Shown here: piece by piece, positions 1 through 64,000 of the stretch | Layout of the letters: each line of letters starts with the position of its first letter | How positions within the stretch are numbered: the stretch's first letter is position 1 | From: Pseudomonadota bacterium | Lineage (GTDB): Bacteria; SAR324; NAC60-12 | NCBI GenBank assembly: GCA_004213175.1 | Contig: SHAT01000003.1 | Coordinates: 1-64,000, forward strand | DNA: 64,000 bases | Direction: 5' to 3' | Notes under the pieces: generated by a model | Seen by the model: the letters and a program-made list of their open reading frames with translations, nothing else | Database searches by the model: none | What the model was told of the DNA's origin: nothing | Position numbers and translations under genes: made by a program

Positions 1-26
1 TGTATCGGTATTTATTAGGAGAAAAA

Positions 27-2045
27 ATGGTAACAGCTGAATATGGAACCGTCTCATTAATGGCTGCCTTTGCTGTTTGTGTATATGGTACTGTAGTCCC
101 TCACATGGGAGTAAAAAGCAATAACTGGAATTTAATACGATCTGCGCAAAACGCCAGTGTTCTCAGCTTTTTATTAATCGCAATTGCTTCAGCTGTTCTC
201 CTCAAGGCGTTGGTTGTAAGTGATTTTAGCTTGCGTTATGTATGGGAACATTCCAGCACAGATATGCCTTTAATTTACAAATTATCATCATTTTGGGGAG
301 GGTTAGAAGGTTCTCTGTTATTTTGGGTTTTGATACAAAGTTTTTTCGCAATGATAGTTGCTTTCCGTTATCAATACTCTAACCGAGAAATAATTCCTTA
401 TGTAATTGCGACTCTAAATGCCATTTTAGCTTTTTTGTTGATTTTGCTAATCGGCTGGTCAAATCCTTTGGATTTACAAGGTGTCCTTCCTCTTGAAGGA
501 AGGGGACTAAATCCTCTATTGCAAAACCCAGCCATGGCAATTCATCCACCATCTTTGTATTTAGGATTCATTGGATTTAGTGTCCCTTTTGCTTTTGCAA
601 TGGGGGGATTGATACTTGGTAAAATGGATAACGAATGGGTCATGACTACACGACGCTGGACGTTGACTGCTTGGTATTTCCTATCTGCAGGACTCATATT
701 AGGCGGACAATGGGCCTATGAAGAATTAGGATGGGGAGGATTTTGGGCATGGGATCCTGTAGAAAATGCGGCTTTGATGCCCTGGTTGACAGGCACTGCA
801 TTTTTGCACTCTGTGATGATCCAGGAAAAGCGAAATATGTTGAAAATCTGGAATGTGGTATTGATCATTCTCACTTTTGGATTAACAATAGTCGGCACCT
901 TCCTGACACGTTCTGGAATCATTAATTCGGTTCATGCGTTTACTCAATCTGAAATCGGTCCTGCGTTTTTAATTTTTCTGGCATTCATACTAGTCATTGG
1001 TTTTTCCCTGCTGTTCAAGCGCATTCAAATGTTGGAATCAGAGCACAAAATTGAATCAGTACTTTGTCGTGAAAATACTTTCTTGGCACAGAATGTCCTG
1101 CTCGTAGGAATAGCATTCACTGTATTACTCGGTACAACATTTCCTTTGCTAGCAGAAGCAGTGCGAGGTACTAAGCTTTCTATTCAAGCACCGTTTTTTA
1201 ATACCATCATTGCACCAATGGGATATCTAGTACTATTGTTGATGGGAATCGGGACTTTGATTGCATGGAGAAAATCCAGCTGGGAAGGACTAAGTCGAAA
1301 TTTTAAAAAACCGTTTATTTTGGCAACAGCAGGCACAGTATTTTTATGGTGGTTATTGTCAGACAGAAATTTACTCTTGAATGTTCATTTAATATTCTGG
1401 CTGACTATTTTTGTTAGTTCAACCATCATATTTGAAATTGTAAAATCAATACAGGTAAAAAGCAGCCAGGCTAAAAGTAATTATTTAATGGGACTCTTTT
1501 ATGTCATTTCTGGTAACCCAAGACGTTATGGTGGTTTGCTGATTCACTTTGGCGTTGTGTTGATGTTTTTAGGTTTTGCCGGAACTTTTTTCAGTGTGGA
1601 ACGTAATATGACTCTTGAGTCAGGAGTTGCCAGACAGATCGGTGAATATAGTTTGGAGTTCAAGCAGGTGGAAGAATTTACTGTCGGCAACGCTACACAT
1701 CGTGCGGCTATTATAGAAGTCTTTGATATGCAAGGGAGTTTATTGGAAGTGATGAAGCCTGCGAAAAGTTTTTATCCCACACAACCACAGCCGCTGACGG
1801 AAGTTGCTATCCGACGCTCTTTTATGGAAGATCTCTATCTAATATTTTCAAGTGAAACCGGTGGAGAGCATAGCTCTGTTACGCTACGTGTTTTCATCAA
1901 TCCCTTAGTTGGATGGGCTTGGATGGCTTTGCCGGTTTTTACTCTAGGTGTGGGTCTAAGTCTATCGTATAGACCAAAAAGATTGGGGGTTCATGAGGAA
2001 GTTCTACGTGAACCTAATTTAGACGTGCAAGCTCTAGACTCATAA
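27..2045 (+). CDS. ccmF: Cytochrome c-type biogenesis protein CcmF (heme lyase subunit)
   Basis: 672-aa multi-TM ORF with the WGG-type heme-handling motif (ELGWGGFWAWDPVENAALMPWL) typical of CcmF/CcsA; followed by a CcmG-like ORF. Confidence 0.95.
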   Translation: MVTAEYGTVSLMAAFAVCVYGTVVPHMGVKSNNWNLIRSAQNASVLSFLLIAIASAVLLKALVVSDFSLRYVWEHSSTDMPLIYKLSSFWGGLEGSLLFWVLIQSFFAMIVAFRYQYSNREIIPYVIATLNAILAFLLILLIGWSNPLDLQGVLPLEGRGLNPLLQNPAMAIHPPSLYLGFIGFSVPFAFAMGGLILGKMDNEWVMTTRRWTLTAWYFLSAGLILGGQWAYEELGWGGFWAWDPVENAALMPWLTGTAFLHSVMIQEKRNMLKIWNVVLIILTFGLTIVGTFLTRSGIINSVHAFTQSEIGPAFLIFLAFILVIGFSLLFKRIQMLESEHKIESVLCRENTFLAQNVLLVGIAFTVLLGTTFPLLAEAVRGTKLSIQAPFFNTIIAPMGYLVLLLMGIGTLIAWRKSSWEGLSRNFKKPFILATAGTVFLWWLLSDRNLLLNVHLIFWLTIFVSSTIIFEIVKSIQVKSSQAKSNYLMGLFYVISGNPRRYGGLLIHFGVVLMFLGFAGTFFSVERNMTLESGVARQIGEYSLEFKQVEEFTVGNATHRAAIIEVFDMQGSLLEVMKPAKSFYPTQPQPLTEVAIRRSFMEDLYLIFSSETGGEHSSVTLRVFINPLVGWAWMALPVFTLGVGLSLSYRPKRLGVHEEVLREPNLDVQALDS

Positions 2046-2055
2046 AAAAAATATC

Positions 2056-2595
2056 ATGTGGATATCATGGAAATTTTGGGCAGTTTGGGTACTTATAATC
2101 GGACTAATTGCTCTGTTTGCTTTTGGTTTTACGATTGATCCAAAAAAAGTTCCGTCTCCCCTTGTTGGAAAACCTGCTCCTGATTTCGAGATTAAAGCTT
2201 TAAGCGGTAATGAAAAGATTCGTTTGAGCGAACTAAAAGGGAAACCTGTTTTGCTGAATTTTTGGGCATCCTGGTGTCAAGAATGCAAGGTCGAAGCTTA
2301 TATTCTGGAAGCGTTTCATCAAAAATATGGTTCAAAAACTCAGCAAATAAAAGTCATTGGTATTGCGATTCAGGATACAGCTGATAAGGCTAAAGCGTTT
2401 GCGCGTCTTTTTGGAAAGACATATTTCCTGAGCCTGGATGATAACACTGGAAATATAGCTCTCGATTATGGAATATACGGCGTGCCGGAGACATTTATAA
2501 TAGATCATGAAGGCATAGTTGTATATAAACACATAGGGGCGTTTGATGTTGAATTGCTTGAGGAAAAGTTTAAACCGTTATTTTATAAAGGATAA
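2056..2595 (+). CDS. ccmG: Thiol:disulfide interchange protein CcmG/DsbE (TlpA-like thioredoxin)
   Basis: N-terminal TM, thioredoxin fold with NFWASWCQECK (CxxC) and GVPETFIID; adjacent to ccmF. Confidence 0.9.
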   Translation: MWISWKFWAVWVLIIGLIALFAFGFTIDPKKVPSPLVGKPAPDFEIKALSGNEKIRLSELKGKPVLLNFWASWCQECKVEAYILEAFHQKYGSKTQQIKVIGIAIQDTADKAKAFARLFGKTYFLSLDDNTGNIALDYGIYGVPETFIIDHEGIVVYKHIGAFDVELLEEKFKPLFYKG

Positions 2596-2603
2596 AATTG
2601 TAT

Positions 2604-4154
2604 TCAGGGAATAACTCGCAGAAGAATACTGTAAGGGGATTCGGAGCGTAAAATTTTGGGAAGGGATTCAAAGTGTGCTTTATTTAAATCATTCTCTACT
2701 GCGAGTTGGAATCTCACTGATTCCCCAGGTATTAGCAAATTTTTCTCCACTATTTTTCCGGAACGACTGATTGCGAGCTCTATCTGCATTTCCAGACCGG
2801 ACTCAAAACGCTGATTTGGTTTAAAATGTGATGAAAATTCCTGCCGTAACTCTTCAAGAAATGAAGCTCTGGCTTTTTTAATTCGCTGCTTCATGAGGAT
2901 TTTTTGAGCCATTTTAGAAACCATGCTGTCCCCATCATCAGTTTTGTTTTCCTGAAGCATCAAAACAGCTTTCATTTGATCTGTGTCTGTTTTAATTAGA
3001 TGTTGAATTCGAGAATGAGCAAAGCGGAACTCAACTTTAAGAATGTCATCAGGGAACTTTTCCGGAAGCGGAGGTAATGCAATCAGTCGTGTTGCTTCTA
3101 ATGCCGCTTCACTCATCTTCTCTGAAACTTCACCGAAGCTGGTAACCTGATAATTACTCACAAGCCCGTCTCTTCCTACTGTGGACAACACAAAAACCTC
3201 TCCACCTTCAGGGTATGAGCCATTCAAATAATCCGTAGCAGGATGATTTTCCCAATGGAAACGGGCTAACCTATGCCAGCGCTCGATGTATTTTTGATAA
3301 TTCCAATTGTAATTACTGAGTCGGTATTTTTGGTAATAGCGAATCGTCAATTCAGGGCGTGTAAAGTCAGGTAATTTTTTTGTTTTAGAGTTGTTAGTGC
3401 TTTTAGTTTTTGCTGATGTTTGCTGTGAACTCACTAATTTTTTTGTAGCAGCTGTTTCAAGAGTTGTAGGGCTTTTCGCAATTTGCATATCTGTTTCCGG
3501 AATATCAAGTTTATCCAGGAATTCAAATTTGATTATAAATTGGGGGGACAGCATGGCATCTTCTTCACTGGAGCTAGACTCCTTTAGATAATCTTCGCTA
3601 CCAGTAAAACTTTTTCCGGAAAAAATTAGCCATTCACCTTCATTAAAATTTGCGAGCCATTTATGGAGGGGTGTTGCAGGCAGTATGAGAGTGTTGTAAT
3701 CCAAGTCTGTGTAGGCATTATTCCAGGTTCCCATCGTCACCCTGAATTCAGGGACAGGGTGATTGTTTTCTGCATTTTTAGAGGGAAATATCGGGAGTTC
3801 TAGTACCAGATAAGCTTTGCCGTTTTCGGTTGTCCGCAGAGTCTTAATACGGCCGATCCATTCAGATACAACAAGATCTTTTAATTGTTCTGTTAGAAAT
3901 TTTTGGCGTTTTTTTCTCAAGAGATATTTTTTTATTGAATTTGGTGACGTTTTGTATTTTTCGGCAAAATCCGCTAACCCGCTCATGATTATTTGTTGTT
4001 TTTCTGGTATCAATGTCCTTATTATTTCCGGAATAGGATTCATCGCGTGCACAGAATTATCTGTCAGTTGACACCAGGCTACAGGACAAAAAATGAAAAC
4101 ATAAAGCAATAGCAATGTTGTAAAAAACGTTTTTTTAATTAGAGTTGTGTCCAT
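2604..4154 (-). CDS. Secreted protein with TonB C-terminal-like domain
   Basis: Signal peptide; segment FVLSTVGRDGLVSNYQVTSFGEVSEKMSEAALEATRLIALPPLPEKFPDDILKVEFRF resembles a TonB-C domain. Confidence 0.55.
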   Translation of the reverse strand: MDTTLIKKTFFTTLLLLYVFIFCPVAWCQLTDNSVHAMNPIPEIIRTLIPEKQQIIMSGLADFAEKYKTSPNSIKKYLLRKKRQKFLTEQLKDLVVSEWIGRIKTLRTTENGKAYLVLELPIFPSKNAENNHPVPEFRVTMGTWNNAYTDLDYNTLILPATPLHKWLANFNEGEWLIFSGKSFTGSEDYLKESSSSEEDAMLSPQFIIKFEFLDKLDIPETDMQIAKSPTTLETAATKKLVSSQQTSAKTKSTNNSKTKKLPDFTRPELTIRYYQKYRLSNYNWNYQKYIERWHRLARFHWENHPATDYLNGSYPEGGEVFVLSTVGRDGLVSNYQVTSFGEVSEKMSEAALEATRLIALPPLPEKFPDDILKVEFRFAHSRIQHLIKTDTDQMKAVLMLQENKTDDGDSMVSKMAQKILMKQRIKKARASFLEELRQEFSSHFKPNQRFESGLEMQIELAISRSGKIVEKNLLIPGESVRFQLAVENDLNKAHFESLPKILRSESPYSILLRVIP

Positions 4155-4244
4155 GTATTTATGTTTTTGTTTGAATATTATTACTGGTTAAAAAACTATA
4201 ATATGAAGCTTAAGTTTTTTCGATCAAGCACTAATTGCTGATTA

Positions 4245-5855
4245 TCATAGTTTTTCGCCGTCTTTGTTAAACTGTACCAGAAAAATATCTCTACCCCCAC
4301 TGTATTTTGCTCCATCCATTTGACCTTCGGTATAACCTGTAATATATATTTGTCCTGATCTACCTATAGCTAAAGCAAAAGGGCGTTCGTTTTCAGGTGT
4401 TCCAAATTGCCTTAGCCAGAGTAGTACACCCTCTGGATTATACTTTGCTAAAAACACATCTTCTTTACCTGAGTGGAGCTGATCTTCGAGGCTGCTGTTT
4501 GTAAAACCTCCAACAAGCAGATCACCTCTTGGAGTCCACTTTGCAACTGTGCTTTGTTCAGAATTTATACCTTTCAAAATGTGTGACCATTTTTTTTTAC
4601 CAGCAGAATTGTAATTTTCAACAAAAGCATCGTACTTTTCTGTCTCATCATTTGCGTTTCTCATTTTTTGTGAAAGGTAACCCACAACCGCCACTGCTTC
4701 AGCATCATTAGTTGCCAAAGCGGTTCCTGATTCATCAAATTCAGTGCCAAAGGATTTTTTCCAGAGTTTTGGACCTTGCTGAGAAATCTTTAGCAGGAAA
4801 ATATCTGTTGCTCCTTTTGATTTTTTTTCATCCAGTGACTGTTCGATATTCCCGCTAATATACAGGCCATTTTCTGTATCTGTAGCAAGTGCGCGAATAT
4901 TGAGTCTTTTACTTAGTTCAGTCCCCCAGCTTTTTTCACCACCTTTACGGATTTTTAAAATATTAAAAGGTGTAGCTGCAGGAATAAAAATATGGCCGTC
5001 TTTATCCATTGTCAATCCATACCCTAGCGTAGTTCCTGGGAAATCATATATTTTAGAGAAAATTTCTCCTCCGTCCACGTTGAAATCAGCTAGGATCACA
5101 GCTGAACGATGTTCTTCTTTAGAATAAGCACTCAAGCGGATTTGATCTGCTTCTTTTAACTGCAAAACTACTGACGTTACTGGCCTCCCAAAGCCAGCCT
5201 GCTGAATCCAATGCTGAAATCCGTTCTGAGAATATTTTGCTAAAAACAAATCTTTTTCTTCTCCGCTTTCTCCGGCAATAGTTTGACCTGCCAGATAGAT
5301 ATTGCCTTCTAAATCAACAGTTGCAGCAAAACCAGTATCATTACCGGCAGTTCCAATTTGCTTACTCCATGAAGTCTGGAATCCGGGTTTGCCTGTAATT
5401 TCTTTTCTTAAGGGCACACCATTTATATTTTTGATTTTAGAATTCAAGCGGAAACTATGAAACTTTTGCGCAGCATATATTCCAACAGGAGATAAAATGA
5501 TTTTTTTGAAATTATCATTTAACTCAAATGGATTCATCCGAACACATCGCTTGAAATCATTTGTACTAATCTGGATTGTTCCCGAACATTCTGTGTCTTC
5601 AGTATTAACACTTAACGTTTTAGGATCTAAAGGTTCGCTGAAAGAGAAAATTATTTCCGCGTTACGTTTTACTCTGCTTGCATTATTTGAAGGTTCAACG
5701 GAGACAAGTTCAGGGAATTTTAGAGAATTTTTTGCAGTTGTTTCAAGTCTAACAACGGCTGCTTCTCGGCATCCTAACAAAAAAATTGTAAAATTAAAAA
5801 TAACAAAAATTACTGATACAGAAAAGTTGTGGCTGAAATTTAAAAAGTAAGTCAT
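4245..5855 (-). CDS. Putative lipoprotein with Ig-like (Big_5-type) N-terminal domain and SBBP-type beta-propeller repeats
   Basis: Lipobox-like FLLGC; SVEPSNNASRVKRNAEIIFSFSEPLDPKTL; recurring D.FLAKYN..G..LW..QFGT repeats. Confidence 0.75.
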   Translation of the reverse strand: MTYFLNFSHNFSVSVIFVIFNFTIFLLGCREAAVVRLETTAKNSLKFPELVSVEPSNNASRVKRNAEIIFSFSEPLDPKTLSVNTEDTECSGTIQISTNDFKRCVRMNPFELNDNFKKIILSPVGIYAAQKFHSFRLNSKIKNINGVPLRKEITGKPGFQTSWSKQIGTAGNDTGFAATVDLEGNIYLAGQTIAGESGEEKDLFLAKYSQNGFQHWIQQAGFGRPVTSVVLQLKEADQIRLSAYSKEEHRSAVILADFNVDGGEIFSKIYDFPGTTLGYGLTMDKDGHIFIPAATPFNILKIRKGGEKSWGTELSKRLNIRALATDTENGLYISGNIEQSLDEKKSKGATDIFLLKISQQGPKLWKKSFGTEFDESGTALATNDAEAVAVVGYLSQKMRNANDETEKYDAFVENYNSAGKKKWSHILKGINSEQSTVAKWTPRGDLLVGGFTNSSLEDQLHSGKEDVFLAKYNPEGVLLWLRQFGTPENERPFALAIGRSGQIYITGYTEGQMDGAKYSGGRDIFLVQFNKDGEKL

Positions 5856-5973
5856 GAGTCGTTTTAGTTAAGTGCAAATTTATTTTTTTCCTTACTATGC
5901 GATTTTACTGTAAGCTTGTCAATATTTGTAGCGGATGGATAAAATCTTTTCTTAAAATTTGCTATGCTAAGGA

Positions 5974-7992
5974 TTGGCTGTCAGCAGCGTTAGGATTTTA
6001 TGTAAATCAATTGAACAAAAACTCGTGTTTATAATAAGAATTTTTTACCTCCGCATATATCTTTTACTTTGCTTACTGTTTTTACACTCCGGTACTTTGC
6101 TTCAAGCTGGAACAGTTAGTACAGAAGCTTTACCTTCCACACGATCTCAACTTCTGTTGTCTCTCTGGGAACAAGCACTCGAACTTCAACTTCCTAAACA
6201 TCCATATTGGTTAAAACTTTTACATTATTATTCACTTGGCGAATCAGTAGGGCAATGGAGTTTTAAAAGTGATGTAACAAGCGACGAATTTTTTCTATCT
6301 GCCGAAGGTAAAATAGATCCTCAGGCAGAACTCATAAAAACTTTAAAAGCTTTGATTTCTCCTTCTGGTGATGACCACAATCAACATGCTCGTTGCAAGT
6401 TTATTGCCCGTTTTAACTGGCTCCGGAGCAAACTTAATTTTTCCGAACTACCTGAACATCCATGTCCACTTTTTGAGCGGTGGGCAAATTTGTCAGATGC
6501 GACCGGTATTAGCATTGTCTTCGTTTCTGCTTATTTGAAAAATCCTGCTTCAACATTTGGACATTTACTCATCAAATTCAATTCTAGCGACAGACTTTTC
6601 GGGCACTCCTTGCTAAGGCCTACTTTGAATTATGGTGCAAAGATTGAAGTCGGCGAGAATCCTTTGATGTATGCTTTACGTGGTATTTTTGGTACTTATG
6701 ACGGTAGTTTTACGGATGAACGTTTTTACAATTACAATCATATTTATGGAGAGAACGAATTACGTGATTTGTGGGAATATCCACTTAATTTTTCTGTGGA
6801 AGAACGGCAGAGAATTACTTATCACGCATGGGAGCTGCTGCAGAACATTAACTTTAAATATTATTTTTTTCTTGACAATTGTGCTTACCGAATGGCTGAA
6901 TTGTTGGAAATGGCTTGGGATGATGCATCTCGGATAAATACTTCCGGCGCGCTTTGGGCAATTCCGGTCGATGTTTTGTTTAAACTGAAAAAATTCAGAA
7001 ACGGCAGTCGGCAGCATCCTTTACTTGGGAGTCCAAAGTTGATTCCGTCAAGACAAAGAAAATTACAGCAGCGTGTAGCTCAATTGACTGAAATGGAACA
7101 AGTTCAATTGAAGTCACTGATTGAAACAGCTGATCATTTGTATTCAGCGGAATTTATAGGCTTAACTGAAAGATCACGCGCGCGAATTATTGATGCTCAG
7201 CTAGATTTTCAACAATATCAAAAAAATGGGGAGTTCAGTTTGCTACAGCAAAAAGAACTCAACAAACTTCTTAGGCTGCGTAGTACACTGCCTGTTCTGG
7301 AAAATAAAATGTCAGTTGATCCTCCTAATTCTCCAACAGAGGGTAATCCTCCTATGAGGTTCCGTTTTGGAACAGCTTACAACGTTTCATCTGGAGCTGC
7401 TCTTGAAGTCGGAAGTTGGTCAAATTACCATGATTTGCTTGGGAATGAATCAGGACACTTTAGAAATGCCGAAGTTGTAACTCTAGATTTAAATATGCAG
7501 ATCCGTTCAGATTCATTTGAGGTAACAAAATTTCAATTATTTAATATTCAAAAATATACCATCAGTCCAAGCGGAATTCCAGGAGATTTTGATTGGTCAT
7601 GGAGAGCCCGCGGGGGTTGGGAACGAGAAAATTATAACTGTTTAGCATGTCTCAAATTCCGGATGGCCGGAGGTTTCGGACCGTCTATTTCATTAATGGG
7701 GAAAGATCTGGAATATTTTTTAGTAGATTTTTTTGGAGAAACCTCAAGTGACCTACGTTCAGCAGTAACATTGGGGTTTGCACCTCATCTCGGAGTGACA
7801 TGGAGTTCACTGGATCTTTGGAAAATTAAACTTGAAGGAGGTTGGTTTAAAAGTATTTACGGTCCAAACAAAGAATTTTACCGAGGTAGTTTAGAACAAC
7901 GTTTGACCCTTTATCAAGATTGGGATATTCGTTTGGAAATCAAACAACTAGAAATTATTGAAGGAACTTTAGCCTTACATTATTATTGGTGA
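5974..7992 (+). CDS. DUF4105 domain-containing outer-envelope protein
   Basis: Signal peptide; NPASTFGHLLIKF, FYNYNHIYGENELRDLWEYPLN, FFLDNCAYRMAELLE motifs of the DUF4105/Lnb family; C-terminal beta-rich region. Confidence 0.8.
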   Translation: MAVSSVRILCKSIEQKLVFIIRIFYLRIYLLLCLLFLHSGTLLQAGTVSTEALPSTRSQLLLSLWEQALELQLPKHPYWLKLLHYYSLGESVGQWSFKSDVTSDEFFLSAEGKIDPQAELIKTLKALISPSGDDHNQHARCKFIARFNWLRSKLNFSELPEHPCPLFERWANLSDATGISIVFVSAYLKNPASTFGHLLIKFNSSDRLFGHSLLRPTLNYGAKIEVGENPLMYALRGIFGTYDGSFTDERFYNYNHIYGENELRDLWEYPLNFSVEERQRITYHAWELLQNINFKYYFFLDNCAYRMAELLEMAWDDASRINTSGALWAIPVDVLFKLKKFRNGSRQHPLLGSPKLIPSRQRKLQQRVAQLTEMEQVQLKSLIETADHLYSAEFIGLTERSRARIIDAQLDFQQYQKNGEFSLLQQKELNKLLRLRSTLPVLENKMSVDPPNSPTEGNPPMRFRFGTAYNVSSGAALEVGSWSNYHDLLGNESGHFRNAEVVTLDLNMQIRSDSFEVTKFQLFNIQKYTISPSGIPGDFDWSWRARGGWERENYNCLACLKFRMAGGFGPSISLMGKDLEYFLVDFFGETSSDLRSAVTLGFAPHLGVTWSSLDLWKIKLEGGWFKSIYGPNKEFYRGSLEQRLTLYQDWDIRLEIKQLEIIEGTLALHYYW

Positions 7993-8032
7993 AAAATTAT
8001 TTCTCTACAGAATTATTCTTTTTCTCTGGAGC

Positions 8033-8716
8033 TTAATCATGTCTTAACAGCAGCGGTTTGTTAAGATTCAATTTCCCAGAGTAAACTTGGTAAGTGAGGC
8101 CGCTACCATGCATAGTGTGTCCTTCGCGGATCATCCTTAAAGGTTTAGGTATGGTCAGAGTGTCATTTTTTGAATCGTAGATCGCTGTCTCAGTAAAAAC
8201 TTCTGAGACGTTGCCATGAAATAATACAACGTTGCCTGAAAGTGTAACCCGGTTATCATACCTTTCAATTAGCCCCTGATCTGCAGTGATGTGGAATTCT
8301 AGCTTTTGTGTAGAAAATTTTGAGTTCTTAGAAAGATCTGCAGAAGGCTTTGCGGAAGAATTGTCTCGAGCATAAACCCAGATTTTGACCTGTTCAATTC
8401 GCATGTGCTTGGATTTTTCTGAAATAAGCGCACGCTTACCTTTGAGCTTCCATTTTTTATTTTCCATATAGTAATCATTAACAGTAATCTGGTGCAAATC
8501 CAAAACACCTTTTTCTTCAATAGGTTTAATTTGTGTAGGCTGACTGAAAGAGAAAAAGTAATAAGCTGCTCCAGCAACAGTACAAAGTAGAAGAAGAGCC
8601 AAGAGTTCTTTCCGATTTTCACTCAGGAAGGACGAGTAGGTATAAATATCCTGATTTCCCATGGAGAGTTGGAGAAGATTGTTCAAAAACGAAATGCGTA
8701 AATTGGGACCTTCCAC
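8033..8716 (-). CDS. lptC: LPS export ABC transporter periplasmic protein LptC-like
   Basis: Single N-terminal TM followed by OstA/LptC-type repeats (LEFHITADQGLIERYDNRVTLSGNVVL, TMHGSGLTYQVYSGKL); start may be Met at 8662 (MGNQDIY...). Confidence 0.7.
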   Translation of the reverse strand: MEGPNLRISFLNNLLQLSMGNQDIYTYSSFLSENRKELLALLLLCTVAGAAYYFFSFSQPTQIKPIEEKGVLDLHQITVNDYYMENKKWKLKGKRALISEKSKHMRIEQVKIWVYARDNSSAKPSADLSKNSKFSTQKLEFHITADQGLIERYDNRVTLSGNVVLFHGNVSEVFTETAIYDSKNDTLTIPKPLRMIREGHTMHGSGLTYQVYSGKLNLNKPLLLRHD

Positions 8717-9132
8717 ACAGTTGAATCTATTTTTATTGAACTTTTGTAAAGAGGCATCATCTCTGTTTCAAGAAAAGCAGTATTTTGTTGCTGACGTTGA
8801 AACTTTGGTGAGGGAAGCTCTAGCAGGAAAGATTTGTCGAAACTAAGTCCGCTTACCACAAGATAAATTCCAAGTCCATAACCGAGTACTCCTCCGATCG
8901 TTGTCGCTGAGATCAGTGATTCACGTAGCTTAATCCCTGAAACTAAATGGTAAGAGAACCCCATTGCTGCTCCCCATGCTGACCCCCAAAGTGTATTCCA
9001 GAAAACCGAATACATTACAGGTTTTTTGGTACCAAGAGGCGCTAAATCTATTTCCTGGGCGGAGATAATTGGAAGATTTATGCATCCTACTAAAACAAAT
9101 ATTATAAATAATTTTTTAAACCTGAGTCTCAT
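8683..9132 (-). CDS. Small secreted/membrane protein with glycine-zipper-like segments
   Basis: Signal peptide ending ISAQE; WGSAWGAAMGFSYHLVSG and GGVLGYGLGIYL; C-terminal FRF. Confidence 0.6.
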   Translation of the reverse strand: MRLRFKKLFIIFVLVGCINLPIISAQEIDLAPLGTKKPVMYSVFWNTLWGSAWGAAMGFSYHLVSGIKLRESLISATTIGGVLGYGLGIYLVVSGLSFDKSFLLELPSPKFQRQQQNTAFLETEMMPLYKSSIKIDSTVWKVPIYAFRF

Positions 9133-9162
9133 TTATTTAGTTCACGCGAATTTTCAAACATT

Positions 9163-9657
9163 CTAAAATTGAAATCCAAAGATTTTCAGTCTAATGACTG
9201 GATCAGATATACTCTCTTCCTTACTAACAATTGATCTGTGAATAGGCCCAGAAAGATCATACCGTCCCAAAAGTTGATCAAGATTTTCGGGCAATTTGTT
9301 TTCTTGAGGGATGATTATCGCATTCTGCAGCATATAAAAACCAAATAATGCGCCCAAGGCAGTGCCAGCAATAAATCCGTTTTGTACTGTGCTTTTCAGG
9401 GTAACATTCGGATTGAGGGGATCCATGAACCACACCACAATTCCTAACCCAGCCCCGAACACTCCACCCCCAAGTGTGTATCCCAATTCCTGTTTCATAA
9501 GCAAAGGCCCTGTTTCCTGTGCATGTGAAGGGATAATATTCAGCAAAAGAAAGAAAAGCGGGATAATCAATTTTGTTTTCCAGGATCTGACGTTGATATT
9601 ATTTGGAAAATAGCGCTTCTTTGTATTTAAAGGAATATCTGATGTTGAGCATTCCAT
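9163..9657 (-). CDS. Small secreted/membrane protein with glycine-zipper-like segments (related to neighbours)
   Basis: Signal peptide ending SHAQE; LGGGVFGAGLGIVVWFMDP and GFIAGTALGALFGFYM; C-terminal FQF. Confidence 0.6.
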   Translation of the reverse strand: MECSTSDIPLNTKKRYFPNNINVRSWKTKLIIPLFFLLLNIIPSHAQETGPLLMKQELGYTLGGGVFGAGLGIVVWFMDPLNPNVTLKSTVQNGFIAGTALGALFGFYMLQNAIIIPQENKLPENLDQLLGRYDLSGPIHRSIVSKEESISDPVIRLKIFGFQF

Positions 9658-9849
9658 AATGTGTTTCTCTATAATTTTTTAATACTAAATATTAATGTAT
9701 AATTATAAATACTAAAGGCTAAATAACCAGAGTTAATAGCAGTTTTTCTGAGATTGAATGAGAATTGCATTTAGGCTTCTGTTAATTTATTTGCTCGTAG
9801 AGCTTAATTTACTATAGTTATAATAATTAAAAATTAGTCTTCTTTTTTT

Positions 9850-10500
9850 ATGCTTTACTATCCCGTTGTTCGAAGGATCATGAAAGTGTTGATAGCACTA
9901 TTTTTTATTGTAAATTCAGTAGTTGAAATCTCTGCACAAAACTTCGACGATGACCCATTAAAGTTAGATGGAGGTGATGAATTTGGTTTTGAGCCATTCG
10001 TAGAAGATGATTTCCAGGACAGTGATTTTGGTGTGGATGGATTCCAGAGTTTTGGAACCCAGCCCGGACAAGACTCCCAGGACCCTTTTGATCCTCGATT
10101 TGATTCCGGTAATAATTACCTTGATGAAGGCGCTTTTTCTGATGAAACTGAGTCAACATTGAAGGGAGATCTAATTGTTCGTCGTGAATTATTAACAAAA
10201 GAAGGAAAAGACGCTCCTTCAAACCTCGGTTATGGCGCAGGTACCGGTTTGATGATAGGTACTTGGTTCGCGTTCATTAGAAAAGAAACCAACACCCGTC
10301 AACAATTCCGTACAATCGGTACAAGTACTGTACTTGGGTCTTTAATTGGACTCATGTTAGGTACACGAAGTGTTTGGAATCCAGATGCCCCACGACCCGA
10401 AGAAATTTCAGAACCTACCGGCTTTTTCCAAACTCCCTCAGGCTGGCTTTATGCCAAAAGGGGAGAAGAGTTAAAAATTGCCTACCGTTGGAAGTTTTAG
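9850..10500 (+). CDS. Secreted protein with acidic linker and glycine-zipper C-terminal domain
   Basis: Signal peptide ending EISAQ; D/E/F-rich region; LGYGAGTGLMIGTWFAF and STVLGSLIGLMLG; C-terminal WKF. Confidence 0.65.
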   Translation: MLYYPVVRRIMKVLIALFFIVNSVVEISAQNFDDDPLKLDGGDEFGFEPFVEDDFQDSDFGVDGFQSFGTQPGQDSQDPFDPRFDSGNNYLDEGAFSDETESTLKGDLIVRRELLTKEGKDAPSNLGYGAGTGLMIGTWFAFIRKETNTRQQFRTIGTSTVLGSLIGLMLGTRSVWNPDAPRPEEISEPTGFFQTPSGWLYAKRGEELKIAYRWKF

Positions 10501-10604
10501 CAACACTTACGCCAAATTTGACCATAGTAGCTTCATTGAAAGCAGTCCGGTTCTTAGATGTAATTTTTTTCTTCTGAAGAACGAATTTCTCATATTTCAT
10601 TTCC

Positions 10605-11564
10605 TCATTGTTTACGAATAATTTTGTTTAAAAGTCTCATATTTTCCCGAAAACGATAGCTGATAGTATTCAGTAAAATTCCTATCCCAATACTGCCAAA
10701 ACCTAACAGCATCAATCCTGTAGACAAAATTGCTGTTGGTATCTTGTTTACAAATTCGTCTTCCAGATAATCCAGAATGACCCAGATTCCAAAAACTAAT
10801 CCCACTATAATGAAAATCAGTCCAATTAGTCCAAAAAATGTAAGAGGTTTGTAGGCTTTTGCAATCCTACTAATTTCTGTAAGGACCCTCAATCCGTCTT
10901 GAACAGTTCGCAATTTTGATTCAGAACCCTCAGGGCGTTCCCTGTATGGGAGTGGTATTTCTTCAATCCTTAAACCATAATCCAAGACTCGGATAGTCAT
11001 TTCAGTCTCAACCTCAAAACCAGAGGAAAGTATCGGGATGGACTGAACCAAGTCTTTATTGAATGCACGGTATCCTGACATGATGTCAGTTAGCTTGTTA
11101 TTAAAAATCCAGTTAACCAGTCTGCGCACCAGATTATTACCAAAGATATGGAACAGTCTAAATGATTTTTTAGTATATTGTTCTAGTCTTACGCCAACTG
11201 TCATATCTGCGCAGTTCTTCATGACCGGTTTTAACAAATCCCAAACATGCTCTGCTGAATAAGTGTCATCCCCATCAACCAGAACGAAATAATCTGCTTC
11301 CACTTTTCTGAACATGCTTGAAACTACATTCCCTTTGCCTGGGCGAAGCTCCTTTATAACTTTTGCGCCACATTCCAGAGCGATAGCACCGGTACGGTCA
11401 GTACTATTGTTATCAAAAACAATAATTTCCGCTTCAGGAATTGTTGTTTTAAAATCCTGAATTACTTTACCAATAGTTATTTCTTCATTCAGGCACGGAA
11501 TTAGGATGACAATTTTTGTATTCTTGTTGTTCTTCATAAGCTTCAGAGAATTGTTTTTGCTCAA
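10605..11564 (-). CDS. Glycosyltransferase family 2 (dolichyl-phosphate mannosyltransferase-like) with C-terminal TM segments
   Basis: ILIPCLNEEITIGKVIQDF, FDNNSTDRTG, VDGDDTYSAEHV motifs; two C-terminal TM helices. Confidence 0.9.
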   Translation of the reverse strand: MSKNNSLKLMKNNKNTKIVILIPCLNEEITIGKVIQDFKTTIPEAEIIVFDNNSTDRTGAIALECGAKVIKELRPGKGNVVSSMFRKVEADYFVLVDGDDTYSAEHVWDLLKPVMKNCADMTVGVRLEQYTKKSFRLFHIFGNNLVRRLVNWIFNNKLTDIMSGYRAFNKDLVQSIPILSSGFEVETEMTIRVLDYGLRIEEIPLPYRERPEGSESKLRTVQDGLRVLTEISRIAKAYKPLTFFGLIGLIFIIVGLVFGIWVILDYLEDEFVNKIPTAILSTGLMLLGFGSIGIGILLNTISYRFRENMRLLNKIIRKQ

Positions 11565-12271
11565 AGTCTATATTTTTTTTTAATACTTCGCAACTCCTCT
11601 TCGATTTCATTTTCAGTATATTTGATATTTTTTGTAAAAGCCGCTTTTGAACCAGAATTAATTTCACGTTTCAAACGCTCCAGTTCTACTTCTATATTTT
11701 CCAGAGGTTCTTTGCGATTATTGACTGTATGTGTATTTTTATTATCCTTTTCTCTAGCATAACTATTTTCTGTTTGTTCGGAAACTACTTCAGTAATTTC
11801 TTGATAAATATTTCTGGCCCACTCAACCAATATTTCTAGTGGATCTCCGAAATTTAAACCAAATTTTATTAGCATTTCTTCAACTTCTTTTAGGAGATCT
11901 TCTAGGGTATCTTCCGGATTGGAAGTTGAAGAATTTTGCGCATTCACTGAGTGTTCTTTTTTACGTTTAAAGCTACTTCTGCCATAAGAAAAACTTGAGC
12001 TTCTTCCATTTTTCTGCTTATGTGGATGTTGATATTTTTTTTCAAATTTACCTAATTGGCTGTCAAAATCCTGCCTTTTTTGTGGATTTGCCAGAATTTC
12101 ATAAGCTTGAGTTAATCGTACAAATTCTTTTTGCCGTTTTTTCTGTTCTTCTACGGAAAGTTGTTGAAACAAGTCAGGGTGGCAGGATTTAGCTTTTTTT
12201 CGAAATGCTTTGCGGATCAAATCAATATCTGCTGTCGGAGATACATTGAGCAGTTTATAATAATTTTCCAT
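11561..12271 (-). CDS. J-domain (DnaJ-like) protein
   Basis: N-terminal MENYYKLLNVSPTADIDLIRKAFRKKAKSCHPDLF with HPD motif; no zinc-finger region. Confidence 0.9.
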   Translation of the reverse strand: MENYYKLLNVSPTADIDLIRKAFRKKAKSCHPDLFQQLSVEEQKKRQKEFVRLTQAYEILANPQKRQDFDSQLGKFEKKYQHPHKQKNGRSSSFSYGRSSFKRKKEHSVNAQNSSTSNPEDTLEDLLKEVEEMLIKFGLNFGDPLEILVEWARNIYQEITEVVSEQTENSYAREKDNKNTHTVNNRKEPLENIEVELERLKREINSGSKAAFTKNIKYTENEIEEELRSIKKKYRL

Positions 12272-12302
12272 TTTTTAACAAACAACTAATAATTTATATA
12301 CT

Positions 12303-12908
12303 ATGGTACGTATCCTCTATTTTGACTTAGAAACAAAATATTCTGCCGATGAAGTGGGCGGATGGGGTAATATTGAAGACATGGGGATGTCAATCGGAGT
12401 TATCTGGGATACAACCGATGAAAAATTCCATGTTTATATTGAACACCAAATTCAGGAAATGGTCGATCATTTTTATCGCGCAGACCAAATTGTTGGATTT
12501 AATCATGTAGGTTTTGATTATCGTGTAGTTGCTGGGGTTCGTCATTCAGATTCACATGAACGCTCACAGCTTCACACAGAATTGGCAGGATTAAATAATT
12601 TTGACATGCTGCTCGAATTAAAAAAACTGCTAGGTCACAGGCTAAAACTTGAAGCCATCGCAAGACCCACTCTAGGTAAAGGAAAATCAGCTGACGGCCT
12701 GCAGGCGCTTAAGTGGTACAAAGAGGGTAAGCTTGAAAAAATTATCGAATACTGCAAAATTGATGTTGAAGTAACTCGTGATGTTCATCGTTATGCATTA
12801 GAAAATCGAAAATTGCATTATGATTCAAGAAGTGGAATTAAAACTGTTGGATTGGACTGGGATGTCCTGCCAGCAAAAAAGGAGCCTCAGCAAATGTCTT
12901 TGTTTTAG
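12303..12908 (+). CDS. DEDD-family 3'-5' exonuclease-like (RNase H fold) protein
   Basis: ExoI YFDLET, ExoII IVGFNHVGFDYRVV, ExoIII YCKIDVEVTRDV. Confidence 0.75.
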   Translation: MVRILYFDLETKYSADEVGGWGNIEDMGMSIGVIWDTTDEKFHVYIEHQIQEMVDHFYRADQIVGFNHVGFDYRVVAGVRHSDSHERSQLHTELAGLNNFDMLLELKKLLGHRLKLEAIARPTLGKGKSADGLQALKWYKEGKLEKIIEYCKIDVEVTRDVHRYALENRKLHYDSRSGIKTVGLDWDVLPAKKEPQQMSLF

Positions 12909-12993
12909 TTTCAGATTTAAGTGAGGAGGACATTGATTGTGCCAAAAAATTTTTGTGGAGCTTGACAAATTTAGTACTCATTTTTCTTAAATT

Positions 12994-13794
12994 ATGACAT
13001 TTTTTGAAAAACTGGAGGAGCGGGTTTGCTCCACACAGAGCTATCTTTGTGTTGGCCTAGATCCAATTTGGGAAAAAATTCCTCAACATTTACCACGCAC
13101 TCAGGAAGGTTTGCTTGAATTTCTTTTAAAAATTGTAGAAGAAACTAAAGCTTATGCTGCGGCTTTCAAACCTAATTTTTCCTACTTTGAAATTTTGGGT
13201 GCCTCCGGAATGGAGGTTTTACAGGAATTAATACGTCAAATCCCTAGGGAAATACCTGTACTTGGTGATGCTAAAAGGGGTGATGTTGGACACTCATCGC
13301 AAATGTATGCAAAAGCTGTCTTTGAAACTTTCAAATGTGACGCTGTGACGGTATCACCCTACATGGGAGAAGATTCACTACAGCCTTTTTTTTCATATTC
13401 GGAGCGTGGCATTTTTGTCCTGTGTTTAACATCAAATCCCAGCGCCACTGATTTTCAACTCCCGGAAATGTATTTGCAGGTCGCAAGAAAAGTAAAAGAG
13501 TTAAATGTTGAGGGGAACGCTGGTTTAGTTGTTGGTGCCACCCGCCCGGGAAACATTGCCGCAGTTCGAAAAACCTGCGGACAGATGCCGTTTCTAATTC
13601 CCGGAGTCGGTGCTCAAGGAGGTGATTTGGAAAAAACTTTGATAGCAGCCGACGATGGTTCATTTATACCTTATCTTTTCAATGCTTCACGCAGTATTCT
13701 CTATGTTGACTCGAGCATAGATTATGCACAACAAGCAGGGAATGCCGCCAAAATGTTTCGTGATCAAATCAATTCCTGTCGCTTAAATTTGTAA
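12994..13794 (+). CDS. pyrF: Orotidine 5'-phosphate decarboxylase (type 2)
   Basis: LCVGLDPIWEKIP, AAAFKPNFSYFE, VLGDAKRGDVGHSSQ catalytic motif, GLVVGATRPG. Confidence 0.93.
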   Translation: MTFFEKLEERVCSTQSYLCVGLDPIWEKIPQHLPRTQEGLLEFLLKIVEETKAYAAAFKPNFSYFEILGASGMEVLQELIRQIPREIPVLGDAKRGDVGHSSQMYAKAVFETFKCDAVTVSPYMGEDSLQPFFSYSERGIFVLCLTSNPSATDFQLPEMYLQVARKVKELNVEGNAGLVVGATRPGNIAAVRKTCGQMPFLIPGVGAQGGDLEKTLIAADDGSFIPYLFNASRSILYVDSSIDYAQQAGNAAKMFRDQINSCRLNL

Positions 13795-14953
13795 GCATGA
13801 AAGTAACTTCAGACAAGAAACTCTGTTTCTGTACAACAAATTCTGTTTGAAGTGCAACTTGTTTGAGCATCTTCCCATCCAGCCAGTATTCAAGTGTTCC
13901 GAGCTTTTGTTTCACTTTAACGGGTGCTATTGTTTGATAAGGGATTTGCGGCCGGATTTCCAGACGCTGAAGCTCTTCAGCATTTAACAAAAGACGTACA
14001 GATTCATTCGCACTTAACGAAACATTTTCTACCTCTCCCCCTTTTACACCTGCTGAATATGAAGAAACATCTTTTTTGTTAAATTCATAAATTTGATACT
14101 TATCAAATCCGTAATCTAACAAATGTCTGGCGGACTTGCTTCGCAACCGAGAATTCTTTGTGCCTAATACTATACAAATATAGCGTTGTCCATTACGCTT
14201 TGCTGAAGAAACCAGGTTGAACCCAGCACGTCGGTGATAGCCTGTTTTTAAACCCTCCATCCCACGGTAACCCCGGATCAGTCTATGATTTGTGTTCAGT
14301 AATTGAAATGTTCCGTTTCTGAAACTATCAAGCCGAGTTGAAGACCAGCGCAAAAATTGCGGATGCTTAATCAGTTCAAGCGCAAGTAAATATAAATCAT
14401 ATGCACTGCTCACATCGAATTTTTGACCGCGTCCTGGGGGCAAGCCGTGAACTGAATAAAAATCGGTATTGTTCATGCCAAGTTCGAGTGCACGTTCATT
14501 CATTCTTTTGATAAAGATTTTGACGTTGCCTTTAACATGCTCAGCTACTGCGACAGCCGCATCGTTTGCAGAAGAGATGACAGTAGCTTTCATTAGCTCT
14601 GAGAATTTAAAAATTTCTCCTTGTTTTAAATAAACCTGATGTCCACCAATTTTACTTGCCCAGCGTGATACCTTGACACTATCCTGCAAACTAATGTGCC
14701 CTGACTCAATTTCTTCAAGAGCAATCAAGGCGACCATCATTTTCACTAGTGATGCGGAATATAATTTTTGATGGATCCGGTCATGATGTAAAATTCGGCC
14801 GGAATTGGCATCGGCTAAAAGTGCAGCTTTGTAATTTGAGCGGTAACGGTTAACCTTTTCTTTAGGAAATACTGAATTTGTGGTGAAAAGAGTAATGAAA
14901 AATAATGCACCCAAAATGATTGTAAAACGTTTAAAAACAATTGAATTTATCAA
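13769..14953 (-). CDS. D-alanyl-D-alanine carboxypeptidase (PBP5/6 family)
   Basis: SLVK (SxxK), SSAND (SxN), LKTGYHRRAG (KTG) penicillin-binding motifs; signal peptide. Confidence 0.92.
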   Translation of the reverse strand: MINSIVFKRFTIILGALFFITLFTTNSVFPKEKVNRYRSNYKAALLADANSGRILHHDRIHQKLYSASLVKMMVALIALEEIESGHISLQDSVKVSRWASKIGGHQVYLKQGEIFKFSELMKATVISSANDAAVAVAEHVKGNVKIFIKRMNERALELGMNNTDFYSVHGLPPGRGQKFDVSSAYDLYLLALELIKHPQFLRWSSTRLDSFRNGTFQLLNTNHRLIRGYRGMEGLKTGYHRRAGFNLVSSAKRNGQRYICIVLGTKNSRLRSKSARHLLDYGFDKYQIYEFNKKDVSSYSAGVKGGEVENVSLSANESVRLLLNAEELQRLEIRPQIPYQTIAPVKVKQKLGTLEYWLDGKMLKQVALQTEFVVQKQSFLSEVTFMLTNLSDRN

Positions 14954-15144
14954 GGTCTCTTTCTTCCAATGGTGTGAGGTTTTGTAAGACTAAATTAGTA
15001 CTAGCTTGGCTACTACTTCAAGGATTGTACCGTTCTTATAAGTATTGCTTACTCAACTTTCAGGAAAATTAAAAAATTGTGTATCAATCAGGTTAATGAA
15101 TATCCCAGTTTGACTTTATTTTAACTTTTTACTAATCTAAATGC

Positions 15145-15236
15145 AATTCGTTAGGGGTGGGGTTCCTGAACAAGGAGACCGCCTGAGAAAGTCCCTTGGA
15201 ACCTGATCCAGATAATGCTGGCGCAGGAAAACGATT
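15145..15236 (+). promoter_or_regulatory. TPP riboswitch (THI element)
   Basis: ttaggggtgggg...ccgCCTGAGAaagtcccttgGAACCTGATCCAGATAATGCTGGCGCAGGaa matches the conserved THI-box core; lies directly upstream of thiB. Confidence 0.93.
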
Positions 15237-15353
15237 CTTCCGTTTTGCAGTCTCTGCTACCAATTTCCGGCCATTTGCCTTTCTCCCCCCTAGGATATTG
15301 TCTAAAAGATTTTTTCTGGTTTTGCCGGGGAATTGTAATTATCTGAGAATGTT

Positions 15354-16367
15354 GTGAAAATAAAAATTTTGTCAATTTATTTCCTGTTATTCTTTTTTTC
15401 GGGAATTAATATCATTCCGGCTGCAACCGAGGCATTAACGATTTACACTTACGATTCTTTCAACAGTGAATGGGGTCCGGGACCGATAGTATTTAAAGGT
15501 TTTGAGGAGAAATGCTCCTGTAAACTAAAAGTTGTTTCAATAGGTGATTCCGGAAAAGTGTTGAATCGTGTAATCTTGGAAAAAGTGAATCCACAAGCTG
15601 ATATTCTGCTAGGTTTGAATAACAGTGAACTTGAAAAATCATTCAGTTATCACTTGTGGCAACCATACCGTTCATCACTTTTAGTAAAGGTGCCTACGGA
15701 TTTACGTGTGGATAAAAAATATCGTGTGACCCCTTTTGATTACGGATACATTGGGTTTGTTTACGACAGTCAAAAATTGAGAAAAGCTCCAAAAAGTCTG
15801 CAGGACTTGCTCGATCCAAAATACAAAAGAAAAATTGTTATCCAAAATCCGAAAACTTCTTCTCCGGGCTTGTCTATGTTACATTGGACAATTGCGGTTT
15901 ACGGTGAACAGGGCTATCTGGATTACTGGAAAAAACTGCAGCCGAATTTACTTTCTATAACAGATGGGTGGTCGGCGGCTTACGGTATGTTTAGTAAAGG
16001 CGAAGTTCCGATTGTCCTAAGTTACGTAACCAGTCCGGCTTATCATTTGGAATACGAAAAAACGGAACGTTATCAAACCGCTGTGTTTCAGGAAGGACAT
16101 TATAGGCAGATTGAATTTGCCGGAATTCTTAAAGGCACAAAAAGGATTAAACTCGCTCGTGCGTTTATCGATTTTATGCTTTCCGATATATTCCAAAACG
16201 CAATTCCGCTAAAAAATTGGATGTTTCCGGTCATACACTATCAAGCTCTGCCAGACTCTTTCAGAATTGTTCCTAAACCAAAAAGTGCTCCGGAATTGAA
16301 TCCAGCACGTGTTAATCAGCAAAACTCAAAATGGCTGAAAGCATGGTCACGGGCAATGTCAGAGTAG
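15354..16367 (+). CDS. thiB: Thiamine ABC transporter substrate-binding protein
   Basis: GTG start; signal peptide, LTIYTYDSFNSEWGPGPIVFKGFEEKC, VTPFDYGYIGFVYDS typical of TbpA/ThiB; under TPP riboswitch. Confidence 0.92.
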   Translation: MKIKILSIYFLLFFFSGINIIPAATEALTIYTYDSFNSEWGPGPIVFKGFEEKCSCKLKVVSIGDSGKVLNRVILEKVNPQADILLGLNNSELEKSFSYHLWQPYRSSLLVKVPTDLRVDKKYRVTPFDYGYIGFVYDSQKLRKAPKSLQDLLDPKYKRKIVIQNPKTSSPGLSMLHWTIAVYGEQGYLDYWKKLQPNLLSITDGWSAAYGMFSKGEVPIVLSYVTSPAYHLEYEKTERYQTAVFQEGHYRQIEFAGILKGTKRIKLARAFIDFMLSDIFQNAIPLKNWMFPVIHYQALPDSFRIVPKPKSAPELNPARVNQQNSKWLKAWSRAMSE

Positions 16368-16374
16368 TTGAAAA

Positions 16375-18042
16375 ATGAAATTTCACCTTCTGCGTCCTCT
16401 GCAAATATCCTCTCTTCTTTTGCTTGGAGCAGGATTTTACTGGCCGGTTTTAAGTTTTCTTTCCGGAAGCAATCCTCTGTATTCAGAAGAAAGTTTCTTC
16501 CATGGAGAGTTTTTTCTAGATTTTTTAAGTGACCCATGGAACTTAAAAGTCATTGCTTTCTCAATCGTTCAGGCATTTATGAGCGCGCTTATTTCAATCC
16601 TTGTTGGACTCCCCGGAGCATGGTTACTTACACACTATAATTTCCCGGGGCAGCGCTGGTTCCGTCTGCTTACATATCTCCCTTTTATTTTGCCTTCAAT
16701 TTTGGTGGTTTTGGCGATGGTTCTTTTTTTTGGTAACAATGGCTGGATCAACCGTGGTTTAATGTTTTTTTTGGGCACAGAAGAACCACCTGTGCAATTC
16801 CTCTATTCACTGTCCGGAATTTTAATTGCGCATGTTTTTTATAATTTCCCCATTGCGATGAAAATAATTGGTGACCAGTGGGAAAGGATTTCTGAGCAAT
16901 ATCTCCAGGCTGCGCGATCACTCGGTGCAGGAAGTATCAAGCGTTTTTTTGGTATAACTTTCCCTTTGCTGCTGCCTTCAATTGGTTCTGCTTTTGTGTT
17001 GATATTTATTCTCTGTATGAACAGTTTTGCGATTATACTAGTTCTCGGCGGGGGTATTCGTTACACAACAATCGAAGTTTTGATTTATCAATTAGCACGC
17101 ATTGAACTAGATTTTTCAGGAGCCGGGAGTTTAGCTTTTCTGCAGGGGTGTTTGAGCTTGGTCAGCATGGTAATTCTGTTCAGGGGGAGGAACCGCTGGG
17201 TTGAACAGAAATCTCCAGTAAAAAGTTGGCTGCCGTTAAAACTGAGGAATTATTCCCTGAAAGCCTGGTTTGCTTTGTGTTGGATCATATTTGTCTTAAT
17301 TTTTACATTGGGACCTCTGTCTGCGATAGTACTGGACTCTTTTCGTAAATTTGAGAATGGTGAGTGGATTTACACCTGGTACTGGTATGATAAACTTTTC
17401 AGCTGGAGTGAAAACAATTATTTTCTCTCATCACTCTGGAACTCACTTCGAATAGGTCTCGGCAGTGCTCTTATTTCATCCTTGTGCGGAATTGGTCTGG
17501 TAAGTTTAATTGCCTATAAAAAAGGTGGACAGCGTCGTTTTTGGGAAGTGCTGACGTTGTTTCCGCTCACACTGTCAACGGTAGTTTTTGGTGTAGCATG
17601 GTTCCATTTTTATCAGGGTAATCTAGTTGACACTGTTCCGTTGATTTATGTAGTAATAGCCATGCATGCGTTGTTGACTTGTCCTTACTGGATTCGAGTG
17701 GTTCTACCAACTCTGGAAAGCATACCGCAAAAGTGGCACATAGAGTCAAAAATGCTCGGGGGAACAATTCTGGAATATGGATTTCGAATTTTGTGGCCCT
17801 GGCTGCGCAAAACATTTTTGATCGCGTTTTTCTTCAGTTTTTCGCTTTCACTCGGAGAACTTAACTCCACCATGATGATTGCGGATGATAGCGTACGTAC
17901 CCTCCCGCTTGAAATATACGGAGCGATTTCCGGTTATCGTTTTTCATATGCTTCGGCGGTTGCGGTTATTCTCCTTTTTCTCTCTGTATCTATATTCTTC
18001 GCAGTGGAACGTAGTTTGGGACACTTTGAACTTTATAAATAA
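16375..18042 (+). CDS. thiP: Thiamine ABC transporter permease
   Basis: Two-domain ABC permease, EAA loops (EQYLQAARSLGAGSIKRFFGITFPLLLPSI); directly after thiB. Confidence 0.9.
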   Translation: MKFHLLRPLQISSLLLLGAGFYWPVLSFLSGSNPLYSEESFFHGEFFLDFLSDPWNLKVIAFSIVQAFMSALISILVGLPGAWLLTHYNFPGQRWFRLLTYLPFILPSILVVLAMVLFFGNNGWINRGLMFFLGTEEPPVQFLYSLSGILIAHVFYNFPIAMKIIGDQWERISEQYLQAARSLGAGSIKRFFGITFPLLLPSIGSAFVLIFILCMNSFAIILVLGGGIRYTTIEVLIYQLARIELDFSGAGSLAFLQGCLSLVSMVILFRGRNRWVEQKSPVKSWLPLKLRNYSLKAWFALCWIIFVLIFTLGPLSAIVLDSFRKFENGEWIYTWYWYDKLFSWSENNYFLSSLWNSLRIGLGSALISSLCGIGLVSLIAYKKGGQRRFWEVLTLFPLTLSTVVFGVAWFHFYQGNLVDTVPLIYVVIAMHALLTCPYWIRVVLPTLESIPQKWHIESKMLGGTILEYGFRILWPWLRKTFLIAFFFSFSLSLGELNSTMMIADDSVRTLPLEIYGAISGYRFSYASAVAVILLFLSVSIFFAVERSLGHFELYK

Positions 18043-18122
18043 AATTAAAGAATATTTACGTGAAAAAACTTTACACTTATTCAGGACAAAGTATATGCTG
18101 AAACAGTAGAATGTAACTCAGT

Positions 18123-18563
18123 TTGATAACTAAAAAATCCTATGGGAAGGAATGTATGGGAATTGGGTGCATAAGAGAGGAAACGTATATTGCAGAAAAA
18201 AATGCTGCTGGAGAAATATCTGCTTCATTCTTGGAGCAAGATTTAGAATCAGTAATTTTTAAATATGCTATCAGAACATTCCCTTTTTCTAGTGCTTTCG
18301 AAAACGTTCCTGGTTATCGTGAAGAAGAACTACCGGAATTGATCCAGGGACTGATTTCAGAAGGTATAATCAAAGTTGGATTTTATTACGAAGAAATGCA
18401 GGAAGACCTAACAATTTTTTATTTCCTGCGTTTGAGTAAAGAAAAACATTTAGTTCTGGGACTCGATCCTAAAGAGGTATCAGTATTTATTTCAAATGTA
18501 AACGGAATCTTTCGTTTGAGCGATGAACAATACGTTAACTTGCTGAAAATCCCGATCTGTTGA
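18123..18563 (+). CDS. Hypothetical protein
   Basis: 146-aa ORF in a same-strand gap; no recognised family. Confidence 0.55.
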   Translation: MITKKSYGKECMGIGCIREETYIAEKNAAGEISASFLEQDLESVIFKYAIRTFPFSSAFENVPGYREEELPELIQGLISEGIIKVGFYYEEMQEDLTIFYFLRLSKEKHLVLGLDPKEVSVFISNVNGIFRLSDEQYVNLLKIPIC

Positions 18564-18657
18564 GTCATTCCTGATTTAGCAAAATCTCTGTTTTTACTTC
18601 CATCCACAATTATAATGGCAGTACTCTTTTTTTCTTAATTTTCTGGAATAATAATAT

Positions 18658-19293
18658 ATGCAATTTACATTGATAGGCATGTCCGGAGTTGGGAAATCTC
18701 ATTGGTCTAAAAAAGTTGAAGCCCAGGGATACCGCAGATATAGTTGTGATGAACTAATTGCAGAACGTTTCGGCGTAGAACTTGGTAAGAAAGGAAAGGC
18801 TACACAGAACCTCGCAAAATGGATGGGGCAGCCTTATTCAAAAGACTATGAGGATGCCGAAGCACTGTATCTTGAACTTGAAAACGATGTTGTCACACAG
18901 ATATGTGATGAGCTAGAATTTGGTAGCCAAAAACATAAACCAGTGGTGGTTGATACGACAGGGAGTTTGGTTTATCTGAAAGAATCGCTACTTAAACGTT
19001 TGCGGAAGCTTACACGTACGGTTCTTCTAAGTATGCCTGTCAATAAAAATGAAGAACTTTTTGAAACCTATCTTCAGGATCCTAAACCGGTTATCTGGAA
19101 TGGAAAATATCTTCCTTTTCAAGGTGAAAATCCCCAAAAAGCCCTCGGCAGATGTTATAGGGAATTATTGTCTTTTCGCAAGGAGCGCTACGAATTGATG
19201 TCTGATTATAATATGGATTATTCTTTTCACCACAACCCAGAAACCACGGTGGAAGATTTGCTTGAATTTGTTGGTATCAGTTTGAAAAAGTAG
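18658..19293 (+). CDS. P-loop kinase-like (shikimate-kinase-like) protein
   Basis: Walker A GMSGVGKSHWSKK at N-terminus; YRRYSCDELIAERF; VVVDTTGSLVY. Confidence 0.7.
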   Translation: MQFTLIGMSGVGKSHWSKKVEAQGYRRYSCDELIAERFGVELGKKGKATQNLAKWMGQPYSKDYEDAEALYLELENDVVTQICDELEFGSQKHKPVVVDTTGSLVYLKESLLKRLRKLTRTVLLSMPVNKNEELFETYLQDPKPVIWNGKYLPFQGENPQKALGRCYRELLSFRKERYELMSDYNMDYSFHHNPETTVEDLLEFVGISLKK

Positions 19294-19600
19294 ATCTAGA
19301 TCTCTATGAGGTTATGTCCCGCCTGTCCTTATCAAAAACTTGATTCTAAATCATTCGAAGATTTTATGATGATCAGGACTGATCCTGAATACTCAATCTG
19401 GAACTAAAAATATTTGCTTGAGTTAAAGATTCAGTTTAAACTAAAAATCAAAAAATCTTGTGGTAAAAAGTTTTATCAGGGTTTTCTTAAATTTGCTTGA
19501 TCTTTGCATTTAAAGCTTGAATTAGTAGCTTTCGGGTGCTAATTTGAGATCATTAATAATAAAGTTACAAACATACTTTTAACTACTTTTAGGAGGTGCT

Positions 19601-20305
19601 ATGGGTATCATTTCAGGTCTTGGTCTAGAATTATTGTTGCGTTGGATACATTTTTTGGCTGGAATAACATGGATTGGTCTGTTGTATTATTTCAATTTTG
19701 TGCAGGGGGAGTGGTTCAAAGAAACTGATGCTTCTGCAAAAACGGCTGCGGTGCAAAAACTTGTGCCGAGGGCACTTTGGTGGTTTAGATGGGCGGCTTT
19801 GATTACTTTTCTTGCAGGAGCATTGACCTTAATAAATAAGGGAATGCATGCAGGAGGAGGATGGTCAGTGGTTTATGCTTCATCTTGGGGTATCATGATA
19901 TTAACCGGATCCGCTCTGGGCACATTAATGTTTTTAAATGTATGGCTTATTATTTGGCCAAATCAACAAGTTGTTATTGCTTCTACTAATAAGGTTGCAG
20001 ATGGGGGAGAGGCCTTGCCTGAAGCAGCAAGTTGTGGTGCAAAAGCAGCATTAGCATCTAGAACAAATACTTTGTTTTCCATTCCGATGCTACTCTTTAT
20101 GGGCGCGGCATCTCATTATCCTATGGCGCTGCCTGTAGATACTAATTTTTCAGGACTATTTTGGGTTTTGGCTATAATTATAGGCTTGCTTGAAGTTAAT
20201 GGAATAGTTGGAAAACCAGGGCCAATGGCTTCCGTAAAAGGTGTTATAACCTCAGGTTTTATTCTTACAGTTGTTTTATTTGGGGCGATTGGGGTTTTAA
20301 TTTAG
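19601..20305 (+). CDS. Integral membrane protein (urate hydroxylase PuuD N-domain-like)
   Basis: RBS aggagg; LLLRWIHFLAGITWIGLLYYFNFVQ resembles the membrane domain of PuuD-type proteins; multiple TMs. Confidence 0.65.
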   Translation: MGIISGLGLELLLRWIHFLAGITWIGLLYYFNFVQGEWFKETDASAKTAAVQKLVPRALWWFRWAALITFLAGALTLINKGMHAGGGWSVVYASSWGIMILTGSALGTLMFLNVWLIIWPNQQVVIASTNKVADGGEALPEAASCGAKAALASRTNTLFSIPMLLFMGAASHYPMALPVDTNFSGLFWVLAIIIGLLEVNGIVGKPGPMASVKGVITSGFILTVVLFGAIGVLI

Positions 20306-20383
20306 GTAAAGTTCTTCTTCAAAATTTATAAAAAACATTCTATTAATTATTCTCTAAAGTTTCTTCTGATCTAGAGAAAAATC

Positions 20384-20432
20384 AACTGTTCCCAAGAGTT
20401 TGCTATTTAGAGTTTTACTTGTGGGAACAGTT
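20384..20432. repeat. 11-bp perfect inverted repeat (AACTGTTCCCA / TGGGAACAGTT)
   Basis: Perfect arms at 20384-20394 and 20422-20432; loop contains two AGAGTTT copies; minus-strand side followed by GATTTTTC. Confidence 0.6.
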
Positions 20433-20865
20433 AAATTTAAAATATTAGTACTGGCAGTTGAAAAAATTTTAACCCATCCTGTATTGAAGATCGATCTCCT
20501 CAAAAAAAGTCACCACAAAAGAGGCAAAAAATATTTTTGATGGCAGGTTAAGGATTGTAAAAACATTATAATTACCCCTCTTAGCTCAAATATTCTGCCT
20601 TCAAAAAATACTTACTTTTTGTTTTCAATCAACGTAAAAATCCTAGACAAATAGAGAGGATAACGGTGCTCTAAAAAGAATCAGTAGTATCTCCCATGAT
20701 TTTTTAAGCTACTGGCTTAGAAGAATGGAAAAACTAAAATGAGATTTGACAACTTTTTTCAACCCCTACAGGTTTTATTTCTTTATAAATATAAGGATAA
20801 TAAATTATACTTTCTTAATAAATCCAACGATTTTTTCACAATTTCAAAGTAATTAATTGATACAT

Positions 20866-20888
20866 AAAAAGATGTAGTATCTTTTTTT
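20866..20888 (+). terminator. Terminator-like hairpin in non-coding region
   Basis: AAAAAGAT-gtagt-ATCTTTTTTT. Confidence 0.4.
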
Positions 20889-21381
20889 AGTTTTCGTTGT
20901 ATTTCCATTTCTTGCAGCTTGTGATTAGAAGATTTTCAATGAGACAGAGTCTACTTTGGAAGTTGAGAAAATATGAGATTAATACTTCAATCCGTGATTC
21001 TTTAAAAGTTGAGCGTGTCTTTTAGGCCAACTACACTTCATATCATATTTATAATCCAAAAAAACCTTTTGGTATCATTTAATAGGATTTCAAACAGAAA
21101 AAAATTGAATTCGTGAAGCCCCAATACGAATTTCCAAGCAAAATTATGCCACTGCTCCTAAATTCGAATCTGCAAACCTTAAAATTTCACGCGTTCCAAA
21201 ATTTTCCTTCAAAGAAAACATTGGTAATCCTAGTCATTTATAATTCACTTCTAACCTTATTTATATGGCATGAGAATTGCGTTTTTCAGACGATAAAGCG
21301 TGTGTAACCGAGAGTAAGATCTGCTTGATTTAAGCATTTCTGAAGCCAATAAATATTAATTATAATCTCCAAATCGTTGCC

Positions 21382-22101
21382 ATGCCGGTTTACCAGCTGA
21401 TTCCCAAATTATCTTTGTTCCCTCCGACTGAAGAAGCAGAAGAGGATGGGTTATTAGCAATTGGGGGAGACTTAACAAAAGAGCGTTTGCTCGCTGCATA
21501 CAGTAAAGGTATTTTCCCATGGTATGAAATAGGGCAACCGATTTTATGGTGGAGTCCAGATCCGCGTTTAGTTTTAATTCCCGAAGAGTTAAAGATTTCA
21601 CGCAGTCTCCGCAAAGTCCTTCGCAAACAAAAATTTGAAATTCGGGTTGACTCTTCTTTTCAACAAGTTATAAAAGCATGTGCTGATGTTAGAAAGCGAC
21701 AGGGCGAAGGAACGTGGATAATACCTGAAATGCAGCAGGCCTACACAGATCTGCATGAGGAAGGATTTGCACATTCTATAGAAAGTTGGCTGGATGGTAA
21801 ATTAGCCGGCGGACTATACGGTATTTCATTAGGACAGTGTTTCTTCGGTGAATCGATGTTTAGTACAAGGAATGATTCTTCCAAAGTAGCACTGGTAGCT
21901 CTGGTAGATTTTTCAATACAGGTCGGAATAAAGATGATTGACTGCCAAATGACAACGGCGCACCTCTTGAGTTTAGGTGCAAGGGAAATCAAGCGGAAAG
22001 TGTTTTTAAAAAAATTAAAAAAATGCCTTGAGCAACCAACTCTAAAAGGAAACTGGAACAGTCACTCAGTTTCAATTGGAACAAATTATTTTCAAAATTA
22101 A
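21382..22101 (+). CDS. aat: Leucyl/phenylalanyl-tRNA--protein transferase
   Basis: FPPTEEAEEDGLLAIGGDLTKERLLAAYSKGIFPWYE and WWSPDPRLVL family signatures; GLYGISLGQCFFGESMFS. Confidence 0.96.
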   Translation: MPVYQLIPKLSLFPPTEEAEEDGLLAIGGDLTKERLLAAYSKGIFPWYEIGQPILWWSPDPRLVLIPEELKISRSLRKVLRKQKFEIRVDSSFQQVIKACADVRKRQGEGTWIIPEMQQAYTDLHEEGFAHSIESWLDGKLAGGLYGISLGQCFFGESMFSTRNDSSKVALVALVDFSIQVGIKMIDCQMTTAHLLSLGAREIKRKVFLKKLKKCLEQPTLKGNWNSHSVSIGTNYFQN

Positions 22102-22102
22102 A

Positions 22103-22822
22103 ATGGCAGAATCACAAGGGAAAAAAGTATTTCGCATTCAGCTATCTGTGTCGATTGTTTTACTTTTGCTTACTCTGAGTGGCGTAAGTTTACTTGCGTC
22201 ATTTTATTTGGGCATGATTACCGGTAAAAGTATGCAGCGTCCATCGGAAAATTCTTCAGAAGAAACAGAATCATTGGTAGAGGAACCAATGTCAGATGAA
22301 GATTTGAAATTCTTCAGTCTGGGAGAACGGGAAAAGCGACAGGATTTACTTGATCTTGAAGAAATAAGCGATTTAAAAAGGAAAACAGAAGAGCTGACAA
22401 AAATACCTAAAAAGCCGGAAACAAATTTGCCGATAAAGCCAAAAACTGCTGGTACCAAAGTATCTACCCCTGACAGTTCTGCTACGGAACAAAAACTTGT
22501 CAGTAATAAACAGAATCCTGTAATAAAAAAAGACATTTTAGAAAGTCCAGAAAAACCAAAAACCCCTTTAGTTAAAATCAAAAAAGAGCCAGCTTATACT
22601 ATTCAGGTTTTCGCTTCACGTAATCATCAAAACGCCAAAATTTTAGTCGGAAAACTTAAGAAAAGCGGTTATAAAGAGGCATTTATTTTTAAGCACACTG
22701 CAGGTAGCAAAACCCTTTATCGAGTCCGCGTAGGTAAATTAGAGCGTTCAAAAACACAAAAATTTGCGAATGAACTTAAAAAGCTTAAATATATTGATTC
22801 CGTCCAAGTAACACGCTTCTAA
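22103..22822 (+). CDS. SPOR domain-containing membrane protein
   Basis: N-terminal TM, K/P/E-rich linker, C-terminal AYTIQVFASRNHQNAKILVGKLKKSGY...YRVRVGKL; start moved from 22076 to the ATG just after the aat stop. Confidence 0.85.
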   Translation: MAESQGKKVFRIQLSVSIVLLLLTLSGVSLLASFYLGMITGKSMQRPSENSSEETESLVEEPMSDEDLKFFSLGEREKRQDLLDLEEISDLKRKTEELTKIPKKPETNLPIKPKTAGTKVSTPDSSATEQKLVSNKQNPVIKKDILESPEKPKTPLVKIKKEPAYTIQVFASRNHQNAKILVGKLKKSGYKEAFIFKHTAGSKTLYRVRVGKLERSKTQKFANELKKLKYIDSVQVTRF

Positions 22823-22885
22823 AGATTTTATTTTATTAATCTTCATATTTTCAAATTTCTATCTAAAAAATTTATTTGGTCAGCC

Positions 22886-23581
22886 ATGAGTAATTATTGG
22901 CGTTTTTCACGATCAGCTTATTATTCGGTTGTTTCTGCACTGCCGTTACTGGTGGTTTATGAAATACTGGTTATTATGACCCAGTCTCGTTATTGGGGGA
23001 TTAGAAATGCTGCAGATATGTGGATACGAACTTTCCTGATGGCCTTTGATTTACGTGCTCAGCATTTGACTTTCGTGATGATAGGGATTGCTTTTGCGCT
23101 GATTCCGGTGGCTAAGGCTCGCTCTTATGGCGTTAAATTAAAAGCTAATTTCTTTTTACTAATGCTTGCGGAGGCTTTTACTTACAGCCTAGTGCTAGGA
23201 GGGGTTTTGCAGTCTATTTTAAGGCTCAGTGGACTAGCCGCGGGCGGACCCGGAAACGGAGCACTACAGAATTTTGCACTTTCTCTGGGAGCGGGTTTAT
23301 TTGAGGAAATTATTTTTCGGGTACTCTTGCTAAATCTGCTATTTTTCATACTCAACTACATTTTCAAAAACAAGGTTACAACCGCCGTTATTTCTGTTTT
23401 AGCCGCATCTTTTCTGTTCTCATTGAGTCACTATATCGGCTCTATGGCAGATTCATGGGAACTATACAGCTTCATGTTCCGCTGGATTGCAGGTATGATT
23501 TTCACTGTTCTGTATTTCATCCGAGGTTTTGCCATAACAGCCTATACACACGCACTCTATGATATTTGGGTGCTTGTTTGA
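22886..23581 (+). CDS. CPBP family intramembrane metalloprotease
   Basis: LGAGLFEEIIFRVLLLNLL (EExxxR motif), SHYIG, AYTHALYD. Confidence 0.85.
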   Translation: MSNYWRFSRSAYYSVVSALPLLVVYEILVIMTQSRYWGIRNAADMWIRTFLMAFDLRAQHLTFVMIGIAFALIPVAKARSYGVKLKANFFLLMLAEAFTYSLVLGGVLQSILRLSGLAAGGPGNGALQNFALSLGAGLFEEIIFRVLLLNLLFFILNYIFKNKVTTAVISVLAASFLFSLSHYIGSMADSWELYSFMFRWIAGMIFTVLYFIRGFAITAYTHALYDIWVLV

Positions 23582-23674
23582 TTTTAAGCTTTCGGATTTG
23601 TTCTTGGAAATTTACAATCAAACTTTAGCAATTCAACCAAATTCAATAATTTCCTGGCACAATTAAATAATAGT

Positions 23675-24829
23675 ATGAAAGTTCCTTTGCTCGATCTTCG
23701 CCCTCCTTTAGAGGAGTTGCATGATGAAATTGTAAAAGCCGTTACTCAAGTCATTGATTCAACTTGCTACATTATGGGGCCGGAAATAGATGGTCTTGAA
23801 AAAGAAATATCTGCATATTGCGGAACTAATGATGCGGTAGGTGTATCTTCAGGAACTGATGCACTTCTTTTGGCACTGATGGTTTTAGACGTAGGTCCTG
23901 GAGATTTAGTCCTCACGAGTGATTTTTCTTTTTTTGCAACTGCTGGGGTGATTGCACGTTTGAATTCAACTCCGGTTTTTGTTGATATAGATCCGCAAAC
24001 TTTCAACATAGATCCAGAAAGTTTGAGAAATACTTTAACTGAAATGGACGCTCAAACCCGAAAACGTGTCAAAGCAATTATTCCGGTGCACCTCTATGGA
24101 CAATGTGCGGATATGGAAGCAATATTAAACATTTCTAGAGAGTATAATATTCCTGTGATTGAAGACGGTGCACAGGCTATCGGTGCAGAATGTGAACTTG
24201 ATGGTCAAAAAAAAAGGGCCGGTAGTACAGGAGATTTTGGCTGTTTTTCATTTTTTCCTTCAAAAAATTTAGGTGGTGTTGGTGATGGTGGAATTGTTAC
24301 AGTCAACAACCCTGAAATAGCAGAGCAATTACGTCTCAAAAGGGTTCATGGTGGAGAACGTAAATATTACCACCGTGTCATTGGAGGAAATTTCAGGCTT
24401 GATCCAATTCAGGCAGCAGTGATTCGTGTTAAACTACCTCACTTGAATGAGTGGCACAAGCAGCGGCAGGAAAATGCAGAGCACTACAATAAATTGTTTG
24501 TTGAAAAGGATTTACTAGGAAAAGTTCAGTTACCTTTTATTGCACATCCACAGAATCTGCAGAATGCTCATATATTTAACCAATATGTGATTAAAGCAGA
24601 AAGGCGCGATGAACTAAAGTCGTATTTAGCGGAAAATGAAATTGCTTCTGAAGTTTATTATCCGCGGCCTTTTCACCTTCAGGAATGTTTCCTACATTTA
24701 GGTGGAAAGATAGGGGATTTCCCTGTCGCAGAAGCAGTAACAACAGAAGTGCTTGCCCTACCTATTTATCCTGGAATGACTAAGGAAATGCGGGAAACTG
24801 TGGTAGAGCAAATTGCAAATTTCTACTAG
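23675..24829 (+). CDS. DegT/DnrJ/EryC1/StrS family PLP-dependent aminotransferase
   Basis: GVSSGTDALLLALM, EDGAQAIGAE, GCFSFFPSKNLGGVGDGG (PLP lysine), GGNFRLDPIQAAVIRVKL. Confidence 0.94.
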   Translation: MKVPLLDLRPPLEELHDEIVKAVTQVIDSTCYIMGPEIDGLEKEISAYCGTNDAVGVSSGTDALLLALMVLDVGPGDLVLTSDFSFFATAGVIARLNSTPVFVDIDPQTFNIDPESLRNTLTEMDAQTRKRVKAIIPVHLYGQCADMEAILNISREYNIPVIEDGAQAIGAECELDGQKKRAGSTGDFGCFSFFPSKNLGGVGDGGIVTVNNPEIAEQLRLKRVHGGERKYYHRVIGGNFRLDPIQAAVIRVKLPHLNEWHKQRQENAEHYNKLFVEKDLLGKVQLPFIAHPQNLQNAHIFNQYVIKAERRDELKSYLAENEIASEVYYPRPFHLQECFLHLGGKIGDFPVAEAVTTEVLALPIYPGMTKEMRETVVEQIANFY

Positions 24830-24831
24830 TC

Positions 24832-26940
24832 TTAAGCTTCTTTTTCTTTAAGTTTTTCTTGTCGTTCCTTAATAACCTTTTCTTGAACAAAGGAAGGACA
24901 CTCTGCATATTTCTCAAATTCCATTGTATAGTTTGCTTTGCCAGCAGACATCGAACGCAAGATAGTAGCGTACCCAAACATTTCAGCCAGTGGCACCCCG
25001 GAATTTATTACCGTGTCATCGCCTTTTACTTCAGAACCGTAGATCACACCGCGGCGTGAACTCAGGTCACCGATTACAGAACCCTGATACTCGCTTGGAG
25101 ACTCGACTTCAACTTTCATGATCGGTTCAAGCAAAACAGGATTTGCTTTTCCAACTGCCTGTCGCATAGCATAACGTGAAGCGAGTTGATAAGCTAAGTC
25201 ACTGGAGTCAACGTCATGGTATTTTCCTTCGTTTAAGGTTACCTTAATATTAACCATCGGAAATGCTGCAAGCGGCCCTTTTTCCATGACATCCTTGAAC
25301 CCCTTTTCACAGGCAGGGATGTGTTCGGAAGGAATTGAACCACCAAAAATTTTGTTTTCAAAAACGAAATCATCTTCATGATCCAAAGGCAGGGGTTCAA
25401 TAGACCCTGAGACACCGGCAAACTGTCCCGAACCTCCGGTTTGTTTTTTGTGCAAATAATCGTATTCTGCTGAGGCAGTTATTGCTTCGCGGTAATTGAC
25501 CTGGGGAGCACCTACTATAACATCTACTTCAAATTCTCGGCGCATGCGCTCAATGTAGATATCAAGGTGCAATTCACCCATTCCGGATATTATGGTTTCC
25601 CCGGACTCTTTATCAGAGGATACATGAAAAGTCGGATCTTCACGCATAAAGCGACCCAATGCTTTACTCATCTTCATGTGTTGTTCATTATCTTTACCTT
25701 TAACTGCTAGTGAAATCACGGCATCCGGGACAAAAATAGATTCACATGAAACATTTGTACCTTCTCCACAGAAAGTATCACCAGAAGCACAATCAACCCC
25801 AACCATTGCCACTATATCACCAGCCTCTGCGATATCAATATTTTCTCGGTCATTTGAGTGCATTCTAACCATACGGCCAATGCGCATCTTGTTCCCGGTT
25901 CTGGAGTTAATCACCTGTTCACCTTTGGCTAGTTTACCCTGATATACTCTGGTATATGTTAACTGTCCAAACTGTTCTTCTGTCAGCTTAAATGCCATTG
26001 CTACGGTGGGTTTGTCCGGATCACACTCTAAAATTACTTCTTCCTGTGTTTTGATGTCAGTTGCCTTGGTTGAAGCGGCTTCCAGTGGTGAAGGGAGGTA
26101 GCTAGTAACTGCATCCAGAAGTGTTTGTACACCTTTATTTTTGAAAGCACTTCCCATGTAGACAGGACAGAGTTCTAGTGTCTGCACACCAATTTTAACT
26201 GCCTTATGGATTGACTCTTCTGAAATCATTTTTTCTTCCAACAAATCTTCCATCATTTGATCATCAAACATGGAAACCGCTTCCAACATTTCAGCCCGGT
26301 AGCTATCTGCATCTGCCCGCATTTCTTCCGGTATTTCTTCTATCCGAATGTCGTCGCCGTGTTCTCCTTCAAAATAAATGGCCTTCATTGTAATCAAATC
26401 AACTACACCCAAGTGGTTTTCCTCAAGACCAATCGGCAGTTGCATTGCGACAGCATTCAATCCAAGAATATCACGTATTCCTTTAATTCCGTTGTGCGGA
26501 TTTGCACCCATGCGATCCAGCTTATTGATGAAAGCAAGTCTCGGAACACGATAACGCTTCATTTGCCGGTCAACAGTAATCGATTGTGACTGAATCCCTG
26601 CAACTCCGCAAAGAATCATTATAGCACCATCAAGAACGCGAAGAGAACGTTCCACTTCAACAGTGAAATCAACGTGTCCGGGTGTGTCAATGATGTTTAT
26701 TTTCTTGTCTTCCCAAGTTACACTGGTTGCAGCAGAAGTAATCGTGATGCCCTTCTCCTTTTCCAGCTCCATGTGATCCATGGTCGCTCCAGCGCCTCCT
26801 CCGCGTACTTCTTCAATTTTGTGAATTTTCCCGGCATAGTACAAAACACGTTCTGTGAGAGTTGTTTTTCCGCTGTCTATATGAGCGGAAATGCCGATGT
26901 TTCTTGTGTTTTCGAGAATCTTTTCTGATGCAGGGTTCAT
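24832..26940 (-). CDS. fusA: Translation elongation factor G
   Basis: [47 protein letters not shown], full-length 702 aa. Confidence 0.97.
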
Positions 26941-27081
26941 TGCCCAATCCGTTAAAAATGGTATTTGTGAAAAGTTAAATAAAATGTAATCCGCTAGTAT
27001 AGCTGGTAATTAAGTCTAATTCAAGTGGTATTCTCAAAGCAGCACTTAGGGGTATTTTTATAAGTTTTATTGAATGATGGG

Positions 27082-28140
27082 CTATCTAAAGCATAGTTTA
27101 GAATCGATGAAGTTGCTTACATAACCAATTTGGGTTGAAGCTGTGCAACCAGCATCATGCAAGGCTTTGAGGATAGAGGACGTTTGATCTTCCGTAACTG
27201 CAACCAGGAGTCCACCGTTGGTTTGAGGATCCAGCATTAATTCTTGCTGAGCCGGCGTGCTACCCTCAAGAAAAGACCAGTTATTTGCGACCAGGTTACG
27301 GTTGGTTTGGTTAACTCCGGTTGTGACACCGCGCTCATACATTTCCGTGGCCTCATTCATAATTGGAATCGCGTCCAGCGAGATATTGAAGGATAAGTTC
27401 GAACCATTCAACATTTCCATTGCATGACCCGCAAATCCAAATCCAGTTATATCTGTTACAGCGTGGATCTCAAAATTAGAAAAAACTTCAGCTGCGGTTT
27501 TGTTGAGCAAAACTATGGATTCAAGGCATTCCCCGAGGGCCTTAGCTGAGACTAAATTTTTTAGATTAGCATTAAATAAAACTCCGCTTCCGAGAGCTTT
27601 GGTCAATATGAGTTGATCACCATGCTGTGCACCTCTGTTTCTCCAAATCTTTTCAGGATGGACCATACCGGTTACAGCGAGGCCAAATATTGGTTCTTTG
27701 TTATCAGTTGTGTGACCGCCTAAAAGAACCGCACCTGCCTCTGTTATTTTTTGAAGTGCCCCTGATATAATTCCTGTTAAAATTTCATGATCAAGTTTAT
27801 CTGAAGGAAAACCTGCCAGATTTAGACAAGATAACGGTTTGCCTCCCATTGCGTAAATATCACTTAAAGAGTTAGCAGCCGCAATTTGTCCAAACAAAAA
27901 TGGGTCATCAACCGGTGGAGTGATAAAATCGGCGGTGAATACCAGAGCCTGTTCATCATTCAGTCGATAAACTCCTGCGTCATCACTGGTTTCAAACCCA
28001 ACCAGTACATTTTTTTCGGTATTTTCAGGCAACGAAGCCAGCAGTTTTTTCAATCCGACCGGACTGAATTTCGCTGCTCAACCACAGGTTTTTGCTAAAC
28101 TTGTGAGTGTAGGTTGCTGAAAAAGTTTCTTCAGATTCAT
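27082..28140 (-). CDS. selD: Selenide, water dikinase, predicted selenocysteine-containing (Sec at in-frame TGA 28078-28080)
   Basis: The ORF-track start at 28053 (TTG) is an artefact; upstream in frame from ATG 28140: MNLKKLFQQPTLTSLAKTCGUAAKFSPVGLKKLLASLPEN... joins directly to the SelD body (SDDAGVY, TADFITPPVDDPFLFGQIAAANSLSDIYAMGGKPL). Confidence 0.93.
28040..28080 (-). promoter_or_regulatory. Putative bacterial SECIS element within selD
   Basis: UGA followed by stem TTCAGTCC-GGTC-GGATTGAA (8 bp incl. one G-U, GGUC loop) plus a possible basal helix AGCAG/CTGCT. Confidence 0.8.
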
Positions 28141-28241
28141 AGTATAGTTTTGAAATGATTGGATTTTCTGCACCTTAAATTAGCACCTGCTACAGAAATG
28201 ACAAAATTCAGGATTTCAGGAAAACCGTAAATAAACAAGAC

Positions 28242-28658
28242 TTATAGCTCAAAACAGGTTCTGATGGAATCAGGAATCACCTGTGCCTGCAGACGTTTGG
28301 GGTCGTCGGGATGAGGTTTGGCCCATACTCGAACTTCGCTGCCTTTTACGGCAAGCCGTCCGTTGTTATGAATTTCGTGTGCTGCAACCAGTGTTTTTTC
28401 ACGCCATTCACTGATCCAACTGCTAACTTCAATTACGTCACCATATCTTGAAGGATAAAGGAATTCTGCATGAGCATCTACGATCGGCAGACCGACCACA
28501 CCGTATTGATCCATTAGATCCCCCATATTTACTCCGGCTTTGTCAAACAGATGATGAGCACTTTGATCAAACCAGATAAAATAATTCGGATAAAAAACAA
28601 TTTTTGCAGGGTCACAATGACCCCAACCTATATGAATTGAGATTGTGTTTTTAAGCAT
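28242..28658 (-). CDS. Acyl-CoA thioesterase (4-hydroxybenzoyl-CoA thioesterase-like hot-dog fold)
   Basis: HIGWGHCDPAKIVFYPNYFIWFDQSAH signature. Confidence 0.85.
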   Translation of the reverse strand: MLKNTISIHIGWGHCDPAKIVFYPNYFIWFDQSAHHLFDKAGVNMGDLMDQYGVVGLPIVDAHAEFLYPSRYGDVIEVSSWISEWREKTLVAAHEIHNNGRLAVKGSEVRVWAKPHPDDPKRLQAQVIPDSIRTCFEL

Positions 28659-28940
28659 TGAATTTTTCCTGATTCAGCAAATTAATGGCGCATAAAAACA
28701 GAGTAGAGACGAAGACTCTAATGAAAGTAAATGCGTCTTTGTAACGTTTTTCAAGCCCGAGATTCAGGTTTGAACCTTAACAGCATAAGTAGAATATTGT
28801 CAGAATGCAATAATCTATGTTGACAATCGATTGTTGCGGAAACAGTATAATAACTGTTAAAATTTTTGTTCTACTGGAAATGACACGCTGTCAGGACTTA
28901 TGGAAATGTTATGATGATTATCTAAGACAAAAGCTAGAAA

Positions 28941-29627
28941 ATGAGATATGTTTTTCGGGTACAGGAATTAGCGTCAGTCGCGGTAGCAGGGTCAGCTGAT
29001 GTTTTCCCGGTACACAGAATTTATTGCGTCGGACAGAACTACGCGAATCACGCTAGGGAAATGGGGTCAAACCCGGAACGGGAAGCTCCATTTTTTTTTA
29101 GCAAACCGGCGGACGCTGTTTGTCCGGACGATTCACGGTTGGCTTTCCCTCTAGCAACTGAAAATCTGAATCATGAAATAGAACTTGTGGTTGCGATTGG
29201 AAAAAAAGGAACAAATATTTTAGCAGCTGAAGCACGGGACTATGTATTTGGTTATGCTGTAGGTTTGGATTTGACCCGTCGCGATCTGCAGTCAGAGGCT
29301 AAAAAGAAAGGCCGTCCCTGGGCAACCGCAAAGGGTTTTGATAATTCCGCACCTTGTTCTGCCTTGCATCCTGTCAGTGAAGTAGGACATATTGAACGCG
29401 GGAAAATCACCCTGTATGTTAATGGAGAACTGAGGCAGGAGGGAGATATCTCAGAAATGATCTGGACTGTAGAAGAAGTTATTTCAGCCCTCTCAGGCTT
29501 TTTCGAATTGCGTCCAGGAGACTTAATTTTTACCGGGACTCCTGCAGGGGTAGGCCCCGTAAAGAAAGGCGATAAACTGAAAGGTGAAGTGGAAAATTTA
29601 GCTAAGTTAAACATCACTGTTATCTGA
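28941..29627 (+). CDS. Fumarylacetoacetate hydrolase family protein
   Basis: IYCVGQNYANHAREMG, NHEIELVVAIGKKG, GYAVGLDLTRRDLQ, PGDLIFTGTPAGVGPVKKGD. Confidence 0.92.
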   Translation: MRYVFRVQELASVAVAGSADVFPVHRIYCVGQNYANHAREMGSNPEREAPFFFSKPADAVCPDDSRLAFPLATENLNHEIELVVAIGKKGTNILAAEARDYVFGYAVGLDLTRRDLQSEAKKKGRPWATAKGFDNSAPCSALHPVSEVGHIERGKITLYVNGELRQEGDISEMIWTVEEVISALSGFFELRPGDLIFTGTPAGVGPVKKGDKLKGEVENLAKLNITVI

Positions 29628-29820
29628 AATATATTTTTAGACAATTTGTACTAAAGTATTTTGAAAATTTGTCGAAATTATAAAGTATAAAGTGTTTCTG
29701 CTGAATAATTTTAAATCTTAATAATATTTTAGTGATCTTTGAGACATTAATTTGCTATATATATATTAGTGCTTAAATTTTCTAGAAGCCCTATTTTCAA
29801 CTATTTACAAATGAAGGACA

Positions 29821-30255
29821 ATGCTTATTTTTCCAAACAAAATCATCTGGCTGATTATATTTACAGGGCTTCTTTTTTTAAGTTACGGATGTTCACAAAT
29901 CCGAGAATTTACGAAGGAGACCACAGGCCCTTCATCTTGCGCGGACCTTATCATAGAAAAAGCATATAATCTTCATGAAGAAGCAAAGTCTGGTTTAGCA
30001 TTGTTTTTTGAGGACAGAAGTGACAACAAATTATATCAGTCTTATTACGCAGCATCCGATTCAGTTAATCAATCACGCAAAGTAAAGAAATGTTGGGACA
30101 GAAGGGCTTCTCACTACTATGCAATGCAGAATCTCAAGGAAATGAATTCCTCTTTGGCACGTGTCATCCGTCGTAATCTTCCAGATGACGGTCATGGTGA
30201 AATAATTGCAGTTTATCAAGGTCAATACGATTGGCTAATGCCTAATCAGCGTTGA
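29821..30255 (+). CDS. Putative lipoprotein of unknown function
   Basis: N-terminal hydrophobic segment ending LFLSYGC (lipobox-like). Confidence 0.6.
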   Translation: MLIFPNKIIWLIIFTGLLFLSYGCSQIREFTKETTGPSSCADLIIEKAYNLHEEAKSGLALFFEDRSDNKLYQSYYAASDSVNQSRKVKKCWDRRASHYYAMQNLKEMNSSLARVIRRNLPDDGHGEIIAVYQGQYDWLMPNQR

Positions 30256-30363
30256 GTTCACAACTTGATTTTTTATCTTCCCCCATTTATCTTATAAATT
30301 GATTGAAACAGCTCGTTACAGTATTTTTTTTGCAAATCTTTTAGTCCTCCATTTGTTATTTAC

Positions 30364-30843
30364 ATGAGTGAATCTTACCCAATGACCCAGGCGGGCTACG
30401 AAAGTTTGAAATCAGAACTCAAACAATTAACCAGTAAAGATCGTCCTGCCGTGATCAATGCAATTTCAACTGCAAGGGAACATGGAGATTTAAAGGAAAA
30501 TGCTGAGTACCATGCTGCCAAAGAACAACAGGGTTTTATCGAAGGTAGGATACAGGAGTTGAATGAAAAGTTGGCGCTCGCTAATGTAATTGATATTACA
30601 AAACTATCTGGAGAAAAAGTTGTGTTTGGGGCAACAGTCTCTTTCGTTGACGTGGATACAGAGAAAGAAAGCAGCTATCAGATTGTAGGTGCAGATGAAT
30701 CTGATTTACAAAAAAATAAAATATCCATTTCCTCACCAATTGCTCGTGCCCTTATAGGCAAATCTGCTGGAGATACTCTCAGCATTCCTATACCCAAAGG
30801 CAAAATTGAAATAGAAATACTTTGGGTGAAATTTGTTAATTGA
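30364..30843 (+). CDS. greA: Transcription elongation factor GreA
   Basis: [54 protein letters not shown]. Confidence 0.96.
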
Positions 30844-30858
30844 TTAAAATAGTTAAAC

Positions 30859-31791
30859 TTATTTACCTTGATCAAGCATAATTTCCAAACCTTCATTATT
30901 TTTAACCACACCCCTGAAGACTTCTTTTAAATCATCAAGTGAACGAATATGCTGAAAAGGGAGTTTGAGTGACTTTGCTGTTTCCTGGTAAATCCAAACT
31001 GCTGATTGATGCTTTTCTCGAAGTTTTTTCAGCGAAAAAGCACCAGAGGATTTAGAAAGTTTTTTCCCTGAATTGTCTTTGATTAACTGATGATGTACAA
31101 AACGAGTCTTAGGAAAAACTTTATCATTTAAAGATTGTGCCAGAAAAAGTTGTGCTGCTGTGGAATTTCGTAAATCATTACCTCTTACCACAAGATTGAC
31201 TCCAAGTTCAAGATCGTCCATGATAGACGTAAGCTGGTATGCTGGCAGTCCGTCCCTCCGTTTGATAACAAAATCACCCATGGCCTGAGTCACATTTATT
31301 TTTTCAACTTTTTCCGAAAATGTTTTAAAACTCACAAAAGTTTGCTCTGGGACGTGAAATCTCCAGGAACGATTAGCTTGTAGTAAATCAAGCTCTTTTA
31401 GCCGGCAGGTTCCCGGATAATTTCCGTCGGGCGACAATTTTCTAATTTCTGAGCGGGAACATTCGCAAGCAAATAGGTTGCCAGAATTGCGAAAAATTTC
31501 TAGTGCAGCGGAGTATTTCTCCCTACGTAATTTTTGTGAGTATTTTTTAAACAATTCATCGGGGCCTGAAGGCCCGGAATCGTAGTCTATACCCAGCCAT
31601 TCCAATTGAACAAATATATCTTCTACTGAAGAAGTTTCAACTCTTGCTCCATCCAGGTCATCGATTCGAAGATGTAAATATCCATCCAGTGAATCTACAA
31701 GCAATGCAGTCAGCAAAAAATTAAATGCATTACCTAAATGAAGGAAACCACTTGGCGTGGGTGCTATACGTGAGATGATGGGTTGGGACAT
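30859..31791 (-). CDS. gluQ: Glutamyl-Q tRNA(Asp) synthetase
   Basis: RIAPTPSGFLHLGNAFNFL (HIGH-like), short GluRS-like protein with FACECSRSEIR...YPGTCR; start moved to Met at 31791. Confidence 0.85.
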   Translation of the reverse strand: MSQPIISRIAPTPSGFLHLGNAFNFLLTALLVDSLDGYLHLRIDDLDGARVETSSVEDIFVQLEWLGIDYDSGPSGPDELFKKYSQKLRREKYSAALEIFRNSGNLFACECSRSEIRKLSPDGNYPGTCRLKELDLLQANRSWRFHVPEQTFVSFKTFSEKVEKINVTQAMGDFVIKRRDGLPAYQLTSIMDDLELGVNLVVRGNDLRNSTAAQLFLAQSLNDKVFPKTRFVHHQLIKDNSGKKLSKSSGAFSLKKLREKHQSAVWIYQETAKSLKLPFQHIRSLDDLKEVFRGVVKNNEGLEIMLDQGK

Positions 31792-31948
31792 GAATATCTT
31801 CGAATTAAATAAATATTTATTTGTCTTTATAACAATATTGAAGCATACTTTTATAATTACAAAAGAAACTATCTGAGGAAAATTTAGCAGCAAATTATTT
31901 TACATATTATTTGCAAATTTATAATACTAAAAATTTTAGCAGGAGTAA

Positions 31949-33061
<1,113 letters not shown>

Positions 33062-33079
33062 CCTATTTCGAAACAGGCA

Positions 33080-33931
33080 ATGTCAGATCAAAAAATTGAG
33101 CAGTTTGGTGCTAGCAAAAATTTTGGTGGATGGACAAAAATGTTTAGCCATCCTTCAGAAAGCTGTGGTGGAGAAATGAAATTTTCTGTATTTTTACCAC
33201 CACAAGCTGAATCCGGTAATGTCCCGGTTTTGTATTGGCTTTCCGGGTTGACATGTAATCATGAAAATTTTATCACTAAAGCCGGGGCGCAGCAATACGC
33301 GGCGCAATCCGGAATAATGTTGGTTGCTCCTGACACAAGTCCACGCGGTGCTGGAGTGCAAGGCGAGGATGATGATTACGATCTCGGAAGCGGTGCTAGT
33401 TTTTACATTAACGCAACTGAAGATAAATGGGCCGCTAATTACCGGATGGAGGATTACATAATCCATGAATTGCCGAAAATCATCGGTGTAAATTTCCCGG
33501 TAGTTAAAGGAAAGGAAAGCATTTTCGGCCACTCCATGGGTGGACACGGTGCGCTGACTTTGGCCTTAAAAAATCCGGGTCGCTTTTGCTCGGTTTCTGC
33601 GTTTTCACCAATCTGCGCGCCAAGTCAATGTCAGTGGGGCGAAAAAGTATTTACAAATTATCTCGGTGAAAATCGGGAGAGTTGGAAAAAACATGATGCT
33701 AATGAGTTGATTCAAAATTCAACGCTGGAAATTCCTTTGCTTATTGATCAAGGCGGTGATGATCCCTTTCTGGAAAAAGAACTCAATTTTGAATTGTTCC
33801 GCAATACCTGTGAAAAACGGAATCAAAAATTGACCGCCAGATTACAGAGTGGGTATGATCACACTTATTATTTCATTGCAACATTTATGGAAGATCACAT
33901 TCAGCATCACGCAAAGGCGTTTTTTGCATAA
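33080..33931 (+). CDS. frmB: S-formylglutathione hydrolase
   Basis: YWLSGLTCNHENFITKAGAQQYAA, GHSMGGHGAL; next to frmA. Confidence 0.95.
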   Translation: MSDQKIEQFGASKNFGGWTKMFSHPSESCGGEMKFSVFLPPQAESGNVPVLYWLSGLTCNHENFITKAGAQQYAAQSGIMLVAPDTSPRGAGVQGEDDDYDLGSGASFYINATEDKWAANYRMEDYIIHELPKIIGVNFPVVKGKESIFGHSMGGHGALTLALKNPGRFCSVSAFSPICAPSQCQWGEKVFTNYLGENRESWKKHDANELIQNSTLEIPLLIDQGGDDPFLEKELNFELFRNTCEKRNQKLTARLQSGYDHTYYFIATFMEDHIQHHAKAFFA

Positions 33932-33974
33932 AAACTAACCACAGGCCATCAATAATATTCAATCAAAGAACTAC

Positions 33975-34535
33975 GTGTACGAAACATCAGATATTAGAAA
34001 AGGACTACGTTTTGAAATGGATGGAGATCCATATATAGTATTAGAATTTCAGTTTGTGAAACCGGGAAAAGGAACAGCATTTACTCGGACTAAAATCCGT
34101 AACTTGATAAGTGGAGCAGTACTTGACCACACATACAAGTCTGGAGAAAAACTCAAACCTGCTGATACAGAAGATCGAGAAATGCAGTTTTTGTATAGTG
34201 ACGGTGATTTCCATTTTATGGATAATAATAATTATGAACAAGTGAGTCTGGAGAGCAGCGTTGTAGGTGAAGCAGTGAATTATTTGACAGAAAACATGAT
34301 GATTGAAGTTAGTTTTTTCAAAGGACGTTCAATCGGATTAAGTTTACCTAATTTTGTTGTTCTGGAAGTTATTGAAACTGCTCCCGGAGAAAAAGGTAAC
34401 ACGGTTACAGGAGCTTCTAAGCCCGCAGTGGTGTCCACAGGTTATTCGGTAAATGTACCTTTATTCGTTAATGAGGGGGATCAACTTAGAGTTGATACTA
34501 GAACAGGTGAATATGTGGAACGCGTTAAAGGCTAG
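33975..34535 (+). CDS. efp: Elongation factor P
   Basis: EFQFVKPGKGTAFTRTKIRNL with a modifiable Lys in PGKGTAF; GUG start. Confidence 0.96.
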   Translation: MYETSDIRKGLRFEMDGDPYIVLEFQFVKPGKGTAFTRTKIRNLISGAVLDHTYKSGEKLKPADTEDREMQFLYSDGDFHFMDNNNYEQVSLESSVVGEAVNYLTENMMIEVSFFKGRSIGLSLPNFVVLEVIETAPGEKGNTVTGASKPAVVSTGYSVNVPLFVNEGDQLRVDTRTGEYVERVKG

Positions 34536-34582
34536 TACAACTCCTTGTTTTTATAATGCAAGGAGATATCATTCCTTGAGAG

Positions 34583-36019
34583 TTGTTATTGAACGGTTTT
34601 GATAAGGATTCAGGACTTTCAGGTGTGATATCGGTTTCTGCTCTAGTCACTTCCAAAAAAAGTATAAAAACCCCTCCTTTACACTGGCCTTACTTCAAAC
34701 CTGAAAATTATTCATTAACCAATATGTCCAGTTCTTTGCAGAATTTGAGTGGCTCAATTTTATCAGGGCGTTGCTACGGACGAGTTATTGAAGTTATTTG
34801 CGCTAATGAGAAGACAGAAGATTCATCTTCCGAAAATTACAAAAATATTCTTGTTTTAATTAAAGACCGAATGTATACACTGGATTATCGAGGTGATGCT
34901 GAAATCTTAGAAGGATTTTTAATTTCTTTTGAAATTGGTGAAAAAGGCGAAGTAGTAATACTGGAAACTATAGGAACCAATGTCAATATTGAGGCAGATG
35001 GGGACTTGCTACGCTGGAGAAGACCAGCAAAAAATCCTTCTAGGATGAAAATTCTTCGAAATCGCCAGCAAATAATACATGGGATAAGGGGGTGGTTTGA
35101 ACTTGAAGAATTTTTAGAAACGGAAACTCCTATATTGGTTTCAGCACCCAGTCCGGAATCACAATTATCACCCATAGAAACAGATTCTGGATTTTTAATT
35201 ACATCCCCAGAATTTCAGATGAAAAGGCTGCTGGCAGGTGGTTTTGAAAAAATATACCAACTTGTACGTTGTTTCCGTAATGGTGAAAGTGGACCGCTAC
35301 ACAATCCTGAGTTTACTATGCTCGAATGGTATCGTTCTGGGGAAAAATTGGAAGTTTTAATGTCAGATATCGAGCAAATAGTGATGTTTCTCACTAAAAC
35401 TATTGTTTCAGATAATTTTCTAGAAAAAATAGCACTTCCACCATGGCCTCGTGTGTCAGTCTGTTCTTTATTTAAAAAACATCTGAATATCATTTTAGAC
35501 GGTACAGAATCAGCCTTACAACTAAGGGTAAAAACGCAACTTGCCGGACATGATGAATTACTTCGAGATCTTTCAGCTAATACGGACGTTACCGAAGCAC
35601 TGGCTTATGAACAAATATTCTTCAGGCTTTGGAATCATATTGAAGAGGAATTTACAAGTGTTACTCCAGTGTTTGTTTACGAATGGCCGTTGTTACTTCC
35701 AAGTTTAGCACGTCCTTGTCCGCAAAGTCCGCGGTTTGCGGAACGAGTTGAACTTTACGTAAACGGTATGGAGTTGGCAAATGGTTTTGGAGAATTGACA
35801 GACCCAGTCGAACAAAGAAGGCGCTTTGAGCAGGATTTGGAAAATAGACATTCTGAGGGACGTAGGCCGGTTCCTTTAGATGAAAAATTTTTAAAATGTC
35901 TTCAACAGGGACTACCAAAAAGTTCCGGAATGGCTTTGGGAGTAGACCGGTTGGTCATGTGGCTCTGTGGAGTAAAGCAGATTCGTGAAGTTCTTTGCTT
36001 TTCTGATGATGAGATATAA
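34583..36019 (+). CDS. epmA: EF-P lysyltransferase EpmA/GenX (LysRS-like) with N-terminal extension
   Basis: FLITSPEFQMKRLLAGGFEKIYQLVRCFRNGESGPLHNPEFTMLEWYR; ELANGFGELTDPVEQRRRFEQD; GMALGVDRLVMWL; directly follows efp; start codon uncertain. Confidence 0.92.
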   Translation: MLLNGFDKDSGLSGVISVSALVTSKKSIKTPPLHWPYFKPENYSLTNMSSSLQNLSGSILSGRCYGRVIEVICANEKTEDSSSENYKNILVLIKDRMYTLDYRGDAEILEGFLISFEIGEKGEVVILETIGTNVNIEADGDLLRWRRPAKNPSRMKILRNRQQIIHGIRGWFELEEFLETETPILVSAPSPESQLSPIETDSGFLITSPEFQMKRLLAGGFEKIYQLVRCFRNGESGPLHNPEFTMLEWYRSGEKLEVLMSDIEQIVMFLTKTIVSDNFLEKIALPPWPRVSVCSLFKKHLNIILDGTESALQLRVKTQLAGHDELLRDLSANTDVTEALAYEQIFFRLWNHIEEEFTSVTPVFVYEWPLLLPSLARPCPQSPRFAERVELYVNGMELANGFGELTDPVEQRRRFEQDLENRHSEGRRPVPLDEKFLKCLQQGLPKSSGMALGVDRLVMWLCGVKQIREVLCFSDDEI

Positions 36020-36390
36020 GATTGTAATAGAATATATTGTGCCGCTTTTCCATCAAATAAAACTGTAATACCTAACGGGACAAAAAATAGACCGCAGCAT
36101 CATTCAAATGATTATTCGTATTTTGGATGCTCTATGTTTACAAAGCAGGTTTACGAGAAAATTGGATAAGATTCTTTGTGACCATGACGCTAATTCAAAG
36201 TTGGCAAGCTATTAAAGTTGATTTCTCTCTTCTGCTCAGTCCGCATTTCTATTTTCCCACGTAGAGATTTTCCATATGGTTTTAGACAGAACAGATTGAT
36301 TGTGGATCTTCTGGATGTGACCCCATTCCTTTCAGTAAAAATTATTCAGGAACAAATAATATGAAAAAATAATTATTTTTTAAAAAAAAC

Positions 36391-36428
36391 TTGACAATCT
36401 ATTAGCACTCTTTTAAAGTGAGTGCTAA
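36391..36428 (+). promoter_or_regulatory. Promoter with CIRCE operator (HrcA-binding inverted repeat)
   Basis: TTGACA (36391-36396), then TTAGCACTC-N9-GAGTGCTAA (36402-36428), a perfect CIRCE inverted repeat; weak -10 TAAAGT at 17-nt spacing. Confidence 0.93.
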
Positions 36429-36567
36429 CAGATTTAAAATTGTTACTTCGGGTAGTCCAGCAGTGGTTAAAAACGGTTTTTAAATTCGTCTTACAACTCA
36501 ACGATTCAGGGCATTCGAAATTAGTTTTTCAATAACTTAAAATATTTAGGATTAAAAGGTAGGAATA

Positions 36568-36786
36568 ATGGCTAAAAAAGAAAAAGAAAAAGAAATTTCA
36601 CACGAGGAAATCTGTGATGCAATGTCCCGCTTTCTTAAAAAAGGCGGTGTGATCAAAAAGATTGAATACAATGATAATGGTTTCCTTTTGAGCAATGATC
36701 TTGCGTTAGATGATTCTTATACAGAAGCATCAGATACAGTCATGAACCAGTTGCATATGGACTTTGAGCCGGAAACTAGAATCTAA
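36568..36786 (+). CDS. Small lysine-rich protein of unknown function in a CIRCE-controlled monocistron
   Basis: 72-aa ORF with RBS (ggtaggaata-ATG), downstream of CIRCE and upstream of a strong terminator. Confidence 0.75.
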   Translation: MAKKEKEKEISHEEICDAMSRFLKKGGVIKKIEYNDNGFLLSNDLALDDSYTEASDTVMNQLHMDFEPETRI

Positions 36787-36816
36787 GGCACTGTTTTGCA
36801 GGAAGCCAAATAATTT

Positions 36817-36856
36817 GGGAGGATCTGATAAATATCCGTCCAGATCCTCCCTCTTT
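36817..36856 (+). terminator. Rho-independent terminator
   Basis: GGGAGGATCTG ... CAGATCCTCCC (11-bp perfect stem, 13-nt loop) followed by TCTTTT. Confidence 0.9.
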
Positions 36857-36986
36857 TCATTTTCAACCTCATAATTATCTTTTCAGGAATTCTTTACAAA
36901 AGATCATCTCTTGAGTATAGTTATCTGAAGGAGTATCAATAATTTTGAAACTTCAATTATAAAAAGTAGTTTTTCTGGTATTTGGG

Positions 36987-37397
36987 CTAGGAAGCTAAAT
37001 CTTTGATCGAATTCAAGATTTTTCCAACATTGGCACGAGCGGAAGAAACGTCGAGGTTGTTGTCATCGAAATACGGATGATCGTCATCGACTTCAATGCG
37101 TTTCATAATTTTTTGTATAATAACACGTTCCTCGTCTTCAAACACACCGTCGGATGCTGCAACTAAAGCCATCAGTTCAACCAGTGCGTGCTTTGCTTCT
37201 GAAGATTGAATGTGTTCTAGCATATCTCCAAGAGAAGTGTTTGCCTTCATGAGTTCTTGTTCTTCTGGAGTAATCCCAGCTGCCTTGAAAGTAGCAATGA
37301 GGACTTTTTTTTCTGCAACATGCACTTCTCTGTCAGCATGAGCTAAAAAGCTTACAACAGTTAAAACATTAACAAGTTCTTCTCTGCTAATAGCCAT
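36987..37397 (-). CDS. TerB-like (tellurite resistance protein-like) domain protein
   Basis: VVSFLAHADREVHVAEKKVLIATFKAAG and VAASDGVFEDEERVIIQKIMKRI acidic repeats typical of TerB. Confidence 0.8.
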   Translation of the reverse strand: MAISREELVNVLTVVSFLAHADREVHVAEKKVLIATFKAAGITPEEQELMKANTSLGDMLEHIQSSEAKHALVELMALVAASDGVFEDEERVIIQKIMKRIEVDDDHPYFDDNNLDVSSARANVGKILNSIKDLAS

Positions 37398-37533
37398 TAT
37401 TATCCTGTTAATTAAATTGTTAAAAAAATTAAGAAGAAGTTAGCACCAAGTAAGACTATCTAGTTATGTATAAACAAATTCTCGTCGAACGTAAAGAAAT
37501 ATTTTGTTTATTCTTTAAGTTAGAGATCCTTAT

Positions 37534-37950
37534 ATGACTCATGATTCTCGCTACCACCCGGATTGGCAAACTCTTTCACGTTATGTGAGAGAGTTGTTTA
37601 ATTACCATTGCTCAAGGTGCGCAAAAGATTGTAGAGAAGCAACAAATTCACAAATGGTACTACAGGTACACCATATTGATGAAAATCCGGCAAATAATAC
37701 GCTCGAAAATCTTATTACACTTTGTGCCAGCTGTCATCTTAAAATAGAAGGAGAAGCACGTTTACACGCACCTCATCGTGAGACACAATTGGAGTTGTTT
37801 GAAGATCATACCTACATGAGTAGAATGAAGGAAATGCGTGAGGATGCGTTGGCAAAACACGGGTCAGAAGTAAAACTTAGAATTAGAGACTTGGATGCTG
37901 AAACTTACGAAAAAAACGCTATTGAATGGGAAATTAATGACCCAACTTAG
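37534..37950 (+). CDS. HNH endonuclease domain protein
   Basis: CSRCAKDC...LQVHHIDENPANNTLENLITLCASCHLKIEG. Confidence 0.88.
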   Translation: MTHDSRYHPDWQTLSRYVRELFNYHCSRCAKDCREATNSQMVLQVHHIDENPANNTLENLITLCASCHLKIEGEARLHAPHRETQLELFEDHTYMSRMKEMREDALAKHGSEVKLRIRDLDAETYEKNAIEWEINDPT

Positions 37951-38005
37951 TGTTATCGGTAACTGTTATCTACATAAGTATTTCAGTTTTTAGGTGGAAA
38001 TATTC

Positions 38006-39106
38006 TCAGCGTCTCCTTCTTCCGAAACCTCCAAAGCCAAACCCCCGACTACGGCGGAGTCCGCCAAAAGCACTTCTTTTCCTTGGTATAAGTCTACGTT
38101 TCGAAACAGTGCGCTGTCTCTGTGATTTACTGCTACCAAATCCACTTCCTGCATTGTTTCGGTTAGCGGTGCGGAATTTCGTACTTTTTATATTATTCAG
38201 AGATTTCTTTGAGGTTGAGCGGAACTTGTTTGACGAAACACTTTTCCCTCCGGATGTCTTTGCGGAATAAGATGATGGCGTGGCTTTTTTCATTTTCGAA
38301 GTCGATGCTACTCTACGATTTTGAATAGAGCTAACAGTCCTTGGACCTCCGTAACCGTAACCATAACCAAAACCACCACCCCAGATATACGGTGGTCTAA
38401 AAAGCATCGACATCATCATTGATGTCATAAGGAGATTAGTCATACTGTAGCCGGTACCGTAATATGGAGCATATGGTGCTCCTGCTGACTGATACATTTG
38501 GGGATTGGGAGTAGATTGCATCATCATCTCATCACCTGAACCACGTACAACAGAAGCTGTCATGATTTCGATAGACTTATTTTGTGCGATATCCTTCCAT
38601 ATAATTTGATCTGAACTTGAAGGCAGTGTCCCAACCAGACTGGGATCAGGAACCAAAATTGAAAATAATAAAAAATCTGATTCACCTTTTTCAGTTTGAG
38701 GTACAATCAAAATATGATCCGCCATTCCATCCTGATTTAAATCTATTGTACTTATATTTCGGACTTTGTTTGATATTTTGTTGACCAGAGTTGGCAGAAA
38801 ATCCTTTTCAGAAACCTGAGCCTGGGAAGTTTCTCTTAAAGCTTCAGAAGTGATTGCAGGGATCAATTTTGGATCAAGATGTTCGGTAAGATCAATTCCA
38901 AGTTTTTCGATAGCTTCCGGGTTAAGTTGGTTGCTAACTCCAATTGGAATATTTTGGGAAGAATAGTTGTAGCGCGCTGACTCTTGGTTTTTATCTTCTC
39001 CAAAAAATACCCAGTAAAGTCCTAAAATAAAAATTGCTAGCAGGATACCCTGGGTTGAAAAAATATTTTGTAAACCGTTAGGAGGTTCTTTCTCTTTGTT
39101 GGTCAT
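38006..39106 (-). CDS. Membrane-anchored protein with Gly/Tyr-rich and Arg/Gly-rich C-terminal region
   Basis: Single TM (GILLAIFILGLYWVFFG); WGGGFGYGYGYGGPR; C-terminal SRGFGFGGFGRRRR. Confidence 0.65.
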   Translation of the reverse strand: MTNKEKEPPNGLQNIFSTQGILLAIFILGLYWVFFGEDKNQESARYNYSSQNIPIGVSNQLNPEAIEKLGIDLTEHLDPKLIPAITSEALRETSQAQVSEKDFLPTLVNKISNKVRNISTIDLNQDGMADHILIVPQTEKGESDFLLFSILVPDPSLVGTLPSSSDQIIWKDIAQNKSIEIMTASVVRGSGDEMMMQSTPNPQMYQSAGAPYAPYYGTGYSMTNLLMTSMMMSMLFRPPYIWGGGFGYGYGYGGPRTVSSIQNRRVASTSKMKKATPSSYSAKTSGGKSVSSNKFRSTSKKSLNNIKSTKFRTANRNNAGSGFGSSKSQRQRTVSKRRLIPRKRSAFGGLRRSRGFGFGGFGRRRR

Positions 39107-39215
39107 AACTCTTAATTTATTTAATTTGGAATAGTTTTAATTTAATTAATCAATTGAAACTCTACTGCAGTATGTTAAAGGCGCAAGTTAAATTGATGAT
39201 TTCAACAGCTTTGTA

Positions 39216-40142
39216 TTAAGGTGAGTCCGCAACATACTTTTTAACCCACATGTCATGAGTACTTATTTTTAGATAGCAATAGCTAACCCATTGGGCGAAA
39301 AAAGTATTGCGATGAGAACGCCAGCGATTGAGAGGTTCCATAAAATCAAAATTTACGGGAGGAGGAACGTCGGGATTCTCATGGTCTCGCTTTGCTTCAT
39401 CTGCTAGTCTAGTAGCGTTGTATTCAGGATGCCCAGTATGTGCGATGAAACGGTCATCTGAGGTTGAAAAAATAGAATAGCCGGCTTCTTTCCCGTAGGC
39501 TAGTAATTTCAGTCGGCCATCGTTTTGTGCCTCTTCCATAGCTTCGTCCGGAATTCCAGCATGACGGCTTTGAGGGCAGAAAAATACATCATCTAACTCC
39601 CCTATAATAGGGTGTGCAGGTGCTAGATTTTTCAATTCAAAAACACCAAACAGTTTTTGATCGTAGTTAAATTTGTTTACGCCTTCCAAATAAGCCATTA
39701 CAAATCCAGCCCAGCAGAGCCCAAGTGTGCTGGGAATTGTTTGTCGTGCATGGTGTAAAATTTCATTAATTTCATTCCAGTAATGTACATCTTCAAAATG
39801 GACTGTCTCAACCGGTGCCCCTGTTAAAATCAGACCGTCAAGTGGCTGCTCCCGATTGGCATCCTCATAAGTAACGTAAATGTCATCGACGTGCTGAGGT
39901 TCCCAAGTTTTGTAGTTATGTGATTCCAGACGAATCCAAATCGGTTCCAACTGCAAAACCGAAAGTCCCAGAGGATGGAGAATATTAAACTCATATTTTT
40001 CTCCAAGTGGCATTATATTAAGAATCCCAATACGCATTGGTCGAATATCCTGACGCTCCGCCTGTGAAGGTGGAATCCATCGGATACCATTTTTTTCAAG
40101 GATTGGAACTGCGTGGTAATCGGGAGGTACAATGAGAGTCAT
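39216..40142 (-). CDS. metA: Homoserine O-acyltransferase (MetA family)
   Basis: MRIGILNIMPLGEKYEFNILHPLG, GLILTGAPVE, STLGLCWAGFVMAY (catalytic Cys), AHTGHPEYNA; SAM-I riboswitch upstream. Confidence 0.95.
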   Translation of the reverse strand: MTLIVPPDYHAVPILEKNGIRWIPPSQAERQDIRPMRIGILNIMPLGEKYEFNILHPLGLSVLQLEPIWIRLESHNYKTWEPQHVDDIYVTYEDANREQPLDGLILTGAPVETVHFEDVHYWNEINEILHHARQTIPSTLGLCWAGFVMAYLEGVNKFNYDQKLFGVFELKNLAPAHPIIGELDDVFFCPQSRHAGIPDEAMEEAQNDGRLKLLAYGKEAGYSIFSTSDDRFIAHTGHPEYNATRLADEAKRDHENPDVPPPVNFDFMEPLNRWRSHRNTFFAQWVSYCYLKISTHDMWVKKYVADSP

Positions 40143-40285
40143 AATCTACTTTCGAAACAATAAGGGAACTTGGTATGAAATTGTAGTAGCTCTAAAAATT
40201 GCGAACATCTCATGATGAATCTCGAAACAGTTTCAAATTGTAATTACTGTAAAAAGTCTTTTTCACATTGTAAAACAAAATATAT

Positions 40286-40320
40286 AGATCAAAAGTCTCA
40301 TTCTAATGAAAGAGACTTGC
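40286..40320 (-). terminator. Intrinsic terminator-like hairpin between SAM aptamer and metA
   Basis: Minus strand AAGTCTC-TTTCATTAGAAT-GAGACTT followed by TTGAT; candidate expression platform. Confidence 0.6.
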
Positions 40321-40444
40321 AGAGTCGCTTAACAGTCTATAAGAACAATCCCATTTGATTACAATTCAATGGGTAAATAGGACAGACTTGAACCAATCAG
40401 GTGGGCCACTAAAAGAGGCGGGCCAGCACTTTACTCGAATCGAG

Positions 40445-40558
40445 TCGTATCGATTCCCTTCCGTAAATCTCCGAATGGGCTGGCATTAGCACCTTGATGC
40501 GGATTAAGGATGCTCGACACTTCAAAGGGCCAGATCCCTCTGTGTCATCTGGATACAA
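40445..40558 (-). promoter_or_regulatory. SAM-I (S-box) riboswitch aptamer upstream of metA
   Basis: Minus strand GTATC-cagatGACACaGAGGGATCTGGCCCTTTGAAGTGTCgAGCATCCTTaatccgcatcAAGGTGCTAATgCCAGC...aatcGATAC: conserved S-box core with P1 (GTATC/GATAC), P2 (GACAC/GUGUC) and P3 (CCTT/AAGG). Confidence 0.9.
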
Positions 40559-40630
40559 AATTTTATATAAATTATCACAATCAATGTTAAAGTCAAACTT
40601 TTTCAATCACTTCATATGAATGTAGTGATA

Positions 40631-43600
40631 TCAAATTTCAGAGGGACTCATCAGAGCCTGTTTGAGGGATTCCTCAAAGTTTGATTTGAGTAATTTTTCA
40701 TGATCGTCACTAGTAATGTAAAATGTATCGATAACTTGATGTCCAATAGTTGTAATGACGGCCTGCTGAATCGATACTCCCACCCGATCAAATGCACTGA
40801 CCATTTTGTAATAAACCAGGGGGGCGTCTTCTGCAGTTATTTTAATGCGAAGATAATTTTTATCACGTCTCGAAAATTCAGTATTGTCACGTGAATTTCC
40901 TTTCCATACTGGAAAATTATTAGAAGATTCATTATTTGTTTCTTTGACCATGTAGCCTTTTTTATCATCCTCGAGGTACTCCAGTTGAAATTTTGTGTTG
41001 TAGAGAAAGGTCTGAGGCTTTATTTTCAGTGCAGGAGGAGTATTTCTTCTGATGGAAGTTTCCAGTTCCAGCGGAAAAATAACATTGTCCTCTTCTCTTT
41101 TTGAGACTTTCAAATAATAGCAAAAAGCAACTTGACCGCTCGCAAAATTTATTTGGTTGATTTTTGCAGATCCAATGGTAAGGTGCTTTAAATTCAAGGT
41201 GTAGGCGATTCTACTGTGAATCTGTGGCAGGTCATGTACATAAATCAGCAGGGCGTTAAGTTGACCTCTTGCATTGGTGATGACATTTACAATTGCGGGA
41301 CGCTCAAGTTTGTTGAAAATAGTCAGATTCTCCGCAATCATTCCCGGAGAAGAACTCAGCAGGAAACGATTCGGAAATGAAGCAAAAAACCAGTTTATTA
41401 AGGGACTGTATATCTCTGTCAGTGCCACTAAAGTTTCATTACTTAGAGATTGCCGAATTGTGCGGATAAATTTTTCTGTAGTCTTGTCAGTACCAAGTTT
41501 ATCAAGTGAACCCAGCTTAAGGTCCCGCCACAGCACGTGTAATTGATCTTCTGATTTTTCAAGCAGTTTTTTCTCTTTTTTGTTTATCTGCAACAATGGT
41601 TTGAGCAAAACAGAATCTAGGTTTTCACGGAGACTTCTGTTAATCAGTAGATTAATTCGTGTGTCGGATTCAAGGTCATTTTTTTTATTATCCAGGTATG
41701 TGAGAATGAAATCCATAGAATCCTCCTGTTTTTGGGAGGAGCGCATTTCGGAAAAAACGCGGGATGTCTCTTCAAAAAATGTTCTCAAGACGCGTGTTGA
41801 GTGTGCGTTGCTCTCGCTCACAGAAATGTAATCGGAGATGTTGCATAGAAAAAGTAAAATAACATTAATCAGATTGCGGTCTGCAATTTCAAAAAAACTT
41901 TGAAGTGCTTGATCGAAATAGGCTGAAGTTCTGCTGAGTTGTACGACCGTCGTGTGATGAACAATAAGTAGTGATACAAGAGTAAATAATTCCTGGTCTT
42001 CATAGCCAATACGCTCCAGAGCTTTGACTGCAATCGAAGTCCCGGAAACTTCATGATCTGTCTCAGGATCTATTTTCCCTACATCGTGGAACAAGATGCC
42101 CCACTTGAGAGCTAAGATGTGCTTTGGTTCAAGATATTGATATAATTCTTGATAATCAATTTTTAGCCGATCCAGTTCTTTTTGTGTACGATCAAGAGCA
42201 TTCAACGTATGAGTGCAAACTGGGTGTTGATGATAAGCCAGGTTTCGGAGTAAAAAACGCATCTTATTTGTTTCTGGAATGAAACAACCCATCAAAGTCC
42301 TCGGCTGGTTTATCTCATTAATTGGCTCACATATATCAAACATGATTCGCCAGGCATTTGCCGCAAATGGTGTCAACATAAGTTTTGTGAAACGCTCTGC
42401 AATCTGTGTACGGTGAGCATAGATCACATCCGGAGTGATGATCCTGATCAGATCCGCCATTTCGTCTTTGAGGTCAAAAGACAAATCATACTCCGACTGT
42501 CCCACATATTCAAATAGTTCGAGCAATGCAGTTGGATCGTTGAAGATCAGTGATATCGGAACCTGAGGCATACCTTCAAGTGCGTTTACCTCAAGGATTT
42601 GACGCTGACCGAGATGGACTACAACCTGGAAATTTGAAAAAGTTCTCACTATTGTGCGGTCTAATAGGCGTTGTAAAATGGCTTGTGAAAGATCCTGAAT
42701 ATAATTCACCATCTGAAGACGATAGCGGTCAAAAACGTCAATAGTCTGGAAACGTTTTTTCTTAAGCAGATAAAGCTGTTCGGTTGCGTCATTAATGATA
42801 TTAATCTGGATGTCTTTTTCAGTAAGTCCTCTTTCACGTGCTTCATCATCAATATGAAACTTCTCTGCAGTGGCAGCAAAGTTGCGTAAGTCATATAAAA
42901 ATTCAAGAGCCTGGCAAAGTTTGAAACCCTGTCTTGGTGAAATTATACGTTTTTGAATCAACAGAGCTAGCATATCTGCAGTTTGATTTGGAAAAACACC
43001 AAAAGTCGCGGCTGCCAGCCAAAGCGGAATTTGTATAGATCGTAAGCCACCCTGATCTTCCTTGAGATTCATTTCACTCAGTCCGGGTACTGTACGATCA
43101 TGGTAATCTCTTATTTGGCTTAGGACGAAGGTTTCATAGGGTAGGATTTGAAAAAATCTACGTTTTAAAGCATTTGCTAAATTATTACTGCCCAACAGAA
43201 CTCTGCTTTCTAGGATGGCTGGTATGGTATGAATTGCGGAGGGCTCTTTAAAACGTGATAAATCTTCATTTAATTCAAAGTATTGGTGTGCCGTTTCTAT
43301 TCCCGAGATTCGTAGTAAATGCTCAATATGTATGATGAATTGCCTGCAAATCTCCGCTTCTCCCGAACTTAACTGATGAGTCTCTAAGCAATAACCGAGA
43401 TCCCTATCTGAAGCGAAACTGAGTTCAGCGCGTCCGTATCCTCCTCTGGCAAAGATCACCAAATGATTGAGTAAAAAATCACGTGTAAATTCAGCTTGCT
43501 TAGCAAGTGGGATTTGTTCTTTTAGGTCATGCAGGCGTTTGTTGAGGGCTGTGTTATCCTGAGTCAGATCTGCTTCAATACTGTTGTAATATTTCAGCAA

Positions 43601-44089
43601 CTGTCTTTGTTCAGGATCTTCTGGGTTTGATTCAATGTTTTCTATTTTTTTTTGCGTCAGTGTGAGTTTTTTCAGATTTTTGGGTAATGTCTTTTTTTTG
43701 AATTGTGACTCTTTTTTGAGATCTTCAATAATTCTTTCTTTGAGGATTGGCAAATCTTTGAACGCAAATTCGAAAGCAGTATGGATGATACTATCTAAGA
43801 GGCGTGTATTTTGAGCAAGTATGTCAAAAGAACTTTCTGTCCTCAAGCTCTTGTCCACAATTATTTTATACTGCTGCTCATAATATTTTGCAGTGACTGT
43901 TGCAAAAACTTTTTCACGGACTTCTAGGTATTCCAGTGTCTTGCTATTCTCGATATGCTGATGTGTCGAGGCATTAACAAGTTTTTTTTGTAAAGCTTTT
44001 TTATGTTTTTCGAGTTTTTGTGGGTTCTCTGTGAAGATGAAAGGAGATAGAAAGGGAAAATTTTCAATTGGAGAAAAATTAGTATCCAT
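40631..44089 (-). CDS. glnD: [Protein-PII] uridylyltransferase / UMP-removing enzyme family (GlnD-like)
   Basis: Nucleotidyltransferase GGYGRAELSFASDRDLGY; HD motif LFHDVGK; C-terminal ACT-like RIKITAEDAPLVYYKMVSAFDRVGVSIQQA; long (1152 aa). Confidence 0.88.
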   Translation of the reverse strand: MDTNFSPIENFPFLSPFIFTENPQKLEKHKKALQKKLVNASTHQHIENSKTLEYLEVREKVFATVTAKYYEQQYKIIVDKSLRTESSFDILAQNTRLLDSIIHTAFEFAFKDLPILKERIIEDLKKESQFKKKTLPKNLKKLTLTQKKIENIESNPEDPEQRQLLKYYNSIEADLTQDNTALNKRLHDLKEQIPLAKQAEFTRDFLLNHLVIFARGGYGRAELSFASDRDLGYCLETHQLSSGEAEICRQFIIHIEHLLRISGIETAHQYFELNEDLSRFKEPSAIHTIPAILESRVLLGSNNLANALKRRFFQILPYETFVLSQIRDYHDRTVPGLSEMNLKEDQGGLRSIQIPLWLAAATFGVFPNQTADMLALLIQKRIISPRQGFKLCQALEFLYDLRNFAATAEKFHIDDEARERGLTEKDIQINIINDATEQLYLLKKKRFQTIDVFDRYRLQMVNYIQDLSQAILQRLLDRTIVRTFSNFQVVVHLGQRQILEVNALEGMPQVPISLIFNDPTALLELFEYVGQSEYDLSFDLKDEMADLIRIITPDVIYAHRTQIAERFTKLMLTPFAANAWRIMFDICEPINEINQPRTLMGCFIPETNKMRFLLRNLAYHQHPVCTHTLNALDRTQKELDRLKIDYQELYQYLEPKHILALKWGILFHDVGKIDPETDHEVSGTSIAVKALERIGYEDQELFTLVSLLIVHHTTVVQLSRTSAYFDQALQSFFEIADRNLINVILLFLCNISDYISVSESNAHSTRVLRTFFEETSRVFSEMRSSQKQEDSMDFILTYLDNKKNDLESDTRINLLINRSLRENLDSVLLKPLLQINKKEKKLLEKSEDQLHVLWRDLKLGSLDKLGTDKTTEKFIRTIRQSLSNETLVALTEIYSPLINWFFASFPNRFLLSSSPGMIAENLTIFNKLERPAIVNVITNARGQLNALLIYVHDLPQIHSRIAYTLNLKHLTIGSAKINQINFASGQVAFCYYLKVSKREEDNVIFPLELETSIRRNTPPALKIKPQTFLYNTKFQLEYLEDDKKGYMVKETNNESSNNFPVWKGNSRDNTEFSRRDKNYLRIKITAEDAPLVYYKMVSAFDRVGVSIQQAVITTIGHQVIDTFYITSDDHEKLLKSNFEESLKQALMSPSEI

Positions 44090-44249
44090 AATTAAAACAG
44101 ATAGTTTTAGATAAGAATAATCTTTTGTTCTGCTCGATCATGTCTCCATTGTGTGATTAAAGAGACATAAACTTTGCTCAGCAGAATACAGTAAAACCTG
44201 GCATTGACATTTATAAAAAAAGGACCCGTAAAATACTTGCAATAATTTT

Positions 44250-45314
44250 TCAGAAAAGAGTTTCTTGTTTTTTAGGAGGTGTTGAAATTCCCAAATGCTG
44301 ATATGCTCTTTCTGTCGCCATCCGTCCACGCGGAGTACGCTGCAAAAATCCTTTGAGCATTAGAAAAGGCTCATAGACATCCTCAATCGTATCTTTTTCC
44401 TCTGAGACAGAAGCAGCAAGTGTACTCAGGCCGACAGGACCTCCGTCAAATTTTTCAATGATTGCTTCGAGAATGATACGATCCATTTTGTCAAGACCCT
44501 CTAGATCTATTCTCATTTTTTCGAGACTTTTCTCTATCAGGGGCAAAGTTATCACTCCGGAAGTTTCCATGTCGGCAAAATCACGGCAGCGTTTCAGTAA
44601 ACGGTTTGCGATTCTGGGTGTACCTCTTGCTCTTCGTGCAAGCTCCAGAGAGGCCTCTTCTACAATTTCAATTCCCAGTAAAGCAGCTGCGCGTAGGATA
44701 ATTGTTTTCAGTTCTTCAGGATCATAAAAATTAAGGCGGAACTGAATCCCAAAACGCTCCCTCAAGGGTGAAGTAAGCAATCCCGCTCTCGTTGTTGCAC
44801 CCACCAGTGTAAAATGCGGCAAATCGATTTTTACAGTACGGGCCCCAGGGCCTTCTCCAATGATAATATCGAGGGTAAAATCTTCCATTGCGCTGTAGAG
44901 TACTTCCTCTACCACTCGGTTTAGCCGATGAATTTCGTCAATGAACAAAATTGTTCCAGGCTCAAGGTTAGTGAGAATTGCCGCTAAATCTCCCTGACGT
45001 TCAATAACAGGTCCGGAAGTAGCGCGCAACTGTACTTCCATTTCACGTGAGAAAATATTTGCGAGTGTAGTTTTTCCCAATCCCGGTGGTCCGCTTAAAA
45101 GTACGTGGTCCAGTGCATGTCCACGTTTTTTTGCTGCTCCGATAAAAACTATCAGGTTTTCCTTAATTTCTTGTTGACCTATATAGTCACGTAAACGTTC
45201 CGGACGTAAAGATTGATCAAATTGCTCGCCTAGTTGTTGTTCCGGGGCAACCATTCGTTCTTCAGTATTTTCCCGAATATCAGAAGACTCGTTGTCCACA
45301 GTTAGTTCCTGCAT
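44250..45314 (-). CDS. ruvB: Holliday junction branch migration DNA helicase RuvB
   Basis: [57 protein letters not shown]. Confidence 0.97.
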
Positions 45315-45341
45315 TGGTTTTCAAGAAGAGGAGGAGAGATT

Positions 45342-46880
45342 TTACAGATTCTCGTTTGAGGCGACTTCCGGACTAATACGCCAAGTGTAAAACGGTGATA
45401 AAACATATAATATCATATAAATAAGAGCGGCATGCCCGAAATATGGTGTGAAAGCGAAACCTATGATTAGCAGGATAGTGAAAATTAAAAATTTTCTACT
45501 GCGGCTCATCAAGCGGCCGATGTGCATATAACGAATAGGAAAACTTATCATTAAGATTGCTGCAATCATCATTAAGACAAAACAAAATTGTGCCCAAAAA
45601 ACCAAATTAGAAGAATGATTTTCAATTGCATCTCCAAGCATTATGAATGGGGCTGCGCCTAAAAGGGCTGCTCCCGGAACAGGGATACCTTTGAAAAATC
45701 CTGGGATACTGTTTTGATCCAGAATAAATAAAACTAAACGTATTACACCTAAAATAACGTACATTATTGCAACCCATCCGTAAGGCAGATTCTGAATTGA
45801 TATATCAGAAACTTGAGACATCAGGTTGTAAAATATAACTGCCGGAGCAATGCAGAAACTGACTGTGTCAGAAACGTCATCAAGAACACCACCCAGAGTT
45901 ATGTTATATTTCATGGGTTTTTCGGATGGAAGAGGTGTTGTGAGTCCAAGTTTCCTGGCGACAGCTCCGTCAAGTTTATCAAAAAAACCTGCTCCCAGCA
46001 GAATTAGGTATGCTTCCTGAACTCGCCCACGATAAGCAAATAGCATGGCCAAAACACCCATCAGAGCATTCATCACGGTCAGAGCATTCGGAAAAACAGA
46101 TAATATCCTGCGACGTAAAACCTCATCATTCAAACAAAGATCATCAAGACAAGCAGTCCCGTATTTTCGGCAGTAGCCTGCAATTGAACCAAAATTGATG
46201 ATAAGTAGAAGAATTTCCAGAAAGAAAAGCTGTTGAATCGGAATTGCTCCCAGCCAACTTATCCATGAATAAAGTGATGAATCCGGACCTCCTGGCACAT
46301 AAAAAGCGTGAATATAAAGTACAACTCCAATCGGAGCAGCCACCATTGTACGGAGTCTGGTAACTTCCTTCATTTCTTCTTCCTCGCCTTTTCTGAGCGA
46401 AAAATTTCTCATAAAGTGCGCGAAATTGTCACGCATTAATACTGTTACACACAAAACAAATACAAAAACGACGTGTAGCATTTCCAGACGAAAATTGGCG
46501 CTTTCAGCTAATGTCTGGTATCGCCACATCATTCCTACTGCAACCATCGGGAAAACCATCGCATACACGATTTTATCCATGATCCGGTCCGCTAAATGTG
46601 ATAGTTTAGCATGTGGTCTAAAACGTGCCGCAAACCAGCCGTCAATTAAATCAAGGGTCATTGCGGCAAGCAGAAAAATTACGCCACTATAGTAAACATA
46701 TGGATTTCTGTCCAGCATAACGTTGATGGCACAGAGCATGCCGGCAAAGACCATTGGCGGACGTCCGTAAACAAGTAAAGCCGCAAAATTTGTTGAAAGA
46801 AATTTAGGGTTGGTCATAATTTTTATAATATTAAAAAAATTATTTCTGCTATAAAAAACTTTTTCCCACTGCAACGACAA
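45342..46880 (-). CDS. Protein with two tandem CDP-alcohol phosphatidyltransferase-like domains
   Basis: First domain DLIDGWFAARFRPHAKLSHLADRIMD; second DKLDGAVARK...GGVLDDVSDTVSF; ORF 512 aa, start possibly 46817. Confidence 0.8.
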   Translation of the reverse strand: MSLQWEKVFYSRNNFFNIIKIMTNPKFLSTNFAALLVYGRPPMVFAGMLCAINVMLDRNPYVYYSGVIFLLAAMTLDLIDGWFAARFRPHAKLSHLADRIMDKIVYAMVFPMVAVGMMWRYQTLAESANFRLEMLHVVFVFVLCVTVLMRDNFAHFMRNFSLRKGEEEEMKEVTRLRTMVAAPIGVVLYIHAFYVPGGPDSSLYSWISWLGAIPIQQLFFLEILLLIINFGSIAGYCRKYGTACLDDLCLNDEVLRRRILSVFPNALTVMNALMGVLAMLFAYRGRVQEAYLILLGAGFFDKLDGAVARKLGLTTPLPSEKPMKYNITLGGVLDDVSDTVSFCIAPAVIFYNLMSQVSDISIQNLPYGWVAIMYVILGVIRLVLFILDQNSIPGFFKGIPVPGAALLGAAPFIMLGDAIENHSSNLVFWAQFCFVLMMIAAILMISFPIRYMHIGRLMSRSRKFLIFTILLIIGFAFTPYFGHAALIYMILYVLSPFYTWRISPEVASNENL

Positions 46881-46891
46881 CAGTAGTTATT

Positions 46892-47947
46892 TTAATACTC
46901 CTTTAAGCGATGTGCAACATTGAAGACATAAAGCAGAAGCGCCGCTCTGATATAAACGCCGTTACGCAACTGTCTCCAGTACATGGCGCGTGGATCGGCA
47001 TCAACTTCCGGAGAAATTTCGTGGCGTCTTGGCAAAGGATGCAAAATGATGGAATCTTTTTTCATTCGGTTGACATTATCTGGAGTCAGACTATATTGTG
47101 AATAATCAATTAGGTTGGACTCTCCAGACAGGTCATACTCATCCTGAATCCTTGTCATATAAATGCAGTCGATTTTTGAGATAACACTTTCCAAGTTGTC
47201 AGTTTTATTTATTTTCACACACTGCGAGAGCAAATATTCTTCCAGGTCTGTTGCAATCTGAAAAGAAGAAGGTGCAATAAAATCCATTTCTACTTCTTTA
47301 TATTGACTTAATAGCATGACTGATGAACGAACAGCTCTTCCACGAAGTAAATCTCCCACAAAAGCATATCTTTTTTTGCGGATACCTCCATATTCCTGAA
47401 ATGAGCGGTGCATGGTGTAAAGGTCTAGCAGAGCCTGAGTTGGATGCTGATCTTTGCCGCTTCCACCATTCATGATGGGGACACTACGTCCGGTATTGTC
47501 CAGTAAATAAGCCATATATTCGCAAAATCCTGGCTTAGGATCGCGCATGATAATCATGTCAAAATAACTGCTGAAAACCCTAACTCCGTCTTCCTGACTT
47601 TCACCTTTGTATTCTGATGATAAAGACGGGTCACGGACTTCTCCGGTGTCCATACCGACCATCTGGCAGGCAGTTAAAAATGAGAGGAAGGTTCTTGTTG
47701 AAGGCTGGGTGAAATAGAGCATCGCCTTTTTGTGGCACAACAAGGATTTCAAAAATTCAATACCGTTTGGTTTACGTGTCATTTCTTTGACATGATCTGC
47801 AATATCAAATAATTCTTCCATCAGGCTGATGGAAAACTGGTGCGAGAGCATCACATGCTGAAGGTGTCCTTCTTTTTCATAATGAAGCATCCGTTCTTCC
47901 ACTGACTGCGAAAAGTAATCTTCATAGGTTTTTAAAGATTTTTCCAT
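46892..47947 (-). CDS. pyrB: Aspartate carbamoyltransferase-like protein
   Basis: LYFTQPSTRTFLSF, MNGGSGKDQHPTQALLDLYTM, ILHPLPRRHEISPEVDADPRAMYWRQLRNGVYIRAALL. Confidence 0.87.
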   Translation of the reverse strand: MEKSLKTYEDYFSQSVEERMLHYEKEGHLQHVMLSHQFSISLMEELFDIADHVKEMTRKPNGIEFLKSLLCHKKAMLYFTQPSTRTFLSFLTACQMVGMDTGEVRDPSLSSEYKGESQEDGVRVFSSYFDMIIMRDPKPGFCEYMAYLLDNTGRSVPIMNGGSGKDQHPTQALLDLYTMHRSFQEYGGIRKKRYAFVGDLLRGRAVRSSVMLLSQYKEVEMDFIAPSSFQIATDLEEYLLSQCVKINKTDNLESVISKIDCIYMTRIQDEYDLSGESNLIDYSQYSLTPDNVNRMKKDSIILHPLPRRHEISPEVDADPRAMYWRQLRNGVYIRAALLLYVFNVAHRLKEY

Positions 47948-48123
47948 TTGTGAGGTAAGGCTAAAGTTTTATAAAAATATGCTACACTAGCCTAAAATTC
48001 TATTCTGTAACAGTCCAGTGTGAAATTGTGATCAAAATGAAAAGCAGTAATTAAAGTCCTAACTTGGAGGACACTTTTTCTTGGGCTGTTCAACTGTTGA
48101 ATGAGGGGGGAAATATGGGACTG

Positions 48124-48163
48124 ATAAAAAGCAAGACCGTGTCCATGAAATAACACGGTCTTG
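48124..48163 (-). terminator. Rho-independent terminator downstream of rplL
   Basis: Minus strand CAAGACCGTGT ... ACACGGTCTTG (11-bp stem) followed by CTTTTTATC. Confidence 0.88.
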
Positions 48164-48172
48164 ACAAAAAAT

Positions 48173-48568
48173 TTATTTGATTTCCGCACTTGCGCCGGCT
48201 TCTTCAAGTTTCTTTTTGATTTCCTCTGCTTCTTCTTTGGAGGCACCTTCTTTAATTGCTTTTGGAGCAGCTTCAACTGCTTCCTTAGCTTCTTTGAGCC
48301 CCAGTCCAGTGATTCCACGGACTTCTTTGATGACGTTTATTTTCTTATCACCAAAGCTGGTCAGAATAACGTCAAATTCTGTTTTTTCTTCAGTAGCAGA
48401 TTCAGTGGCTCCGACGTTAGTAGGTGCCGCTGCTACTGAAGCAGCAGCAGCACTAACACCGAATTTTTCTTCCATTTCTTTTACCAATTCAGACATTTCC
48501 AATACGGACATGTTGGCGATAAAATCAATTACTTGGTCTTTTGTGATACTTGCCATTTTATTTCTCAA
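48173..48568 (-). CDS. rplL: 50S ribosomal protein L7/L12
   Basis: [48 protein letters not shown]. Confidence 0.97.
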
Positions 48569-48626
48569 ACAAAGGTTAAGGTCATCTCCCTCACTTACAA
48601 GTGAAGAATGTTAATAAATCGGATTA

Positions 48627-49151
48627 TTATTTGCTATCCCGAACTGCAGCCAGAATATGAACAAATTTTGTTGGTACTGCATTTAGAGTACGAACAAATT
48701 GAGTTGCTGGTGATTGCATTATGAACAACAACTTTACGATGAGCTCTTCTCTAGATGGTAATTTGGAAAGTGCTTCCACTTCACCAGTATTGAGAATACT
48801 CGTTTTACTGTCACCAACAAGGATTCCAGCAAGGATTTTCAAATTATCTACACTTTTAGTGGCCTCAGACAATACTTTGGCCTGCTGAACGGCATCGCCG
48901 TCACAGTAGACAAGTGCACGGGTTTGAGTGAACTGATCTGCAAGTTCTGCAAAAGGAGTATCTTCTGCGGCAATGCGGGCTAGAGAGTTCTTGATCACTT
49001 TCATAGTGGATGAAGCATCGTTTAGCTTCTTACGAAGTTCTACAACCTGATTTGCTTCAATACCACGATAATCAACAAGTACTGCTGCGGACATATTTTT
49101 AAAGATTGACCGAAGTTCACTGACTTGAGCCTCTTTTTGGCTTCGTTCCAT
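48627..49151 (-). CDS. rplJ: 50S ribosomal protein L10
   Basis: AAVLVDYRGIEANQVVELRKKLNDASSTMKVIKNSLARIA; between rplA and rplL. Confidence 0.96.
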   Translation of the reverse strand: MERSQKEAQVSELRSIFKNMSAAVLVDYRGIEANQVVELRKKLNDASSTMKVIKNSLARIAAEDTPFAELADQFTQTRALVYCDGDAVQQAKVLSEATKSVDNLKILAGILVGDSKTSILNTGEVEALSKLPSREELIVKLLFIMQSPATQFVRTLNAVPTKFVHILAAVRDSK

Positions 49152-49269
49152 AAAACCTTTCCGATAAGATTATGTTAAATAATTCGCACCTTCGGTTTTT
49201 GACGGCAGTGTTTTAGGTAACACACTTCTATAGAAAAAGACTGAAAGCTGTTTCTATTTACAACAAAGG

Positions 49270-49390
49270 TCGAGATCAAATTGAAAAAGACAGTGGACGG
49301 GCACAGCAGAAAATTGCTTTGTCACTTTTTGAAGCTGTGTCTCGGCAGGGGGTGAATTAAGCCGTTAGGCCCCTACTGTCTTAGACAATA
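49270..49390 (-). promoter_or_regulatory. L10 leader (autoregulatory rplJL mRNA leader)
   Basis: Minus strand gtctaagACAGTAGGggcctaacggcttaattcacccCCTGCCGAGacacagc in the rplA-rplJ gap, resembling the known L10 leader core. Confidence 0.75.
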
Positions 49391-49414
49391 AAACTAAAAA
49401 AACTATTTCAGATA

Positions 49415-50104
49415 TTAAATTGTTTGTGGATCTACCTTGAGGCCCGGCCCCATCGTAGAACTCAAACTAAAATTACGCAAATATATACCTTTTGAGGCTG
49501 ATGGTTTCATTCTTTTGACAGTGTCAACCAGAGCAGTAACATTTTCACAAAGCTTGTCTGCATCAAATGAAATTTTACCTACAGCAGCATGTAGGTTGCC
49601 TTGTTTATCAGCACGGAACTCTATCTGTCCTGCTTTAATATTTTTGATGGCCGATTCAACTTCGAAAGTTACAGTACCAACTTTTGGATTTGGCATCAGT
49701 CCTCTTGGACCCAGTATTTTACCTATCCGTCCAACAACTGCCATCATATCCGGTGTTGCTACTACACGGTCAAACTCTAGCCAGCCTTCTTGAATCTTTT
49801 TAGCGTAATCTTCGCCGCCTACATAATCTGCTCCGGCTTCCTCTGCTGCAATTGCTTTATCTGCTTTGGCAAAAACCAGTACACGAATTTTCTTACCCAG
49901 ACCATTAGGCATAGAACAAGTTCCACGCACTATTTGCTCAGCTTTACGTGTGTCAACACCAAGCCTCAATGCAACATCAACTGTCTCATCAAATTTGGTT
50001 GTTTTGACTTCTTTAAGTAAATCAATTGCTTTAGTTAAAGGATATAATTTTTCTGTGTCCACCTTTTTTTGAAAAATTTGTGTTCTTTTACTCAATTTTC
50101 TCAT
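49415..50104 (-). CDS. rplA: 50S ribosomal protein L1
   Basis: [65 protein letters not shown]. Confidence 0.97.
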
Positions 50105-50526
50105 AAATCCTCTGTCAGTACGCCCATACTCCGGGCAGTTCCTGCCACGGACTTCATGGCAGATTCCAGGTTATAACAATTTAAATCAGGCATCTTCTGT
50201 TTGGCAATTTCTTCAAGTTGGCTTTTTTTCAAAGTGCCAATTTTATCCTTATTTGGAGTCGAAGAACCTTTATTAAGTCTCAGTGCTTTTTTGATGAGAA
50301 CCGGTACTGGAGGAGTTTTGGTAATAAAGGTAAATGAACGATCATTGAAGACTGTGATTACCACCGGGATGATAGTATCTTGCCCCTGAGTCTCGGCGTT
50401 GAACGCTTTGCAGAACTCCATTATGTTCACACCATGCTGCCCCAATGCAGGGCCAATCGGTGGAGATGGGTTCGCCTTCCCTGCTGGAACCTGAAGTTTA
50501 ATGTATGATGAAATTTCCTTTGCCAT
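50101..50526 (-). CDS. rplK: 50S ribosomal protein L11
   Basis: [38 protein letters not shown]. Confidence 0.97.
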
Positions 50527-50537
50527 GATTTTTTGTT

Positions 50538-51371
50538 TTATTCTACTACTTGTTTTACTTTTTCGAACTCAATCTCTACAGGTGTAGGCCGGCCAAAAAT
50601 ACTTATAAGTACTTTTAATTTTCTACGTTCGAGATTTATTTCATCGATTATGCCACTAAAGTTTCCAAAAGAACCTTCAGTGATAGTCACCTTTTGTCCC
50701 AGTGAAAATTCTTCTTCTGTCGCTTTCTGCTGGAATCTTTCATTGACCTGTGAACGTATTGTTTCCAGTTCCCGTACTTCCAGTGGTAGTGGATTTTTTT
50801 GTGTTCCTCCAATAAAACCTGAAACTCGATTTATATCCATTAAAAGGTGCCACAATTCCGGGGTGAGCTCCATATGGATTAGCACATATCCAGGAAAATA
50901 TTTTTGATTTACTTTACGTTTTGTTCCGTCCTTAGTGCGAATCACATCTTCTGATGGAATGAAAATTTCTTCTACAAGATTCTCAAGACCTTCAATTTTT
51001 AATTTTTCTTGAATCGTTTGCTCTACCCGTCCTTCATAACCGGAATATGCTTGGAGGATATACCATTTTGCATTTGGGTTTTTCGGCTTTTCAGGAATCT
51101 GTTTTTCATTATCTTCTGGATGTTCACCTATTTCCGAAGTATTAATTGAAGTGAGTTCAGCTTCTAAAACTTGTTCATCACTCTCTGTTTCAATGTTCTC
51201 AGAAGAGTCTACTTCGGGGACAACATTTGTTGTCTCTGCTTTAGTGGTGTTCAATACCTGCAATTCATCCTGTTGCTTTCTCAAAGAACTGCCCGAAGTT
51301 TCTATTGTTTCTTTTTGTTCTTCCAATACCATTTTGTTTCCAGTTTGTTCTTTCACTATATTATCCAGCAA
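50538..51371 (-). CDS. nusG: Transcription termination/antitermination factor NusG with N-terminal acidic extension
   Basis: [48 protein letters not shown] domain [22 protein letters not shown]; about 100 extra N-terminal residues. Confidence 0.94.
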
Positions 51372-51555
51372 TTACCATTTGCATGATATCTGAAAGTCCT
51401 AAATCAGCGATACCTAGATAGAGCGCTACAGCTAGGGAAACACCTACAACTACTGATGTTGATTTTAACGTTGCCTCACGTGTTGGCCACTGAACACGCT
51501 TGAATTCGGCAATGACATCTTTAAAAAACTGTTTGATTCGTTTGAACATTTTCAA
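51361..51555 (-). CDS. secE: Preprotein translocase subunit SecE
   Basis: FFKDVIAEFKRVQWPTREATLKSTSVVVGVSL with one TM; adjacent to nusG. Confidence 0.95.
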   Translation of the reverse strand: MKMFKRIKQFFKDVIAEFKRVQWPTREATLKSTSVVVGVSLAVALYLGIADLGLSDIMQMVIAG

Positions 51556-51651
51556 ATCAATGGATAAATATCAAACATCCTGAGAAAATTATTTCCTATT
51601 ACTATTTTATGCTGCAACTATTAAAGTTCAAAACTCATAGTTACTTTTTTA

Positions 51652-51727
51652 TGGCAGGGCAGACAGGGGTCGAACCTGCGACCTTCGGTTTTGGAGACCG
51701 ATGCTCTACCAACTGAGCTACTGCCCT
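51652..51727 (-). tRNA. tRNA-Trp (anticodon CCA)
   Basis: Minus strand AGGGCAGtagctcagttggtagagcaTCGGTctCCAaaACCGAaggtcgcaggttcgacccctgtCTGCCCTgCCA; cloverleaf folds, encoded CCA. Confidence 0.96.
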
Positions 51728-51751
51728 GTCAGGACGCAAAAATTAATTTTT

Positions 51752-51901
51752 TTATTTCGTTTCTTTATGCAAAGTATGTTTTCGATCCCACCTACAGTAT
51801 TTACGTACTTCCATACGCTCTGTTTTCAATTTCTTATTTCGGGAAGCCGTATAATTTCGTCGCTTGCACTCAGTGCATTCTAGGTGAATCGTGTCTCTCA
51901 T
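51752..51901 (-). CDS. rpmG: 50S ribosomal protein L33
   Basis: [49 protein letters not shown], inside the longer track ORF. Confidence 0.95.
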
Positions 51902-51933
51902 GATTTCTGTTTTAAAAACTATGATAATTTTTT

Positions 51934-52008
51934 TGGAGCCTGAGAGCAGGATTGAACTGCCGACCTCTTCCTTACCAAGGAAACGCTCTACCACTGAGCT
52001 ACCCAGGC
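51934..52008 (-). tRNA. tRNA-Thr (anticodon GGT)
   Basis: Minus strand GCCTGGGtagctcagtggtagagcgTTTCCttGGTaaGGAAGaggtcggcagttcaatcctgctCTCAGGCtCCA. Confidence 0.94.
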
Positions 52009-52041
52009 TCAAAACTCACACCGTATAAGCTCTTCAAACTG

Positions 52042-52126
52042 TGGTGGGGAGAGAAGGATTCGAACCTTCGAAGGCGAAGCCGTCAGATTTACAGTCTGAT
52101 CCCGTTGACCACTTGGGTATCTCCCC
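52042..52126 (-). tRNA. tRNA-Tyr (anticodon GTA)
   Basis: Minus strand ggggagatacccaagtggtcaacgggatCAGACTGTAAATCTGacggcttcgccttcgaaggttcgaatccttctctccccaCCA; long variable arm. Confidence 0.95.
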
Positions 52127-52130
52127 ATGC

Positions 52131-52206
52131 TGGAGCTGGCAATAGGACTTGAACCTACAACCTGCTGATTACAAATCAGCTGCTCTACCAATTGAGCTAT
52201 GCCAGC
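52131..52206 (-). tRNA. tRNA-Thr (anticodon TGT)
   Basis: Minus strand TGCTGGCatagctcaattggtagagcaGCTGATTTGTAATCAGCaggttgtaggttcaagtcctatTGCCAGCtCCA-type cloverleaf. Confidence 0.94.
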
Positions 52207-52335
52207 ATGAGTTAAACGAATAATTATGAAATGTTATGGAGTTTTTGTCAATAGAAAACGTCAAGAGATCAGTATTTCCCTCTTTCTGTAATACAACTAG
52301 ATTAAGACTTTCTCCAGTTCGTTAAAATTAACAAA

Positions 52336-53622
52336 CTATGCGGCTGCTAAATTTACATCTGGGGATGCTGACTTTTTCGGCTCTGGAAGTTTAATCATAT
52401 GATCTTTACTGAACTGATAATCGCGAAAAACTTCTTCTGCACTCAAAAGTTGATATTTCCCATTTTCAAGTTTATGAGTCGTATCTTTCAGACGATAAAC
52501 ATAATGACCACATGTCCAGATAGTAAATTTACGGAAATGTGTGCAGAGGCATGTTTTGTCCGGGATAGAAATTTTTTCTGGTTTCTTTTCCAATTCTCTG
52601 TGGTAGGCTTCAACATATGCACAATGTCCTTTATTATCCAAGATGTATCCGAAGGCTTCACAATTAGGCCTAATTCCAGAACCTATTCCTGGAGACTGCC
52701 GTAACATCCGCATTGGATATCCAGTTGGTGAGATCGTGTTGACAACAATATCCTTCTCAACTGCCTCAAAGTAATGATTTTTTGTACGGTCCGGGAGTCC
52801 ACATTCTTTTGTAACGGTAAAGCGAGTCGCAACTTGTACCGCGGAAGCACCGGATTCAAAAAATTCCACTGCATCAGTTCCAGTAAAAACACCACCTGCA
52901 GGAATTACAGGAATTTCTAAATCATTTTCTTTTAAAAAAATCAACACATCTTGAACAATTGTTTTAAGATCATATTCCTGCCAGTCGTCGCAACCGAAAC
53001 CTAAGTGACCTCCGGCCAGAGGACCTTCTACAATTATATAATCAGGAAGTCTTTTGTACTTTGCTGCTCTTTTAAGAAAAGGTCTTAGAGCCCGCTGCGA
53101 AGAAACAATAATACCAATCAGAACATCCCTGAATCGTGGATGATCATTCATTAGTTCCATTGAACCTAAATGCAGACCTGCGCTCAATGTTATGCCATCA
53201 ACTCCTGCATCCATAGATGCATGTAAACGTGTTTGAAGAGTATCACGCGGATTGTTCATGGTAAGCTTTTCCATGCAGTTTACAAAGACTGCCCCGTCCC
53301 CCTTTTTAGCGTTCATTGTACGTCCTACATGGAGTCGCTGAGCCTCCGCCAGTCTTTCCAGATCAAACTGCACCACTTCTTTATCTGAGCTGTTGATGTT
53401 GTATTTGTATTTGCGTTGTTTTTCCTGAACAAACTGTGTCTTGAACCTTCGGTCAGAAACAGTGGGGACCATTGCGTCTGAAATGTGTCCGATACCACCT
53501 AAACGTGCTGTTTCGAGAGCAAGTTCTGCTGTTGAAATATCTACTCCCATCCCACCTACAATAATTGGAACAAATTCCTTTCCACCGAGTTTTAGGCGAA
53601 AATCATTTATAGCTTTACTCAT
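52336..53622 (-). CDS. Nitronate monooxygenase / 2-nitropropane dioxygenase family flavoprotein
   Basis: PIIVGGMGVDISTAELALETARLGGIGHIS; VEGPLAGGHLGFG; VIPAGGVFTGTDAVEFFESGASAVQVATRF. Confidence 0.9.
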   Translation of the reverse strand: MSKAINDFRLKLGGKEFVPIIVGGMGVDISTAELALETARLGGIGHISDAMVPTVSDRRFKTQFVQEKQRKYKYNINSSDKEVVQFDLERLAEAQRLHVGRTMNAKKGDGAVFVNCMEKLTMNNPRDTLQTRLHASMDAGVDGITLSAGLHLGSMELMNDHPRFRDVLIGIIVSSQRALRPFLKRAAKYKRLPDYIIVEGPLAGGHLGFGCDDWQEYDLKTIVQDVLIFLKENDLEIPVIPAGGVFTGTDAVEFFESGASAVQVATRFTVTKECGLPDRTKNHYFEAVEKDIVVNTISPTGYPMRMLRQSPGIGSGIRPNCEAFGYILDNKGHCAYVEAYHRELEKKPEKISIPDKTCLCTHFRKFTIWTCGHYVYRLKDTTHKLENGKYQLLSAEEVFRDYQFSKDHMIKLPEPKKSASPDVNLAAA

Positions 53623-53680
53623 ATTGTGTTCCCTCTATTTGGAGTTTGACAATCAAATAAGTTGTTCATTGAGGATCGCT

Positions 53681-54463
53681 TCAATTTGCCATAATTGAAT
53701 ATCCGCAGTCTACGTAAATCACTTGTCCAGTAATCCCTGAGGAAGCTTCACTAGCTAAAAATACAGCAGTTTGTGCTACTTCATCCTGAGTCGCGGTACG
53801 TTTCATAGCTGAGTGTTCTCCAGCAACTCTCATCAATTCTGCAAAATCTTTAATGCCTGCTGAGGATAAGGTTCTGATTGCACCTGGAGAAATAACATTC
53901 ACCCTTATATTTTCTGGACCAACTTCTTTCGCCAGATATCGGGAAGAAGATTCAAGAGATGCTTTTGCTGGTCCCATTACATGATAATGCGGAACTGCCA
54001 GTAAGGAACCGATGAAACTCATGCTGAGGATACTGCCTCCTCCTCGTTTTTTCATCATAGGGATGACACCTTCTGCCAGTGGTAACAGTGAAAATGCACT
54101 AATTTCATGTGCTTTTGCATAACCGTCACGGCTAGTGCTTGAGAAATCTACTTGCAAATCCTTCTGGTCAGCAAAAGCTAAACTATGAATTAAAAAATCT
54201 AGTTCACCCCAATGGTTATTTAATGCGTCTAACAAAGATTGAATTGAGTCATCATTTGAAACATCACATTCCTGAATCAGGGATGCATTTACTTTATCAC
54301 CAAGCTTTCTGACATTTGCCTCAAAACGACCTTTGGGGTCAGCGAGATAAGTCAACGCAATTTCTGCGCCTTGTTCATGAAAATGTTCTGCTACAGCCCA
54401 GGCAATACTGCGTTGATTGCCAACTCCAAGAATAACCCCTTTTTTGCCTGATAAAATCCCCAT
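53681..54463 (-). CDS. fabI: Enoyl-[acyl-carrier-protein] reductase [NADH]
   Basis: GILSGKKGVILGVGNQRSIAWAVAEHFHEQGAEIALTY; YHVMGPAKASLESSSRYLA; start moved from 54541 to the Met at 54463. Confidence 0.94.
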   Translation of the reverse strand: MGILSGKKGVILGVGNQRSIAWAVAEHFHEQGAEIALTYLADPKGRFEANVRKLGDKVNASLIQECDVSNDDSIQSLLDALNNHWGELDFLIHSLAFADQKDLQVDFSSTSRDGYAKAHEISAFSLLPLAEGVIPMMKKRGGGSILSMSFIGSLLAVPHYHVMGPAKASLESSSRYLAKEVGPENIRVNVISPGAIRTLSSAGIKDFAELMRVAGEHSAMKRTATQDEVAQTAVFLASEASSGITGQVIYVDCGYSIMAN

Positions 54464-54546
54464 ATTACTTTTCCAAGTTATAATAATTATTTTAAGATTT
54501 TTAAAACCGAAATAATTTTTTAGGTGAGCTTTTTTTCTCACTTTCT

Positions 54547-55410
54547 TTATTTTAGTTTAAACCTCCCAATATTGTTGCCCATCTTTATTTTTTGTCCTAA
54601 TTCCATCTCATTCAATTCAACTTGTCCAGGAGGGAACAGGCAAATGACTGTGGAGCCAAGCTCAAACATACCGACCTCTTCGCCGCGTCTCAGTTCATAA
54701 GGTTTTTTCAGTAAAACCTGTTTAGCGAGTGCACCATGAAGGTTTGAAATTTGATTATCGTAACTGATGCGAATACGTCCGACAACAGTTGCACCAACTT
54801 TTACGAGCGCACATTCACCTTTTTCAGTTTGTATGTAGGTGGTCAAACGTTCATTCCGGGCAAACAGATTTGTTACATGATGGACACCCAATGGACTGAC
54901 GGTCCATAAATCTCCAGGAATGTAGGAGAACTCATGGACCTTCCCTTTTGCCATGCTGTGAATTCTGTGGTAGTTCTGTGGAGCTAAATAAATGGTAATG
55001 AATTCTCCTCCATCATATAATCCTTCACGTTTCGAATCCTGCAGCAAATCTGCTAATCTATAATCCAGCCCTTTTGCCTGAATCAGATTTCCCTTATTGA
55101 TGCGGCCATACTCACCTATAAATCCATCTACAGGGCTTAGTAAGACATCGGGATCCGGATCCAGCGGTCGCGCGTTCGGAAGTAATTGCCTCGTGAAAAA
55201 TTCGTTGAATGTACGGAACTCTGAAACATGTTTAGTTGCTTCTGTCAGCTCAACACCAAAGAACCTTGAAAACATTTTTATCAACTGAGTCAGCAAAGGA
55301 CGTGGTATTTGAATGTCAGCCACAAACCCGCAAAGCCTGCTAAAAAGATTTCGGGGCAAAATCCACATAAAATAATATGCCGGTGGACGTCCGAATCCTA
55401 GAAGTGACAT
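54547..55410 (-). CDS. psd: Phosphatidylserine decarboxylase proenzyme
   Basis: LLSPVDGFIGEYGRI, FITIYLAPQNYHRIHSMAKGKV, self-cleavage motif FELGSTVICLFPPG. Confidence 0.95.
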   Translation of the reverse strand: MSLLGFGRPPAYYFMWILPRNLFSRLCGFVADIQIPRPLLTQLIKMFSRFFGVELTEATKHVSEFRTFNEFFTRQLLPNARPLDPDPDVLLSPVDGFIGEYGRINKGNLIQAKGLDYRLADLLQDSKREGLYDGGEFITIYLAPQNYHRIHSMAKGKVHEFSYIPGDLWTVSPLGVHHVTNLFARNERLTTYIQTEKGECALVKVGATVVGRIRISYDNQISNLHGALAKQVLLKKPYELRRGEEVGMFELGSTVICLFPPGQVELNEMELGQKIKMGNNIGRFKLK

Positions 55411-57248
55411 CAGCCTCCAACAGGTTCAACTTTAGACTTGTTTTGTCGGAGTAATTCCAAAATATATGAACCTTCGATGGTCTCTTCCTTCATCAAAACT
55501 TCTACGATTTTGTGTAAAACGTTGATGTTATCACGAAGAAGTTTCTTGGCTTTCGCATCATGGAATTTTATAGTTTTACGCATTTCCTTGTCAATGTCTG
55601 CAGCAGTATTTTCGCTAAATTCACGGCTTTTACCGATGTTACGTCCCAAAACGTTCTGCTGATTATCATTGCCTAAAACGATTGGTCCAAATGATTTGCT
55701 CATGCCCCAGTTGCAAATCATGTTTCTTATCGTGTCGGTGGCCTGCTGAATGTCATTGCTTGCGCCGGTAGTTACTTCATCAAAAATGATCTCCTCTGCC
55801 GCACGTCCCCCCATTGCAATAGTGATACGGTTACTCAGGAAATCAATATCGTAAGAATGATTATCATGTTTTGGCAAAAATGCAGTAAGACCAAGAGCTC
55901 GTCCTCGGGGTACGATTGTTACTTTGTGAATTGGATCCGATTTAGGGAGAAGCGCTGCAACCAGCGCATGTCCTGCTTCATGATACGCAGTGTTACGTTT
56001 TTCTTTTTCTGACATGACCATCGAGCGTCGTTCTGTGCCCATCATCACTTTATCACGTGCCCATTCAAAATCGGCTAATTTAAGTTCTGTTTTGTTGTTT
56101 CGTGCACCACCGAGAGCAGCTTCATTAATCAGGTTTTTTAAATCTGCACCTGAAAATCCAGGTGTCCCACGTGCGATAATGTTCATATCAACGCCATCGG
56201 CCAATAGCACTTTTTTTGCGTGGATCTGTAAAATTTCCTCTCGTCCTTTAACATCAGGCAGAGGTATGCTTACCTGGCGATCAAAACGTCCTGGACGAAG
56301 AAGCGCGGGATCGAGAACATCTGGACGGTTTGTAGCGGCGATTACGATTATTCCTTCCATTCCATCAAAACCATCCATTTCAACTAAAAGCTGGTTGAGT
56401 GTTTGCTCACGTTCATCATTTCCACCGCCCATTCCAGTACCACGGCTGCCTCCGACTGCATCAATTTCATCAATGAAGATTATGCACGGTGCGTTTTCTC
56501 GACCTTGTTCAAACATGTCACGAACTCTACTGGCTCCAACGCCTACAAACATTTCCACAAAATCAGAACCGCTCATACTGAAAAAAGGAACCTCCGCCTC
56601 TCCTGCAACTGCCTTTGCGAGCAAGGTTTTCCCAGTACCGGGTGATCCGGACATTAACATGCCTTTAGGAATTCTTCCTCCAAGTTTACGGAATTTTGCC
56701 GGATCCTTCAGAAACTCAACCGTTTCTCTCAAATCGTCTTTTGCTTCTTCAACTCCAGCGACATCGGCAAAGGTCACTTTCATTTCATCTGGTTCCATTT
56801 TTTTGGCTCGGCTGCTCCCTATGGAAAATAGTCCTCCTCCTCCGGAAGCTCCACCCTGCATTCTGCGCATTAGAAACATCCATATTCCAAAAATTAAGAT
56901 GAATGGTCCCCAATTTATAAAAATGCTTAAATACCAGGGAATACTTTTTTCAGGCAGATAATTGATCGGAATTTGATACAGTCGAAGGTAATCAATTACA
57001 CTGGGGTCTTCTGCAGGAATATATGTGCGGTAGCCAAGTCCGTCCTGAGTGAAGCCCTCTATTAAGGAATCTCCAACAATCTGAGCATTGACAACTTCAC
57101 CTGATGCAACTAGAGCCTTGAAGTCACTGTAAATCAGTTCCTGTGTTCGCTGAGAACTGGTTGACATATTTGCACCGTCGAACATTTTTGCTAAAAAAAT
57201 TGCCAGCACCAGCACACTGAGGATAATAAGTATATTTTCTCTTTTCAT
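55410..57248 (-). CDS. ftsH: ATP-dependent zinc metalloprotease FtsH
   Basis: Walker [28 protein letters not shown] region; [11 protein letters not shown] zinc motif. Confidence 0.97.
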
Positions 57249-57427
57249 AAAAAATAGTCTTAAAAAACAAAGATTTAATTCAGCCAGATTCAGTTGTTAT
57301 GAAGTCAGCTCTTCATCAAAAAAACAAATTTAATTTATCAAAAACTATGTTAGTTAGTACATAATAGCATACAAGTGCCTGTACAGTTAAGTAATTTTTT
57401 AGAGACTTTTTCAAAAAAAAACTACAT

Positions 57428-58846
57428 TTGATAAAGCAATACAATCTATATTCGCGTTTAAAAAGATTTTCATATGAATCTTCATTAACCTTAAAACTAG
57501 GTCTGCCGGTAATTATTGCTCATTTGTTACAGATTCTGATGCAGTTTGTTGACACAATAATGGCCGGACATGTCAGCTCCCATGATTTGGCGGCACTGGC
57601 AATTGCGACAGCGCTTTATCATCCGGTGTTTTTGCTAATGTTAGGAATATTGATTACGCTGGGTCCGATTATAGCACAACTATTTGGGGCTGAAAAGCAG
57701 CAGGAGATAGTCACAAATGTGATACAGGGTCTGTGGCTCAGTCAAGTTTTTGCATTTTTGAGCATCTTGATTTTAGCGAATCTTGAACCAGTGTTGTACT
57801 GGATGGGTTATGAAGCAGAGGTGATCAGGATTGCCTCGCATTATCTGAAGGCTTTGTGCTGGGGTATACCATTTGTCTTAGCGTTTAATGTCTTGCGGAT
57901 GTTTAGTGAAGGTTTGTCTATCACTCGTCCGACCATGTATATTTCTGTGATTGGCCTTGGAGTCAATATTGTTTCAAACTATGCTCTGATGTTTGGGCAC
58001 TTTGGCTTTCCCGCTATGGGTGCGGTTGGAGCAGGTTGGGCTACGAGCATGGTTTACTTGGTCATGTTCTGCGCGATGCTGGCTTTTTGTCTGAAAGCAT
58101 TGATTTTTGAAAACTACCGCAGATTTATTGTTTTCAGAAAACCTTCGTGGTTGTATCTGCGTGAAATTTTGAGAATTGGTATCCCCAATGGTTTCGGAAT
58201 GGCAGCTGAAGTAGGTCTTTTCGCGACAATATCATTGTTGATGGGAACATTTGGTGTGACGGCAATTGCCGGGCACCAGATTGCAATCAATATTGCTTCA
58301 GTAACTTTTATGTTGCCGATGGGCCTTTCAATTGTTATTTCCATCCGGGTTGGCCAGGCAAAAGGTAGGAGTGATTATAAAGCAACACGTTATTCAGGTT
58401 ATGCTGGGATCATACTTTGCGTTTTAATAATGGCCATAACCGCGACAGTGTTTGTTAACTTCCCAGAAATGATTGTAGCGTTATATTCAGATGACCCTGA
58501 TGTAAGCACACTGGCTGTTCAATTACTCTATATGGCAGCGGTATTTCAGTTATCTGATGGAATGCAGGTAGGTGCTCTGGGAGCACTACGTGGCCTGAAA
58601 GATACTCGTGTCCCTTTTATCACAAACTTAGTGGCCTATTGGGGTATAGGCCTACCCATAGCTTATCTGGTTGGTGTATATTTTTACTTTGGTCCTGTGG
58701 GAATGTGGGTTGGCCTTATTGTTGGCTTAAGCATTGCTGCGGTGCTCCATAGTTGGCGTTTCCAGATTCTTACCAGACGTCTTTTAAAACATCAGGATCG
58801 TGAAAAGTCGATTGATAATGAAGTTTTACAAATGCTCCATGATTAA
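57428..58846 (+). CDS. MATE family efflux transporter (NorM-like)
   Basis: 12-TM protein; FVDTIMAGHVSSHDLAALAIATALYHP signature; TTG start. Confidence 0.92.
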   Translation: MIKQYNLYSRLKRFSYESSLTLKLGLPVIIAHLLQILMQFVDTIMAGHVSSHDLAALAIATALYHPVFLLMLGILITLGPIIAQLFGAEKQQEIVTNVIQGLWLSQVFAFLSILILANLEPVLYWMGYEAEVIRIASHYLKALCWGIPFVLAFNVLRMFSEGLSITRPTMYISVIGLGVNIVSNYALMFGHFGFPAMGAVGAGWATSMVYLVMFCAMLAFCLKALIFENYRRFIVFRKPSWLYLREILRIGIPNGFGMAAEVGLFATISLLMGTFGVTAIAGHQIAINIASVTFMLPMGLSIVISIRVGQAKGRSDYKATRYSGYAGIILCVLIMAITATVFVNFPEMIVALYSDDPDVSTLAVQLLYMAAVFQLSDGMQVGALGALRGLKDTRVPFITNLVAYWGIGLPIAYLVGVYFYFGPVGMWVGLIVGLSIAAVLHSWRFQILTRRLLKHQDREKSIDNEVLQMLHD

Positions 58847-59021
58847 AAAAATCTTTATATAAAAATCAAAAAAACAAAATAGTTCTTCCAAATTATTTGG
58901 AATCGTAATTGCAGGAGAGATTGATTCTAAATTCCAGCTTATATTTTCAGATCTGAATCAGGTACTTGAAAATCAGGCGATATTTTATCCATTTTTATAA
59001 ACACATTTTAATAGGAAACCC

Positions 59022-60635
59022 ATGGCAGAACAAGCCGGTTTACTTTCAGATGTACGTTTTCAGTTTCAAGATTTTTTTGGTGCACTGAGTCTCACGAAGA
59101 GGGTTACTATACTGGTAGCACTTGGAATAATACTAATAGGAATGATAAGCATGATTTTTGTGGCAAACAGACCTTCATGGGCTCCATTATATTCGAATGT
59201 AGAACCTGGTGATGCCGCCGCCATAGTTGAAAAGTTGCAGGAAAATCAGATCCCTTACATGCTTGCTCCGGGAGGTAGGACTGTGATGGTAGAGCCACAT
59301 AGAGTGGATCAGGCCCGCTTAACATTGGCTAAAGAAAAAGTATTACCGGGTAGTGGTGTTGGTTTTCTGGATTTGTTTTCTACTCCAAGTCTTGGGGAAA
59401 CAGAATTTCAACAAGGAGTCAAATTCCGTGTTGCGCAGGAAGGTGAGTTGGCAAGACTGATTTCTACTCTCAATGTTGTTAAGTCGGCTAAAGTATCTTT
59501 AGCAATTCCGCAAAAAACACTTTTTTCAGACAATGAGGAGGTACCAACGGCCGCAATTGCTCTCAATCTAACCAGTAACGGAGCTGGCCGGAAACAGATT
59601 GAAACGATCGTTCATCTTGTTGCCAGTGCGGTTGAAGGTCTCTCTCCACGAAATGTAAAAATCACCGATCAAAGTGGAACTTTATTGAGTCGAGGATTTT
59701 CTGACGATTCTGCGGGTGGTAAAATGAATGATAATTATTCATATAAAAGTCGTTTTGAAAAGGAACTCGAAGCAAAAGTCGTTAGGCAGATTGAGGAGGT
59801 TGTCGGTAAAGACAGAGTGAGGGTAAATGTCTCTGCAACCCTACGTTTTGATCGAAGGACTATAAAGGAGGAATTGGTTGATCCAGATCAAACGAGTGTT
59901 GTAAGTGAGCAGGTCGTCGATGAAGCATCGACCGGGACACGTTCGGTTCCTGTGGGTCCTGCAGGGGTAACAACTAACTTGCCTGAAGCAACTGGGAGGG
60001 AAGCAGCGACAGTTTCAGAATTCAGTAAGAAAAACTCTACACGTAATTTTGAAAGTAGTAGACGGGAAGTGATTATGGAGTCAGCAGTTGGAGAGGTGGT
60101 AAGCCTGAGTGTATCTGTACTTTTGGATAACAGACGGTCACAAATTGTTGATGAAAGCGGCACTTCATTAGGACGAACTAATACCCCATGGACTGATGGT
60201 GAAAAAGAAACTATTGAGGGTTTGGTAAAAGCTGCAATGGGCTATAATGAATCTCGAGGGGACAGAGTCTTTGTAGGTAATATGCCATTTGAAGCTGCTC
60301 TAGAAGAAGATAAAACAGCGGAAATTGAAGCCACAAGGATTCGTAACAAATTTATTTTGGATGTAGTGCGTTATGTTGCTCTTGGGCTGGCAATTCTGGC
60401 ACTCATCATGTTGGTGATCAGACCTATGGTTCAGCGGCTGAGTTCTAAACCGGCTGATCTTGATCTTCTCATGGGGATGCCCGCAACAATTGGTGAGCTA
60501 GAAGGAGAGGAATTGGAAATTCCTACGGAGCGTGAATCAGGAATTCCACCTAGAGAAAAGATTCTCGAAATTGCCAAGCAGGATCCTCTCAAAACTTCCG
60601 CTCTCATACACACTTGGCTGCGAGATCGTTCATGA
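59022..60635 (+). CDS. fliF: Flagellar M-ring protein FliF
   Basis: PLYSNVEPGDAAAIVEKLQENQIPYML, GVGFLDLFSTPSLGETEFQQGVKFRVAQEGELARLI, C-terminal FliG-binding-like tail. Confidence 0.95.
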   Translation: MAEQAGLLSDVRFQFQDFFGALSLTKRVTILVALGIILIGMISMIFVANRPSWAPLYSNVEPGDAAAIVEKLQENQIPYMLAPGGRTVMVEPHRVDQARLTLAKEKVLPGSGVGFLDLFSTPSLGETEFQQGVKFRVAQEGELARLISTLNVVKSAKVSLAIPQKTLFSDNEEVPTAAIALNLTSNGAGRKQIETIVHLVASAVEGLSPRNVKITDQSGTLLSRGFSDDSAGGKMNDNYSYKSRFEKELEAKVVRQIEEVVGKDRVRVNVSATLRFDRRTIKEELVDPDQTSVVSEQVVDEASTGTRSVPVGPAGVTTNLPEATGREAATVSEFSKKNSTRNFESSRREVIMESAVGEVVSLSVSVLLDNRRSQIVDESGTSLGRTNTPWTDGEKETIEGLVKAAMGYNESRGDRVFVGNMPFEAALEEDKTAEIEATRIRNKFILDVVRYVALGLAILALIMLVIRPMVQRLSSKPADLDLLMGMPATIGELEGEELEIPTERESGIPPREKILEIAKQDPLKTSALIHTWLRDRS

Positions 60636-60754
60636 TGCCGATTAAGAATTTAATCTGGAAGCGAAAATTCGCAGAGAATTTTCTGATTTGTGCCAAATCC
60701 TGAATTATGGCTCCTTAACATAATAATCAATAATCAATAATTAATTATTTAAGC

Positions 60755-62131
60755 ATGTTGGATGAGAGTGAGTTTAAACCGTTTTCATTGACCGATTTTA
60801 CTGCGGTCGAATCAGACCCATCAGAAAATGATGATACATCTGATGGAAGGGAAAAAAATGCTGAGGGATCAGAAAATAGCAAAGAGTATCAAATCGAAGA
60901 CCGACTGACCTCTTTCAAACCGCTTACTTTTAATGTGGAAGGAGATTCTGCTGACTTAGTCACTGAAGTTCGCACAGATGCTGAAAGTGAAAAAACGGAT
61001 GCAGAAAAAATTAAACTCTCAATAGATTTCAAAAATGCTGATTTTTTTCAGGAAAATAGTCTTTTGACAAATGCCGAAGACTTCGCGGAATCGATCAGAT
61101 CAGGCGCGAAATTATACAAGACTCAATTGCTCACAAAAATTGAAGAACAGGCAAGTGACACGGAGCGTATTTACCAGCAAACTATTGCAGATAATCAAGA
61201 GGCAGAAAAGGATCGGAAAAATCTGCTTTCTTCCACAGAAGAAAAAGTAGAAGAAATAAAAACCAATGCATATCAGCAGGGTTTTGAAAGTGGACTGCAA
61301 AAGGGAATGCAGAAGCGTTATGATGAGGCGGAACCACAAGTAATGCAGATAAATTCTGTATTGGCGCAATTGAAGTCTTTAAGGCAGGTTGTCCGTTTTC
61401 AGGCAGAAGGAGAGTTGGTGAAATTAGCTCTGCAAATTGCTAAAAATATTGTTGCCGAAGAAATAAAGTTGAATAACTCTGTTATCAAGAACATAGTTCA
61501 AGTAGCCCTCCAAGAAACAGAAGTGCATGGAAAGATCTATTTATATTTAAATCCGGATGATTACGAATTTTTGTTAGAAAGTAAAGCTGATCTGGATAGA
61601 TATTTGAGTGATGAACAAATTCTTGTGCTTCGGCAGAATCCGGAAATGAAACTAGGCTCAATTTATGTTGAGTCTGATGAAGAAATAATCAGCAGATCGA
61701 TCGAAGGTCAGTTTGAAAAACTTGAAGGATCTCTAACTGAACAGATGGAAAATCGTCATGCACATTTATATGAAGTAGATATTGATGCACATGATTATTA
61801 TTCAGGGGCTCCCTCAGACGAGGAATGTGTTGAATCGGAGTCTCTTGACTTAAATCAAGTAGAAACCGCGGAACAGTTAGTACCCCCATCCGTATTAGAA
61901 CAAAGCAAAGAAACCGTTGATGCGATTAATCAGGTAGATCATGTGGAGCCGCTTCTGGAAACAGGTTTAGCTGAATCCGAAAATTCCAAACCTGATTCAT
62001 TAACTTCTGAAACAGTAAGCTCCGAATTAGAAGAACCTGAACAGGCTACACAATCTGTTGAAACGGCAGATTTAACTCCGGATTCGGTAGAATCATTTCT
62101 GGTAAATAATGAAGATGATTCTGCTGAGTGA
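60755..62131 (+). CDS. fliH: Flagellar assembly protein FliH-like with long acidic tails
   Basis: Central coiled coil AYQQGFESGLQKGMQKRYDEAEPQ and LVKLALQIAKNIVAEEIKLNNSVIKNIVQVALQE, between fliF and fliI. Confidence 0.82.
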   Translation: MLDESEFKPFSLTDFTAVESDPSENDDTSDGREKNAEGSENSKEYQIEDRLTSFKPLTFNVEGDSADLVTEVRTDAESEKTDAEKIKLSIDFKNADFFQENSLLTNAEDFAESIRSGAKLYKTQLLTKIEEQASDTERIYQQTIADNQEAEKDRKNLLSSTEEKVEEIKTNAYQQGFESGLQKGMQKRYDEAEPQVMQINSVLAQLKSLRQVVRFQAEGELVKLALQIAKNIVAEEIKLNNSVIKNIVQVALQETEVHGKIYLYLNPDDYEFLLESKADLDRYLSDEQILVLRQNPEMKLGSIYVESDEEIISRSIEGQFEKLEGSLTEQMENRHAHLYEVDIDAHDYYSGAPSDEECVESESLDLNQVETAEQLVPPSVLEQSKETVDAINQVDHVEPLLETGLAESENSKPDSLTSETVSSELEEPEQATQSVETADLTPDSVESFLVNNEDDSAE

Positions 62132-62255
62132 AAAGTCTTTTTAAAAAAACTGTCAGCCGAAGTCAAATAAAAGAAAAAATTACCGTATTTTTTCAGGAGG
62201 ATAAATTATCATTTTAAATCCAAAAAATTAGAGCTAACTAAGCCTTATTATTTTC

Positions 62256-63680
62256 ATGTCACCTTATTCATCAACTCCGGAATTACCGGTTTACTCAAAC
62301 CTTGAAACGTATATTAGCTGTATTGAAAACCTTCCGTTACTGCGTAAGGAAGGCCGTGTTATGCAGGTAATTGGTCATATGGTAGAGGCAACAAACCCTG
62401 GTTGTTCCGTAGGAGGAATGTGTAAAATATTTAATCCTGCGACAAATAAATCTGTGGCTGCGCAAGTTGTGGGATTCCGGAAAGACCGGATGCTGGTAAT
62501 GCCACTACACAATGCTTATGGAATTGGCCCAAAATGCAGGGTTGTTCCGGAAGACCGTCCGGCAATGGTTACGGTAGGGGATGGCTTGCTGGGTCGAGTT
62601 TTCGACCCATTGATGAGACCGCTGGATGGTTTTGGTGAGTTACTAACTTCAACTGAGGTTGCCTTATATCCAGAAGTAGTAAATCCACTTAATCGTAATC
62701 GTATCAAAGACCCGCTGGACGTAGGAGTAAGGTCCATTAATTCAAGTCTGACTTGCGGCCGTGGACAGCGTATCGGAATAATGGCAGGTTCCGGCGTTGG
62801 TAAATCAGTGCTACTCGGAATGATGGCACGTTACACTGATGCTGACATTAACATCATTTCTCTCGTAGGAGAACGCGGCAAGGAGGTCCGAGAATTTATA
62901 GAAGACAATTTGGGTGAGGAAGGTATGCAGCGCTCTGTCGTAGTCGTTGCAACATCAGATCAGCCGCCACTGCTGAGAATGCGTGGAGCATATGTGGCTA
63001 CCTCAATCGCAGAGTATTTCAGAAGCCAGGGAAAGAATGTACTTCTTTCAATGGACTCTCTGACACGTTTTGCGATGGCACAGCGAGAGATTGGTTTGGC
63101 AGCTGGAGAACCCCCGACAACTAAAGGTTATCCTCCGTCAGTATTCGCCTTATTACCAAGTCTGCTGGAACGAGCTGGTACTCATGATGGACCGGGTTCA
63201 ATAACCGGTTTTTACACTGTTCTTGTAGAAGGCGATGACGCAAGCGATCCGATTGCTGATGCAATCCGTGCTATTGTAGACGGACATATTTTTCTCAGCC
63301 GAAGTATTGCTGAAAAGGGGATTTTCCCTGCAGTGGACTTGCTCTCTTCAACCAGTAGGGTTATGGTCAATGTAGTTAGTAAGACTCATCTTGAACTAAA
63401 CCAAATTTTACGTCGCACTCTTGCTACTTATCGGGAAGCGGAAGATTTGATCAATATCGGTGCGTATGTGCAAGGAAGTAATCCGGAAATTGATTACGCC
63501 ATTTCTAAATATCCATTAATTCAGGAATTTATTCAGCAGGGAATGGATGAAAATACTAACTTAAAAGAATGTGTAGACCGTCTCCAGCAAATTTTCGGAG
63601 ACAGGTTGGATGGGGTTAATTTATCGCAACAAATTCCTGATTTGCCAAACAGTAATTTAGCCGAACCTGAAAATTCTTAA
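62256..63680 (+). CDS. fliI: Flagellum-specific ATP synthase FliI
   Basis: GQRIGIMAGSGVGKSVLLGMMARYT Walker A; LVGERGKEVREFIEDNLG; SMDSLTRFAMAQREIGLAAGEPPTTKGYPPSVFALLP. Confidence 0.96.
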   Translation: MSPYSSTPELPVYSNLETYISCIENLPLLRKEGRVMQVIGHMVEATNPGCSVGGMCKIFNPATNKSVAAQVVGFRKDRMLVMPLHNAYGIGPKCRVVPEDRPAMVTVGDGLLGRVFDPLMRPLDGFGELLTSTEVALYPEVVNPLNRNRIKDPLDVGVRSINSSLTCGRGQRIGIMAGSGVGKSVLLGMMARYTDADINIISLVGERGKEVREFIEDNLGEEGMQRSVVVVATSDQPPLLRMRGAYVATSIAEYFRSQGKNVLLSMDSLTRFAMAQREIGLAAGEPPTTKGYPPSVFALLPSLLERAGTHDGPGSITGFYTVLVEGDDASDPIADAIRAIVDGHIFLSRSIAEKGIFPAVDLLSSTSRVMVNVVSKTHLELNQILRRTLATYREAEDLINIGAYVQGSNPEIDYAISKYPLIQEFIQQGMDENTNLKECVDRLQQIFGDRLDGVNLSQQIPDLPNSNLAEPENS

Positions 63681-64000
63681 ATCAACAAGAATTAATGAAG
63701 ATTAACCAGTAGCTGTTATTTGCTTAAGACTTTGTACAAGCCTCAAAAATTATTCTCTAGACAGACTGTCTTTAAATTTTTAAATATACTATTACTTAAT
63801 GTAATTGAGTTTTTGGTTGATTAGTTTTTATCTTTTACATATATTTGTTTTTTCTGTAAATGTGTTTTGAAATTTTATTTAATTTTCAAACATTTGAAAT
63901 AAGTTGAAGGAATCTATGATCAGGATTCAGGAATCATGCTCAGTCCGTGCTTTCGAAAAATAAAGGAAACCATAGAGCCTGGTTCAAATTGTTTTTCCAT

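Follow-up and report, generated by a model that had tools for sequence, protein, structure and literature searches.

A 72-residue microprotein encoded by a bacterium of the SAR324 cluster lies under a perfect CIRCE operator, the predicted binding site of HrcA, and carries a short segment that matches the RNA polymerase (RNAP)-binding segment of the Pseudomonas aeruginosa protein SutA. Our preferred reading, to which we give roughly two chances in three, is that the protein is derepressed from HrcA control and docks on the RNAP beta protrusion in heat or proteotoxic stress, modulating or protecting the polymerase there. HrcA is generally viewed as a repressor of chaperone genes; across a whole bacterial family, its conserved target is apparently a protein that holds RNAP. 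If this is true, the 72-residue protein wires proteotoxic stress straight to the transcription machinery. The stretch of DNA that was analyzed, 64 kb in length, is referred to below as the window.

Promoter, CIRCE operator, and leader

The gene is preceded on the plus strand by a sigma-70-type promoter (36391-36419) with a TTGACA -35 element at 36391-36396, a 17-nt spacer, and a TAAAGT -10 element at 36414-36419, for a promoter score of 10/12. The CIRCE element at 36402-36428, TTAGCACTC-N9-GAGTGCTAA, is a 9-9-9 inverted repeat with 0 mismatches, and the -10 element sits within it; the sequence-only reading had described a perfect CIRCE over a TTGACA promoter, and this is what we see. No other CIRCE match at ≤3 mismatches is present in the window, for which shuffled sequence gives an expectation of 0.02. 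Orthologues of the gene were found in 15 of 17 genomes of the genus, and the two assemblies that appear to lack one are incomplete, so that a real absence is unproven. CIRCE lies upstream in all 15, at a similar distance and with 0 to 2 mismatches (one mismatch being an N).

Between the operator and the start codon is a 5' leader of about 140 nt (36429-36567, plus strand), of which the length is roughly kept and the sequence and structure are not. Among the 15 genus members, the promoter-CIRCE block is 89% identical, whereas the downstream leader is 53% identical (mean pairwise, 0.53). The leader measures 117 to 141 nt in all genus members despite its drifting sequence and fold. A conserved RNA element in the leader was considered and rejected, given the lack of a consensus fold, the inconsistent stability, and the 53% identity.

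These data bear on the notion that the CIRCE match arose by chance, or is a nonfunctional relic beside a small open reading frame (ORF), for which nothing speaks except the small size of the ORF. A chance origin of the match is ruled out by the 0.02 expectation together with the conservation at 15/15 orthologues, and a relic would hardly be a perfect site, kept at every orthologue while the leader beside it drifted, in front of a gene with a dN/dS of about 0.1. We regard this reading as already refuted by the conservation data and assign it a negligible probability.

The 72-residue gene and its neighbors

The gene itself (36568-36786, plus strand) is an ORF under purifying selection, with a dN/dS of about 0.06 to 0.12. 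It is followed at 36817-36856 on the same strand by a hairpin resembling an intrinsic terminator, recognized by sequence and folding, with an 11-bp stem and a T-rich tail (GGGAGGATCTG...CAGATCCTCCC, then TCTTTTCATTTT; folding z = -2.8). A simple terminator scan missed this hairpin because its loop exceeds the length that the scan permits. The ORF and the hairpin after it had both been pointed out in the sequence-only reading, and both are borne out.

Upstream lies an epmA-like gene (plus strand), itself preceded by efp, and downstream lies a TerB-domain gene on the opposite, minus strand; the 72-residue gene is therefore monocistronic here. It had been called a solitary gene, and that description stands for the window but not everywhere, as in related genera CIRCE-linked members are found in Hsp20 operons. 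The order efp-epmA-gene-TerB-HNH is kept wherever the genus contigs reach. The TerB-domain gene (36987-37397, minus strand) and an HNH-endonuclease-domain gene (37534-37950, plus strand) are found downstream in every genus locus with a sufficiently long contig. The closest named records that contain the 72-residue gene are metagenome and single-cell assemblies of the SAR324 cluster (Lambdaproteobacteria).

The HrcA regulon

The same genome encodes hrcA (TIGR00331, E=1.1e-97), which was detected in all 12 genomes searched, this one among them. Four CIRCE sites are present in the 2.27-Mb assembly from which the window comes, upstream of the 72-residue gene, hrcA, groES, and clpB, and thus both the regulator and its classical targets exist in the genome. 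The proposal of a nonchaperone member of the HrcA/CIRCE regulon had been made to depend on three points, the presence of hrcA, the conservation of CIRCE upstream of orthologues, and induction by heat; with hrcA found and the operator in front of every genus orthologue, the first two speak for it, and CIRCE control of the gene is strongly supported by these sequence comparisons.

The locus shares with known members of the HrcA/CIRCE regulon (groESL, hrcA-grpE-dnaK, clpB, and hsp20) the perfect CIRCE over the promoter, the presence of hrcA, the conservation, and, in relatives, a place in an operon with hsp20. It differs from the classical targets in its product, a putative RNAP-docking microprotein rather than a chaperone or a protease. 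No sigma-32 gene scoring over the TIGR02392 cutoff was found in the 12 genomes tested, and the matches below that cutoff are sigma factors of about 600 and about 255 residues.

A putative SutA-type RNAP-binding segment

The protein had been described as unknown, with no resemblance to a recognized chaperone, but it is not unrecognizable: residues 11 to 33 match the SutA-type RNAP-binding segment, or RBD (PF20661). The segment (codons 11 to 33; 36598-36666, plus strand), assigned from profile matches and residue register, consists of a helix, an F-L-x-x-G-G-x-I turn, and a strand. By itself, the window protein matches PF20661 with E=0.0026 and 17.5 bits, under the gathering cutoff of 29.3 bits, while 17 of 17 aligned members match the profile (best, 7.5e-8) and a sister-genus orthologue scores 32.0 bits, over the cutoff. 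The window protein also matches a family of 57-residue paralogues at 34.4 bits (E=2.4e-9), compared to 7.7 bits for the best of 3400 shuffles, and members of that family exceed the PF20661 cutoff, bridging the window protein to the SutA RBD. When RBDs of many SAR324 subfamilies were combined in one profile, its best match across the whole PDB was SutA (7f0r; E=0.005, over KAMEEFLSRGGKVQEIEP); a PDB search with one orthologue alone returned only actinohivin noise.

The interface of SutA on the beta protrusion comprises L67, M71, F74, L75, G78, G79, V81, and I84 together with K60 and R64, and substitutions there impair binding (PMC9300723). The first eight correspond, with identical spacing, to I15, M19, F22, L23, G26, G27, I29, and I32 of the window protein, and at these hydrophobic and glycine positions every genus orthologue keeps the type of residue, any changes being conservative. 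Polar contacts of SutA are partly retained, K60 being K8 in most orthologues and R64 being H12 or Q12. On the side of the target, the beta protrusion of the host RpoB retains equivalents of the polar contacts S59 and E73; the Pseudomonas RpoB segment used in this comparison was verified against 7f0r chain C. An AlphaFold2 (AF2) model has a helix at residues 12 to 24 with a pLDDT of about 80 and is otherwise of low confidence and largely disordered (mean pLDDT, 58.9).

The likeness to the SutA RBD could in principle be convergent, in which case the protein would be an HrcA-regulated heat-shock microprotein with some other target, such as a co-chaperone, a protease adaptor, or a ribosome factor. 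The motif spans no more than about 23 residues, the window protein taken by itself falls under the PF20661 cutoff, and matches to ribosomal S8 and S19, at chance level, also turn up. Nonetheless, convergence would have to account for the matches of all 17 members to PF20661, one of them above the cutoff, for a paralogue bridge that far exceeds the shuffles, for SutA as the best PDB match of the family profile, and for eight hydrophobic and glycine interface residues that all keep their type and their spacing, and we consider it rather improbable.

Several other identities were tried. A phage protein was rejected after a PHROGs search gave no significant match, and the eS19 and S8 ribosomal matches are at the level of chance. 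As for a named small-protein family, Pfam and NCBIfam gave just subthreshold matches to the SutA RBD and to the PFL_1563 family small protein (NF058628). The latter covers residues 3 to 33, with 17/17 members matching at E up to 1, and the window protein scores 18.2 bits against the 60-bit cutoff of this equivalog; we found no papers on the PFL_1563 family.

The acidic tail and comparison with SutA

Outside the RBD-like segment, the protein has a short, Lys-rich N terminus (MAKKEKEKEI) and an acidic tail (codons 33 to 72; 36664-36783, plus strand) with 10 D/E and 1 R in 40 residues, which is largely disordered in the AF2 model. Two motifs in the tail, DNGFLLxNDLALDD and QLHxDFEPE, are strongly conserved.

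With P. aeruginosa SutA (PF20661, NF041490; PDB 7f0r, 7xl3, and 7xl4), the protein shares the helix, the FLxxGGxI turn, and the strand with the same interface spacing. The two are also alike in being small, largely disordered proteins in a stress context, and the residues that SutA targets on the beta protrusion are kept in the SAR324 host. They differ in size (about 105 residues for SutA compared to 72), in phylum, and in regulation, the window gene being under predicted HrcA/CIRCE control. SutA has its acidic region at the N terminus, and this D/E-rich region is required for activation (PMC9300723); the window protein is without it and has instead the conserved acidic tail at its C terminus. 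The transcription outcome of SutA therefore cannot be transferred to the 72-residue protein. The putative docking domain is common to both and the activating part is not, and so we do not call the protein SutA; its score against the SutA equivalog NF041490 is 14.1 bits, compared to a cutoff of 145.

Distribution beyond the genus

A sister genus has the orthologue, 46 to 48% identical over its length, as the second gene of a CIRCE-hsp20-orthologue arrangement, seen in two genomes. Two further genera have CIRCE-hsp20-hsp20 followed by a related small RBD-type ORF. Across the family, 27 of 31 genomes, from 7 of 8 genera, have a small RBD-type ORF with CIRCE (0 to 3 mismatches) upstream of it, a count that takes in any ORF with the RBD motif, several belonging to paralogous subfamilies with other tails rather than being orthologues of the window gene. 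The quality of the CIRCE match is bimodal, with 0 to 3 mismatches for the linked ORFs versus 6 or more in the best match for unlinked paralogues. The same arrangement occurs in 3 of 10 genomes of the second family of the order, in which the proteins have no significant match to PF20661, so that the link in that family is weaker. No remaining family of the class was seen to have it.

Because of the Hsp20 operons, the strongest competitor of the preferred reading is a role in protection or as an adaptor. The protein would then be an RNAP-docked tether rather than a factor that tunes initiation, and would deliver RNAP, or its beta subunit while nascent, to chaperones or small heat-shock proteins that protect or reassemble it in heat. 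Such a role would fit the operons of three other genera, in which the gene is accompanied by one to three Hsp20 genes, the coregulation with GroES-GroEL and ClpB, and the missing SutA-like acidic activating N terminus. However, no chaperone-binding motif is recognized in the protein, and in the genus of the window the gene has a CIRCE to itself and no operon partner; we think the adaptor role unlikely.

Proposed mechanism and novelty

In the established model, active HrcA requires GroEL, and misfolded protein titrates GroEL. Under the preferred reading, HrcA bound to CIRCE would cover the -10 element and block the promoter, and heat, or misfolded protein through its titration of GroEL, would lift the block. 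The 72-residue protein would then be made along with GroES-GroEL and ClpB, and in relatives also with Hsp20. Residues ~8 to 32 would grip the RNAP beta protrusion in the manner of SutA with the helix, the GG turn, and the strand, the Lys-rich N terminus would be placed where the wedge loop of SutA lies, and the acidic C-terminal tail would run over the protrusion toward sigma region 3. We suggest an action of the tail near sigma region 3 because the SutA chain exits the groove in that direction. The docked protein may modulate or protect RNAP under stress, be it by stimulation, inhibition, or protection.

The CIRCE regulon and the SutA RBD are each known; their combination, the architecture of RBD plus acidic tail, and the SAR324 expansion appear to be new. 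In a limited search of the open-licence literature, we found no paper that connects HrcA to a SutA-type protein, nor one that covers both SAR324 and HrcA, and none of the SutA papers found ties SutA to HrcA in its title or abstract. Within the papers searched, a target of this kind is not reported for HrcA. The docking mode of SutA has been described in Gammaproteobacteria (PMC9300723); if the preferred reading is true, this mode would be a general, modular anchor, shared by many of the small proteins that an uncultured marine group encodes.

Paralogues and other CIRCE sites

RBD matches at E <0.011 number 3 in this genome and up to 7 in relatives, with 0 in six genomes outside the class. A broader idea, which we hold only tentatively and at clearly less than even odds, is that SAR324, in which no sigma-32 gene exceeded the family cutoff, has expanded a set of microproteins with a common RNAP beta-protrusion anchor and divergent tails. 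HrcA would free at least one of them in heat shock, reprogramming transcription at the polymerase, and the state of the chaperones would thus reach RNAP with no alternative sigma factor involved.

The 57-residue SutA-RBD-like paralogue in this genome (C56:15640-15780) has the motif ISRDQINEAMxRF..GGSIRR...GEPILGSDIWLTEDTLE and shows strong conservation throughout the SAR324 family. It has an RBD homologous to that of the 72-residue protein and a similar acidic tail motif, and it differs in that no CIRCE was found upstream of the copies checked, namely, the one in this genome and two others (L189 and L198). It may be a constitutive counterpart of the 72-residue protein.

Small SutA-RBD-type ORFs also occur in or just past CIRCE-hsp20-hsp20 operons at two loci (L113 and L117), and another (L116) has a CIRCE about 1.6 kb upstream, which itself stands in front of a DegP-like protease gene. 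At five loci in relatives (L139, L147, L161, L154, and L150), CIRCE is also found between FmdB-type zinc-ribbon and LptB-like ABC genes and before Lon-like genes, the FmdB-type, LptB-like, and Lon-like labels being a by-eye reading of the translations. One locus (L165, G049:C68) has three tandem CIRCE-like sites, with 1 mismatch each and about 150 bp apart, in front of groES.
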